Below, in pieces: positions 1 through 64,000 of a DNA stretch of 64,000 bases. The first letter of the stretch is position 1. Each line of letters starts with the position of its first letter. The notes beneath the pieces were generated by a model. That model saw nothing but the letters and a program-made list of their open reading frames with translations, had not been told where the DNA came from and ran no database searches. The translations under genes and the position numbers were made by a program. Source of the stretch: Mytilus galloprovincialis (lineage: Eukaryota; Mollusca; Bivalvia; Mytilida; Mytilidae); assembly GCF_965363235.1 (NCBI RefSeq), contig NC_134839.1:80687410-80751409 (forward strand). Reading direction: 5' to 3'.

Positions 1-137
1 GGGGTTTTGTGTAGCTTCGGAAGCCAATACATAGTTGGGACTTTCATTGTATTTGGCTCTGCTTGTAAAGCGGTGGCTAAAAGTTTATGTTTGTTACAGA
101 TTTCGTTTTCTGAAAATGGAGTCAGTTGGAATGTTGG

Positions 138-1038
138 GACGTTACGCGCGATGTTCGTACATGTAAGCGTAACACAACGTCGCGAATATTTCGTAACGTT
201 CAAGGCAAAACGTCGACTAGAACGTTGTTTTTAAGCAAGTGCAACATTCTTGTAAGACTCCGCAAAATCGACGGGACTGTTTAACTACTTATTGAAAATT
301 GATGTATTTTACATTTTTGAAAAGTTAAGAAAAATAACATTTTAAAAAATAATAAAATTCTACCATTATACGAGCACTGATAAGCAAACAGTTGACGTAA
401 AGTTGAGATGAGTTCGTTTTTACGTCAAAAAATGGCGGTGCGACAACCTTGTAAGCCTTTGAAAAATCGCTCATAAATTACCATATATCATTTTTCAGGA
501 TATTTGTCTTTAAAGTCATAAAATTAAGCAAATTAACATTGGTGTAGTAAATACAAATACTGATCTTTTTCCATTTTAGATAAACGTTTTTGATTCTCAA
601 ATCTGGAATCCCATTTTTTTTCCCGCGTGGGACAGTTTTGCCCTTGTAGTATGGAACGCTTTTTTTTCTATGACGTCATCATAACGTCATTAAAAAATGC
701 ATAAGAGACTGCAATAACCTTTCTGTTAAGTAATGGAAAAAAACGTTTTTCAAAATATTAAATACTTTAGACGAAAATCATAGTTTAGTGGTTACAATAA
801 ATGGAATATGTTACGCGGGACCGTCTAAAAATAGTCGTTTTATTAAAATGAAGCTTGTCTCATGCAGCATAAAACATAGTTTCATTAATTATTTTTTTCA
901 TTTTTATTTTAAAAACCATTATTTTTTAAAATCCGTAATATAGCAATGAATATGATATCACACAATTATATATTTTAAGTTTGCATCTTGCCAACTACAA
1001 TGATTTTCCAATGAGGTACGAACATCGCGCGTAACGTC
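138..1038. mobile_element. 901-bp non-autonomous TIR transposon inserted in the Naiad RT
   Basis: A perfect 23-bp inverted repeat bounds this segment: 138-160 begins GACGTTACGCGCGATG, and its exact reverse complement is 1016-1038. The flanks carry a 3-bp direct repeat TGG (135-137 and 1039-1041). Removing the element plus one TGG joins the Naiad frame exactly (Asn-Ser-Pro-Thr-Phe-Gln). The interior is AT-rich with no transposase. A 3-bp target duplication occurs in PIF/Harbinger, CACTA and Zator-type elements; I cannot assign the superfamily. Confidence 0.85.
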
Positions 1039-1041
1039 TGG

Positions 1042-2616
1042 TGAATTGGTGATTTCCTTTTTCAGAACCTCAATGTAAAATTTACGTCAAACAATAATAA
1101 TATTATTAGCAGCTTTATCTGCCGGGACAAAAACAAATTCCTTGGCTAGTTCTTTTAGTTTATGTTTGATACGAGAAATAGGTTTATTGTGGTTATTGTT
1201 TATAGTAAAATGTTCTCTAAAATGTTGAATACGTATATCAACTATCTTCATTACTGAATTAAAAAAAGAGTCCAAAGATTTTTTGTCAGCTTTTTCCCGT
1301 TTTATCCATTTCATACAGTAAGTATGGAGTGAGTCGTGGATGATATTACGACACTCATTCCAATTAATAATTGACGGGGGACGATATTTAGGTCCTTTAC
1401 TGAGGAATGATTTTAACTCTCGGTCTTGAACGATGTTAAGATCTCCTGTTATAACATGGGAAATGGGTCCATAAATATATCCGGAATTACTGCAATTACA
1501 TGAAGTAGGTGTATTTTCACTGATATTAACATCTTTACACAATTGACTATAATTAAACACAAATTTCCGGGTAGATTTCTTGTAAATATAACAAATAAGA
1601 GGTAGCTCAGTATTGTCAAAATATCCAGGAATTTGTTCTTTAACAGAATGGTCGTTAAATATACCGGCAATATTTACAAAATCAAAGCCTTTATTGACAT
1701 ACTTAATTTTAATAAAATGTTTTTTATGATCTTCAGGGCGATCAATTTTGGGAAATAATTTAGAATAACAATATGCAATAATTATTTGAACAATTTCATA
1801 CTTAGGACTGCTATATGAAATTGTGTTGCAATCCTCCAAAATTTTATTTAACTTATTAACCGGTAACGAACAGAGTTTTGTTAACAGATAATGTCTGCCG
1901 TTGTTTTTTGAAATAGAAATTAGGTCCGAAATATTGGTATGATTGGCCCGAAATTTTCTTTGATTGCGATTTGTTCTACGACCGTGAGAACGTTTTTTAC
2001 GAACAGTTTTAGAAACTATATCCAAAATGTTAACGGAATTGGTTCTAGATATATTACCAATTCCCATGATATTGTCATTTAGACCGAGAGGGTAAACTGT
2101 CTGTAATTTTTTAATCCAATTTAATTCAATTATTTTCCGCGATCGTACAAACTTTGAATGCGATTCACCAGGCTGCTTATTTACTACTTCTAAAGGTTGA
2201 ACTGCTAAATATTTAAAAGGATGGTTGTGCTTCTTAAGGTGTTGGTAAATAATACTTTTGAATTTATTGGGTCTTTTAAAACGATACAGATGTTCTTGAG
2301 TGCGTTTAGATAAATATCGTCCAGTTTCTCCTACGTACTGAATACCACACCCTGGTTTGTTTCATGTGAGTAAATAAATAATACTGTTTGTTTTTCAAGT
2401 TCTATCAGTTTCAAAATTTAAAGAAAATGTGCGACCATTAAACGTGGACCTTACCGTATTGTTGGTGGAAAGACGGGGACATGTAAGTCATTTTTTGGCA
2501 TGACACTTATCGATAGAAGGGTAACCACGATTTTTATTGTTAAAAATGTTAGCGATGGTAGTATTTTTAGATAACCGATTTTGAAGATTGAGACGTGTGG
2601 ATACCCTTTGAAAAGT
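1042..2616 (-). CDS. Naiad ORF: GIY-YIG nuclease, CxC linker, RT start, with in-frame TGA codons
   Basis: A single reading frame of about 525 codons contains no TAA or TAG but four TGA codons: 2490-2488, 2397-2395, 2364-2362 and 1089-1087. Contexts are KK-TGA-LTCP, RT-TGA-KTNS, LLT-TGA-NKPGCG and IIV-TGA-RKFY. In related GIY-YIG/RT proteins these sites are normally Cys. The stretch 2361-1090 (424 codons) is fully open. Naiads in clams and spiders are reported to encode multi-selenocysteine proteins, so TGA here is plausibly selenocysteine; ordinary decay is the alternative. A SECIS element would be in the 3' UTR beyond the left edge. The frame is broken after 1039 by the transposon at 138-1038 and resumes at 137. 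Confidence 0.75.
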
Positions 2617-2967
2617 TTAGTATTTAGTAATTTTCCATTTCTAAGCTTCATAATTGTTTTGTTAGTGAATTATATAATAAAGAAGCAAAGATTGGCGTCC
2701 AGAATATGAACCAGCATACAATAATTGAAGATATATAAAATGGATAAATTTGTTCGCTAAAAATGTCAAACGCTATCAGTATTAAATAGTAGAATGGGGC
2801 TGAATATTGAAATACTACTGTTTGATAAATATTCCTAAAGTAATGAATTAGAGCAGTTCTCGCTCGGACACACACTCCATAATCTAGTATATTATAAGAG
2901 CATAAACCTGAAGCACGGGGAGGCACTCTACTGCCTCCACACGGCACTAAAGACAAACTCTGTAAAA
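2617..2967 (-). other. Unassigned stretch 5' of the Naiad frame
   Basis: Short minus-strand frames (2956-2648 and 2651-2451) overlap the Naiad start in other phases. They could be frameshifted 5' coding or pseudo-LTR sequence of the element, but I recognise no motif. Confidence 0.3.
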
Positions 2968-3415
2968 AATAAAATTGAGAATGGAAATGGGGAATGTGTC
3001 AAAGAGACAACAACCCGACCAAATAAAAAACAACAGCAGAGGGTCACCAACAGGTCTTCAATGTAGCGAGAAATTCCCGCACCCGGAGGCGTCCTTCAGC
3101 TGGCCCCTAAACAAATATATACTAGTCCAGTGATAATGAACGCCATACTAATTTCCAAATTGTACACAAGAAACTAAAATTAAAATAATACAAGACTAAC
3201 AAAGGCCAGAGGCTCCTGACTTGGGACAGGCGCAAAAATGCGGCGGGGTTAAACATGTTTGTGAGATCTCAACCCTCCCCCTATACCTCTAACCAATGTA
3301 GTAAAGTAAACGCATAACAATACGCACATTAATATATTTATTGATGTCGCAGATTTCTTAGTTTCATGACTTAAATAAGCTGCTTAAATATTGTTAATCC
3401 TTAAATTTTTTTTAT

Positions 3416-3990
3416 AAACATACATGTATAATCAACGTGTACATCGGCGAATGTGAACACCGTCCGGTTTTTTTTTGGCAGAAAAACATTTTTGTTTATC
3501 ATGAAGTTTATTTTTTCGTATAATATATTTATAAATCTCATAGATTCCTGAATTTCATGGACGAATATTGTAAAATAAAAGAGATATTAACACTTGTGAT
3601 GATCATTTCAATATATTTAAAGCATATATCGGCAAATGCGAATACCATCCGGTCAACTTTTTTAGCAGAAAAACTTTTTCTTTTACTATAAATCTATATT
3701 TTCGTATAATTTATTTATAAATCTCACAGATTCCTGAATTTCTTGGACAAATATTGTAAAACAAAAGAGATATTAACACTTGTTGACGACCAGTTGAATA
3801 TATGTATAGCGTATAACGGCGAGTGTGAATACCGTCCGGTCAACTTTATTTGCTCAAAAATATTTTTTTTCACTTATTTTGTTTGATTTTCATAAAACAT
3901 ATTTTAATATCTTTGAGGTCTACAAATATTAAACAAATCTACCGAATAACAAAAAAGTTATGACTATTTATATGTCGTCCGGTCAACCGC
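3416..3990. repeat. Three diverged ~187-bp tandem copies
   Basis: The anchor AATACCGTCCGGTCAACTTT and its variants recur near 3460, 3645 and 3833. Each is followed by a run of T, a CGTATAAT-like stretch, CTGAATTTC..GGAC and AGAGATATTAACACTTGT. No coding potential is seen. Confidence 0.7.
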
Positions 3991-4020
3991 CCTGTCGCTA
4001 TCTGGGCAGTCGTCCTGTCA

Positions 4021-4400
4021 TTAGTGCTTCCCAAAACCAAGCGCGGAAGGCAGAGAAATGTAATGGAAGTTCAGGTCAGCAGTATTGGAACAAGACGCTG
4101 AAAGCGTCATTTTCCAAAAATCAGCCCAATATCTGAAAGGGTTTAGAAAAAAACTCTGTATAACTGTGATTTTCAACAATTTATCAAAGTCCAAAGCTCG
4201 TAATTTCGAAAATAATTGGCGGAGCGGAACAAAACTTGGTCTGTAACTCATCATGGTTAACTGACATACCAAAATTAAGCCCAATATCTGAAGGCGTTTA
4301 GAAAAAAACTCTGTATAATGGTTTGTTGCGGAATGACGAAATTTCGGAATTACGGATTTTCGGAGTTACAGAATTTCGGAATTACGGACAAGGGTAAAAC
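4021..4400. repeat. Interspersed repeat with internal duplications
   Basis: GCCCAATATCTGAA followed by GTTTAGAAAAAAACTCTGTATAA occurs twice (about 4125 and 4282). It is followed by a short tandem built on CGGAATTACGGA (4330-4390). The small minus-strand frame here is not gene-like. Confidence 0.45.
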
Positions 4401-5044
4401 TATATGGCACTGTTGCAGGGCCATAAAAAGTTAACACTGTTAACAATATTACTTTACCGGTACAATTTGTCATATATATATCTTTTAAAGTTCTTTCATT
4501 TCATATCATACACATTATATAATCCTTTTATAAAATTAAATAAAAAGATAGGGCATACTTAGTCAAAAAGTTGCTTGATTTCATTGTACTTAACTTCTCT
4601 TGAACTGAATTTTAATGTGCGTATTGTTATGCGTTTACTTTTCTGCATTGGCTAGAAGTATAGGGGGAGGGTTGAGATATCACAAACATGTTTAACCCCG
4701 CCGCATTTTTGCGCCTGTCCCAAGTCAGAAGCCTCTGACCTTTGTTAGTCTTGTATTATTTTAACTTGTTGTTTCTTGTGTACAATTTGGAGTTGGTGTT
4801 CATTATCACTGAACCAGTATATATTTGTTTAGGGGCCAGCTGAAGGACGCCTCCAGGTGCGAGAATTTCTCGTTGCATTGAAGACCTGTTGGTGGCCTTC
4901 TGCTGTTGTCTGCTCTATGGTCGGGTTGTTGTCTCTTTGGCACATTCCCCATTTCCATTCTCAATTTTATTAACAAAAGGATTAAATATGTGAAACATCA
5001 CTGATATGTGTCAAACAGATATTGACCGAAGCAAACAAGTAAAT

Positions 5045-5455
5045 TCATCTAGGATGTATTTACAAACTGCTGGACAAAACCACAAGGCTAAACTTATATG
5101 CCCCAGCATCATATATCAAGAATATATTTACATGCCCTAGAATCATATATTAGGAAAAAGTAAAATCACAAAAATACTAAACTCTGAGGAAAATTCAAAA
5201 CGGAAAGTCTGTTATCAAATGGCAAAATCAAAAGCTCAAACACGTCAAACAAATGGACAACTGTCATATTCCTGACTTGGTACAGGCATTTTCTTATGTA
5301 TAAAATGGTGTTTTTAACCTGGTTTCACAACTAACTAAACCTCTCACTTGTGTGCCTTAGCATTAAATATTAGGAATATACTTATATGCCCTAGCATCAT
5401 ATATTAGGAAACAACTATTATGTCTTAGGATCATATATTAGAAATAAAATAAGCT
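5045..5455. repeat. Short ATATGCCCTAGCATCATATA-type repeats split by another repeat
   Basis: Copies of a roughly 35-45-bp unit (ATGCCCTAG.ATCATATATTAGGAA) occur at 5090-5155 and 5350-5445. They are separated by about 180 bp of mussel-type interspersed repeat, suggesting an insertion into a small tandem array. Confidence 0.5.
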
Positions 5456-5470
5456 GTGTATTTACAACCT

Positions 5471-5476
5471 TTTATT
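5471..5476 (-). promoter_or_regulatory. Possible AATAAA polyadenylation signal for EXD3
   Basis: TTTATT on the plus strand reads AATAAA on the EXD3 strand, about 240 nt after the stop codon. Such hexamers are common in AT-rich DNA, so this is only a candidate. Confidence 0.3.
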
Positions 5477-5717
5477 TTCTCATGTCATGTATTTTGCATA
5501 TTTGTGAATGATTAATCAACTGTAAACCTATATGGCATTCTAAAAACATTGCATCAAAAATAGCTGTCATTTTACTGCAGATTACTTGTACTCCTAGACT
5601 GCATACGCACATATTGTTAAAGACATGAAACAATCTTATCTTTTAACCATTTAATTCATTTTCAGTATAATAACTGCATAATAATCTTTAACTCATACAA
5701 ATATTTTTTTTTTGTAA

Positions 5718-6044
5718 TCAACTGTTATAAATATTCTTCCCTGTATCAGTCATATCTAAAACATGTGAGAACTGATCACAAACTTTAGCAAAGTGTGAAC
5801 CTTCCCAGAATACTTTACCACAAGTTCCACAACAAAAGAATGTATTAACCTTATCAAACATAGGCTCAGGTATAGAGTCCAACTGAAGCAGAACATTGTT
5901 ATTTACAACAGTCATGGTTGACCAATTAATGCCATATTGGATATTGGGCTCTGTAATTGGTTTGTCACTGACTTTCCTTAACTTTATCCAATTTTCTTTA
6001 AATACATTGCATGGTACTTGAAGATAGACATTTCCATTGCATAC
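5718..6044 (-). CDS. EXD3: EXD3 last exon, Mut7-C zinc-ribbon end
   Basis: The acceptor TTTTCAG precedes GTATGCAATGG, and translation starts VCNGNVYLQV. The second half contains FCCGTCGKVFWEGSHF, the conserved C-terminal zinc-ribbon-like end of Mut7-C domains. The stop follows KNIYNS. Confidence 0.88.
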   Translation of the reverse strand, partial: VCNGNVYLQVPCNVFKENWIKLRKVSDKPITEPNIQYGINWSTMTVVNNNVLLQLDSIPEPMFDKVNTFFCCGTCGKVFWEGSHFAKVCDQFSHVLDMTDTGKNIYNS

Positions 6045-9000
6045 CTGAAAAGAAAAGTATTCATGTATCATTTCATTTTGATGAAAATATCTGTTAATTT
6101 TAAATGATTTAACTGATTTTATCCATAATGTGTTATCTTATCATCTTTTTCTCTAAAAATAAATGGCTGACCAGGTTCTCATTAAACTCATGAAAAATCT
6201 ATGTACTGTTCTGAATTGAGGTTCATAAACTTATCATTCAATCAAAATTTAGTAGCAATATATCCTTCCCACCTTTTTTTTTTAGATTTTTTTTTATCAA
6301 TTCCAATAGTTTTCTTGCCACATTTCAATTTTGAGTATTAAACAGTGGATGCTAAGGTGGTAAGGGACAACAAAATAAAATTTTATAAGGTTGCACACAT
6401 GCCTAATTTCCTGAAAGTTCAGAGGATTTAAAAATAAAATGTTTTTTTTTCATAATTTTAAGAATAGCTTTTATGCTAATTTATTGAGAGGGTGGTTCAA
6501 CATATTTTTAAAGGATGATGCCAGCAACGATTGTTAAAAAATGTATTTTACAGAATTTGTTGAATTTCTTGTCAAATGTCTTCTTTTTTTGTAATGGCGG
6601 AGAAAATGTTAAAAGGGTCATTAACAATAAGGCCTATAACTTTTAAAGTTAAGTTAAACTATAAAATCAATTTCTTCCAACATTTATTTGATCTTACATA
6701 CCTTACATCTACTAAATATGTCTTTTTCAGTGACCTTGACATTAAAATATTGTAAAACCTCTACTACTTGTTCTCTAGCAGTGGTTGTCTGTACATTGTA
6801 ACACATCTTATCTCCTACTATTCCTTGAACCTGAAAAAAAAAGATTTATCAATTGATGCACACCACATTTCACATTGTGTCTCTATATACTGTAAATTCA
6901 GAGATATTCCAAAGTTTTGATTATTGAAAATATTGCGACTGATATCTGAAACAATTGTAAGGTTGCAGATTTTTCTGAAAATCGCAAAAAGTTCATCTGT
7001 ATATTTGGTTATTTGTAAATAGTCACATCAAATGCATGCAATAATTTCTGAATTTTCATTATAAACAATGTATATGAAATAATGTTCCAGACTCCTTTTT
7101 AGCTCACCTGGCCTAAAAGGCCATGTGAGCTTTTCTCATCACTTGGCGTCCGTCGTCGTCGTCGTCTGTCGTCATTAACAATTTTTCAAACATCTTCTCC
7201 TCTGAAACTACTGAATGGATTTGAATGAAACTTAAAATGATTGTTCCTTAGATTATCCTGCACAAAGTGTTTGCTTCAATTTTTGATCCGTCAAAAAACA
7301 TGGCCGCCGTTACTTAAAATAGAACATAGGGGTCAAATGCAGTTTTTGGCTTATATCTCAAAAACGGAAGCATTTAGAGCAAATCTGACATGGGGTAAAA
7401 ATGTTCATTAGGTCAAGATCTATCAGCCCAGAAATTTTCAGATGAATCAAACAAACCATTGTTGGGTTGCTGCCACTTAATTGGTAATTTTAAGGAAATT
7501 TTGCAGTTTTTGGTCATTTTCTTGAATATTATTATAGATGAAGATAAACTGTAAACAGCAAAAATGATCAGCAAAGTAAGATCTACAAATAGGTTAATAT
7601 GACCAAAATTGTCAATTGACCCCTTAAGGGGTAAATGTCCTTTAATGACAATTTTTCACAATTTGTTCATCATATTTGCTAACTTTAAAAAATCTTCTCC
7701 TCTGAAACTACTGAATGGATTTGGATGAAACTTAGCATGATAGTTCCTTAGATTATCCTGCACAAAGTGTGTGCTTCGATTTTTGATCCGTCAAAAAACA
7801 TGGCCGCCCTTACTTTAAATAGAACATAGGGGTCAAATGCAGTTTTTGGCTTATATCTCAAAAACGAAAGCATTTAGAGCAAATCTGACTGGGGTAAAAA
7901 TGTTCATTAGGTCAAGATCAATCAGTCCTGAAATTTTCAGACGAATCAAACAAACCATTGTTGGGTTGCTGCCACTTAATTGGTAATTTTAAGGAAATTT
8001 TGCAGTTTTTGGTCATTATCTTGAATATCATTATAGATAAAGATAAACTGTAAACAGCAAAAATGATCAGCAAAGTAATATCTACAAATAGGTTAATATG
8101 ACCAAAATTGTCAATTGACCCCTTAAGGGGTAAATGTCCTGTAATGACAATTTTTCACAATTTGTTCATCATATTTGCTAACTTTAAAAAATCTTCTCCT
8201 CTGAAACTACTGAATGGATTTGGATGAAACTTAGCATGATAGTTCCTTAGATTATCCTGCACAAAGTGTGCGCTTCGATTTTTGATCCGTCAAAAAACAT
8301 GGCCGCCCTTACTTTAAATAGAACATAGGGGTCAAATGCAGTTTTTGGCTTATATCTCAAAAACGAAAGCATTTAGAGCAAATCTGACATGGGGTAAAAA
8401 TGTTCATTAGGTCAAGATCTATCAGCCCTGAAATTTTCAGACGAATCAAACAAACCATTGTTGGGTTGCTGCCACTTAATTGGTAATTTTAAGGAAATTT
8501 TGCAGTTTTTGGTCATTATCTTGAATATCATTATAGATAAAGATAAACTGTAAACAGCAAAAATGATCAGCAAAGTATATATATTTGTAATATTGAAGAA
8601 TTGTTAGCTGTACATGTTTGCCTGGCATGGTTCAATATGTTCAATAAGGCATTGTTTACCAGGTGAGCGATTCAGGCTCTTGAGAGCCTCTTGTTTAAAA
8701 CAGCATACACTGCAAGGCAGTAATATCTCAAATAAAGCTTTGACTCCATATAATTGTTGAGAGATTTGCGCAGCCGTGCTAATATAAGATGGTAATATAC
8801 AAAGATGATGTTATAAAATCATGATGACAAATATTTCTGGTAAAACTAGCCTCTGTCATTGTCAATAATTATGACAATTCTAGTTATTTGTGTTAATTAG
8901 CTCAGTGATACAGGTAAGTTTAGGACTATTGATTTAATCTAAAATCTTGAACCTCATTAGACAAATAAAACTCAATACTCTAAAAAAAACGTAGCTATGT

Positions 9001-12000
9001 GTATAAACATCCAAAGTGTCAAAATGCAGTAGTATGTATAGAAAAATGTATATAAATGAATAGAAAAGCCCCTCCATCCAACTGCTAGTACTTCCTAGTG
9101 ATGCAATTTGAAAAAAATGGTGTAACCATAAGCAAAATATGATATATGTACATACCCTCATGAAAGGCAGTCCTGAAGTGAGAACTACACGTTTCTCTTT
9201 TTGACAGATCTACAAATAGAAATGTGTGTTAAATGAATGGAAGAAAAACTGGTGAAATATGTTTACAAAAAAGGTAATGTAGCTTTAAAAAAATGGTTGA
9301 TAAGATTTAAAAGAAATAAAATATGAATAAGCATCACATGGTAAATAATGTTCACATTAAGCCGGATACCAAAATCATGGAAGCTCTGATTTGATTTGTA
9401 GGTCCTCAGAAAAATGTGAAAGCAAACAATGGGACAACTGAATGGATGACCCGCCAACCCTGATGGACAAACAGAGGTATGATCATTATTGTGATTCCAA
9501 CAAGTCCCTAAAAAGTCTATAATGGAAAACATGACAAATGGACAAAACAATAACCAGCCAAGACTTAACAAATAAACAAGTGCTTCTTTTGATCTGGTTT
9601 ATAAAAATAACAGATGTATCAATACAAGAAATACCAAAAAGAAGTTTCCAACAATACCTCTATAGCCCTGTCATGACTATCAGTATTATCAAGTATATGT
9701 ACATCCACACCACAACTTCTTAGTTGTTTTCCAAGTCCTTGTAACATTGAATCCACCACTACAGTAAAATCTCCTGGAGAGATTGGGGATTCTGCATAGT
9801 GTTGTGATTGTTGGTTTGGACCTGGAGGCTGAAAAAGCAACATGTTTTTGACTGATACATTGGCTGTGATAATTTTTTTATCAGCTCATAAACATAATTT
9901 TGTCATTTAGCAGTGACGTCATCAACGTTTTTTCATGATTTACTCTTTGAATATGGAATCTAGAATTAAATCATAAGGAATGATTGTAATATTTTTTTCC
10001 AACTTATTGGAAATAACATAAAAAATATTATTTCTTCATAGACAGAAAAAATATTACAGTCATTCTTTAAATAAAAAAATAACTTCCATGTGTGCTTAAA
10101 AATGTAATGATCCTACTTAGTACATATACTAGAATGAGGGACAAGATGGTACAACACATTAAAAACAAAAGAAATTTATCTAAATGAAATTTTCTATGTC
10201 TTTTAATACTAGACAGAATTTTAACCTCTTTTCTCCTAGTGTCTATAACTGATGAACATCCTACGTTTTCCAATATATTTTATATGTATGAAGGTGTATG
10301 ATAATTCAAATATACATAGTGAGAATATCAAGTTTTATTTAGAACCAATTGGTAGACAGCTAATTAATCAAAAGTACTGACCAACAGTTTAGGAAGCCTG
10401 GGTTTAATTTTCTGACCCTTTGCCTTGGCCTTTTTCTTGTCTCCTCGACTCATTTTCATCCATCTCATAGAAGTTAATGGTTCCAAATCTATTTTTAGAC
10501 GTTCTTCTCTTGCTATTTTCACAAGTTTGTCATAGACCTTTAGAAGAATGTAGGCATCTAATGCTGTAATTATATAACAATACAATTTCTCTTAGTACTC
10601 ATGAACTAATTTATGACAAAGCTATTTTCACAAGTTTGTCATAGACCTTTAGAAGAATGTAGGCATCTAATGCTGTAATTATATAACAATACAATTTCTC
10701 TTAGTACTCATGAACTAATGACAAAGCTATTTTCACAAGTCTGTCATAGACCTTAAGGAGAATGTAGGCATCTAATGCTGTAATTATATAAGAATACAAC
10801 TTCTCTTAGTGCTCATGAACTAATGACAAAGCTATTTTTGATCATTTCAAAATTATTTTTTTATTTAATACATTTATTCAGTATTTCAAAAGGTTAGATT
10901 ATGAAACTGGTCTCATCATCATCATTTTTTTTTATTTATTCAGGCTATTTCAAAATTAATTTTATAAATTGGTAGAGAGTCACTCCTATTAAAATCAAAT
11001 AGATTGTAATTAATTTAAAAAGATAGCTTAAACAATTATAGGAAATATTTAAAATTATATACATGTAAACGTGTCCATCAACTCTTAATTGAATCAATAA
11101 AATATCTTTTAAACAAGAGTGCACACGCTGAAATGTCTCGCCTTCTATACTAATCATTGATATTATGTTGATAGTCCTAAGTATAAAGCTAAGCTTTAAT
11201 ACAACTGTCACATAAACTAAACATTAACCAAGATAACTAAACTAAGACCAATGAACCTTGAAAATGAGGTCAAGGTCAAATAAAACCTGCGCGACTGACA
11301 TAAAGATCATAAAATATTCCCATACACCAAATATAGATGACCTATGGCATATAGTATTAGATAAAAAGACCAAAACTCAAAAACTTAACTTTGACCACTG
11401 AACCATGAAAATGAGGTCAAGTTCACATGACATCTGCCCGCTAGATAGGTACACCTTACAATCATTCCATACAACAAATATAGTAGACCTATTGCATATA
11501 GTATGAGAAAAACAGACCAAAACACAAAAATTTAACTATAACCACTGAACCATGAAAATGAGGTCAAGGTCAGACGACACCTGCCAGTTGGACATGTACA
11601 CCTTACAGTCCTTCCATACACCGAATATACTAGCCCTATTGCTTGTAGTATCTGAGATATGGACTTGACCACCAAAACTTAACCTTGTTCACTGATCCAT
11701 GAAATGAGGTCGAGGTCAAGTGAAAACGGTCTGACAGACATGAGGACCTTTCAAGGTACGCACATATCAAATATAGTTATCCTATTACTTATAATAAGAG
11801 AGAATTCAACATTACAAAAAATCTGAACTTTTTTTTCAAGTGGTCACTGAACCATGAAAATGAGGTCAAGGACATTGGACATGTGACTGACGGAAACTTC
11901 GTAACATGAGGCATCTATATACAAAGTATGAAGCATCCAGGTCTTCCACCTTCTAAAATATAAAGCTTTTAAGAAGTTAGCTAACACCGCCGCCGCCGCG

Positions 12001-15000
12001 GTAGCCGCCGCCGCCGTAGCCGCCGCCGGATCACTATCCCTATGTCGAGCTTTCTACAACAAAAGTTGCAGGCTCGACAAAAATACTGTTAAGAATAAAT
12101 AGTCATCAAAAGTATTGGTTATTTTGGACAAGTAAAACATGTATTAATGTTGACCTGTGTTTCATATTGGTTACTAAACTAGAGTGCACACGCTGAAATG
12201 TCTCGCCTTCTTTACTAATCATTGATATTATGTTGAAAGTTGTAAATATAAAGCTTTATTACAACTGTCATATAAATTTAACATTAACCAAGAAAACTAA
12301 ACATTGACCAATGAACCATGAAAATGAGGTGACGGTCAGATGAACCATGCCAATCAGACATGTACAGCTAACAATTCTTCCATACACCAAATATAATTGA
12401 CCTATTGCTTATAGTTTTAGAAAAACAGACCAAAACACAAAAAACTTAACACTGAGCAATGAACTGTGAAAATGAGGTCAAGGTCAAATAAAACCTGTGT
12501 GACTGACCTATAGATCATAAAATATTCCCATACACCAAATATAGTTGACCTATTACATATAGTATTAGAAAAAAAGACCAAAACTCAAAAACTTAACTTT
12601 GATCACTGAACCATGAATATGAGGTCAAGGTCAGATGACACCTGCCAGCTAGACATGTACACCTAACAATAATTCCATACACCAAACATAGTAGGCCTAT
12701 TGCATACAGTATAAGAAAAACAGATCAAACACAAAAATTAAACTATAACCACTGAACCATGAAAATGAGGTCAAGGTCAGATGACACCTGCCAGTTGGAC
12801 ATGTACACCTTACAATCCTTCCATACACCCAATACACTAGACCTATTGCTTATAGTATCTGAGATATGGACTTGACCACCAAAACTTAACCTTGTTCACT
12901 GATTCATGAAATGAGGATGAGGTCAAGTGAAAACTGTTTGGTGGTCATGCAGACCTTGCAAGGTACGCACATACCAAATATAGTTATCCTATTACTTATT
13001 ATAAGAGAGAATTTAACATTACAAAAAACTGAACTTTTTTTTCAGGTAGTCACTGAACCATGAAAATGAGGTCAAGGACATTGGACATGTGACTGACGGA
13101 AACTTCGTAACATGAGGCATTCATATACAAAGTATGAAGCATCCAGGTCTTCCCCCTTCTAAAATATAAAGCTTTTAAGAAGTTAGCTAACGCTGCCGCA
13201 GCCGGATCACTATCCCTATGTTGAGTTTTCTGCAACAAAAGTCGCAGGCTCAACAAGAATACACAATGATAAAAATATTGTAAGCAGTAAAAATGTATGC
13301 AGTTTGAATGTTTTAATATTGTTTTCAGGTGGAGAGTTGTCTCATTGGCAAGCATACCACATCTTCTTATATCTATACACATGTAGTATTTACAGGGCCG
13401 TAACTACCTATGAGGCAGGGGAGGCAGCTGCCTCCCCTGAATTTTCTACACCAAAATTTTTTTTCGAAGTAATCAAATGAAATATTGACAATATGTACAC
13501 GAAGAACTTGAATTTATATTATAAACAACACAAGTTTACAGTTTTAACAGTGTTATTAAGATACGTGATATATCTGTCATTTTCCGGATTTTTTTACCGA
13601 AAGTGAACCGTTTCAGTATTTTATTTTTCGTGTGGCACTGTTATTCAGTATTTGTACAAGAACACGTATGAAACTTTGCTTTCAACAAGTTTACAGTTTT
13701 AACAGTGTTATTAAGATACGTGATATATCTGTCATTTTCCGGATTTTTTTACCGAAAGTGAACCGTTTCAGTATTTTATTTTTCGTGTGGCACTGTTATT
13801 CAGTATTTGTACGAGAACACATATGAAACTTTGCTTTCAACAATTTTGAATAAAACTGAATATTTCACATATATTTAGGGGATCCATTAAGCAGAGGAAG
13901 CTCCCTTTGTATTGTGAACCTTTTATGATATTGGAAATTCGTTACCGGCTGAATCAGCTGTTGTGTCATTTTTTTAACGTCTCCCGGCCGATCGTACGAG
14001 AACATTCTAATCAATGCCTTAGTAGTTAAACACTCCCATTCGTTGAAGCAGAGACTTTCTAAACTAAGTATATACTATTTTAGAAAGTCCCTTGTTGTAG
14101 TTATATACATGTCTGATCAGCTTTCACCAATATTAAAATTCAAGGTCCTCGCCAAAAAAAATATCTTATTTTCTATGATCTTGCTTTAAATGTTTTTTTA
14201 ACTTACCAGTTTGATTTCCAACAAAAACTATCTTTAAATACGGATAATAATTGTTTGTATAAAAAAAATGCTTCAAGGATCCAGCAATACTGATGTTTCT
14301 TAAAGTAAGGCAATCGAAGGAAAACGGGTAATTTTTAGCCATATTGAGAACAAAATCCGCGGTCACAATGTCAAAGTACGGCCTTCAAGACGGAGCCTTG
14401 GCTTACCCCGAACAGCAATCTCAGTTTGTTTTTGCATAAAAATTGCTTCCAGGTTCAAGCAATACTGACGTTTCTTAAAGTAAGTAAATCGAAGGAAAAC
14501 AGGTCATTTTTAGCCATTTTACTGCGAGAAAAAATCAATCGGCGGCCCCCAAATCCCTGCCTCCCCTGAATTCGAACTCTAGTTACAGCCCTGATTTATG
14601 TACCTTGTAAAAGAAAAGGTGAATATTCTGCTTTTTAGGCAACTTCTTGTATCACGGATATCTTGAACACACAAATCCCTTAACAGTTATACTATATAGA
14701 TCATTTGTTTTGAAAATTGGTATTATTCAGTTAGCAGTAGTACCAAAGGCATTTATATCGTTTCAATAGGCCTACTGTTAATATAATTATGGTTACACCA
14801 GTACACAATAAAGAATTGAAATTATACCTGCATATATAATCTGAGGTTGTCTGAGTGGTCTTCTCTCCCAGTCAGACATCTGTTCAGATTTATTTAAGGC
14901 TTTTCCAAAACACTGACGAACAAGTTCACTCAGACCTCTTTCTTCTACTTTCTGGAACTTGAAGTTTATACCACTGTCATTATCATCTTCTTTGTCATCA

Positions 15001-18000
15001 TCTGATGCATCTTCTGTATCTGGCATAAAGTTAACCACTTTATCTAAAACCTTTAAAAGTCAAAAGAATGATTTATATTTTATAATGACAATTATCTTAT
15101 CAAGAAAATTTTCATGAGGGTATATTATCTTTTTCTATCAATGTATACTTGTGTCTTGTGATATTGATTGTACAGGCTTATTGTTGAGATTTTTCATCTA
15201 TTGCAGGGATTGAACCACCCAGAATTCTTGGGTTCAATGTCTACACCAAAGACTGGTTTCGGCTGGTTTGCCAGAAGTCTGGGGTTAATTCATGATCCAA
15301 AGACTTATTGGCTGAGGGTCAGAACAATCTCATGTAGTTTGCAAGAAGACAATTCACCCATCCTAATTGGCTGTTTCAGAATCTAAAGCATCATGGGTAA
15401 TTTCATTTTTCTTACCCCAAAATGAAAATAACATCACGTCATTGGTTAAATTTCCATTGTTTATGACATTTTTAACCAATCAGAAGGTTTTGGTGAACAC
15501 TTTTGAAAATATTACCCAGGATGCTTTAGATTCTGAAAAGACGAATTACAGAATAGTGTTCTGACTCTCAGCTGACAATGTAAGTGTCCTGATCATGCAT
15601 GTAATATAACATTAAGTATCCATGAATCAATCAGTCTCTTCTATGTTAAGTACATATAAGTCATTGATATTTTGTTTATACATAACCATTTTATCACTTG
15701 CTTTCGTTTTTCTTTTTTATACTGGTCCATTAAAACCTTAATGGGACATGATCAGATTTTAAACCAAAAACATCTATTTGGTATTAAGAAATTTAAAATC
15801 TCACTTAAAAATTTGATGCGTTTCTGGCAAAGATGTTTCAATCAAAAGATTTGAATGATGCAATTTGTGTATGTTTGATTCTTTCAATGGTCAATTACAC
15901 TGCAATATGTTTTTGAACTGTAATCAATTTTTCTATTAATGCATTATATTTCTATCATAGAATTTATTATCCAAATATATCCATTAAGAATTTTATGTTT
16001 GAATTTATCTTTAGTTGGTTAGTATATAACCTGCATGGTTGCTTTTAATCTGTCTTGATGATGATTTATCCTCTGATAAATACATATATATATACTGTGG
16101 ATTTGTTATTATATATAAGATACCAATTTTTGTGGGTACAGGCGAACCACCAATTTAAATAATAACAAAATTACAAATTTTCTACGCAGAGATTGGCAAA
16201 ACCATTAAATCAAATATCTAAGAAGATGCAAATTTTTCTCAATCCAAGAAAATTGATACCCACGAAAATAAACGAATCCACAGTATTTGTGATTGGTTCT
16301 GTGGTATGTGATCTGAAGATGTTGCTACTCATATTTTTGATGAACCTGTTTGTCAATCAAATCTATAAACATAAACAAACTCACCTTCTGTGCCAATTTT
16401 TCTAAATCAACTACTCTCTCCATCTTAGCTAGAGTTTTCTCCATGAATGGGAATGTCTTGGTAAACATTTTAAAATCTGAATCTAATCCATAACCTACAA
16501 GAAAGCGTTAATTAACTGAAGCCACTATTTTGTTGATAAATAGAAACTATGTTTACAAAGTGAGTATCTCCCTCACCTACCTATTTATCATTCATATTCA
16601 ATTAAACTTAAATAAAAAACAAAAAAGCCAACAAAAAAATTAAAACATGACTCATTCTTCATGCTCGACAACAGACCAACCAGCCCAAGTTTGTAAAAAT
16701 GTAGTCAGGCATTTAAAAATCATCTCCACAGGCCCATAAAATCGTTAATTTTTTGGGGTAAAAGTCAGCTTTGGAGCCTTTAGATTCAATAATTTATCTT
16801 GAAGAGTGATGACTGGTTAGTATAAATAACAATGAATATCTAAAAGGGTCAAGTCCCATTTATTCAAAATAATTATTAAATGACAATATTATGGTGGTAA
16901 ATTATGTGGAACATAATGACAAACAATCTCACTCAAAAAAGTTTAAGACCTCTTATAGGAAGTAGCATTCAGAACTCAGAAGATAAAATAATGCTAGAAT
17001 TGGACAAAATGGCCAATGTCCTATACTGTAACTCTGCAAAACATTCAGAAATCCAAATAGTGATATATTATGGATAACTAACATGATAAAGATCAATTCT
17101 ATAGAGTATGGTAGTTTTCAAGCAAATATCAAAGAGGAATAGTTTTCACAAAATTATAAAGTAGTTAGACCAAAAAAAAACTCTTTTACTATGTCCTTCA
17201 GTTGCTGTGCAATTTATTTCGATGCAGGGTATCCAAACTAAAATAATATCAATAAACTGTTATGTACCTAATTTGACAATATCTTGATTACAGAAGACAG
17301 ATATCACCATTAGCTGCCAATCATCTTCTGTCAGAATTCTCAGTAAAGTCTTCACATCAATCAGGTATGCATGGTCATAAGTTGCTAACTGTATCAAAGC
17401 TACCCTGAAATACAAAGAAATGGTAAGATGATTTTAAGGTTAAACATTCAACTATAAAATGTTTTTAACTGGACGTAAAATTTCTTCAAATAAGTTATCT
17501 ATAACTGAGGTATGAAGCATCCAAGTCTTCTACCCTCTGTACTATAAAGCTGTATACCAATAGTTTACGTCTCTTCTGCCCACAGGCACGACTAAAACAT
17601 GGAATTCTATCATAATGCATGTTTATATTTACAATCTTACCTTGAATTATTTATCGTGTAATCTGATTTGTAAAGAACTAACTTGGATGTACTTAGCACT
17701 ATACAAATTTCAACTTACTTTTGTACTTGTGATCCAAAACTTGGTTTCCATTCTGCATCAATGCCAATCATAGTTCCTGGCTGAAGAAAAGTCATGATTA
17801 ATAACATATCGACAGATCTTTAAAATATTATCTTAAAAATAAAATTGATTGTAATATACACTGAATCATGTATGATTTAAAGCATTTTTCTGGTCATATT
17901 TTTTGTGTCTTGCATTTCTTAAACAAGATAAACATTATGAACTAATGATTCCCCTGCTATATATATCTGACAAATAATAAGTTGATCAGTGATAGATATG

Positions 18001-21000
18001 AAATTTAATGGCATGTTATATTATGCTCACACAAAGCTTGGTAATTATGTTTAAGGATCTATATATTTAATCAGTGGAAGTTGATAAATGTTAATTCTTT
18101 TCAAAATGCATCATACTAGATAACATTCTCAAATAAAGCTTTCAACTAATTTCAGGAAGCTCAGATTTGTAGTTCCTGAGAAAAATACTAAAATGGGAAG
18201 TTTAGGGGGTCTCATGGGGGTTCTGATCCCTGATCCCGCTTACTTTTTTTGTCAGGTTCTTGTATCCCACTTACACTATGTACATAAGCAATTCTTATTT
18301 TTTTTGTAGTTTCACATTTCAGGCTTACAAAAATTGGCAATCCCGCGTCACGCCTAGACCCCAATGAGACCCACTGTATAGAGGTAAACCAGTTTAATCC
18401 CCTCTTTCTAAGAGGGGTAATAATCTAGTTCAAAATTAAATGCAGTTATTTATAATTTTTCTTTTTAATATAGTAAAAATAAATCATCTCACATGTAAAT
18501 TATTAAAAAGGATGTTCAATTTAAATCTTAATTTTAAGCTAACACACATTGGCATTTACAGAAGTTGTGAACATCAAAGAAATAGAACTTTAACCTGTAT
18601 GTCTTAACATGATGCCGTTTTACTTATCTTACAAATTATAAAAAGAATTGGATTAAATATCTTTTCTAATTGGATTATATCCCTTCTTCATCTTTCTAAA
18701 ATTGTTCATTTACAAATTTATAAATTATTAAGAAAGTAAAGTTTTAACTTGTTCACTTGTTTAAGTTTTAAGTTGACCGTAGATGGATATGGCTATTATT
18801 CTAAGGTCTTTTTTGTCACAAAGCCCTTCAATTTTTAAAAAAATTTTGTACATCCTTGGCTGTTACATATTTAACCTTGAAAGTTCCTGATCAAGGGCTA
18901 GGTAAATCCAGAAAAATGCTTTGGATGCATGAAATGCATTGTGTTGCTTAATTTATTTTCTATAAGTTATAAATGAGTATTTTTATTACAAATGATTTTT
19001 TTTCATGCAAGGTCAGTTCATTGCACTAAGAAAAACAGGATGGAAAAACTTGAACCTTCTTTCAATACATTTTTTGTCAAAAACCAAATCAGAATGTGAC
19101 ATGATTTCAAACTTTAGACTGGTTCCTAAGTGTACAAACCTTTGTAAGAGTAGACAGACAAGCCTGGTACTTTTCTTTGGTATCTATAACAGTAATATGA
19201 TCATCTGGTAGGTTTAAAGTATAATAGTGAGCAGACATTTCTGTTTCAGAATAACAGTCATCGTCCCAATTTTCTCCTTCTGCGTTTTGATCTTGTTTAT
19301 CTTCTCCTCTGAAATACCAAGAACAGCATTTGACTGAAATCATGAACTAAAATGATGTTATAAGAATAATGAAACTGGTGTCTGAGAAAATGTAAAAGTT
19401 ATACAGATTTGGGGAAAACAAAACTACCCTTAAACTGCATGCAGCTTATACTAACAGTGATCAGAAAGAAGCTATATTTACAACTGATAATGCTGTTTTT
19501 TACGGCTGCTTCTACTATATATATATGCTTTTATGTGAAAAAAATACTTGTTTTAAAAGTTCCAATAAACCATTACTTAAGACATTTTGGCAACTGGCCT
19601 TCTTCAGTTTCTTTATTTTCCTTTTTAACTACATGGTAGACATTTTATTTTCACTATCATTAAGATGTTAAAGATGTTTTCCATAACATTACCAAGGAAC
19701 TAAATCTATAACAAACTTACTCATCCATTTCCCTTCTTTTTACAGCAACCACTTCTGGAATACATTCATCAGACAACTGGAAATTTCTAGCCCATTTAAC
19801 AGCTTCCGTAAGTTCATTATAACACATTAATTGTTCTACTAACTGTTCCTTCAAATAGTCATTATCACTAACTGCATTCTGGAAAATAAAACCAGGCATA
19901 TAATAGATCACATTCATATTTGTTCACTTTCCAATAAATTCCCTATGTTACAATGCCTATGTTATCAAGTTATAGTCAGAAACGATTGGTTGATGACTAA
20001 ATTTTGTTCAAAAATTCAATCAAACTTCTGTTGTAGATCGATGGAAGTTTTTAAAATAATTGAAACAAAATCATACATAAACTGTACCCAGAGAAAATAA
20101 ATGTTTTTTGTTATAACAAACTCAAAAATAAAACAAATTGATAGCAATGTTAAAAGCAAATACATGTAAAAGTTTAAAGTGAAAAAGTTTATTTTTGATC
20201 ACTCACTACACAAATCTTTTTTCAATGTAACTATTACCTCTACTAGTTCTTCCCAACTTCCTGTACCCATCTTCCCCTACAATAAATACAAATAAATTCT
20301 ATGATCAATGATTACAGAGTAACTTAAATCCAGTTATTATCTGGATTTTTATTTTATTACAGGTTAGATATTGTAGGTATATACATATATAATATATAAT
20401 TGCCAAAACATTCTAAATATTTTATGATGTTATTTATTTCTGTTTTGACCCTTTTTTATATATGTCAATGTAAATTTTTTATCAACATAATGCATATGGT
20501 CACTGTGGTAAATTTCATGAATGCCACAAGTTATGATGTTGAATGCCTATTTTTCTATAAAAAAAAATCACAATTACATATATTAAAATACATTTCTATC
20601 AGTTGCTCTTTAACATTCTTTTACCCTGGTACAATGTACTGTTATCATGGTTATTTCTCTCAGCCTACATAAAAGAATCATCATATTACCTCTATATATC
20701 TCCTGTACAAAAGATACCTCAATACTCCTACTCCTCTGGCTTTACTTATCATATTACCTCTATATATCTCCTGTACAAAAGATAACTCAATGCTAATACT
20801 CCTCTGGCTTTATTTATCATATTACCTCTATATATCTCATGTACAAAAGATACCTCAATGCTAATACTCCTCTGGCTTTACTTATCATATTACCTCTATA
20901 TATCTCCTGTACAAAAGATACCTCAATGCTCCTACTCCTCTGGCTTTACTTATCATATTATCTCTATATATCTCCTGTACAAAAGATACCTCAATGCTCC

Positions 21001-24000
21001 TACTCCTCTGGCTTTACTTATCATATTGCCTCTATATATCCCCTGTACAAAAGATACCTCAATAATCCTATTCCTCTGGCTTTACTTATCATATTACCTC
21101 TATATATCCCCTGTACAAAAGATACCTCAATGCTAATACTCCTCTGGCTTTACTTATCATATTATCTCTATATATCTCCTGTACAAAAGATACCGCAATG
21201 CTCCTACTCCTCTGGCTTTACTTATCATATTACCTCTATATATCTCATGTACAAAAGATACCTCAATGCTCCTATTCCTCTGGTTTTACTTATCATATTA
21301 CCTCTATATATCTCCTGTACAAAAGATACCTCAATGCTAATACTCCTCTGGCTTTACTTATCATATTACCTCTATATATCTCCTGTACAAAAGATACCTC
21401 AATGCTCCTACTCCTCTGGCTTTACTTATCATATTGCCTCTATATATCCCCTGTACAAAAGATACCTCAATGCTCCTACTCCTCTGGCTTTACTTATCAT
21501 ATTGCCTCTATATATCCCCTGTACAAAAGATACCTCAATAATCCTATTCCTCTGGCTTTACTTATCATATTACCTCTATATATCCCCTGTACAAAAGATA
21601 CCTCAATGCTCCTTCTCCTCTGGCTTTACTTATCATATTACCTCTATATATCTCCTGTACAAAAGATACCTCAATGCTCCTACTCCTCTGGCTTTACTTA
21701 TCATATTGCCTCTATATATCCCCTGTACAAAAGATACCTCAATAATCCTATTCCTCTGGCTTTACTTATCATATTACCTCTATATATCCCCTGTACAAAA
21801 GATACCTCAATGCTAATACTCCTCTGGCTTTACTTATCATATTATCTCTATATATCTCCTGTACAAAAGATACCTCAATGCTCCTACTCCTCTGGCTTTA
21901 CTTATCATATTATCTCTATATATCTCCTGTACAAAAGATACCTCAATGCTCCTACTCCTCTGGCTTTACTTATCATATTACCTCTATATATCTCCTGTAC
22001 AAAAGATACCTCAATGCTAATACTCCTCTGACTTTACTTGTCATATTACCTCTATATATCTCCTGGACAAAAGATACCTCAATAATCCTATTCCTCTGGC
22101 TTTACTTATCATATTACCTCAATATATTTCATGTACAAAAGATACCTCAATGCTAATACTCCTCTGGCTTTACTTATCATATTACCTCTATATATCTCCT
22201 GTACAAAAGATACCTCAATGCTCCTACTCCTCTGACTTTACTTGTCATATTACCTCTATATATCTCCTGTACAAAAGATGCCTTAATGCTCATACTCCTC
22301 TGGCTTTACTTATCATATTACCTCTATATATCTCCTGGACAAAAGATACCTCAATAATCCTATTCCTCTGGCTTTACTTATCATATTGCCTCTATATATC
22401 CCCTGTACAAAAGATACCTCAATGCTCCTACTCCTGATGGCTTTACTTATCATATTACCTCTATATATCTCCTGTACAAAAGATACCTCAATACTCCTAT
22501 TCCTCTGGCTTTACTTATCATATTACCTCTATATATCTCCTATACAAAAGATGCCTTAATGCTCATACTCCTCTGGCTTTACTTATCATATTATCTCTAT
22601 ATATCTCCTGTACAAAAGATGCCTTAATGCTTCTACTCCTCTGGCTTTACTTATCATATTATCTCTATATATCTCCTGTACAAAAGATACCTCAATGCTC
22701 CTACTCCTCTGGCTTTACTTATCATATTACCTCTATATATCTCCTGTACAAAAGATACCTCAATAATCCTATTCCTCTGGCTTTACTTATCATATTGCCT
22801 CTATATATCCCCTGTACAAAAGATACCTCAATGCTCCTACTCCTGATGGCTTTACTTATCATATTACCTCTATATATCTCCTGGACAAAAGATACCTCAA
22901 TAATCCTATTCCTCTGGCTTTACTTATCATATTACCTCAATATATTTCATGTACAAAAGATACCTCAATGCTAATACTCCTCTGGCTTTACTTATCATAT
23001 TACCTCTATATATCTCCTGTACAAAAGATACCTCAATGCTCCTACTCCTCTGACTTTACTTGTCATATTACCTCTATATATCTCCTGGACAAAAGATACC
23101 TCAATAATCCTATTCCTCTGGCTTTACTTATCATATTGCCTCTATATATCCCCTGTACAAAAGATACCTCAATGCTCCTACTCCTGATGGCTTTACTTAT
23201 CATATTACCTCTATATATCTCCTGTACAAAAGATACCTCAATGCTAATACTCCTCTGGCTTTACTTATCATATTACCTCTATATATCTCCTGTACAAAAG
23301 ATACCTCAATGCTCCTACTCCTGATGGCTTTACTTATCATATTACCTCTATATATCTCCTGTACAAAAGATACCTCAATGCTAATACTCCTCTGGCTTTA
23401 CTTATCATATTACCTCTATATATCTCCTGTACAAAAGATACCTCAATGCTAATACTCCTCTGGCTTTACTTATCATATTACCTCTATATATCCCCTGTAC
23501 AAAAGATACCTCAATGCTCCTACTCCTGATGGCTTTACTTATCATATTACCTCTATATATCTCCTGTACAAAAGATACCTCAATGCTCCTACTCCTCTGG
23601 CTTTACTTATCATATTACCTCTATATATCTCCTGTACAAAAGATACCTCAATGCTCCTACTCCTGATGGCTTTACTTATCATATTACCTCTATATATCTC
23701 CTGTACAAAAGATACCTCAATACTCCTATTCCTCTGGTTTTACTTATCATATTACCTCTATATCTCTCCTGTACAAAAGATACCTCAATGCTAATACTCC
23801 TCTGGCTTTACTTATCATATTACCTCTATATATCTCCTGTACAAAAGATACCTCAATGCTCCTACTCCTGATGGCTTTACTTATCATATTACCTCTATAT
23901 ATCTCCTGTACAAAAGATACCTCAATACTCCTATTCCTCTGGTTTTACTTATCATATTACCTCTATATATCTCCTATACAAAAGATGCCTTAATGCTCAT

Positions 24001-27000
24001 ACTCCTCTGGCTTTACTTATCATATTATCTCTATATATCTCCTGTACAAAAGATGCCTTAATGCTCCTACTCCTCTGGCTTTACTTATCATATTATCTCT
24101 ATATATCTCCTGTACAAAAGATACCTCAATGCTCCTACTCCTCTGGCTTTACTTATCATATTACCTCTATATATCTCCTGTACAAAAGATACCTCAATAA
24201 TCCTATTCCTCTGGCTTTACTTATCATATTACCTCTATATATCTCCTGTACAAAAGATACCTCAATGCTCCTACTCCTCTGGCTTTACTTATCATATTAC
24301 CTCTATATATCTCCTGTACAAAAGATACCTCAATGCTCCTACTCCTCTGGCTTTACTTATCATATTACCTCTATATATCTCCTGTACAAAAGATACCTCA
24401 ATAATCCTATTCCTCTGGCTTTACTTATCATATTACCTCTATATATCTCCTGTACAAAAGATACCTCAATGCTCCTACTCCTGATGGCTTTACTTATCAT
24501 ATTACCTCTATATATCTCCTGTACAAAAGATACCTCAATACTCCTATTCCTCTGGCTTTACTTATCATATTACCTCTATATATCTCCTATACAAAAGATG
24601 CCTTAATGCTCATACTCCTCTGGCTTTACTTATCATATTATCTCTATATATCTCCTGTACAAAAGATGCCTTAATGCTCCTACTCCTCTGGCTTTACTTA
24701 TCATATTATCTCTATATATCTCCTGTACAAAAGATACCTCAATGCTCCTACTCCTCTGGCTTTACTTATCATATTACCTCTATATATCTCCTGTACAAAA
24801 GATACCTCAATACTCCTACTCCTCTGGCTTTACTTATCATATTACCTCTATATATCTCCTGTACAAAAGATACCTCAATGCTCCTTCTCCTCTGGCTTTA
24901 CTTATCATATTACCTCTATATATCTCCTGTACAAAAGATACCTCAATGTTCCTACTCCTCTGGCTTTACTTATCATATTACCTCTATATATCTCCTATAC
25001 AAAAGATACCTCAATGCTCCTACTCCTCTGGCTTTACTCATCATATTATCTCTATATATCTCCTGTACAAAAGATACCTCAATGCTCCTACTCCTCTGGC
25101 TTTACTTATCATATTACCTCTATATATCTCCTGTACAAAAGATACCTCAATGCTCCTACTCCTCTGGCTTTACTTATCATATTACCTCTATATATCTCCT
25201 GTACAAAAGATACCTCAATGCTAATACTCCTCTGACTTTACTTATCATATTACCTCTATATATCTCCTGTACAAAAGATACCTCAATGCTCCTACTCCTG
25301 ATGGCTTTACTTATCATATTACCTCTATATATCTCCTGTACAAAAGATACCTCAATGCTCCTACTCCTCTGGCTTTACTTATCATATTACCTCTATATAT
25401 CTCCTGTACAAAAGATGCCTTAATGCTCCTACTCCTCTGGCTTTACTTATCATATTACCTCTATATATCTCCTGTACAAAAGATACCTCAATGCTTATAC
25501 TCCTCTGACTTTACTTATCATATTACCTCTATATATCTCCTGTACAAAAGATACCTCAATGCTCCTACTCCTCTGGCTTTACTTATCATATTACCTCTAT
25601 ATATCTCCTGTACAAAAGATACCTCAATGCTCCTTCTCCTCTGGCTTTACTTATCATATTACCTCTATATATCTCCTGTACAAAAGATACCTCAATACTC
25701 CTACTCCTCTGGCTTTACTTATCATATTACCTCTATATATCTCCTGTACAAAAGATACCTCAATGCTCCTTCTCCTCTGGCTTTACTTATCATATTACCT
25801 CTATATATCTCCTGTACAAAAGATACCTCAATGCTCCTTCTCCTCTGGCTTTACTTATCATATTACCTCTATATATCTCCTGTACAAAAGATACCTCAAT
25901 GCTCCTACTCCTCTGGCTTTACTTATCATATTACCTCTATATATCCCCTGTACAAAAGATACCTCAATGCTCCTACTCCTCTGGCTTTACTTATCATATT
26001 ACCTCTATATATCTCCTGTACAAAAGATACCTCAATGCTAATACTCCTCTGGCTTTATTTATCATATTACCTCTATATATCTCCTGTACAAAAGATACCT
26101 CAATGCTCCTACTCCTCTGGCTTTACTTATGTTTGGACATAATTCTGAAAATAAGAATAACATAACCAAATATATTTGCTAGAATCAAAGAAAGTAAATA
26201 TTATATGTCTGGATGTTTTACTGTATTGGGAAATTTAATGTGTCTAATTTTCACTCTACCTATTTTACTGCAATATAACCCTACTCAAATACTGAATTGT
26301 TGTCGTAATGCATTGTAAAAGGCTATGTTATGTGAATAATAAATACTTTAGTTCTGAGATAGTCTGTTGTACAGTGTACATTTTCATTTTTCACATAAAC
26401 ATCATGTGATAACGTCAGATCTCTATGCTATGTTGTATTGGGAACAGTACAAAATTGTCTGCATGAAAACATATATCTTATGGAAAATGTCACCTTACAG
26501 TAGGTTTTTATAGTGGTGAGGAGGTCAAACTGAAACTGTGTGGTTGAAGGTAGAAATCTAATTTAATCTTAACATTTGATTCATTCCCCTGTCCTGCCTG
26601 TGTAAAAATCTAGGTATGATCATCGAAAAATGTCACATGATACAACTTTTCAAATCTCCACATTGACACATCAACTATCATTGAATTCTCCAATAATAGT
26701 GAATATTTAATTACCCCCTCATGCTTAATTTAAACAAAACTCCAAAACAACCTTATATACAATATTAATAATTAAATTTTGTAAGGTGAAAAATATATTT
26801 GTAAAATTGCAATCAACAATCTTTCATACCAATTGGTTTATAACACAGAAAATTACTTCTGAAAAGTTAACTACCTATATGTATTGACTTGTTTACAGTA
26901 GATGTCGGCAGAAGACATTATAGCGCATTGATAGGACATTTGAGCTAAAAAAATCGAACGTTTGAGCGCCAAAGAAGAACCATTTTAGGGCCATATTTTT

Positions 27001-30000
27001 AACTCATTTTAGTGAAAAGTAAAATTGTCATTGCCCATTTTGGCGAAATATTTTCAACCCATTATAATATATAATAAAGAAAAAACTTTAAAAGACTCAT
27101 GACAGCACAATATTAAACATATGATGTCCATTAAAATACAGCACTAAATGTCTAAAAGATTTAATCAAATGTTATAAGTTCGTTCTAGCCTGGAATTTAT
27201 ATCCTAGAAAACGTACCTAAGAAAACATATGTAATTGGATCTGAATATACCCCCCTGTACAATACTGTTAAATTGCATTATAAACTGTTCTATCTCTTTA
27301 TCTTGTCTAGATTTTGATGTATATTCATCTATACTTCATAATTATATATATGTTGTTGTTTGCAATTTGATAATACATGTAGTATAAAAAAACACATAAA
27401 TAGCTGGGTGTTAATAATATTACATTGCTCATTATAATAGGCATGGAACGACTCTGGACAATTATTTGTTCGCTTTGAATTAAACTGAACTTCTGACCAA
27501 AGCTTAATGAGTATTATTCCATCAGGTAAGTTTTCGCTAAAATGGGCTATCGAAAATACAGGTGAAGGGATTAATCCCATGCTAAAATGGGCTCTAATGT
27601 TGGCGCTCAAATGTCCCCTAGTAGTTCAATTTTTTTTTGTTAAAATGTCCTGCGTCTGTAGATGTAATATCTAATTTAGATACCAATCCACATTATCAAT
27701 AAACACAATGCATTAATTTCATTTATATAAAAATCCTTATCTTTATCATACATTTACTTTTATGAAAAGGAACAATATCAAACTCACTCTTGTTGAAATG
27801 TGTAGATAGGTTTGGTACAAGTGAGTTAAATACAACAATTAAATTTTGCTAATTTTGGTCTATAAATGTCATGTCATGTGATTATAAACACTACCTTGTG
27901 GGATATCATACAACTTCATCAGTCTTGCTGCAAGTTTACTAAGTGTCTTTTTATTTAATTTCTCCCTCTTAGGATTGGTTACACCACTTTTACTACAGAA
28001 AAATGAAAAATTTCGATTTTACAGAATACTTTGCTTTGAAAAAATACCACAAAATCATACTGTTATCTATATGTGATAAAACATTTATTTTTCTCTAACA
28101 ACTCGATAACAGATTGTTTAATACACCAAATAAGACGTCTGTGATCAAAGTCATACAATTGTTTTTGTCTTTAAAACTGAAATTTACATATTAATAACAA
28201 ATCGCTATTTCAGAAATTGTCGAGGGGGACATGAATATGAGAGAACATCAAAGTGGAATAAGAACAAATATCCTTATAGTAACGTACAGTACCTTATTAC
28301 ATCATCTATAACAACATCTCTATCCACCAGACTATCTAACATTTGTACAACCATTTGTTGTAGCTTGAGGTTACCAGCTGCATATTGTTCTAAAACATTT
28401 ACTTTGTCCTGTAGAACTAATGGTAAGGCTATCTAAGGAAGAAAAATGGCATGCTTAACATAACAACAAAGAATACAATGAAGATTTCTTGAAAGAACAA
28501 AGTTTAATGTCACTTTTTTACATGATCTACATTTGTACACTTTAATTTATTACCAAATGAAATACTATAGATCTATAGATAGAAATATCAATGGTAATGA
28601 TGCACACACAAAAAATAAATGATCCCATCATTATATGATTACCGTGAAATGTAAAATAATGTTAATATGTATGTACATGTACTAACCTCATCTATTGTAA
28701 AATGATCTTGAAGTCTCAATTTACCAGCAACAACAGCAGCCTGAAAAATAAAGGCATCTTCCTGGTCATCTAAACAAAAGTTAATAAAAGCATGAAAAGT
28801 ATCAGATTTTATAATACTGTGGATTCATTTATTTTCGTTGGTATCAATTTTCGTGGATTGCTGAAAACTTGCATATTTGTGGATATTTGATTTCGTGGTT
28901 TGTAGATGAAATGCGCGTCTGGCGTTTATATAAAATTTAGTCCTGGTATCTATGATGAGTTTATTTACAACCACTGGGTCGATGCCACTGCTGGTGGAGA
29001 TTTATTTCCCAGAGGGTATCACCAGCCCAGTAGTCAGGACTTTTGTGCTGACATGAATTATCATTGATATGGTTACATTTATAAATTAACTGTTTACAAA
29101 ATATTGAATTTTTGAAATACTATGGCTTTTTTACCTCAGGTATAGATTACCTTAGCTGAATTTGGCAAAACTTTTAGGAATTTTGGTCCTCAATGCTCTT
29201 CAACTTCGTACTTTATTTGGCCTTTTTAACTTTTTTGGATTAGAGTGTCACTGATGAGTCTTTTGTAGACGAAACATGCGTCTGGCGTATATACAAAATT
29301 TAGTCCTAGTATCTATGCTTAGTTTATTTGACAATCTCTGTATACTAAGTCTATTAAAAATAAGTATTTCATTGACAATTTGATTTCGTGGTTAACCTGT
29401 ACCCACGAAATCCACAAAAATTGGTATCCAATGAATAATAATGAATCCACAGTATCAAAGAAAACCTTCAGAGATTTTTGCCACAATGTAACATGTTTAT
29501 GGCCATGGGCTATCCAGAACTTAGACATGTTAAAGAACATCTAATTTAACAGGAACAGCCAGCAATCTGTTTTAAATTAATATGCTTTGCATTGTAATTA
29601 CAAAATAACTAATTTCTTAATTTTGTGTTGAAAGTAAAAAGTGATTGATGATGACCGGACTATGTAAACTGTATCATGAATACAAAAAAGGTGAAAAGAC
29701 AGGGGACACATCAGCGAAATCCAATGATCATTTCAATACACAGTGTATATCTGTAATCAAATAATAAAATTAGAGTATTGTGGATTCACTTATTTTCGTG
29801 GGTACCAATTTTCGTGGATTAAGGAAAACTTACATTTTTTGATATTTAATATCTTGGTTTTGCCAAAGTTTGCCAAAAGAAAATTTGTCATTTGTTGAAC
29901 ATTTAATTTTACCCACGAAAATTGGTATCCAATGAATAATAATGAATCCACAGTATTCTCTTTCCATTAATCTATTTATAAATTACCTCGTTATATTTCT

Positions 30001-33000
30001 TTTTCTCCAAGAAAGCTTTTATCTGTGGCAACATGTATTCATTTCCATGGTGATTCAACTGAAATGCTGTGACTGCCATAGGAAATAGTGCTGTATTATA
30101 TCGTGTGCAAGCTTCTAATGCTCTCAATTTAATATCGTCTGTTAATAATTCTTTCTGATTTACAATATGGGTATTTTTTAACCATGCTAAAAACTCCTTC
30201 ATGAAATAATAACACAGTGATGATGTTTTACCTGAGTTGTGCTCACGACAGTTTTCTATAAAATAAATAACAAGAGCATATGGATGACTTGATCTTGAAT
30301 AATATTCTCTAATTAAAGTTGAAGCCTGGGATTTGTCTGTTGGATTTTGATCAAACCATTTATTCTCCACATATTCCAATAATCTCTGCATTTCTGATCG
30401 AGATGGTTCATAGACAGACTTCATCTCCAATGTTTTTTTTAACCACTTTTCAGAAACTTTCGGATTATTTTGTTTAACTTCACTAAAATCAAATTCAGTG
30501 TTACTTCCAATAACTTTTTTGGCACTACTTTGCTTCATTTTCTTAGGATTTTTGCTACCTACATTTCCTCTTGACAAAACAGGAAATTCTTCTGTATGAG
30601 TTTTTGATGGTTTGTGATTGTCTGGTGATTCTGGTGTCCTTTCAGCAGATGTATAAGTCATTGCATTTGATGCTACAGTGTGCTGTAAATTATTATCTAC
30701 ACACATACTTGAACTTTTAAATTGACTGGAATGAGGCTGCACATGTCTCAAATTAGAAGATGGAAGTCCATAACTCTGTACTAAGGGATGTGGGCGCATT
30801 TGTTTTTGAAATGGCACTGTGTTATCACAATTCTTCTGAGTAAATGGATGTGGTCGTATCTCATCGTGTAATTCTGATTTATCTGCCCTTGATTTTTGAT
30901 TTGAAAGAGTATGGTGTGGTTCCGATGAAGAGGCTCCTTTACTTACCAGGACATCTGCAGGTGAGGATAAAATAAACCCTCCATCTTCATCACTTGATTC
31001 ATCATACATTGTAGTAGCTGTCAAAAAAAAGGAAGATACTGTGACTTTAACATGTTTAAAGGTTAGAATGGTTGCTTGGGCAGTAAAAATATAAATAATG
31101 ACCTACAAATATACTTACTAAACTAGTGGACTCCAGCTACATCTATGGAAGTCAATCCAGTTAAAAAAAAAAAAAAAGCTAAACAAACACATCTATGTAC
31201 GGGAAAAGTATTATGATGGTAAACTAGAAAATATAAATTTGGTTAATGCCATAATGGTGTGTAATCTTGATTGTTTTCATAATAGTGGCAGGGAATGGCC
31301 CCTTGCCATGCTTGCTCCATACTCAGATAGAATGCATTGAGTATTTATAATTTTTTGAAGGATGGGGGTCTGACTGAAAGGGTGGTGTTCATGAATTTTA
31401 AAGGCTTATATAAATTAAAAGGGAATTTTAATATTTAAAAGATGTGGGTCTAAATTAATGCATGTGGGGCCCTCAAACATTAACACTTTAGGCATGTTAA
31501 GGAGAACACTGAAACACTGAAGCCAATTAACATATTTGGATATTCTTCCAGTCCCCAATCCCATAAGTTTTCTAACATATTGACTTGAGTTCTCATATTT
31601 TTTTATTTAATTGGATTACAATTTTATCAATGTTCACAATCATAACCAGGCCATTTGAGTCTGTTAGAACAAAGATCACTTATCTATAATACTAAGGCCA
31701 CGGTTTTTTAATTTGATGGTTTACGGATTTTCCTCATGAAAAAGTCGGGTCGGTCGGTCGGGAAAAAAAAAGAAAAAAAATCATCTTTGAAGACAGAAAA
31801 ATATGCAAAATCAATATATATTTCACCTTTCTAACAATATGTTTGTTATGCTATTTTATCATCATTTCTTAAATTTTAGTTCGATGAAATATTATTGCTC
31901 AAATGTTATAAACATCGCATGACATTGTCTAATAAATTACAGTAAAAAAAGGGGGGTGCACGGACAAAGACGAAATTAAATCGACATATCAGAAACAAGA
32001 AAAATAAATTCGCGTAGCTCTTTATCAATTCCAGAAAACTTGGTGAATAATGATCTTCAAGCACGAAAACTGATAAAGAAAAAAATGTAAAAAACGTCGT
32101 ACGAAAATAAGTTTCAACACACGTGTTAAAAACCTAATAGACTCGTCCACTGGAAAACGAGATTATCGGGTTAATCTGTTGTCTCGCATTCCCGTTTTTT
32201 ATCCAAATGGACGATAATTTTTTTATTATCTATGAAACAAGAAAATTCCAAATGATTTGTTAATATTCAGTACTTCAACTTGATGCCTTTACCCTGTCCA
32301 CATTTGGACAAGTCTATTTCTATGAGATGATGATCTTACGGACTGATGACAAATAAGGGAAACGAACTTATTGTGTAATTGGTTTTAAAAACAAGTTTCG
32401 TTCCGCAATATTATTTGCGCAAACGACATTTCAAGGTCAGTTATAATTGATTTGTCTATTTTTAGAAACGTAAACTGGAAGTTTTATTTTTTCACAACAG
32501 AAAGTGTTCAATTTTGTTAGTGATTAATGCATTTCATTTCATAAAAAAAAATTATTTAATTATTTTTCAGGGATAATGCATTTGTTAGGGTCGGCGGGAA
32601 TAAAAAAGCATGAAAAGTCAATTTTATTTTTATTCTGGAAATCGGAAAAATCGGGTCGGCGGATCCGTAAACCAACAAATTAAAAAATCCTGGCCTAAAA
32701 TTATGAGGTCCAATTTGTCAGCCGTCATCACGTAAAAACGACGAATCAAAAAACTCAACTTTATATATAACTAATATAGTACAAAGGTGTAGATTAAAAA
32801 TTACACCACTCCAGGCCCTTTTGTTTTCCACGTAATTAATATTGCCAATAATTTAGAAGTTCCGGGTCGAGTCCGATACCGATACCAATAGTATATTCAC
32901 CTGTTACCGATAACCTTATCTGTACGTTCCGCATCTGACAGGCGCACCACCAAACGGTGTATTCAGGATTAATATGCTATATAGTATTACACTGGTCATA

Positions 33001-36000
33001 ATCACAGGGTTGACACTACTTAATTGTCAAATTGTTACCTATTGTAGTATTTTAATCAGTTAGACTTTCTAAGATAACAATACGAATACTAAAAATCTGG
33101 ACTAAAATAAGGCGTATAGGTACAGTTTTCAATTTGTTAGCGGGCATGACGTAAAACAGCGAATCAAAGAATTCAATATTTATAACTAATATAGGACAAT
33201 GCTGTTGATTAAAAAATACTCCATTCCAGGACCTTTTGTTTTCCAAATAATTAATATTATCAATAATTGATAAGTTCCAGTTCGACGGGTTCAAACAGAA
33301 AGATTTGAAAGCAGAGAAAACTGTGTATCTTATAATCAGCATGACTTTATCAGATGACAATACTAATGCTAAAATAAGGCTTGCGCATAGTTATATACTT
33401 TGATTCAGTCACGGACCCGCGATATACGGGTATGTTCTAGTAATACTAATGCATATGTAAACAATGGTACATGTAATAGTATTATTAATCTGAATAAAAA
33501 AAAACACCTACGCAATATAACAAGTTCCCTTACCTTCAGACAATGACTGTCTTGTTGTAATAATTGTAAGCTTATTGCTCTCTGTATCATCAACTGAAAA
33601 CATAAATTTATTAATACTTAACAATGAAGTGATTCTATTCAAGAAACTTTACAAAATTAAAACAATACTATCATGACTATTACTCAGTATTACACAAAAC
33701 AATTAAACTACATTTCCTAGATATAAAGACTACATGTATCTGCACACTGATGCAACTACAGACTAAAGTCAAAATACATACACTGTAATTTACAAAATCT
33801 TCTCAAACCTCATCATTTATTTATTTATAAAAATGGTCCTTCCCTAAATGAGTAGTCCTTAAAATATTCTAAACAACCAATGAAATTATCCTTATATCAA
33901 AATACTCATTTAAAGTACTAAACTTTCGTTACAACATCAATTCTCTTCAACTATTGTTTTCTAGATTCATTGCAATGCTTAATAAACATGATATAATTAT
34001 AATTGCAAACCAAATGAAACTTTTCCACAGAGTCAATTCCTGCTGTTCAATCTATTTAAACCTTTTTTCTGTTCTATTGTCTCATAAGGGCCTTGGTGGC
34101 AGAGTGGTCTAAGTAATTACTACTGTAATCACTAGCTAGTCAACACTGAGGTTGTAAGTTGGAACCCTGCTGGTGCGGGTGCACTCGAGTCCAATCTTAA
34201 TTGACTAAGATTGTCAGTTTTCCTATTGAGGTCTTGGTTTTCTCCAGGCACTCCAGCTTCCTCCACCAATAAAAATTGGTGACCAGGAAATAGCCCAAAC
34301 ATGCCAAAAGTGGTATGGAAACTTACGGTATAATTTCAGAGAGATCAATACACCGTTCCACAAGTTATTATCTGGAAACTAGAAAATGATTATTTTTGCC
34401 CTTTTAAATAAACTGTTGGGACAATAACCTTCAAAATCAATCCCAACTTTCCTTTTGTGGTTATAAACCTTGTGTTTAAATTTCATAGATTTCTATTTAC
34501 TTTTACTAAAGTTACTGTCTGGAAACAAAATGTCTTCGGACGCTGCTGACACTGACAGCAGTCGTATAATAAAAACTTCAAAATTTCCTTAAATTTACCA
34601 ATTCCAGGGCAGCAACCCATCAACAGGTTATCTGATGTGTCTGAAAATTTCGGGGCAGATAGATCTTCACCTGATGAAAATGTTTATAACATGTCAGATT
34701 TGCTCTAAATGCTTTAAATTTAGTTTAAGAGCTATAAGCCAAAAACTGCATTTTACCCCAGTGTTCTATTTTAGCCATGGCGGCTATCTTGGTTGATGGG
34801 TGGGGTCATCGAATACATTTTATTAACTAAGGGTAATATGTATACTACAATTAATAATTATATATTTTATTTATTTAAACCATAAATTACAGAATCCTTG
34901 AGACATGTAACATGTGTAAGAGTAAGTCCTTCCATTCACTGCATCAAGATGATTTTTTTTCTACAGTAAATAAACAGGAAATATATTAATTCTACATCTA
35001 CATCATTGAAATGCAAGGGGTCAAAAACTAATCACCCATGTATTAATATAGTCATTCAATATGGTGCTCATTTAAAACATATTTACAGGTGAAATTAAAA
35101 TTTAATTGATTGTTGGTTGCTTAACGTCCAGTGGCAAATATTTTATGAATATTCAAGTTCACAATAAATACAATAGGTAGGTCTTGTAATAATAGAGGCC
35201 ATAAGGGATGATGGTCGGGGAAATTTCGACTTCCACTGGAAAATGAACGGTATATTGGATAGGGACAGAAATTTTGCCTTACAACAGGCCACCTACATTG
35301 TACGGGCCCTCAAAGAGTTGTTGTAAGGGTTCTTATCGTGCAAAGAGCGTGGCACTTTACACCAGACATCAGATTTAATGTCCCCATTCTGACCGGACGT
35401 GACTGCGAACTTAATACATCTCGCACAGCCAAACAGACGCCCCACTTCTGAAAGCGTTTTACTGCCAAATGTGTAGGGTACAATTGCAGTGATATTGTTG
35501 GCTTTTTTCAAAACTACCTCTTCCCTTTTTTATTGGGAAAATATGCGTCATTTTTATCAAATTGGGAAATTTATAATAAACCATGAATTTGACTGGAACT
35601 TGAATTTGCAGACCCCCTTTCAAGAGGTAAACCATCATTTGAAATAAGACCACTTACTGTCACTGATGATACAAAAACTGCATATATAGTCATTTTAGGC
35701 ATGACAAATGTTTAAATGAGTGTTTTTCAGTTTGAATCCATGCTCAATTACTAAGTTGGTACTTAGACTGCACTGTTTGGGAAAAAAGTTGTCTTCTTGG
35801 GAATAATTTTAAGCCATTTTTTTTTTCAAATTGGGATTCTTCTCCCTGGAAAAAGCCTGTATTCTCCAGAAATTTAAGGCAAACAATATCCTGAATCCGA
35901 AATATGGAGAGAACATGTGAGCAGCAAAAGTGTCCTGGGTGCGAACAGACCTGGTATTAAAACAAAATGTTAAGAAAATTTGCTGGTTCAGTAATAATGA

Positions 36001-36304
36001 GTTGGCGAAGCTGAGTGAAGGCGGAATGTATTACTATCAGTTGCTGTTTACCCTAAGACTAGGTACATGAAACATCATTCTAACACAGAAGGTGTTAGCT
36101 GACAGTTTAAAAACATAAATAAAATAAATTACTAAAGATTTTACAGATTTCGAATATACCTAATTTTGCTAAATCCAAGAAACGGTCAAATTTCTCTTGA
36201 GTATTGGCGTCAAACTGAACGCTTTTGTCGTTAGTTTTCTTGCGAAAGATACTTGAGACAAAATCTTTAACAATAACCCATATAATCTGTACAAATATTA
36301 TCAT
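5718..36304 (-). CDS. EXD3: EXD3 / Nibbler / mut-7 homologue, 3'-5' exoribonuclease (18 coding exons)
   Basis: Exons, 5' to 3': 36304-36160, 33593-33534, 31017-29987, 28740-28687, 28432-28293, 27992-27895, 20260-20238, 19878-19721, 19308-19140, 17780-17719, 17404-17268, 16494-16385, 15050-14828, 10563-10382, 9828-9658, 9209-9156, 6830-6702, 6044-5718. All are flanked by AG/GT and phases match, giving 1090 aa. Model positions: DEDDy exonuclease motifs ExoI GIDAEW (D634, E636), ExoII GYGLDSDFK (D699), ExoIII YAALDAY (Y802, D806); Mut7-C domain from about 884 (VVVDSML) with CxxC pairs 981/984 and 1054/1057 and GKVFWEGSHF. The family (Drosophila Nibbler, worm MUT-7, human EXD3) trims 3' ends of miRNAs and piRNAs. 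It is longer than human EXD3 because of a large N-terminal exon. All catalytic residues are present, so it is probably active. Confidence 0.92.
7100..8693. mobile_element. Bivalve-type non-coding element with hairpin-tipped ends and three ~495-bp internal repeats
   Basis: The ends carry inverted AGCTCACCTGG and CCAGGTGAGC, each next to a small hairpin (GGCCTAAAAGGCC; AGGCTCTTGAGAGCCT). Inside, a unit starting ATCTTCTCCTCTGAAACT occurs near 7192, 7690 and 8190. A related copy is at 59408-60226, and an inverted fragment at 34545-34805. It lies in an EXD3 intron and has no ORF. Confidence 0.75.
10586..10840 (-). repeat. Two partial tandem duplicates of EXD3 exon 14 with its 3' splice site
   Basis: The first ~55 nt of exon 14 and its upstream acceptor (about 10510-10615) are repeated at about 10615-10730 and 10730-10840, with a period of about 110 bp. 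Each copy keeps TAATTACAG|CATTAGATGCC. Neither keeps a 5' splice site, and reading through a copy reaches a stop soon after the exon-like part. They are decoy acceptors upstream of the real exon. Confidence 0.85.
11114..12090. mobile_element. Bivalve interspersed repeat with ~130-bp internal units (copy 1)
   Basis: It begins AGAGTGCACACGCTGAAATG and ends with a GTCGAGC...GCAGGCTCGAC hairpin-capable stretch. The middle has tandem blocks with CATGAAAATGAGGTCAAGG and CCATACACCAAATATA. A CCGCCG-rich patch sits at about 11988-12030. Direct copy 2 follows at 12181. Confidence 0.75.
12181..13256. mobile_element. Bivalve interspersed repeat (copy 2)
   Basis: Same start and end landmarks and internal order as the copy at 11114. 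The GCC-rich patch is reduced to CGCTGCCGCAGCCGG. The two copies are about 100 bp apart in the same orientation inside an EXD3 intron. Confidence 0.75.
13320..13386. repeat. Short mussel interspersed repeat fragment
   Basis: GAGAGTTGTCTCATTGGCA followed by CATACCACATCTTCTTATAT recurs with changes at 57190-57235, and inverted at about 61203-61245. It looks like the conserved end of an abundant short element. Confidence 0.5.
13393..14593. mobile_element. 1.2-kb TIR transposon, CAGGG-type ends, 5-bp target duplication
   Basis: The ends are CAGGGCCGTAACTA and its imperfect inverse TAGTTACAGCCCTG. Both flanks show ATTTA directly adjacent (13388-13392 and 14594-14598). CAGGG ends suggest the hAT group, although 5 bp is shorter than the usual 8. 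A ~156-bp internal tandem duplication spans 13535-13845, and CTGCCTCCCCTGAATT occurs near both ends. No intact transposase; short frames only. Confidence 0.75.
16093..16285. mobile_element. MITE of the TACTGTGGATT family (copy A)
   Basis: The ends are TACTGTGGATT and AATCCACAGTA, with inner TACCAATTTTTGTGGGTA and TGATACCCACGAAAAT. Two more copies are at 28815-29454 (interrupted) and about 29775-29955. Confidence 0.7.
18880..18950. repeat. Dispersed fragment shared with 61830-61890
   Basis: GTTCCTG..AAGG..AGGTAAATCCAGAAAA then GCTTTGGA.GCA is shared by both places. It resembles the tail of an abundant retroelement; too short to classify. Confidence 0.4.
20238..20260 (-). CDS. EXD3: EXD3 exon 7, 23-nt microexon
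   Basis: Exon 6 ends in phase 1 and exon 8 starts in phase 0, so an exon of length 2 mod 3 is required. GTACAG|GAAGTTGG...TAGAG|GTAATAG supplies one of 23 nt, encoding G-S-W-E-E-L-V-E across the junctions. Skipping it gives a stop three codons into exon 8. An upstream acceptor (20278-20277) would give 39 nt and the wrong phase. It lies about 420 bp from the minisatellite edge. Confidence 0.7.
20680..26131. repeat. 5.4-kb minisatellite, about 80 units of 68-69 bp
   Basis: The unit core reads TATCATATTACCTCTATATA, TCTCCTGTACAAAAGATACC, TCAATGCTCCTACTCCTCTG, GCTTTACT. Variable positions include GCTCCT/GCTAAT/ATAATCCT, and some units are 69 bp with CTGATGG in place of CTCTGG. Plus-strand frames stay open for up to 325 codons only because 68 is not a multiple of 3 and the unit has few stops; I do not consider them genes. 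The array lies in EXD3 intron 6, antisense to these frames. Confidence 0.95.
26898..27665. mobile_element. Possible diverged TIR element in EXD3 intron 6
   Basis: Near both ends are inverted related stretches: GGACATTTGAGCTAAAAAAA at about 26936, and the inverse of TTTTTTTTGTTAAAATGTCC at about 27631. GAGCGCCAA and GGCGCTCAAA form further inner inverted words. The interior has no coding signal. Confidence 0.4.
28901..29378 (+). mobile_element. 478-bp hammerhead-bearing retroelement (retrozyme / PLE-like), 15-bp TSD
   Basis: The insertion is flanked by a perfect 15-bp direct repeat TTTGATTTCGTGGTT (28886-28900 and 29379-29393), as expected of target-primed retrotransposition. A ~68-bp segment (GCGTCTGGCGT..ATA.AAAATTTAGTCCT.GTATCTATG) occurs at both ends (28900-28967 and 29263-29330). 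The second copy is preceded by CTGATGAGTC TTTTGTA GACGAAAC, the conserved hammerhead core with a short stem II. The first copy starts midway through that motif. Hammerheads are documented in Penelope-like elements and in metazoan retrozymes, including bivalves. No ORF. Confidence 0.7.
29245..29296 (+). ncRNA. Hammerhead ribozyme motif (probably degenerate)
   Basis: CTGATGA is followed by a stem-II hairpin GTC/GAC with loop TTTTGTA, then GAAAC and a short helix-III candidate ending GCGTA, where cleavage would follow TA. The helix III shows CA where CG would pair better, so activity may be weak or lost. Confidence 0.55.
29775..29957. mobile_element. MITE of the TACTGTGGATT family (copy C)
   Basis: It starts TATTGTGGATTCACTTATTT and ends AATGAATCCACAGTA. 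CGTGGGTACCAATTTTCGTGG-type and CCCACGAAAATTGGTATCC-type inner inverted repeats are clear. It lies just 3' of EXD3 exon 3. Confidence 0.7.
29987..31017 (-). CDS. EXD3: EXD3 exon 3, long low-complexity and helical exon
   Basis: This 1031-nt exon encodes residues about 69-412. The N-terminal half is Ser/His/Pro-rich and probably disordered. It holds an acidic patch (DESSDEDGG), two related RPHP..Q segments and a TEEFPVLS motif of the EFPxL short-linear type. The C-terminal half (from VSEKWLKKTLEMKS) looks helical and matches the N-terminal helical region of EXD3-like proteins. The phase fits both neighbours (GCT across the 5' junction, phase 0 at the 3' end). The first half has no counterpart I recognise. 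Confidence 0.85.
31691..32698. mobile_element. 1-kb TIR element in EXD3 intron 2
   Basis: About 35-bp imperfect inverted ends: AAGGCCACGGTTTTTTAATT..GGTTTACGGAT at the left, and the inverse (ATCCGTAAACC..CCTGGCCT) at the right. GGGTCGG repeats sit just inside both ends. No ORF of note. Confidence 0.7.
32699..33310. repeat. Two direct copies of a ~180-bp interspersed repeat
   Basis: About 32708-32860 and 33118-33285 share CAATTTGT.AGC.G.CAT.ACGTAAAA, ATATAACTAATATAG, CCAGG.CCTTTTGTTTTCCA and TAATTAATATT. They are about 410 bp apart. Confidence 0.6.
34086..34335 (+). mobile_element. tRNA-derived SINE copy
   Basis: TGGCAGAGTGGTCTAAG resembles a tRNA A box, and about 60 nt later GTAAGTTGGAACCC is a degraded B box. 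The body continues with GGTTTTCTCCAGGCACTCCA and CTTCCTCCACCAATAAAA, a body type I recognise from mollusc SINEs. A truncated relative is at about 54965-55030. It cannot fold as a functional tRNA because the B box is altered. Confidence 0.6.
34545..34805. repeat. Inverted fragment of the 7100-8693 element family
   Basis: It contains the reverse complement of the family's AATTGGTAATTTTAAGGAAA, the GTTGGGTTGCTGCC variant, and GCCAAAAACTGCATTTTACC. Only one partial unit remains. Confidence 0.6.
35100..35665 (-). repeat. Repetitive segment with a small ORF (35511-35293)
   Basis: A 72-codon minus-strand frame (MKKANNITAIVPYTFGSKT..., ending NNSLRARTM) runs into GTTGCTTAACGTCCAGTGGC, a mussel-type repeat. 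It lies in EXD3 intron 1 on the same strand but has no splice sites that fit the model. Function unknown. Confidence 0.4.
36160..36304 (-). CDS. EXD3: EXD3 exon 1, hydrophobic N-terminus
   Basis: The ATG at 36304 is preceded in frame by TAG seven codons upstream, supporting this start. Residues 1-20 are strongly hydrophobic (MIIFVQIIWVIVKDFVSSIF) and followed by RKK, like a signal-anchor or mitochondrial outer-membrane tail. The exon ends in phase 1 (TTAG then GTATAT) and joins 33593 to form a Val codon. An internal TTTGTACAG at codons 4-6 resembles a 3' splice site, so an upstream alternative first exon cannot be excluded. Confidence 0.75.
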
Positions 36305-36539
36305 TTCATGTACAAATAATAAGTTCTACCCTCTCTTGCGATTTTTTTTTGGGTTTGAAGTTATAACCGGAAGTTAAGGTTCATACATAACAATGTAATC
36401 AATGACGGACCATACAAGAGATTTAATGCCGGAATAAAAATAGTTTATGCCGTTTACTATGGTCAGGAACATATATATACTGTTCCCAACTAAGATCATA
36501 CCTCAATGTCAATGAGATCTTCTTTTTCTTTCAGTTTAT

Positions 36540-37900
36540 AGAGATAGATGGCTTTCATAAATAAAGGCAACAGTAGTATACCGCTGTTCAAAACTCGTAA
36601 ATCTATGGACAAAAAACAAAATCGGGCCGTAACAAACTATGAGGGAAACGCATTAAATATTAGAGGAGAACAACGACACAACATTAAAATGTAACACACA
36701 CAGCTAAGCATTAGACAAAATCCGATGAGAATAACCAATATAACATCAAAACCAAATCATGACATGAATTTGGGATAGAAAAGTACCGTGACACGTCTTA
36801 TAGAATAGAATAGAATAGAATATTTTTATTTACCAAATTAGGGCCCCAGGAGGGCATATCATACAGACAATATTATTATAAACAATAACATATGCAATAC
36901 ATAAACAATAAAAGATATGTAACAAGTGTTATAAAAATAATAAAATAAAATAATATACCACAGAAAATACACTCAACAAAATAGTAGCAATGTATTATTA
37001 TTCAATGAATACTATGTTGACATTGACTCAAGTGCATCCGGTATGTTTGAAAAGACAAACATGAGGCATTAGTATTTTGTGCATTGTGAATTCACACTCA
37101 AACATAGGATAAAACAAACGACACAACGGAAACACAACGTAAAAATGTTACACACACAGAAACAAACTATGAAATAATAATGGCCATTTTCCTGACTTGG
37201 TACAGGACATTTTTAAAGAAAAAAATGGTGGGTTGAACCTGGTTTTATGGCATGCCAAACCTCGCACTTTGATGGCACTGTTAGATATAACATTAAAATG
37301 ACAACATAATAATACAGGACTACAATACAAATAAAAAGCAGAACGTATTAGGCAACGAAACACATGAATAATAGATAACAAAAGGCATCAGGTTTAAAAT
37401 TCATTACGTCAAAAACGCGCCTCGTCCTAATAAGAATTACCAGTGACGACCAGATATAAAAGTTCGAAAGTCAAAAAAAGGGTACAAAGTTGTACAGCTC
37501 TGGGGATCAAAAGTTGAAAAAGGTTGTGCCAAATACGGCTAGGGTTTTTTGCTTGTGATAAGAACATCCTTATTATATAGAACAATTTATGCTATTGCAA
37601 ACAGTAAATTTTATCAAATGAATATAAAAGGTTTACATGATAAAACTGACGACTTAACTAATTACAGAAAACAAAACCCGAATACATAATACATTGAAGA
37701 CCAACACAGAAAATAGACACACCCGACTCAGTGACAAACCAGGCCTGAACGCAAAAAGTCATAACCATGATGTCACATACGAAGTGTTGAAAAGGCACAA
37801 TATTACGTCATGCAGACATTTGAATTTCTGAAACAGCACAAATATGACGTCATATTTGAAAAATTATGTCTAAAAAATAAAATTTTACAAAATAACACAT
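36540..37900. repeat. Cluster of mussel interspersed repeats upstream of EXD3
   Basis: Landmarks include GGCAACAGTAGTATACCGCT at 36567, a TAGAATAGAATAGAATA stretch near 36800, CTGACTTGGTACAGGACATT at 37192 and GTTGAACCTGGTTTTATGGC. No gene is visible. EXD3 promoter elements presumably lie between 36305 and this block, but I see no clear TATA or initiator. Confidence 0.45.
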
Positions 37901-37961
37901 AACATAATACATCACAAAAATAATTCTTAAAAAAAACATGAATTTATGTACTGTACTTTGA

Positions 37962-39716
37962 TAGTCCAAATAATTATGCCGTCTAGAAAGGCTATTTTTG
38001 ATTTTGCTGTTACGCATTCCTACGACGTTGAAGGAAGCCGGCGTCCAATTTTTTTTTTTTTTTCTAATCAAAAAGCCGTACTTACTTACTTACTTACTTA
38101 CTTAGTCCTTGTTATGCCTTTTGGCACATAGGGCAAAGACAAGTTGCCGCCACTCCTCTCTGTTTTCTGCTTTTTTCTCAATAGTTCCCCAGCTGTAACC
38201 TCTCTCTTTCATCTCTGTTTCTATTGTTCTACGCCATGTTGTTTTTGGTCGTCCTCTCTTCCTTTTTCCCTCTGGTGTCCATCTTAATGCAACTTTGGTC
38301 ATATCTCCTTGTGATTTTCTTATGACATGACCAAGCCATCTCCATCTTTTCTGTAGCAGAGTGGTTTCAATATCTTGGCTTTTTGTTTTCTTATGAAGAT
38401 CTTCATTAGTTATTTTGTTTGGCCAGTATATCTTCATGATTCTACGTATAGATTTTCAGTTTGGTGTTTTTTCTGATTGATGGTGTTTTCCAGATGTTTC
38501 TTAGTCTGTGAAAGGCTGATCTTGCCTTGCCAATTCTAGTTTTGATGTCCTGTTCAGCTCCACCTTCTGATGTTACAACACTACATAGGTAAGTGAAGGA
38601 CTGTACCAATTCCAGTTGTTCTCCATTTACTTTGATGTCTGGTGTATTTAGCATGTTTACTGTCATTATTTGTGTTTTCTTAGAGTTGATTTTCAAACCA
38701 ATCATTCTGGCATTCTGTTCTAATCTCTCCGTTTTTTCTTTCATTTGATTTTCAGTATGGGATACTAATGCTAGATCATCTGCATAGTCTATATCTTCTA
38801 GGTTTGAAGTGAGTGTCCACCTTATTCCGTTGTTGGTATTTGACATTGTTGATTTCATCACCCAGTCGACTGCAATGATAAACAAGAGAGATGACATCAT
38901 ACATCCTTGCCTCACTCCAGATTTTACCAAAAAACTAGTGTCTGGGTCAGAGTCTACAGTGCATTTAAAGTTGTCGTAGAAGGCTTTGATGAGTTGTATT
39001 ATTTATTCAGGAATTCCATAGCTTTTTAAGATGGTCCATAATCCCTGTCTGTGTAAGCTGTCAAAAGCCTTTTCAAAATCTACAAAGTTGATGATTATTT
39101 TTCTTTGCCATTCTGCACATTGTTCGAGGATGTTTCTGAGGACAAATATGTGGTCTATACAGCTTCGTCCTTGTCTAAAACCTGCCTGTTCTTGTCGCAG
39201 TGTTCTGTCTATAGCTGTTTTAATTCTTGAAATTAGGATTTTACAAAATACTTTACTAGGAATAGAGAGAAGAGTGATACCTCTCCAGTTATTGCAATTA
39301 GTAAGATCACCTTTCTTTGGTGTCCTTATGATGTCACCTTCGGACCAGTTGTCTGGTATGATGTTGTTCTCCCAAATTTCTTTAAAAACTGGGTAAAGGA
39401 TATCTGATGTTTGCTTAGCATCAGCTTTAAAGAGTTCAGCATTTAATTGGTCAATGCCTGGTGCCTTTCTATTCCTTAAACTTTTTAGTGCTCTCTGGAT
39501 TTCTAGTTTGGTTGGCGCATACAGATCTATATCTAATTCTAATGGTGTTTCTGTGATATCGATGCTAACTGTATTTTCTGGTTCTTTTCTATTGAGAACT
39601 TCTTGAAAATGTTCTTTCCATCTTTCCTTTTGTTCTTTTTCGGATGATAATGTGTTGTTTTGTTTGTCTTTAATTGGCAAAAAAGCCGTACTAAAACGGC
39701 ATAATTATTTGGACTA
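37962..39716. mobile_element. Small TIR MITE with 9-bp TSD, interrupted by a LINE
   Basis: The ends are TAGTCCAAATAATTATGCCG and its inverse CGGCATAATTATTTGGACTA. The flanks are GTACTTTGA at 37953-37961 and 39717-39725. Nine-base duplications point to a Mutator-like origin. Without the LINE and its duplicated target it is about 145 bp. It contains the hairpin-like AACGTTGAAGGAAG segment also present in the tandem copies downstream. Confidence 0.8.
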
Positions 39717-42700
39717 GTACTTTGAATGTTAAAACGAATGGAATGCCGGCGTCATATCTAATTAAAATGATGTTGCAAATGTATTTGCTGTAATTTATTT
39801 AAAGCCTTTTTCTGTAATGATAATGGAAAGTATACTAGATACACTTACAGGAAATGATAAGATTTGATCGAAGGTATAAATTTTCACCTGGACACTACGC
39901 ATGTATTGACATGTACGTTTCGGCGATAAAGTGTAGGTATTCCTATTGGCATTAATTGTAGACCTTTAATAGCAGACTTATTCCTGAAAACCTATTACCG
40001 AAATTTACCTAAAGGAACTTATAAAAAAAAGGAAAAAAATCTAACATATACAGCAGTAGTTTTTCTAGATTTAGACATTTCACATTTCTAAAGGGAAACT
40101 CCATATTGAAATTTACGACAAAAGAGACGATTTTTAATTTCCTATTTTTAATTTTCCTTTTTTGGACGTCGATATTCTTTCGGCTCCATCATACAGTGTT
40201 TATACATCTCAACTCGTACCTTTTTTCCAGCAAAACCCTGTGTCATAAGACCATTCAGTAATTGTGAGGTCCCTCTGTAGTGCATTTCATAGAGATTGAA
40301 CGTGAAAAAGACCACCAGTCATATTTTTGCTCTTACTTACTAGTAATTGGTCTCTCAAGACCTCAATTTAGTCTTTTTATTAGAATTTGAATTCTCTTTT
40401 TCTTTTTTTATAAATTGGTCATAATATTCATGTAAAAATAATAAACTCCCATACAGTACAAGCTTTCAAAATATACGGAAATAAGGAAATTTTGGAAGAT
40501 TTGGGGTCCAGCGCAGTGGGACTTTTTTCGAAAGAGTTGGAAGTGTCTGTAAATTAACACAAGCACTGGAGCCTGCTATGTGTTAGTGTGCAATCCATCA
40601 TGTCCGGAAAGCTACCATCTCCCTTTCTTTCTATCTCAAATTAATGTAAAAGCATGAAAAGTTTCAACTTTAATATACTAGTCTCATCACATGTCTATGA
40701 AGCAGGCAATTCTGTTGAAGTTGAAAAAAAACCTCCATTCTGCTACACTACTTCTAGATGTAATTCCTTTCTTTTTCATACACATGTTGCTAAGTAGATG
40801 ACTAGAGATTGTTTTACTCACAGTCGATAAAAAAGGCTATTTTTGTTTTTACTGTTACGCCTTCCTGCGACGTTGAAGGAAGGCGTCCAAATTTTTTTTT
40901 TATCAAAAAGCCGTACTAAAACGGCATAATTATTTTGGACTAGTACTTTGAATGTTAAAACAAATGGAATGCCGGCGTCATACCTAATTCATTGTTGCAA
41001 ATGTATTTGCTGTAATTCATTTAAAGCCTTCTTCTGTAATGATAATGGAAAGTATGCTAGATACACTTACAGGAAATGATAAGATTTGATCGAAGGTATA
41101 AATTTTCACCTGGACACTACCGCATGTATGACATGTACGTTTCGGCGATAAAGTGTATGTATTCCTATTGGCATTAATTGTAGACCTTTAATAGCAGACT
41201 TATTCCTGAAAACCTATTACCGAAATTTACCTAAAGGAACTTATAAAAAAAGGAAAAAAGTCTAACATATACAGCAGTAGTTTTTCTAGATTTAGACATT
41301 TCACATTTCTTAAGGGAAACTCCATATTGAAATTTACGACAAAAGAGACGATTTTTAATTTCCTATTTTTAATTTTCCTTTTTTGGACGTCGATGTTCTT
41401 TCGGCTCCATCATACAGTGTTTATACATCTCAACTCGTACCTTTTTTCCAGCAAAACTATGTGTCATAAGACCATTCAGTAATTGTGAGGTCTCTCTGTA
41501 GTGCATTTCATAGAGATTGAACGTGAAAAAGACCACCAGTCATATTTTTGCTCTTACTTACTAGTAATTGGTCTCTCAAGACAGTTTTCAATGTATATAC
41601 ACATCGGGTTCAATTTAGTCTTTTTATTAGAATTTGAATTCTCTTTTTCTTTTTTTATAAATTGGTTATAGTATTCATGTAAAAATAATAAACTCCCATA
41701 CAGTACAAGCTTTCAAAATATACGGAAATAAGGAAATTTTAGAAGATTTGGGGTCCAGCGCAGTGGGATTTTTTTCGAAAGAGTTGGGAGTGTCTGTAAA
41801 TTAACACAAGCACTGGAGCCTGCTATGTGTTAGTGTGCAATCTATCATGTCCGGAAAGCTACCATCTCCCTTTCTTTCTATCTCAAATTAATGTAAAAGC
41901 ATGAAAAGTTTCAACTTTAATATACTAGTCCCATCACATGTCTATGAAGCAGGCAATTCTGTTGAAGTTGAAAAAAACCTCCATTCTGCTACACTACTTC
42001 TAGATATAATTCCTTTTTTTTTCATACACATGTTGCTAAGTAGATGACTAGAGATTGTTTTACTCACAGTCGATAAAAATGGCTATTTTTGATCTTGCTG
42101 TAACGCCTTCCTACGACGTTGAAGGAAGGCGTCCATTTTTTTTTTTTTTTTATCAAAAATCCGTACTAAAACGGCATATTTATTTGGACTAGTACTTTGA
42201 ATGTTAAAACAAATGGAATTCCGGCGTCATATCTAATTAAAATGATGTTGCAAATGTATTTGCTGTAATTTATTTTTAAAAAGCCTTTTTCTGTAATGAG
42301 AATGGAAAGTATGCTAGATACACTTACAGGAAATGATAAGATTTGATCGAAGGTATAAATTTTCACCTGGACACTACGCATGTATGACATGTACGTCATT
42401 TCGGCGATAAAGTGTATGTATTCCTATTGGCATTAATTGTAGACCTTTAATAGCAGACTTATTCCTGAAAACCTATTACCGAAATTTACCTAAAGGAACT
42501 TATAAAAAAAAGGAAAAAAATGTAACATAAACAGCAGTAGTATTTCTAGATTTAGATATTTCACATTTCTAAAGGGAAACTCCATATTAAAATTTACGAC
42601 AAAAGAGACGATTTTTAATTTCCTGTTTTTAAATTTCCTTTTTTTGGACGTCGATATGTTCTTTCGGCTCCATCATACAGTGTTTATACATCTCAACTCG

Positions 42701-43349
42701 TACCTTTTTCAAAGTTAAGCAAAACCCTGTGTCATAAGACCATCAGTAATTGTGAGGTCTCTCTGTAGCGCATTTCATAGAGATTGAACGTGAAAAAGAC
42801 CACCAGTCATATTTTTGCTCTTACTTACTAGTAATTGGTCTCTCAAGACAGTTTTCAATGTATATACACATCGGGTTCAATTTAGTCTTTTTATTAGAAT
42901 TTGAATTCTCTTTTTCTTTTTTTATAAATTGGTTATAGTATTCATGTAAAAATAATAAACTCCCATACAGGACAAGCTTTCAAAATATACGGAAATAAGG
43001 AAATTTTGGAAGATTTGGGGTCCAGCGCAGTGGGACATTTTTCGAAAGAGTTGGGAGTGTCTGTAAATTAACACAAGCACTGGAGACTGCTATGTGTTAG
43101 TGTGCAATCCATCACGCCCGGAAAGCTACCATCTCCCTTTCTTTCTATATCAAATTAATGTAAAAGCATGAAAAGTTTCAACTTTAATATACTAGTCTCA
43201 TCACATGTCTATGAAGCAGGCAATTCTGTTAAGTTGGAAAAAAAACCCTCCAGTCTGCTACACTACTTCTAGATGTAATTCCTTTCTTTTTTCATACACA
43301 TGTTGCTAAGTAGATGACTAGAGATTCTTCTACTGACAGTCGATAAAAA
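37989..43349. repeat. ~1.24-kb segment in three tandem copies
   Basis: Copies are 37989-40834 (contains the LINE; about 1236 bp without it), 40835-42080 and 42081-43349. Each starts GGCTATTTTT and ends ACAGTCGATAAAAA. The copy junction falls inside the left arm of the MITE at 37962, so copies 2 and 3 keep only the MITE's right part. Each copy has a CGCCTTCCT...AGGAAGGCG or closely related hairpin. Identity is very high, implying recent amplification. Confidence 0.9.
38081..39679 (-). mobile_element. 5'-truncated LINE insertion, (TAAG)n tail, 11-bp TSD
   Basis: The minus-strand frames form a non-LTR RT: KAPGIDQLNAELFKAD, TPKKGDLTNCNNWRGITLLS, QAGFRQGRSCIDHIF, VDFEKAFDSL, then YADD (DIDYADDLALVS), ending RWRWLGHVIRKSQGD, KRKRGRPKTTWRR. 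The 3' tail is TAAG repeated. AAAAAGCCGTA at 38070-38080 and 39680-39690 is the target duplication. It is dead: a stop at about 39002, an internal deletion with frame change near 38440, and no endonuclease. RTE-like C-terminus; clade not certain. Confidence 0.9.
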
Positions 43350-44820
43350 AATCTATAATGAAATGTTCATGACGAACGAGTATTTCTGATAAAACTTGTT
43401 GTTAAATGAGTTGCTGGGACAAAAAAAAATATATTGCACGGTATACTGAAATTTACATGACTATGGAGTACTTTTTCTCATGAGATTGTTTGTGAGAATT
43501 TTTATTCATGTTTATAGCTTCGATTCTGAATAGCAACGCTAGGAATTGGGGATTGGTACGTGTACTTGATGTCAAATAGCATATTATCTGGCTAAGGGTA
43601 TACATGTATTAGTGATTAAGATGAGATCGCCTTTGATCGCATTTTCATTTTCATTGTATCTTGCTTTTCTAAAAGTGAGAGTGCGGTCATATGTCAAGTT
43701 GTCTCCTTTTTATGGCCCCGGAGGCTTGTTTTGTGTAGTCTTGACTTTGTGAAATATCCGACATCTCAGTGAAATTCTTCATACAATGCAGATATATATT
43801 TTCATGCTGTTTTTTGTATAGATCAGACCATTTCATGAAATTATTTTATGCCAAATATGCGAGAAAAGTCAGTTTATCGTTATATTATAACGCAGACGTC
43901 AAATTACGACAATGGGGACATGCCATTGGATATCTTAGATCGTTTCGGATTTTCTATCTGCTGCTCAAACATTGAAAGCACATATCAAATCATATAGTAA
44001 ATAACATGATTTTTTCATTCATATTAGTTCAAAGGTGTTAAAATTTTTTAAGATCTAGTAGAATTTCCTTGAATAAAAAGCCTCCGAATTATTCTTTCCA
44101 TTGGGCCATTTTATAAGACACGGGAAAACTGACGATGTTTTAAAGGAAGATCGCATTCTCTCACAGTTAAAAACGTACATAACGTACACGTTTAAGTTGT
44201 ACAATACAGCTGTAAAACTATATAACATTCTACTAACTAATTAATCCGCAAGTGGAATTTTAAAGATGAGAACAAGAAAAAATTGTAACAGCGGTACACC
44301 GTGGCCTTATTTAAAAAAAAATGACGTTATAGCAAAGTTGTCCAATTGCATAATTTACCAAGCACAAACTCATCTATGTTATTGATTTCTTTGGTTTATT
44401 TCCTTCCGAATGATATGCAGAACATTGGTATTTATTGTATAGGAAAAGAGCTTGAATGTGAATAACACTCTATCTAAGGCATATTTCAAAAGAGCCTCGG
44501 ATTTCCACGTCTTGTATCGTTGATATGTCAAGTCAATACACTGTTTTTGTCAATGTTCTCATGCATGTTTAGAAAAACTGAAAATGCTTCAAACTATTTA
44601 GATAGGATACATGAGACTGAAAAATTCACAAGGAAGAACAGACGTACAGATAAAGGAGAAGGATGTTTTATTCCAATCTAACGCTCAGTAAACATTTATT
44701 TAACAAAACAATAAAAAAATTAAGATTTAAAAATAATAGTCAATACCGGATATAAAACGTTCTTTAGTTAGTATGCACCTTAAGCTTATACACAATTTAA
44801 GTATTTCTAATAAAATACAA
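43350..44820. other. No gene or clear repeat recognised
   Basis: AT-rich sequence with short frames only. I see no domain, RNA gene or bounded element. Confidence 0.4.
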
Positions 44821-44821
44821 T

Positions 44822-44943
<122 letters not shown>

Positions 44944-45023
44944 GTCTGAATAGTAGTCAACGATTTTCCCCACGAGGGCGCTGGATCGTTACGAGTAACG
45001 ATACATGTACACAATAAATAAAT

Positions 45024-45295
45024 TATATAAACGCCTAAAAAAGTGTACACAACAACTCCAAATACAAAAAAAGGTAACTATAAATGTAATTATTTAGAAA
45101 TATTTAATGTAATTATTTAGAAATATTTCGGATAACAGATATCCTTCGTCAGTCAGATTCTGATGTTAAATTAACATCAGAATCTGACTGACGAAGGATA
45201 TCTGTTATCCGAAATATTTCTAAATAATTACATTTATAGTTACCTTTTTTTTGTATTTGGAGTTGTTGTGTACACTTTTTTAGGCGTTTATATAT
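45024..45295. repeat. Near-perfect 270-bp palindrome with almost no loop
   Basis: The centre is TGATGTTAA-A-TTAACATCA at about 45170. The arms extend outward to TATATAAACGCC and GGCGTTTATATA. The left arm has one extra 23-bp direct duplication beginning AATGTAATTATTTAG. Both outer ends abut (TA)n. The arm contains CTGACGAAGGATATCTGTTA, a word type seen at ends of mussel Penelope-like elements. Confidence 0.9.
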
Positions 45296-45299
45296 ATAT

Positions 45300-45503
45300 A
45301 TAACTCGTCTAAACATCAACCCAACAATGTTAGATCTGTAAATTTGCTTTCGCAAATTTTTGGTTCTTCCCTCGCCGGGATTCGAACCCATGCTACTGTG
45401 ATATCGTGACACCAAATCGCCTGCACTGCAGCCGTCCCGCTAGACCACACGACCACCTGGATCCGATGGATACATCTGTTGTAGAGTTGTCACTGACTCA
45501 GAC

Positions 45504-45505
<2 letters not shown>
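45300..45505 (-). mobile_element. tRNA-derived SINE copy next to (TA)n
   Basis: On the minus strand: GGTCGTGTGGTCTAGCGGGA (A-box-like), then GGGTTCGAATCCCGGC, a perfect B box, then CGAGGGAAGAACC. A second, more diverged copy is at 46265-46445. The spacing suits a pol III promoter, but the sequence does not make a normal cloverleaf. Confidence 0.65.
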
Positions 45506-45537
<32 letters not shown>

Positions 45538-45540
<3 letters not shown>

Positions 45541-46218
45541 TCTAAAAATTTGCACAACGGTACTGATATAAGATGTTATAATACGAAAATGTTGTTATTA
45601 AATCGTGCTGACAAATATTTCGGCTCAACAAATGGCCTTCTTCAAGTGTTACAAGTATCATATAAACCGGAGGGAAAATATGATACAAGCCCAAACGAAA
45701 AAATATAAACGAGTCTAAATTGAAAACTACGTTCAAACCTATGATTGCGTTGGATAAAAACCGCAATTTTTATACGTGTGCATGTAAAACAAATTTCGTT
45801 GTAGAAGGGTTTAAATACAACACAAACAACATTTTCCAAAAGACAAAAAAGTGAAGAAGTATATTTAAACAAAACACATTTGACTAACAGGTCGAACAAC
45901 TGATGTTCTTTAACCCTGCTGACTGCCATTGGCGATTGCCAAATAAAATTAATCACAAGATGTAACAAAATGGATCTTAATATAAATTTAATACTCGACA
46001 AAAAACAATTAACTTGTGGCCACGATGTTATGCCACAAACATAAGATGTTAATATTGTTTTGTACACCAGATCCGGATTTCGACAACAAATGTCTCTTCA
46101 GTGATGTTAGGGATCGAAACGGTATTTGGAAGGCCATATAAAATGTACCCTCATTTTTAGAAAGACTCTTGAATTTTAAGAGTCAATATAGGATGAACGG
46201 ATCATATAAACCGGAGGG
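45538..46218. repeat. Possible Penelope-like element ends
   Basis: CAACAAATGGCCTTCTTCAA after TATTTCGGCT (45620-45645), GACAACAAATGTCTCTTCAG after CCGGATTTC (46072-46100), and the repeated phrase CATATAAACCGGAGGGAAA (45658 and 46203), which here runs toward a (TA)n tract. These resemble termini of mussel Penelope-like elements; the family is not certain. No RT is present. Confidence 0.35.
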
Positions 46219-46264
46219 AAATATATATATATATATATATAAGTAATTCGACAAAATAGATAAC

Positions 46265-46445
46265 CGCAGCCCAACAATGTTAGATTTGTTAATTTGCGGA
46301 AAGAAATTTTTGTTCTTCCCTGACCGTGATTCTAACTCATGCTACTGAGATATCATGCACTACATCGCCTTGTTTTCAGCCTTGCATCACCATCACTGGT
46401 GATCTAGTGGACAAAAGCTGTCGTAGAGCTGTCACTGGTTCAGAC
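46265..46445 (-). mobile_element. Diverged second copy of the tRNA-derived SINE
   Basis: It shares CCCAACAATGTTAGAT, TTGTTCTTCCCT and GTAGAGCTGTCACTG with the copy at 45300. The B box is damaged (GTGATTCTAACTCAT on the plus strand). Confidence 0.55.
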
Positions 46446-46468
46446 GTTCTTAAAGAAAATAGACTACC

Positions 46469-46571
46469 GCTCTGATGTAAAAGTACATCTACCTTTCATA
46501 ATGCTCTGATGTAAAAGTACATCTACCTTTCATAATGCTCTGATGTAAAAGTACATCTACCTTTCATAATA
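46469..46571. repeat. Three perfect 34-bp tandem units
   Basis: The unit begins GCTCTGATGTAAAAGTACAT and ends CTTTCATAAT. Each unit holds a GATGTA/TACATC mini-hairpin. It lies about 390 bp upstream of the receptor start. Confidence 0.9.
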
Positions 46572-46955
46572 ATTTTTTTCTGTAGCTATGTGTTAGTTTA
46601 TGAGAATAAAATCATTCATTCATTCATATAATTAAAATTGCTAATAGTCAATTATATACCTCTGATTGAGAAAGGTGTGAACCAGCTGAGACAGGTGCAC
46701 CGTTACATAATATAGAAATAATAATAAAAATGAAATGCATTAGGGTTCCAACAAAACAAAGTGTGATATAATCAATGTTTATGTTAATCTGCGTACCTCA
46801 TTAGTCCATAATATTTGTTGTATTTTACTCGTAAGAACAAACAAGACAATCAATTGTACTACTTTCAATAGTGTTCTAAAGGTCGTTCAGATAAGATATA
46901 AAGTAATGTTAATTGGGAAATAATCCAGTATATCGGAAGCACTTTGACAAACTAT

Positions 46956-48672
46956 ATGACAAAAAACCTTCTCGGTCTTATCAGTAACTCTACAATGTGG
47001 CCACAGGATAATCTGAACAATACTGAAGTAAATGATGATTTATTGAATGGAGTTTTCCTTTTACAGAACAACACAAATCATACGTGTCTACAACTGACAC
47101 CACCTCATTCTTCTGTACAGTATTTGGTTACATCATTGCTTGGTACCAGTATTTTTGTTTGTACAACTGTTCTCGTTTCCAGTGTTGTACTCAACAAAGA
47201 CAGGAAGTTTTTAAATTGGAGATTCATTGACCGAGTCAGTTTGTATACAGCAGCATGTAACTTGTTTTTCTATTTAACACAAGCTCCGTTACTACTGTTG
47301 CCACCGCCTTCTAATGGTACAGAAGGTCCAGGAGGAGCCGGGGATTCCATGATATTTGTTTCCACATTTACAATCCTGTTCATGGAATTTGCGTTTGCCG
47401 AGATATTAATGAGTATATTTATTGCCATCTGCGTTTTATACTTGATATTCCAGAATCATTCCGTTAAATTTGGTAGATACGATTGGAAACTACATTTACC
47501 TGTACTTGGTATACCATTACTGATATTGGCTGTCTGTGAAACTATAAGCTTAACAAGAGAAAAAGTTAGCGAGTAAGTATACAAAAAGTCATGATAGACT
47601 AGTCTAACATATTATTATATTTTGTGTCATCCTTTCTAACAAATTCCTTTCTACATATAATGTGACCACTACTATTTTAGTTCCAACGGCGCTCAACGAT
47701 CGAATACCCCCTTCAATCGAATACGACCATTTTATCCGTTAGAATTGCTAAACTCACAGGGTCAGAAAAGGAATGTTGATTTACCTATCTGAATTTTGAT
47801 ATTAAGAAAACTTTTTACCCCACAATTTTACATAGTTTACAAAAAAAATGATAATTTTATCTACAACATTTTTAAAGACAATTTTGTGAAAAATCCATGT
47901 TTTTGTGAATTTTTGTATCAATTTTCCAGGATATTTTTCTTTTGTATCGAGTGCATCACTTCAGATTCAATTTAAGATTTAATTATGAATCCCATTTACA
48001 TGGTTGTTGTTTTTATAAATGCTCAAAAGCAAAACTATCTTAAACAATCTGTAAGCAAATATGCTGAATTTTTTTTTCTATTGGAAGGAAAATGGTAGCC
48101 TCTTTATGCCAAAATAAAATCAGAAAAAAACTACCATGAAATATTCAATGTAAGGTTACTACAATGTGTTGTAACAGATCATGACTTTATATGGGTTGTA
48201 GACGTCATGAACCTTTTTCCTCTTCATCACTTTTCGATATTCAGTTTTAGTCGTATAAAATATCGAGTTTTCTGGTGATATATAGCTAAGCTTTTAATTA
48301 ACAATTGGTTTATTTTCTTTCAGCTGCGTCGTTCATGAAATATTGGAATTTACAGTATACTTCTTTGTCATCTGGATCGCATTCTTTTTTATCACAACGA
48401 TATACATAGTAACATGGTTCCATGTGGCCAGAACAAGCAGCAGTATAAGATCGACGTTACATGGCCAATCCACCGTCAAGTCTAATCGCCTCGCTCTCAA
48501 GTTGTCCATGTATGTATTTGAATTTATAATTCAATTTGGTGGGAACGCAACTGTAGGAATTTGGCGATTATTTGCCGAACCTCCACCAATAATTGATAAC
48601 ATCACACTGATCTTTGTAGTGTCAGGGGGTATGCTGAACGGGATGATATATCTCTTGATAAAGAAAATGTAA
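46956..48672 (+). CDS. Orphan seven-transmembrane receptor (two exons)
   Basis: Exon 1 is 46956-47572 (GA|GTAAGT) and exon 2 is 48324-48672 (TTCTTTCAG|C), giving 321 aa. The frame is open upstream to a TTG at 46944, but the first ATG is at 46956. The N-terminus (1-50) has sequons at N11, N21, N38 and N41 and no signal peptide. Hydrophobic segments lie near 56-79, 94-115, 131-165, 181-197, 212-237, 263-288 and 298-317, fitting a 7TM protein. There is no DRY or NPxxY. Marks are FIDRVSLYTAACN in TM2 and GGMLNGMIYLL in TM7, closer to Git3/cAMP-receptor-like (Dicty_CAR) receptors than to rhodopsin. Ligand unknown; Cys207 is a candidate extracellular Cys. Intact. Confidence 0.75.
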
Positions 48673-48700
48673 GGTACACTTAGAGTAGAAAGTGTTGACA

Positions 48701-48791
48701 CAGGCACTCGTCTCAGAATTTTTTTCCCTATATACCTTTATATAACACATATAAAGGTATATAGGGGAAAAAAATCTGAGACGAGTACCTG
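48701..48791. repeat. 42-bp-arm palindrome just 3' of the receptor stop
   Basis: The left arm starts CAGGCACTCGTCTCAGA and the right arm ends TCTGAGACGAGTACCTG. The arms differ at about three positions around a ~7-nt loop. It begins 29 nt after the stop codon, so a transcript would form a long hairpin in its 3' UTR. It is probably a small palindromic MITE. Confidence 0.85.
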
Positions 48792-49437
48792 TGAGTGGTG
48801 ATCGGCCAATGACACCTTTAGTAAGGCTATGATCTCTTGTTTATACTTCATGTATTATTACTATCAAGGAGATACAAATTCTTGTTACTATTAAACAAGA
48901 GAAACAAAATATCAATTAATGCACAGAAAAATTATACTCCAGTGCGACAACATTGGGGATGGGAGTAAGCTTTAGATATATTTAAATAATAAGCTAGAAA
49001 TTATCCAAGGACAAGACACTAATTTTGTTTAGCCCTAAAAGCATACCCGTATGAAGGACAAGCATAAAAGACGAAGAAATTTAACCTTACAAGCTAAACT
49101 CTCTAGAGATTGTACTTTGAATCCACAATTGCACCGGACCACTGATCTGCTTCTGAACTACATGCTACTATCCTTCAAATGTTTCGAATTGATTGCACAT
49201 AAATTGCGATAAACAAACAGACCGAATTGATGTATCGAGATTCATATTCAAAGTAGCATAATAAGAATTAGATCACAGTTGTGTAAAATGCATTCAATAA
49301 AAAAGATCTCAGAAAATGCGTGCCTTCACATCAAATGAGCTTATGAATTTTATAACATTCTTTATAGAAATTAAATATACAGATCTCCTTGTATTAAATA
49401 ATGTCATGTTCTTTTGATATTCTTAAGAAATACACAA

Positions 49438-49720
49438 ATATAATCTCAAACAAGTTGCTGACATCAAACAATAATAATCTCGAACCAGTAACTGACACCA
49501 AACAATAATCAATGATATTAATCTCAAACCAGTATCTGACACCAAATAATAATAATATATATCAAACCAGTATCTGACATCAAACAATAATAATCTCAAA
49601 CCAGTAACTGACATTAAACAATAATAATTTCACAACTGTAACTGACATCAGACAATAATAATCTAAAACCAGCAACTGGCACCAAACAATAATAATCTCA
49701 AACTAGTAACTGACATCAGC
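49438..49720. repeat. About eight ~34-36-bp tandem units
   Basis: The unit consensus is AATAATAATCTCAAACCAGT followed by AACTGACATCAAAC. Copies differ by point changes and a short insertion near 49500. Confidence 0.85.
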
Positions 49721-49782
49721 ACTGATTGCAATGATAATCCTGATCAGATTGAATTCATATAGCAATGTAAAGAAAAGCATGG

Positions 49783-50325
49783 GTGACAAAATACTATCTT
49801 TCAGAATTCCATTATATTATTAATCCATATGTTTGCATTGGGTGGCTTACAATATATCACCAAAGTGAATATATTTCTAAATTAAGATGCTATAATGTGA
49901 AAATTCCAGTAGAGCTGGGTAGATGGTATAATATTCCGGAAGAGGAAAAGATATGTAATTTGTGTTCAAATGCTATTGGTAAATTAATGAATACCATTAT
50001 TTATTCAAATGCAGCTCCATCTTAGTAAAAAATATCAGAAATCAACACATTCCAGAATACTATCCCAGTGCAGCAAAAAATGAAAGGACTACCAGTATAC
50101 TATCATTGTATGTTGATACAAAGGTACTAAAATGTATCTTTATTAGTTTCAAAGGTAACGAAAATATTATTTAGTATAGTAATTATTAATATAATCCATT
50201 TCAAAGTTGTTTTATTTCTTTTCTATGATTGTATGTGATTGTATTTTGTATATATTTACCTCTTGTTTCACATGTGAATGTGACGGAGTGTTTCTAAATA
50301 AAGCATATTGTATTGTATTGAAGTA
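49783..50325 (+). mobile_element. 3' fragment of a LINE with TATTG tail
   Basis: The ORF contains LRCYNVKIPVELGRWYNIP and EEEKICNLCSNAIG, the conserved C-terminal Cys motif of a mollusc LINE ORF2. It breaks soon after (frame change near 49985). The 3' end AATAAAGCATATTG is followed by short TATTG repeats at about 50305-50322. No RT remains. Confidence 0.7.
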
Positions 50326-50730
50326 AACATTTGATTTACTGTTCAAAAGCCAATATAGTTAGTTCACCTTACAACACATTAGGGTCGCCAATGCTTCTTT
50401 AGATGTTATGTCTCAATTTTTTGTATTATATGGTAGATTATTGTTGTCTTTATTTAAGTAAAAAGAATTTCAAAGACAAATGTGATTTATAACTAATCAT
50501 GCAGTTATATCGTATATTTCGTAAACCCTAAACTATTTTGCACCTTAGAGCTTTTGGTGTTTTTTTTCTTCGGATGCTTAAATAAATATTCAAATATACA
50601 AGTGTTCTATGTTTCATTTGCACAGCTTTATATTTCACATTGTATATATTGATCCCTTGGATGACTGTCTTTCTTGTGCTTGACTATGAATGTTATATTG
50701 TTGTTTATTGTTGCGAATAAACTTTGTCAT

Positions 50731-50891
50731 CAGTGGCGGATCCAGAAATTTTCATAAGTGGGGGCCCACTGACTGACCTAAGAGGGGACCCGCTCCAGTC
50801 ACGCTTCAATGAATCCCTATATAAGCAACCAAATTTTTTCCCAAAAAGGGGGGCCCGGGCCCCCTGGGCCCCCCCTCTACATCCGCCTCTG
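50731..50891. mobile_element. 161-bp MITE with CAG ends and 5-bp target duplication
   Basis: It begins CAGTGGCGGATCCAG and ends CTACATCCGCCTCTG (imperfect inverted repeats). GTCAT flanks it on both sides (50726-50730 and 50892-50896). The interior is C/G-rich (GGGGGGCCCGGGCCCCC), unlike its surroundings. A very common mussel-type repeat. Confidence 0.8.
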
Positions 50892-52454
50892 GTCATAATG
50901 AAAATGCTGTATTTATTGATTTTAACCCGCTCATATTTTATTCGTTAACTTGTTCAGTAGGCCACAGTGTTCCACGCTTTTCTGTCAAAAGCCCAACTAA
51001 AGCACAAGAAAACGCTGGACACGCACCGTCACGTCTGTGAATTTCACTATCGATAAAATAACAAAACGTGTCATCCTTTTAAAACCGTAACGGTATTGTT
51101 TATGAAGTATGCTGTATATCAAAATTTCAATACTAGAGTGCATATGATATTTCATGCAAAATCTGTGTTTTGTTTGATACATTGCATTTGTTCTTGTTTT
51201 AATAAAATGATATATTCTTGATTTAAAATGCACTCCAGTTTCAGGGGGATCCTGCCAGGCTTTGTTGGCCTCGGGTGTTGTTGAAAGAAATACCGAATAA
51301 TTAATTAAAAGAATCAGTTATTAATCAACGAATTAAATTTGCTAAAATATGGACTAACTTGGAATGAGCTAAATATGATAAAACCATTACTAGTTCACGA
51401 AATGACACATACATAAATGATCATAAATATTATAAAACCAATACACGAATTGATATCAAAAGATCTTAAAATACTTCATAAACATAAACCATTCAGAATA
51501 ATTTAAAAAATCTTAAATCAAAATAAAATGTACAACAAAAGCAGAACAACATGTATACAATCAACACACACAGCATATAGAATACTGCATCCAGTTAGTA
51601 TAATGGCCTATAATGAAAATCTTTCAAATTGTATCGCCCTCAATAATTAATTATCTCCCTTGACTGAACTCATTACGGTAAGAGACATTTAACAATCGGA
51701 ACTACTCGGCTTTTCTGGTTGCACGAAGAAATAACGCATAGCGAGAATGGCCGAGTAGTTACGATTGAGACATTTGATAGAAATGAATATTTTATTGGCA
51801 ACATGTGACATATGTTGAAAATAATGATACATTTCCAAAGATCTCGGTACAATATGTTACGGTATATTGTTTATATAGTTTAGTGTATGCAGTTTGTACA
51901 TGTGTGTATAATGTATTATCATATATTGTATTTTAAATGCCTGTTCATTTTGTTTGTACCACAATGAATATATATAAAAACATAAAATCATAAATACAAC
52001 TATATATGTACATATTAACACATTTAAAAGATTTGTATAGTAAGAAAGTCTTACTTTACAAATCCTAGCACATTTTAAGTATTTTATATACAATGTTACC
52101 AAGGATTTATATAGTAAGACTATTGACCAGAACATTCCTCTGAATATCATTTATGGAAAGATATACCAACAGTATATAATTGGATCATTAACATTCAATC
52201 TCTTATATCAACACTTGGAGAGCTTCACTACAATTCGATAGTGACTTGATAGATAATCATTTGATACCAGCTGAATTGGATTATATCTATATTTTAACGT
52301 AACAATAAATCATAGAATATATTTTTAAAAAAAATCCTTTTAATACATGCCAGATTCATTTAATATTCGCCTTATCTGCTTGGTGTTGAGGGTATATTGA
52401 CTATTCTCTTTCTTGTCGCTGACTTTATTAATTCAGTTTTTCATATAAATCTGT

Positions 52455-52765
52455 GTGATTAATGCCGTCTATAAGGATGTGTAGTAAGATAAGCAAGGAG
52501 ACATGTGATATGATTGAAATGAGACAACTATCCATCCAATATCAAATGAAGATTTTAAAAACTAGTAGTCTACATGCACAATCGATGAATGTATGTCATC
52601 CACAATCATCAAAACCCATGAAGTTAAGACATAAAAGTAAAGAGGTGTGGTATGATTGTCAATTGAATGAGACATCTCAGTTCACCAAACTGACAGTTCA
52701 AATGACGTTGATGTCCCGGTAAGCAATTATTCAATCTATCGTTATTTCTTATCTTGATAGGCAAA
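52455..52765. repeat. Mussel interspersed repeat with a spurious ORF
   Basis: GATATGATTGAAATGAGACAACTATCC and GTGTGGTATGATTGTCAATT belong to an abundant short repeat family. The 86-codon plus-strand frame (52462-52722) lies wholly inside it and is not gene-like. Confidence 0.4.
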
Positions 52766-53290
52766 AGTCAGTGTTTTACATGTATATTTGTAATTGTGCG
52801 CTATAAAGTCAATACAAGGCAAAATTGTACAAAAAGTATCTACTGTTAGACATTAAACATTTTAGTTATATATCTAGAAGCCACAGTTTAGACCTAGCAA
52901 GCATTAAAGTTACAAACAGAAAAGTAAGACTTTTGTTTTAATTCTTGACGTAAACTGCTGTTACTTACCTCCTATGTACAGTCAGAAAAAGATGAAAGTA
53001 ATCTTCTTTGATATATGACAAGTCGCTCTTTTCAAGTTAATTTCTGTATTATACTACATGCATAATACATAATCAGGAATAATTCAATGATTGACTACTT
53101 GAGTGGCCGTTATGACAGAGAGCTGACACTATAAGGTTGCCCTATTTAATTCATGCACAAATTGATTTAAGTGCTCTGACAAGAAAGAAAAGTGCATTTA
53201 AAGATGTAATGTTATTCATTTAATAGTACAATTAAAATAAAATGCTTGCAGTACAAATTGGCTAACGTTTCTTTAATGCCTTTATCATGG

Positions 53291-53600
53291 TTATGATGAT
53301 TGAAACCGGCTAGAGTAACATGCAGAGGCAGTTTGATAGGGTTTACCACTGGGCCCCCTCTTTAACAGTACTTGTCCCAACCTTATGAAAATGATCAGCC
53401 ACTGACATGTATGACATGAATATAAAACGCAATGCACAGTTGCAGTGAATCGTCCTGTGAAATGTGTGGTCAATTCTTTTTTGCCACAAAAATGGTTTTG
53501 CACCTGTTTCCCCGAGATTGATAGTTTCTGAAGATGCAAATTCGAAAAAAGCTGTAATGACATCATTTACAAGAATGAGATTTTGTTTTCATTTCTTTGG
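53291..53600 (-). pseudogene. Possible transposase relic
   Basis: Minus-strand frames contain LGETGAKPFLWQKR and, in another frame, RGPSGKPYQTASA, which loosely resemble the central part of pogo/Tigger-like DDE transposases. Frames change and stops occur. The match rests on short words only. Confidence 0.25.
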
Positions 53601-54127
53601 CAATTGACTGAAATTTTTTTTTACAGAAGTTACATGTATACAAACACATTGTCAACTGTCGTTATACACATTGCATGACAATGTGATTGTCCATCAAATA
53701 AAACACTTAAATTACGCTTTTTCGTCAATTGAAAATTGAGTGATAATCAATAATAATTACATTTAAGAATGAATAAAGTCCGTTACCATTACAATATTGT
53801 CTATACGTGACAAAAATAAGAAAACAACCCGATACATGTCATGTGTACAAAAAAATCACGTTCCGATATCATAAGTGACGAGTACAAAATATGGAAGTAG
53901 TGGCGAGTAGCGTAAATGTTATGTTTTATTATAAATTTGAATTGTTGTTAAACTAAAGAAAGCTATTGATAAACTAAATAATACCTTGTTGTTCAATATT
54001 TTCAAAAATCTTGAATTAAATTGTAATATTTCTTTATTTAAGTAAGACTTCAACGACAAATATGATTTTTTTTGTAAGATTTTTGTACAAAATTGCTCAA
54101 ATTTAAGACAAATTTTCTATAAAAAGC

Positions 54128-54679
54128 AATAACTCGACTTATTTGTAGATCGTAATTTGCTGAACATTATTGCTGAACTGACAGTTTATCTCTATCTTAT
54201 AATATTTAAGATAATATAACCCAAAATTTAAGACAAATTTTCAATAAAAAGCAATAATTACATTAGATGTATGTTTCATTATGATACTGTATTCTGATTG
54301 GCTAACTGCACATCACGTGTTATTCCGTAAGCAATTGCATTGCTCAATAAAACTTTTCATTCATGATAACACGTGCTCCCACAATAAAGTGCACAGGTGA
54401 ATTAAATAAAACAATAATAAAATTCGTGTTTTCATGATCATTGCTAAAAAAATGTAATTATAAGTATTGAATGCTTCTTTTTGTAACTTCATAGGGAAGC
54501 GCTTCCGCGCTTCATACAAAATGTACTTCGGTCAACGCTTTTACACCCCAATGAAGTAACAAAAAGAAGCATTCAATTCTTAAATAACTCGACTTATTTG
54601 TAGATCGTAATTTGCTGAACATTATTGCTGAACTGACAGTTTATCTTTATCTTATAATATTTAAGATAATAACCCAAAA
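54128..54679. repeat. Direct ~96-bp repeats flanking a palindromic element
   Basis: AACTCGACTTATTTGTAGAT... through ATTTAAGATAATA occurs at 54128-54224 and 54585-54679. Between them, 54466-54492 and 54551-54577 are inverted 27-bp arms (GAATGCTTCTTTTTGTAAC) with one mismatch, around GGGAAGCGCTTCCGCGC. Confidence 0.75.
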
Positions 54680-57600
54680 CTGCAAAATGTCCTTAAAATT
54701 ACCAATTCAGGGGCAGCAACCCAACAACGGGTTTTCTGATATGTCTGAAAACAAAATAGACCTTGACCTGTCATAGGATATATTTTGTGAACTAGATACC
54801 CTTTCGGTGGTTTAGGCAAAGTTTGGTTATATTTTGCCCAGTAATTTCAAAGGCCGGGACAGTTTTTTTGTAAAAGATTTAAAATAATATTGAAAAATGC
54901 GAAAAACTTACTTTAAAGGCCATTACGCCGGATCCTTATCGGTTGATTTTTTTATTGAAGGCCGCTGGTTTTCTCAGGGCACTCTCGGAGTCTCCGTCCT
55001 CCTCCACAAGTAAAAACTGGCCGCCACGAAAAAGCCAAATGTAGCGATTACTAAAGGGGAGTTAAAACATCAACAATAATCAATCTAAATTGATTGGTCT
55101 ACTCATAGACATCTATGGTCTACACAATGGTTTAAAACACGCCTATCTTTGTAGGAAACATTTGTATCAGATCTACCAAAGTATGTCAACCGTAGTTATT
55201 TCGTCTACCAACAGCCAATCGGAAATATAAGTATTGCAGTAAATGAAAGCACTGTCATACAAGTAGGAGGTTTAGCTAGTTATAAAACTAGGTTTAATTC
55301 GCCATTTTCTAAATGAGGAAATGCCTGTGCCAAGTGTAATTTAACGCATGCGCATTGTGGGTTCAAAAATAGATTGTTCGCGTCAATAATTAACAGTCGA
55401 GTGTTGAGCCACTATATCCCAGGCTAGTAATTAACCATCATTTTTGTAAATATTATACACAGTAAGTTTAAAGTATAATCATGTTGATAAGAAGATTAAT
55501 AACATTTTGGATAATTATGCTTGTCATATAAGTCACTAGGCAAAGTCTTGCACCACCAGCAATATATTTACAAAAATGTAAAATAGTAAAACTTTTACTA
55601 AAAGTTATAATTATGCAATCGATATCCTTTGATGTTAAATTTCTCACAAACTGGACAAATTTTAATGTATAATATGCAAATAGAAATACATATATATTCA
55701 CATGAACGCTGAGCCGTCAATGCATGTCTCGTTTTATGCACATCGAAGCTAGATGAAACGCAGATCAGTACATACAATAATTACTGAAGTGTGTCGGAAA
55801 GGATAATCTAGCACTGTATTGTGTGTGTAACAGATTTTATACTACTGTAAGTACTTCTTGTTTCTCCATATCAATAATAACCACACCATCTGGTGTCATC
55901 CAATAGGAAATACATTCTTTGTAATCAATGCGATAAATGTAACAGTTCCTAGGGAGGTTAATTAATTGATATAACCATCCCAACTGAAGAAGGAATATAC
56001 AGTTTGGGGCGTCGTGTTTTAATATTCCATGGTATCGACCTACTCCTACACATTAAAAGTAAGTTATATTTATTTTTAGATTAATATTGCTATACATACA
56101 ACGTAGATTTTGTACAATAGATGTAGTTATTTCAAACAACAATAAACATTGATAACTTGCATAGCTTAGGGCCATGTCAGTACAACGTGTGATGATCGAT
56201 GGGAAAGACATTATCTTTCTACAGGTTATTATCATTTCACCATGTCCTGTCAGTTTTCTTTTTCTCTAGTTTTTTTTTAAAACGCGTAATGCCCATGGCA
56301 ACAAATCGATGTTTAAAAATAGCAATAGCAATAGCAATCAAATCAAATTTCATATTATATATGTTAAGTGGTTTCACTCGCAACATATATTCTGTATCGA
56401 GCAAGTTACATATATGTTCGATATCAGACTTTCATACAAACCCAAAGTGTGTTATACTCGAGATGTTATACGACATGAAACCCTTTAAATACACATTATC
56501 TGACTTGTATTATTTTTCTGCAAAGATTTGTAAGATGTGCATCATGATTCTTCCGTTTTTTTTTGTTTTTGTTTTTCTATAAATCGGTCTGATGTTTTTT
56601 CATCGTTTGAATTGTTTAACATTTCGTCATGTCGGCTCCTGTTATAGCTGCCTAAACGATATAGTTGAAACCGTATACGGTTAACTATAAAGTTGCTTAA
56701 ATCTAAGTCTCATTGAAAAATTTTACATCATTCGGGATACACTCGTATTCTATCTTGTTTCTAAAAGATATAAGAAGATGTGCTATGACTCCTGACTTCG
56801 GACAGGCAAGTTTGCAGTCTTGATCACAGCACCCATCGTATCCCTTTTTATTTAAATTCAGTGCTACAAGTATAAATAATGACACTTACTTGGTAACAGT
56901 AGGTCATGTATCAATGGATATATGTGTGCTAACTTACAAAATCTTACAATATACATATAATTTTCTATTATATTTCGAGAAGAATAAATTGCATAGTTTC
57001 GTCCAGGAATAAGCCCAGACAGTAAGGACGTTTTTGTTGCCTGTAAACTGCATGGTCTCGGTTTCTGATAGGTTTGATAAACCTTCTTTTTGTTCTTACT
57101 GACCAGTTCCAAACTAGTTAAACTAAAACGAAATTGGCTGCAACAAATACGTCCTTGGTTCACTTTTACAGGTTGTGACTTGACTTGGACGGAGAGTTGT
57201 CTCTTTGGAACTCATACCACATCTTCTTATATCTAATGTATATATGGTTCCTGTTAACATATTGTTTTTTACATAATTACAAAAGAATCTTTTTTTAGAT
57301 AGACACATTATTTTATTTTACCAATTTTAGAGTTTAAAGACCTCAAGTATACATAAAGTTCGGCGCATTCTTTCACAAGACAAACTCTTACCAATTCAAT
57401 AGGATATTTGTTTGCAGTAAGACTGTTTTCATTTTTGAATCAAATCTTTCAAGGCGTATACCAACAAGGATCCTTCTGCTAAAATACAATTTCTAAAAAA
57501 AAAAAAAAAACACTCTCGAAGGTGATTCCAATCATTTTTCTTAACTCTATGTAAAAGGATGTGGAAATCCATAAAAAACAAACCTATTTTACGGCGTAAC

Positions 57601-58950
57601 AGGGGTTTAGTATACATTGTACATGTAATTCAATACACATTAAAAAGGGCCATAATCTGATAGCCTTTCTTAACCAACAGAACAAGATTACGTTTATGTG
57701 CACCTGGCGCAAAATCACTTACATGTGACTTTTGTGATTATTATACATCTAATGATGAATATTAAATATATGTTTTATAGCAATGAACAGATGTTTGTAC
57801 ATTATACAAACTGAGTCCAAACCAATATAAAAACCGATATAAATTACCAATTTTAGATTAAAGTTTTTATCGTGTTCACGACAAGAATCAAATATATACT
57901 GTGTATACTATGATTCTTTCATTTACTAAAAAGTATAGCTTTCATTAAAACGTCTGTATTCTAACACTATATTATCTATGACCATGATGACATTCCTCCC
58001 AAGAAATAAACTCGATTAACGATTGCTTTTAAAGTTTCCTCTTGCGTGCATCTAACTTATACGGATTTTTTCCCCATTTTCTCTGTACGTCTGACCACCA
58101 GTGCACGTGGTCATATACGCCAATGTGACGCCGGCATTACATGTCCCATGCGCAATTGGCTTCTTTTCTTACAATAATCATATTTAAAGGAAGTCTATGT
58201 TAGATGACATTTAGATGAGTTCAAAGTTTATATCGTTTATCACACAAAATTTATCGACAGAGGTAAATCGGTATATAAGTATAGAATAATCTAATAATTT
58301 TAAAATATTTAGTACAAAAACTTAGTTTTAGATTGCAAAATTACATTCTAACTAGAATTTTTGACATATCTAAGTATATTTTGCATACCTATCTGTCTCT
58401 ACGGGCTGTGCACTTACTCAAATTTGCATTTGAGAAAAGAGCATTAATAGCTGGCTAACTCATGTCCACTGATTTGACTCAAATTCCCATTTTCGATATA
58501 TAACAAAAAGACATACTTAAACGTAAACCCAAATGATCGACAAGTAACAAGTCAAGAATACGACAGTTGTTTCCGTTCAGTTAATGTGTTTCAGCTTTTC
58601 AGTCTGATTTTTGACAAGGGACTTTCCGATTTAAATTTTTCTTGGAGTTTAGTATTTTTTGTTATCTTAATTTTAACGTTTTATACATTTTTTGTATTGA
58701 TTTGACTGTCTATGTAGTTATTAATACAATTAGTCTGAAACAAACGAAAGAATCCATATACTCGATAATATATACCAGCATTTCGTGTTCATGTTAGTAT
58801 AGACGCCCTCTAATTAACCATCAAGATGACCGCCAAAGACTTCCGACGGTCACACAATCCGATATAAACATAAACATTAATATAAATAGATAGCGAGAAA
58901 TTTGACTGTTCTAGGTCTGTTAGATATTATGTTGTAGGTTAAAAAAATCA
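54680..58950. other. Mostly featureless AT-rich intergenic stretch with repeat fragments
   Basis: I recognise a fragment of the 7100-type repeat (54690-54790), a SINE body fragment (54965-55030), a 57190-57235 short repeat and a homopolymer at 57493-57510. Small ORFs (for example 56199-56582) show no domain, and AT-rich composition explains them. Confidence 0.4.
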
Positions 58951-58959
58951 AGTTAATCA

Positions 58960-59170
58960 TCGTTTTTGAGCAGTATAAAAATTTTGCAGATCAAACCAGT
59001 CAACGAAATGGATGACCTATGTTTCACTTTCAAAGTTGACATTCTTTTCCTTTTAATGGCAGATCACGACATGTATAACAAATCTCTAGCCAAGAGGTTA
59101 AATTGGAGGTCGCATGAATACGGATTCAGTGAGATCGAATTATTCACATGCAAGTGAATAATTCATCAGC
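58960..59170 (+). repeat. Conserved small ORF in a likely repeat, hairpin at its end
   Basis: The 63-codon frame (58966-59157) ends in GAATTATTCACATGCAAGTGAATAATTC, a 9-10-bp stem with a 6-nt loop that overlaps the stop. I cannot tell whether the frame is coding. The hairpin is clear. Confidence 0.4.
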
Positions 59171-59407
59171 GACCTGTCTTAGCTTACTTTGACAAAATTG
59201 AACTTAACTGGTTGCTAAAAGCGGATTATTTTTTTTTCGCTATTTCACTTTCATTTATGACTGAACATTAAATAAACATACTTTATTATTTTTATTCATC
59301 ATACCAAATGTCTCTTTAACATACATGTTGGAACCTCACTTAAATGATTTCTAAAAAAAAAACAAAAAAAAACACAGTGTTCTTCATCCGAATAACTCTC
59401 TCATTTT

Positions 59408-60226
59408 TAGCTCACCTGGCCCGAAGGGCCAAGTAAGCTTTTTTATATCACTTGGCGTCTGTCGTCCGTCGTCGGCGTCCGTAAACTTTTACAAAAATCT
59501 TCTTTCCTGAAACTTCTGGGCCAAATTCAATCAAACTTAGTCACAATCGTAGGGTATCTAGTTTAAAAATTGTGTCCGATGACCCCGCTTCCCAACCAAG
59601 ATGGCCGACATAGCTAAACATAGAACATAGGGGGTAAAATGCAATTTTTTGCTTATATATCTGAAACTAAAGCATTAAGAGGAAATTTGACAGGAGGTAA
59701 AAATGTTCATCAGGTTAAGATCAATCTGCCTTGAAATTTTCAAATGAATCAGACAACCCGTTGTTGGGTTGCTGCCCCTGAATTGGTAATTTTTAGAAAC
59801 TTTTGCAGGTTTTGGTTATTATCTTGAATATTATTATAGATAGAGATAAACTGTAAACAGCAGTAATGTTCAGCTAAGTAAGATCTACAAATTAGTCACA
59901 TTACCAAAAAGGTCAATTGACACCATTAGGAGTTATTGACGTTTAAAGTCGTTATTTTTTTTAAAAACTTCTCCGGAAACAACTGCGACAAATTTAACCA
60001 AACTTGGCCACAAGCAGTATTTGGGTATCTAGTTTTAAAAAAATGTGCCCAATGACCCTGCCTGCCAACCAACATTGCAGACATGGCTAAAAATAGAACA
60101 GGCATAGGAATAGGCAGTCTTGACTAATATCTCTGAAACTAAAGCAAATTATAACAGTTGCCTTATTTCATGCAACAATTGTATAAAAATATCAGGTGAG
60201 CGACACAGGCTCCTTGGAGCCTCTAG
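59408..60226. mobile_element. Second copy of the hairpin-tipped bivalve element
   Basis: It starts TAGCTCACCTGGCCCGAAGG and ends CAGGTGAGCGACACAGGCTC CTTGGAGCCT. It has about one and a half internal units. It lies 360 bp upstream of the first recognised ceramide synthase exon. Confidence 0.75.
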
Positions 60227-60594
60227 TTCTAATTTCAGACATTTTATATACTTACAGTTAACTTTTTTTTCTATATCTCGTAACTTGTGCCTCTTAATGC
60301 TTATTGTTATTCATAATTTAAAATCATTCCTAGATTTTCAACTATAATATATACTTATACACATATATATATATATAGAAAGGTAGATATATTTTATACC
60401 TTTTTACCGTATTATTTTTAATAAATTCTTGGACGGTTATGCTTATTTACCTCGCTTGCTTAAACATGTGCTTATATAGATGAATATATATAAATGCCTG
60501 CCAATCCACGAAGAGGAAAAACAAAACCATAAAAATAATAAAGGTACATTCAAAATAGGTTATGTTTTTTTTTTTTTTCTTTTTCAGAGTTTCG

Positions 60595-63414
60595 ATGTTG
60601 GAGTGGATAAATAGTCTTGTTGACAGGTTACAACCTAACTATTTAAGGCCTGAAGATTTGGAGAGACTGCCAGAAAACGCATATGTACCAACACTGTCAG
60701 ATTTAGTTATTCCGTCTTTAGTGGCAGCGTCATGTCTTGTTGTGGTGAGACATGTTCTTGACAGGTATCAATATATAAGATGACTTCCGTGTGTCGGAAA
60801 ATTTGCATGTAAATTAAGCTTCTCTACAATTAAACAAACTTTTCTCAGACCGTTTACACAAACATGTTCACTGATTCCAATTAGTTATCAAAGGTACCAG
60901 GTTTATAATTTGATACAATTGACACTAGTCTAGGAAAGCATGATTTATTTATAAGTTGAAATTGGCTGTGAACTAGCTTAATCCACCACTTCCTACATAA
61001 GAACAGTTCAGTACCAAGTCAGGATTATGACAGTTGTTATCCATTCGTGTGATGTGTTAACTTTTGATTACGGAAGTTTGAATTTTCCTCTCAGTTCAGT
61101 ATTTTGGTGATTTTACTTTTCATTAACTGATACGGAGGAGTATTCCTAGATATGTTCTTTGTTGTCTTTGTCATATCATTAAAGTTTTATGTTGTGCTTC
61201 GTGCTTCTGATGAATCAATCATGTGGTATGATTGCCAATGAGACCACTGTCCACTTGAGACACAATTGCAAGAGAGTTGGTTTGGTGTGTATACTTATCT
61301 CAATTTAGCCAATTGGCCAATGGCTTTTTTTCTTCAACCACCAAAGCCACATCTTAAAATCATTCTAACACAGTCAACAGAAAACAAATGTATGCATTAA
61401 ACAAGTTTACTTAAGACCTGCCGCAGATAATGATGTTTGGAGGAAAGATAAAACAAAGAGGAAACATGATAGGAGAATAATTAACACGTTAAAGAATACC
61501 AAAATAGTTACCAATTCAAGGTAATAATTGAATTTCTATCTATGCATTGTGTTTCTTTAATCAGGACATTGAATATACAAACTCGTGTTGTTCTTGTACA
61601 AGTCAAAAAGTCAAACTGTTTGTTATATTTTTTATATATAGGGTTGTTGTAGCCCCTATAGGAGCTTATTTTGGGTTCAATACAAAGATAACAGATGGTT
61701 TAACGGAAAACCCGATTTTAGAAAAAGAATACAGCAAATGTAAGACTCCTAATTCGGACACTATACTTGTAAGTACATTGTTTATTCAAAAGTTGCAATA
61801 AAGTGGAAAAAAGATGCATTTTATAACGTTCCTGGTGAAGGTAAATCCAGAAAAGCGCTTTGGACGCAAGAAATTATTAAACGTGTTGTTTTCAATATTT
61901 TATAAATTTACAATTATTACAGCAATCCGTGAATCTGATAAATTCGAAAATCATAAATTGAGTAAGGGTTGAAATGACAGGTTATAAAAGAATAATAGTA
62001 ACAAGATGTCAATTAACACATAAAGTTTTAATAAGTTATCCTATTTTTATTGGTATGTTTTAAATTGTATGCCCCATTTATGGGCATTATGTTTTCTTGT
62101 TTGTGCGTCCGTTCGTCCGTCCGTCCCTCTGTCCCGCTGTTCCGCTTCAGGTTAAAGTTTTTGGTCGAGGTAGTTTTTGATGACGTTGAAGTCCAATCAA
62201 CTTGAAACTTAGTTAACATGTTCCCTATGATATGATCTTTCCAATTTTAGAGATTTTACCCCTTTTTCATGGTCCACTGAACATAGAAAATGATAGTGCG
62301 GATGGGACATCCGTGTACTTGGGACACATTCTTGTTTTTTTTTTGTGTTTTCAAAACAATATGCCAATATTTGAAAAGTAAAGGAATTATTGGGAATTAT
62401 CGACGCCTTGGAAAAGAACAACTGAAATCGAAAATTCAGCACAGGAGAATTAACATAATCTAACAGTCACACAAACTTCTTGAATTTTCTAAAGCAAACC
62501 GCCTCCCCTTAAAAAATGTCAATGCAATTATAGTGCAACATCTTGTTTCGTATGCTGAATAAACATCAACTTTTTACCAACTACAAATATACTCAGCTGG
62601 TTAAAAAATACAATTTATAGCTTAAATTTTGAACAAAGGGTGTCACTTATGTGTTCCGTAGGTATTTCATTTCCAATTGTAATATTGATAACATAAGTAT
62701 TTGGTCATATATACAAATGAGACAAAGAATTACAGTAAAAAAATGTATTTGTCACATTTTGAAGATTTTGAAGAAGAAATGTGAATTAACAGAACGAGAA
62801 ATTTCTAAATGGTTCCGTAAAAGGCGTCGGAACGACAAAGTCACAGACATTAAGAAGTTACAAGATGCAAGGTATACATAAGAAAACTACTAATTCATTG
62901 AAAGGTAGATGAGTTCCCCTTGGTGAGAAATAATTTGAAATAAAAGTAATCGTAGTTTTTGTCAAGAATGCTTACCGATCCCAAACTACATGTTAGTCGT
63001 ACTTAAAATAGCCTCAGAGTTCCTAATATATAGATTTGTATGAAAATTGTATCCAAATTTTTTAAAACATATATATTTAAGGAAACGAGAAAACAGTCAC
63101 ATAACACAAATAAGCTCAAGACATTTGTTTTGTCGGTTATGGGCAAGGAATTGAAACTTATCACAATAAACTAATGATTCAAAGCATATAAACAAAATTG
63201 GGGATAATACAATCTAAATATTGCAAGATATTATGTATTAATTCAATGCATGTAAAAATGATAAATGTCTCATCACACCCGAAGTGATATCGATCCACAT
63301 GATTGATGCCTTACCTCAAATGTATTCTAAAACAAACTTTTTCTTTTCTTTTACAGTTGGCACTTCATGTTTTATTTGATAATGTCGTGGTATGGTTTGT
63401 TTATTCTTTGGGAT
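60595..63414 (+). CDS. CERS: Ceramide synthase, 5' exons (gene continues off the right edge)
   Basis: Coding exons: 60595-60764 (exon starts 60588 after TTTTTCAG), 61642-61768, 62765-62871, 63357-63414. Phases agree, giving 154 codons so far. The start MLEWINSLVDRL leads to a first membrane segment (LVIPSLVAASCLVVVRHVL), then VVAPIGAYFGF, a homeobox-like segment (ELTEREISKWFRKRRRNDK), then ASWHFMFYLIMSWYGLFILWD, the start of the TLC (Lag1) domain. The family N-acylates sphingoid bases at the ER. The catalytic His pair lies in later exons. The exon 3 acceptor (TTTTGAAG at 62764) has a weak pyrimidine tract but gives a gap-free alignment to the family pattern. Confidence 0.88.
61800..62640. other. 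Ceramide synthase intron with a repeat fragment
   Basis: It contains the AGGTAAATCCAGAAAAGCGC fragment (61840) and a CGTCCGTTCGTCCGTCCGTC tract near 62105. No other signal is seen. Confidence 0.35.
62765..62871 (+). CDS. CERS: Ceramide synthase exon 3, homeobox-like segment
   Basis: It encodes ILKKKCELTEREISKWFRKR then RRNDKVTDIKKLQDA and ends AG|GTATAC. WFRKRRR corresponds to the third-helix WFRxRR remnant typical of ceramide synthases. It joins 63357 through a Ser codon before WHFMFYL. Confidence 0.85.
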
Positions 63415-64000
63415 GTAAGTAATTATGGTAAACCTTTTTATATTAATGACATGTAAAAATTGAAATTCGTCTCGACTACAAATATCCAATAACTTCCATT
63501 TTCTGACATTTTTAAACCTAATATGATAAAAGGCTCTAAAGAATGAAACCAATCAGGTAATCGCCTTAATTGGACAATGACTAATGCTTTATATTTGTTG
63601 GAAATTATGATACTTGCATTTAAATTTGAATATATTCTACAGGAGAAATGTTGTTGAAAAGCATTAGTTCCTAACGAATAAATAACACTGGATGCACAAA
63701 ATATTAACTTTAAAACCTTTCTAATGTAGACATGCTTGGGACGAATTTTCAAATTAACCTTTTCTACATAGAAAAATATTCACGAAATAAAACACAAAAT
63801 ATGAATATATGGAAGAATAGAAAGGTCTATCACTTGTCTAAATATATAAGAGTAGTATTTATATCAGGGAGGGAAAAATTCAGTGAATCAATGTAGAATA
63901 CAAGCACAGTTTAGAAGGAGTAACACGAATGGTAAACTAGTTTGCCTCAATTGTATTTTAGATTTTTCTCCTACTGTAATACATTGTACATATGGCTTGT

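What the first reader, a model, noticed from the sequence alone, without database searches (positions are those of the whole stretch)
1087..2616. Naiad retroelement whose only in-frame stops are four TGAs at cysteine positions
The frame from 2616 to 1042 has about 525 codons with no TAA or TAG. Its four TGAs (2490-2488, 2397-2395, 2364-2362, 1089-1087) all fall where GIY-YIG/RT relatives have Cys: a CxxC-like pair, the Cys before KTNS, the Cys before NKPGCG, and the Cys before RKFY. Random decay should scatter TAA, TAG and frameshifts. Published work on N-terminal-nuclease Penelope-like elements reports multi-selenocysteine Naiads in clams, so a mussel copy with the same recoding pattern is credible. 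It bears on whether recoding is shared across bivalves.
Basis: partly seen in the sequence, partly recalled or inferred. Interest (0 to 1): 0.85.

Follow-up and report, generated by a model that had tools for sequence, protein, structure and literature searches.

The report
Mussel retrotransposon family encoding multiple selenocysteines
A family of self-copying genes in a mussel-like genome keeps four UGA "stop" codons exactly where related proteins have cysteine and carries the RNA signal that makes ribosomes insert selenocysteine there; elements of this kind are, as recalled, already known from clams and spiders, so this is a well-supported new case rather than a new kind.

Summary
In detail: frame 2616-1042 (-) has 525 codons, no TAA/TAG, and four TGAs (residues 43, 74, 85, 510), all at conserved Cys sites.

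In the window's own genome 69 of 82 scored copies hold exactly four in-frame TGAs and no TAA/TAG. In the best 30 (window copy included) the four sites are TGA in 30, 30, 29 and 29, and in 20 of 20 copies read of a 92%-identical subfamily. dN/dS between subfamilies is about 0.10. The element runs off the window; 51 nt past its stop lies a SECIS hairpin, also present in 35 of 36 other copies whose ORF end was fetched, at scores below Rfam's cut-off. The genome has tRNA-Sec.

The window copy is dead (frameshift, TIR insertion at 138-1038, a TGA at a Trp site off-window). The family is a Naiad-type Penelope-like element encoding a multi-selenocysteine nuclease-RT. Selenoprotein Naiads were reported in 2021 (recalled; paper not held). 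Added here: five recodable Cys sites in one clade. Sec incorporation itself is inferred.

The parts
2649..2651 (-). probable original start codon (ATG), out of frame with the main frame in this copy (frameshift between 2650 and 2616)
   Evidence: relatives P0002 and P0016 begin MKLRNGK; the window reads MKLRNGK from 2651
1042..2616 (-). 525-codon frame of the Naiad protein (nuclease, CxC linker, start of RT part), stops only TGA
2488..2490 (-). TGA, residue 43 (C-x4-U-x2-C motif)
   Evidence: TGA in 30 of 30 own-genome copies and 20 of 20 subfamily-B copies read
2395..2397 (-). TGA, residue 74 (before KTNS)
   Evidence: TGA in 30 of 30 and 20 of 20
2362..2364 (-). TGA, residue 85 (before NKPGCG)
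   Evidence: TGA in 29 of 30, TGG in 1; 20 of 20
2065..2391 (-). GIY-YIG nuclease domain, residues 76-184
1492..1500 (-). CxC motif, residues 373-375; Cys here, but a fifth recoded site in relatives
   Evidence: residue 373 is TGT/TGC in 50 of 50 copies read; 36 of 151 related proteins end exactly before residue 373
1087..1089 (-). TGA, residue 510 (before RKFY)
   Evidence: TGA in 29 of 30, TGC in 1; 20 of 20; 30 of 151 related proteins end exactly at residue 509
138..1038 (.). 901-bp inserted element with perfect 23-bp terminal inverted repeats (138-160, 1016-1038) that interrupts the Naiad frame
1..137 (-). Naiad frame resumes (RT part). It continues off the window to a TAA at L010:6152-6150, with the SECIS at L010:6098-6034 (-); window base 1 = L010:7411

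Best explanation
It is one dead copy of a family of Naiad-type Penelope-like retrotransposons whose single protein (N-terminal GIY-YIG nuclease, CxC linker, C-terminal reverse transcriptase) is read through four UGA codons as selenocysteine. A SECIS hairpin 51-77 nt downstream of the real stop (TAA in this copy) recruits the host's selenocysteine machinery, which recodes all four UGAs. Shown: position and conservation of the TGAs, purifying selection on the frame around them, the SECIS and its presence in most copies tested, tRNA-Sec in the genome, and the domain order. Inferred: that selenocysteine is actually inserted, that the protein needs it, and that the family still moves.
For: Four TGAs at Cys columns. 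69 of 82 own-genome copies have exactly four TGAs and no TAA/TAG in the matched stretch; counted by hand from the listing, 324 TGA against 9 TAA/TAG over the 82. Site-by-site codons in 50 copies. In 46 indel-free frames the only recurrent stops are the four sites, and Cys 38, 46, 90, 373 and 375 are TGY in 46 of 46. dN/dS between subfamilies A and B, stop codons left out: median 0.103 over 25 pairs. SECIS_1 downstream of this copy, 32.3 bits, E 0.0022, against no SECIS match up to E 10 in the 64-kb window; SECIS in 35 of 40 fetched 3' stretches, and 4 of the 5 misses also lack the ORF end. tRNA-Sec, 79.6 and 77.0 bits, cut-off 47. The 20 subfamily-B copies are 99.24-99.94% identical to each other, so recent. 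The TGAs are followed by CTT, AAA, AAC and CGT, so none has the TGA-CTA readthrough context (the context is recalled).
Against: No protein or translation data. All SECIS scores lie below Rfam's gathering score of 35. The hairpin's folding energy alone is only modestly unusual (z -1.88, 11 of 200 shuffles as good). The SECIS alignment shows single-side pair changes but no double compensatory change. One copy has TGG at site 85 and one has TGC at site 510; one copy (L051) has the ORF end but no SECIS. The window copy has one TGA at a Trp position. 13 of 82 copies depart from exactly four TGAs.
Confidence: 0.93

Rival explanations
1. Decay: an ordinary Cys-type element that happened to gain TGAs in this copy.
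For: This copy is indeed damaged (frameshift, TIR insertion, a TGA at a Trp site).
Against: The same four TGAs in nearly every copy read of two subfamilies, dN/dS about 0.10, chance of about 1e-5.
Confidence: 0.01
2. UGA is read through without selenium, as Cys, Trp or Arg, by leaky termination or a special tRNA.
For: Would also conserve UGA under read-through; one copy has TGG at site 85.
Against: Sites are Cys in Cys-type relatives (P0033 alone has Trp at 74); SECIS sits at a fixed place; no TGA-CTA context.
Confidence: 0.03
3. The UGAs are real stops and the element makes separate short proteins (nuclease without its zinc-finger-like region, RT alone).
For: The TGAs cut the frame into pieces, one of 424 codons.
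Against: The cuts at residues 74 and 85 would leave a 10-residue piece and split the GIY-YIG domain, whose match starts at residue 76; the SECIS would have no use; 69 of 82 copies carry no TAA/TAG anywhere in the matched frame.
Confidence: 0.03

Closest known systems
Naiad clade of N-terminal-EN Penelope-like elements (Craig, Yushenova, Rodriguez, Arkhipova 2021, Mol Biol Evol 38:5005; seen here only as a reference-list entry, PMC8557442 not held; content recalled)
   Same: N-terminal GIY-YIG, CxC linker, C-terminal RT, abundant in invertebrates; multi-selenocysteine members recalled as reported for clams and spiders
   Different: Here a mussel-like genome. Whether the 2021 paper lists these same sites or this family could not be checked
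Cys-type Naiad-like relatives (P0026-P0033, and L001 from a Bathymodiolus symbiont MAG contig)
   Same: same domain order and motifs in P0026-P0033, 33-35% identity; L001 holds only a fragment of the RT part
   Different: Cys where the window has TGA: P0026-P0033 (P0033 has Trp at site 74), and L001 at site 510, the only one of the sites it covers. P0026-P0033 fall outside the recoded clade (three of them kept); L001 was not put in a tree
Cellular multi-Sec selenoproteins such as selenoprotein P (recalled)
   Same: several UGAs served from one mRNA 3' UTR
   Different: this is a mobile element's nuclease-RT with one SECIS found, not a transport protein

Membership tests
Naiad (N-terminal EN+ Penelope-like element) | GIY-YIG nuclease at the N-terminus, before the RT | tested here: met
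Naiad (N-terminal EN+ Penelope-like element) | CxC motif between nuclease and RT (recalled definition) | tested here: met
   C373-x-C375, both Cys in 46 of 46 frames compared
Naiad (N-terminal EN+ Penelope-like element) | RT with PLE-type motifs at the C-terminus | tested here: met
   off-window frame 97.7% identical to P0155, reads IGIPMGTNCAPL and FRYLDD; Pfam RVT_1 on relative P0029 only E 0.0031, below its cut-off
Naiad (N-terminal EN+ Penelope-like element) | placement in the Naiad clade of a PLE RT tree | not tested
   no named Naiad reference sequences on hand
Naiad (N-terminal EN+ Penelope-like element) | pseudo-LTRs, tandem/inverted insertions | not tested
   only pieces of each copy were looked at
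Naiad (N-terminal EN+ Penelope-like element) | no hammerhead ribozyme | tested here: inconclusive
   no hammerhead among Rfam matches up to E 5 in L010
Selenoprotein mRNA | in-frame UGA at Cys-aligned sites, conserved | tested here: met
Selenoprotein mRNA | SECIS in the 3' UTR | tested here: met
   Rfam SECIS_1 in this copy and in 35 of 36 others with the ORF end; scores below the gathering score
Selenoprotein mRNA | host able to decode Sec | tested here: met
   two tRNA-Sec loci over the cut-off; other Sec-machinery genes not searched
Selenoprotein mRNA | selenocysteine present in the protein | not testable with these tools
   needs 75Se labelling or mass spectrometry

The most novel reading that the evidence does not exclude
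The clade treats selenocysteine as an exchangeable part and as a gate: five Cys sites can be recoded, the CxC site flips between Cys and UGA many times while other sites hold, and three UGAs within the first 85 codons make full-length nuclease-RT, and so transposition, depend on the host's selenium supply.
Probability: 0.12. Interest if true: 0.75.

Novelty: new member of a known kind. Interest (0 to 1): 0.5.

Why it matters
Copies and SECIS together make a strong case that this mussel-like element is a multi-Sec retrotransposon family with near-identical, apparently recent copies, and give a defined UGA set, SECIS and Cys-type relatives with which to ask why a mobile element uses selenocysteine. 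The wider protein survey suggests one recoded clade, with a fifth site that turns on and off.

Tried and rejected
IMG/VR contigs gave nothing usable: one protein query matched no DNA, an alignment query and P0186 matched patterns that encode no relative, and three degenerate patterns matched nothing. No match in phage records. Genome contigs gave one locus, L001, a Cys-type fragment. No solved structure by sequence. Pfam does not recognise the window frame. A home-made SECIS pattern scan of the window found nothing strong near the element, and neither did Rfam, as expected, because the 3' end is off-window.

A search of the own genome with P0036, meant to find copies with UGA at the CxC site in this genome's DNA, did not complete; so the CxC-site switching rests on protein records alone. 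No Cys-type control for the SECIS (3' ends of Cys-type Naiads of the same genome) was run.

Literature: no paper in the held library holds all of Penelope-like + Naiad + selenocysteine, Penelope + retroelements + selenoprotein, or Penelope-like elements + selenocysteine. Searches were seen as search listings. Passages only were seen of PMC11167929, PMC10941475, PMC12477816. PMC8557442 is not held, so its content is recalled.

Full report
OBSERVATION. The minus-strand frame from 2616 to 1042 has 525 codons with four TGAs and no TAA or TAG, at the coordinates given. With TGA allowed it is the longest TAA/TAG-free run of the window. Under random point mutation about a quarter of new stops would be TGA and 5-7% TGA at one of the 16 Cys codons, so four of four at Cys has a probability of about 1e-5. 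In an alignment of 56 rows the four columns hold Cys, Trp (see below) or, rarely, a gap or another residue.

THIS COPY IS DEAD. Relatives P0002 and P0016 begin MKLRNGK, matching the ATG at 2651 in another frame, so a frameshift lies between 2650 and 2616. A 901-bp element with perfect 23-bp terminal inverted repeats sits at 138-1038. Past the window's left edge the frame goes on (L010; 97.7% identical to P0155) to a TAA at L010:6152-6150, with one TGA at a position that is Trp in P0154, P0155, P0035 and P0036.

COPIES. The window lies at C2:80687410-80751409 of an unnamed 1.385-Gb genome of 331 contigs, 14 of them chromosome-sized. A search with the frame scored 82 copies of 10,423 first-look candidates, so the copy number is a lower bound. 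69 of 82 have exactly four TGAs and no TAA/TAG in the matched stretch; my hand count over all 82 rows is 324 TGA against 9 TAA/TAG. Codons read in the best 30 (the window copy included): site 43 TGA 30; site 74 TGA 30; site 85 TGA 29, TGG 1; site 510 TGA 29, TGC 1; site 373 TGT 29, TGC 1. A second subfamily (B) stands at 92% identity, 26 rows of the 82; the 20 of them that I fetched have TGA at all four sites, no other stop, and 99.24-99.94% mutual identity. Between A and B, stop codons left out, dN/dS is 0.103 (median of 25 pairs, range 0.089-0.118; 4 of the 29 other A copies of the best 30 were left out because of indels). Selection thus acted on the frame on both sides of the TGAs.

SECIS. 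An Rfam scan of the 7.9 kb to the left found SECIS_1 at L010:6098-6034, same strand, 51 nt after the stop, 32.3 bits, E 0.0022, gathering score 35; the AUGA ... AAA ... UGAU core is visible in the alignment. The whole 64-kb window has no SECIS match up to E 10. In 601-base stretches at the expected 3' end, SECIS_1 was found (E up to 1) in 16 of 20 A copies (20 of the 29 others of the best 30, in rank order) and 19 of 20 B copies. Of the five without it, four (L041, L048, L059, L079) also lack the ORF end in the fetched stretch and one (L051) has the ORF end without SECIS; the distance from stop to SECIS is 51-57 nt in 34 of 35 and 77 in one. Fold energy alone is modest (z -1.88) and covariation is limited to one-sided changes. 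Two tRNA-Sec loci pass the cut-off; the same search rings in all 14 control genomes and passes the cut-off in 5.

WIDER RELATIVES. Three searches of 5.8 billion predicted proteins (of the third only the best 120 of 2339 hits are listed) gave a striking pattern. Of 151 proteins from the first two searches, 36 end exactly before residue 373 and 30 exactly before residue 510; the next commonest end is shared by 3. That points to conserved stops at the first Cys of CxC and at the Cys before RKFY. Proteins that read on have Trp at these sites, as expected if the gene caller read TGA as Trp (my inference; their DNA was not seen): sites 43, 74, 85 in P0002, P0016, P0056, P0067; sites 74 and 85 with Cys at 43 in P0070, P0076, P0077, P0080, P0084, P0085; site 510 in 8 of 120 C-terminal proteins, three of them with Trp at 373 too. 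Of the 120, 83 do not cover site 510, 24 have Cys there and 5 another residue; 18 start right after it, at residue 512. One Cys-type protein, P0033, has a lone Trp at 74.

On a tree of 123 rows, then of 96 after I dropped 27 long, gappy or near-duplicate rows, all rows with a stop or Trp at 373 or 510 fall in one clade (91 rows, SH-aLRT 98, in the quick tree; 89 rows, support 88/74, in the careful one), with Cys-only elements outside and one Cys/Cys member, P0188, inside. Rows of unknown state are also in that clade. Site 510 changes twice; site 373 changes 17 times among 72 labelled rows (18 in the quick tree), against 24.3 on average for shuffled labels, with 2 of 200 shuffles at 17 or fewer. 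The window family has Cys at 373 and TGA at 510, while its next relatives (P0059, P0063, P0064, P0069, P0071, P0072, P0073) stop at 373 and P0035/P0036 have Cys at 510. For rows that stop at 373 the state of 510 is mostly unknown, so a strict swap is not shown; P0181, P0185 and P0186 appear to have both.

HOST. P0047, annotated as a Mytilus edulis sulfotransferase, contains 55 residues of the family at 84% identity. Hosts of the other relatives are not named. L001, from a Bathymodiolus symbiont MAG, carries a fragment of another, Cys-type lineage, which, if it is host DNA, means that not all mytilid Naiads are recoded.

HOW IT LIKELY WORKS. One SECIS just after the stop serves four UGAs; with Sec supplied, ribosomes read through to give about 1,000 residues of nuclease-RT. 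Steps shown: sites, selection, SECIS, tRNA-Sec. Steps inferred: Sec insertion, its catalytic or structural use (U43 sits in a C-x4-U-x2-C zinc-finger-like motif, U85 in U-x4-C), and current mobility, suggested by the young B copies.

KNOWN OR NEW. Selenoprotein Naiads were reported for clams and spiders in 2021 (recalled abstract; paper not held). This is a new member of a known kind; the five-site clade and the labile CxC site may or may not be in that paper.

Noticed in passing
20680-26130: Minisatellite of about 80 copies of a 68-bp unit (94% matches); it gives long overlapping open frames that are probably not genes.
   Followed up: no
5718-6137 (-) and 29972-31102 (-): Exon-like ORFs: the first has a Mut7-C RNase domain (Pfam E 2.4e-7); the second, 376 aa, has no Pfam match. 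Possibly one Mut7/EXD3-like gene (my guess).
   Followed up: no
38442-39704 (-): Reverse transcriptase (RVT_1 on both halves; non-LTR type by my reading) split by a single TAA.
   Followed up: no
2968-3335 and 4609-4971: A 0.36-kb repeat in inverted orientation, 91% identical, upstream of the Naiad's 5' region.
   Followed up: no
2648-2998 (-): 116-aa hydrophobic ORF whose stop overlaps the element's ATG at 2651; no Pfam match.
   Followed up: no
P0047: A protein annotated as Mytilus edulis sulfotransferase 1A1-like carries a 55-residue Naiad segment at 84% identity: gene-model artefact or exonisation.
   Followed up: no
L001:7821-8453: A bacterial MAG contig (Candidatus Thiodubiliella, Bathymodiolus symbiont) holds a Naiad RT fragment, so it is probably host DNA binned with the symbiont.
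   Followed up: partly
P0189: A partial protein named after Campylobacter sp. CS_ED1 is a Naiad-type RT, probably animal contamination.
   Followed up: no
48706-48786: Stretch that scores as a miRNA-like hairpin on both strands (mir-3910, 48 and 46.7 bits), below the gathering score of 95.
   Followed up: no
7184-8582: 2.8 tandem copies of a 499-bp unit at 97% matches.
   Followed up: no
L022, L024, L029 and others: A few family copies carry a private TAA, TAG or extra TGA besides the four: the expected look of real decay, useful as a contrast.
   Followed up: partly
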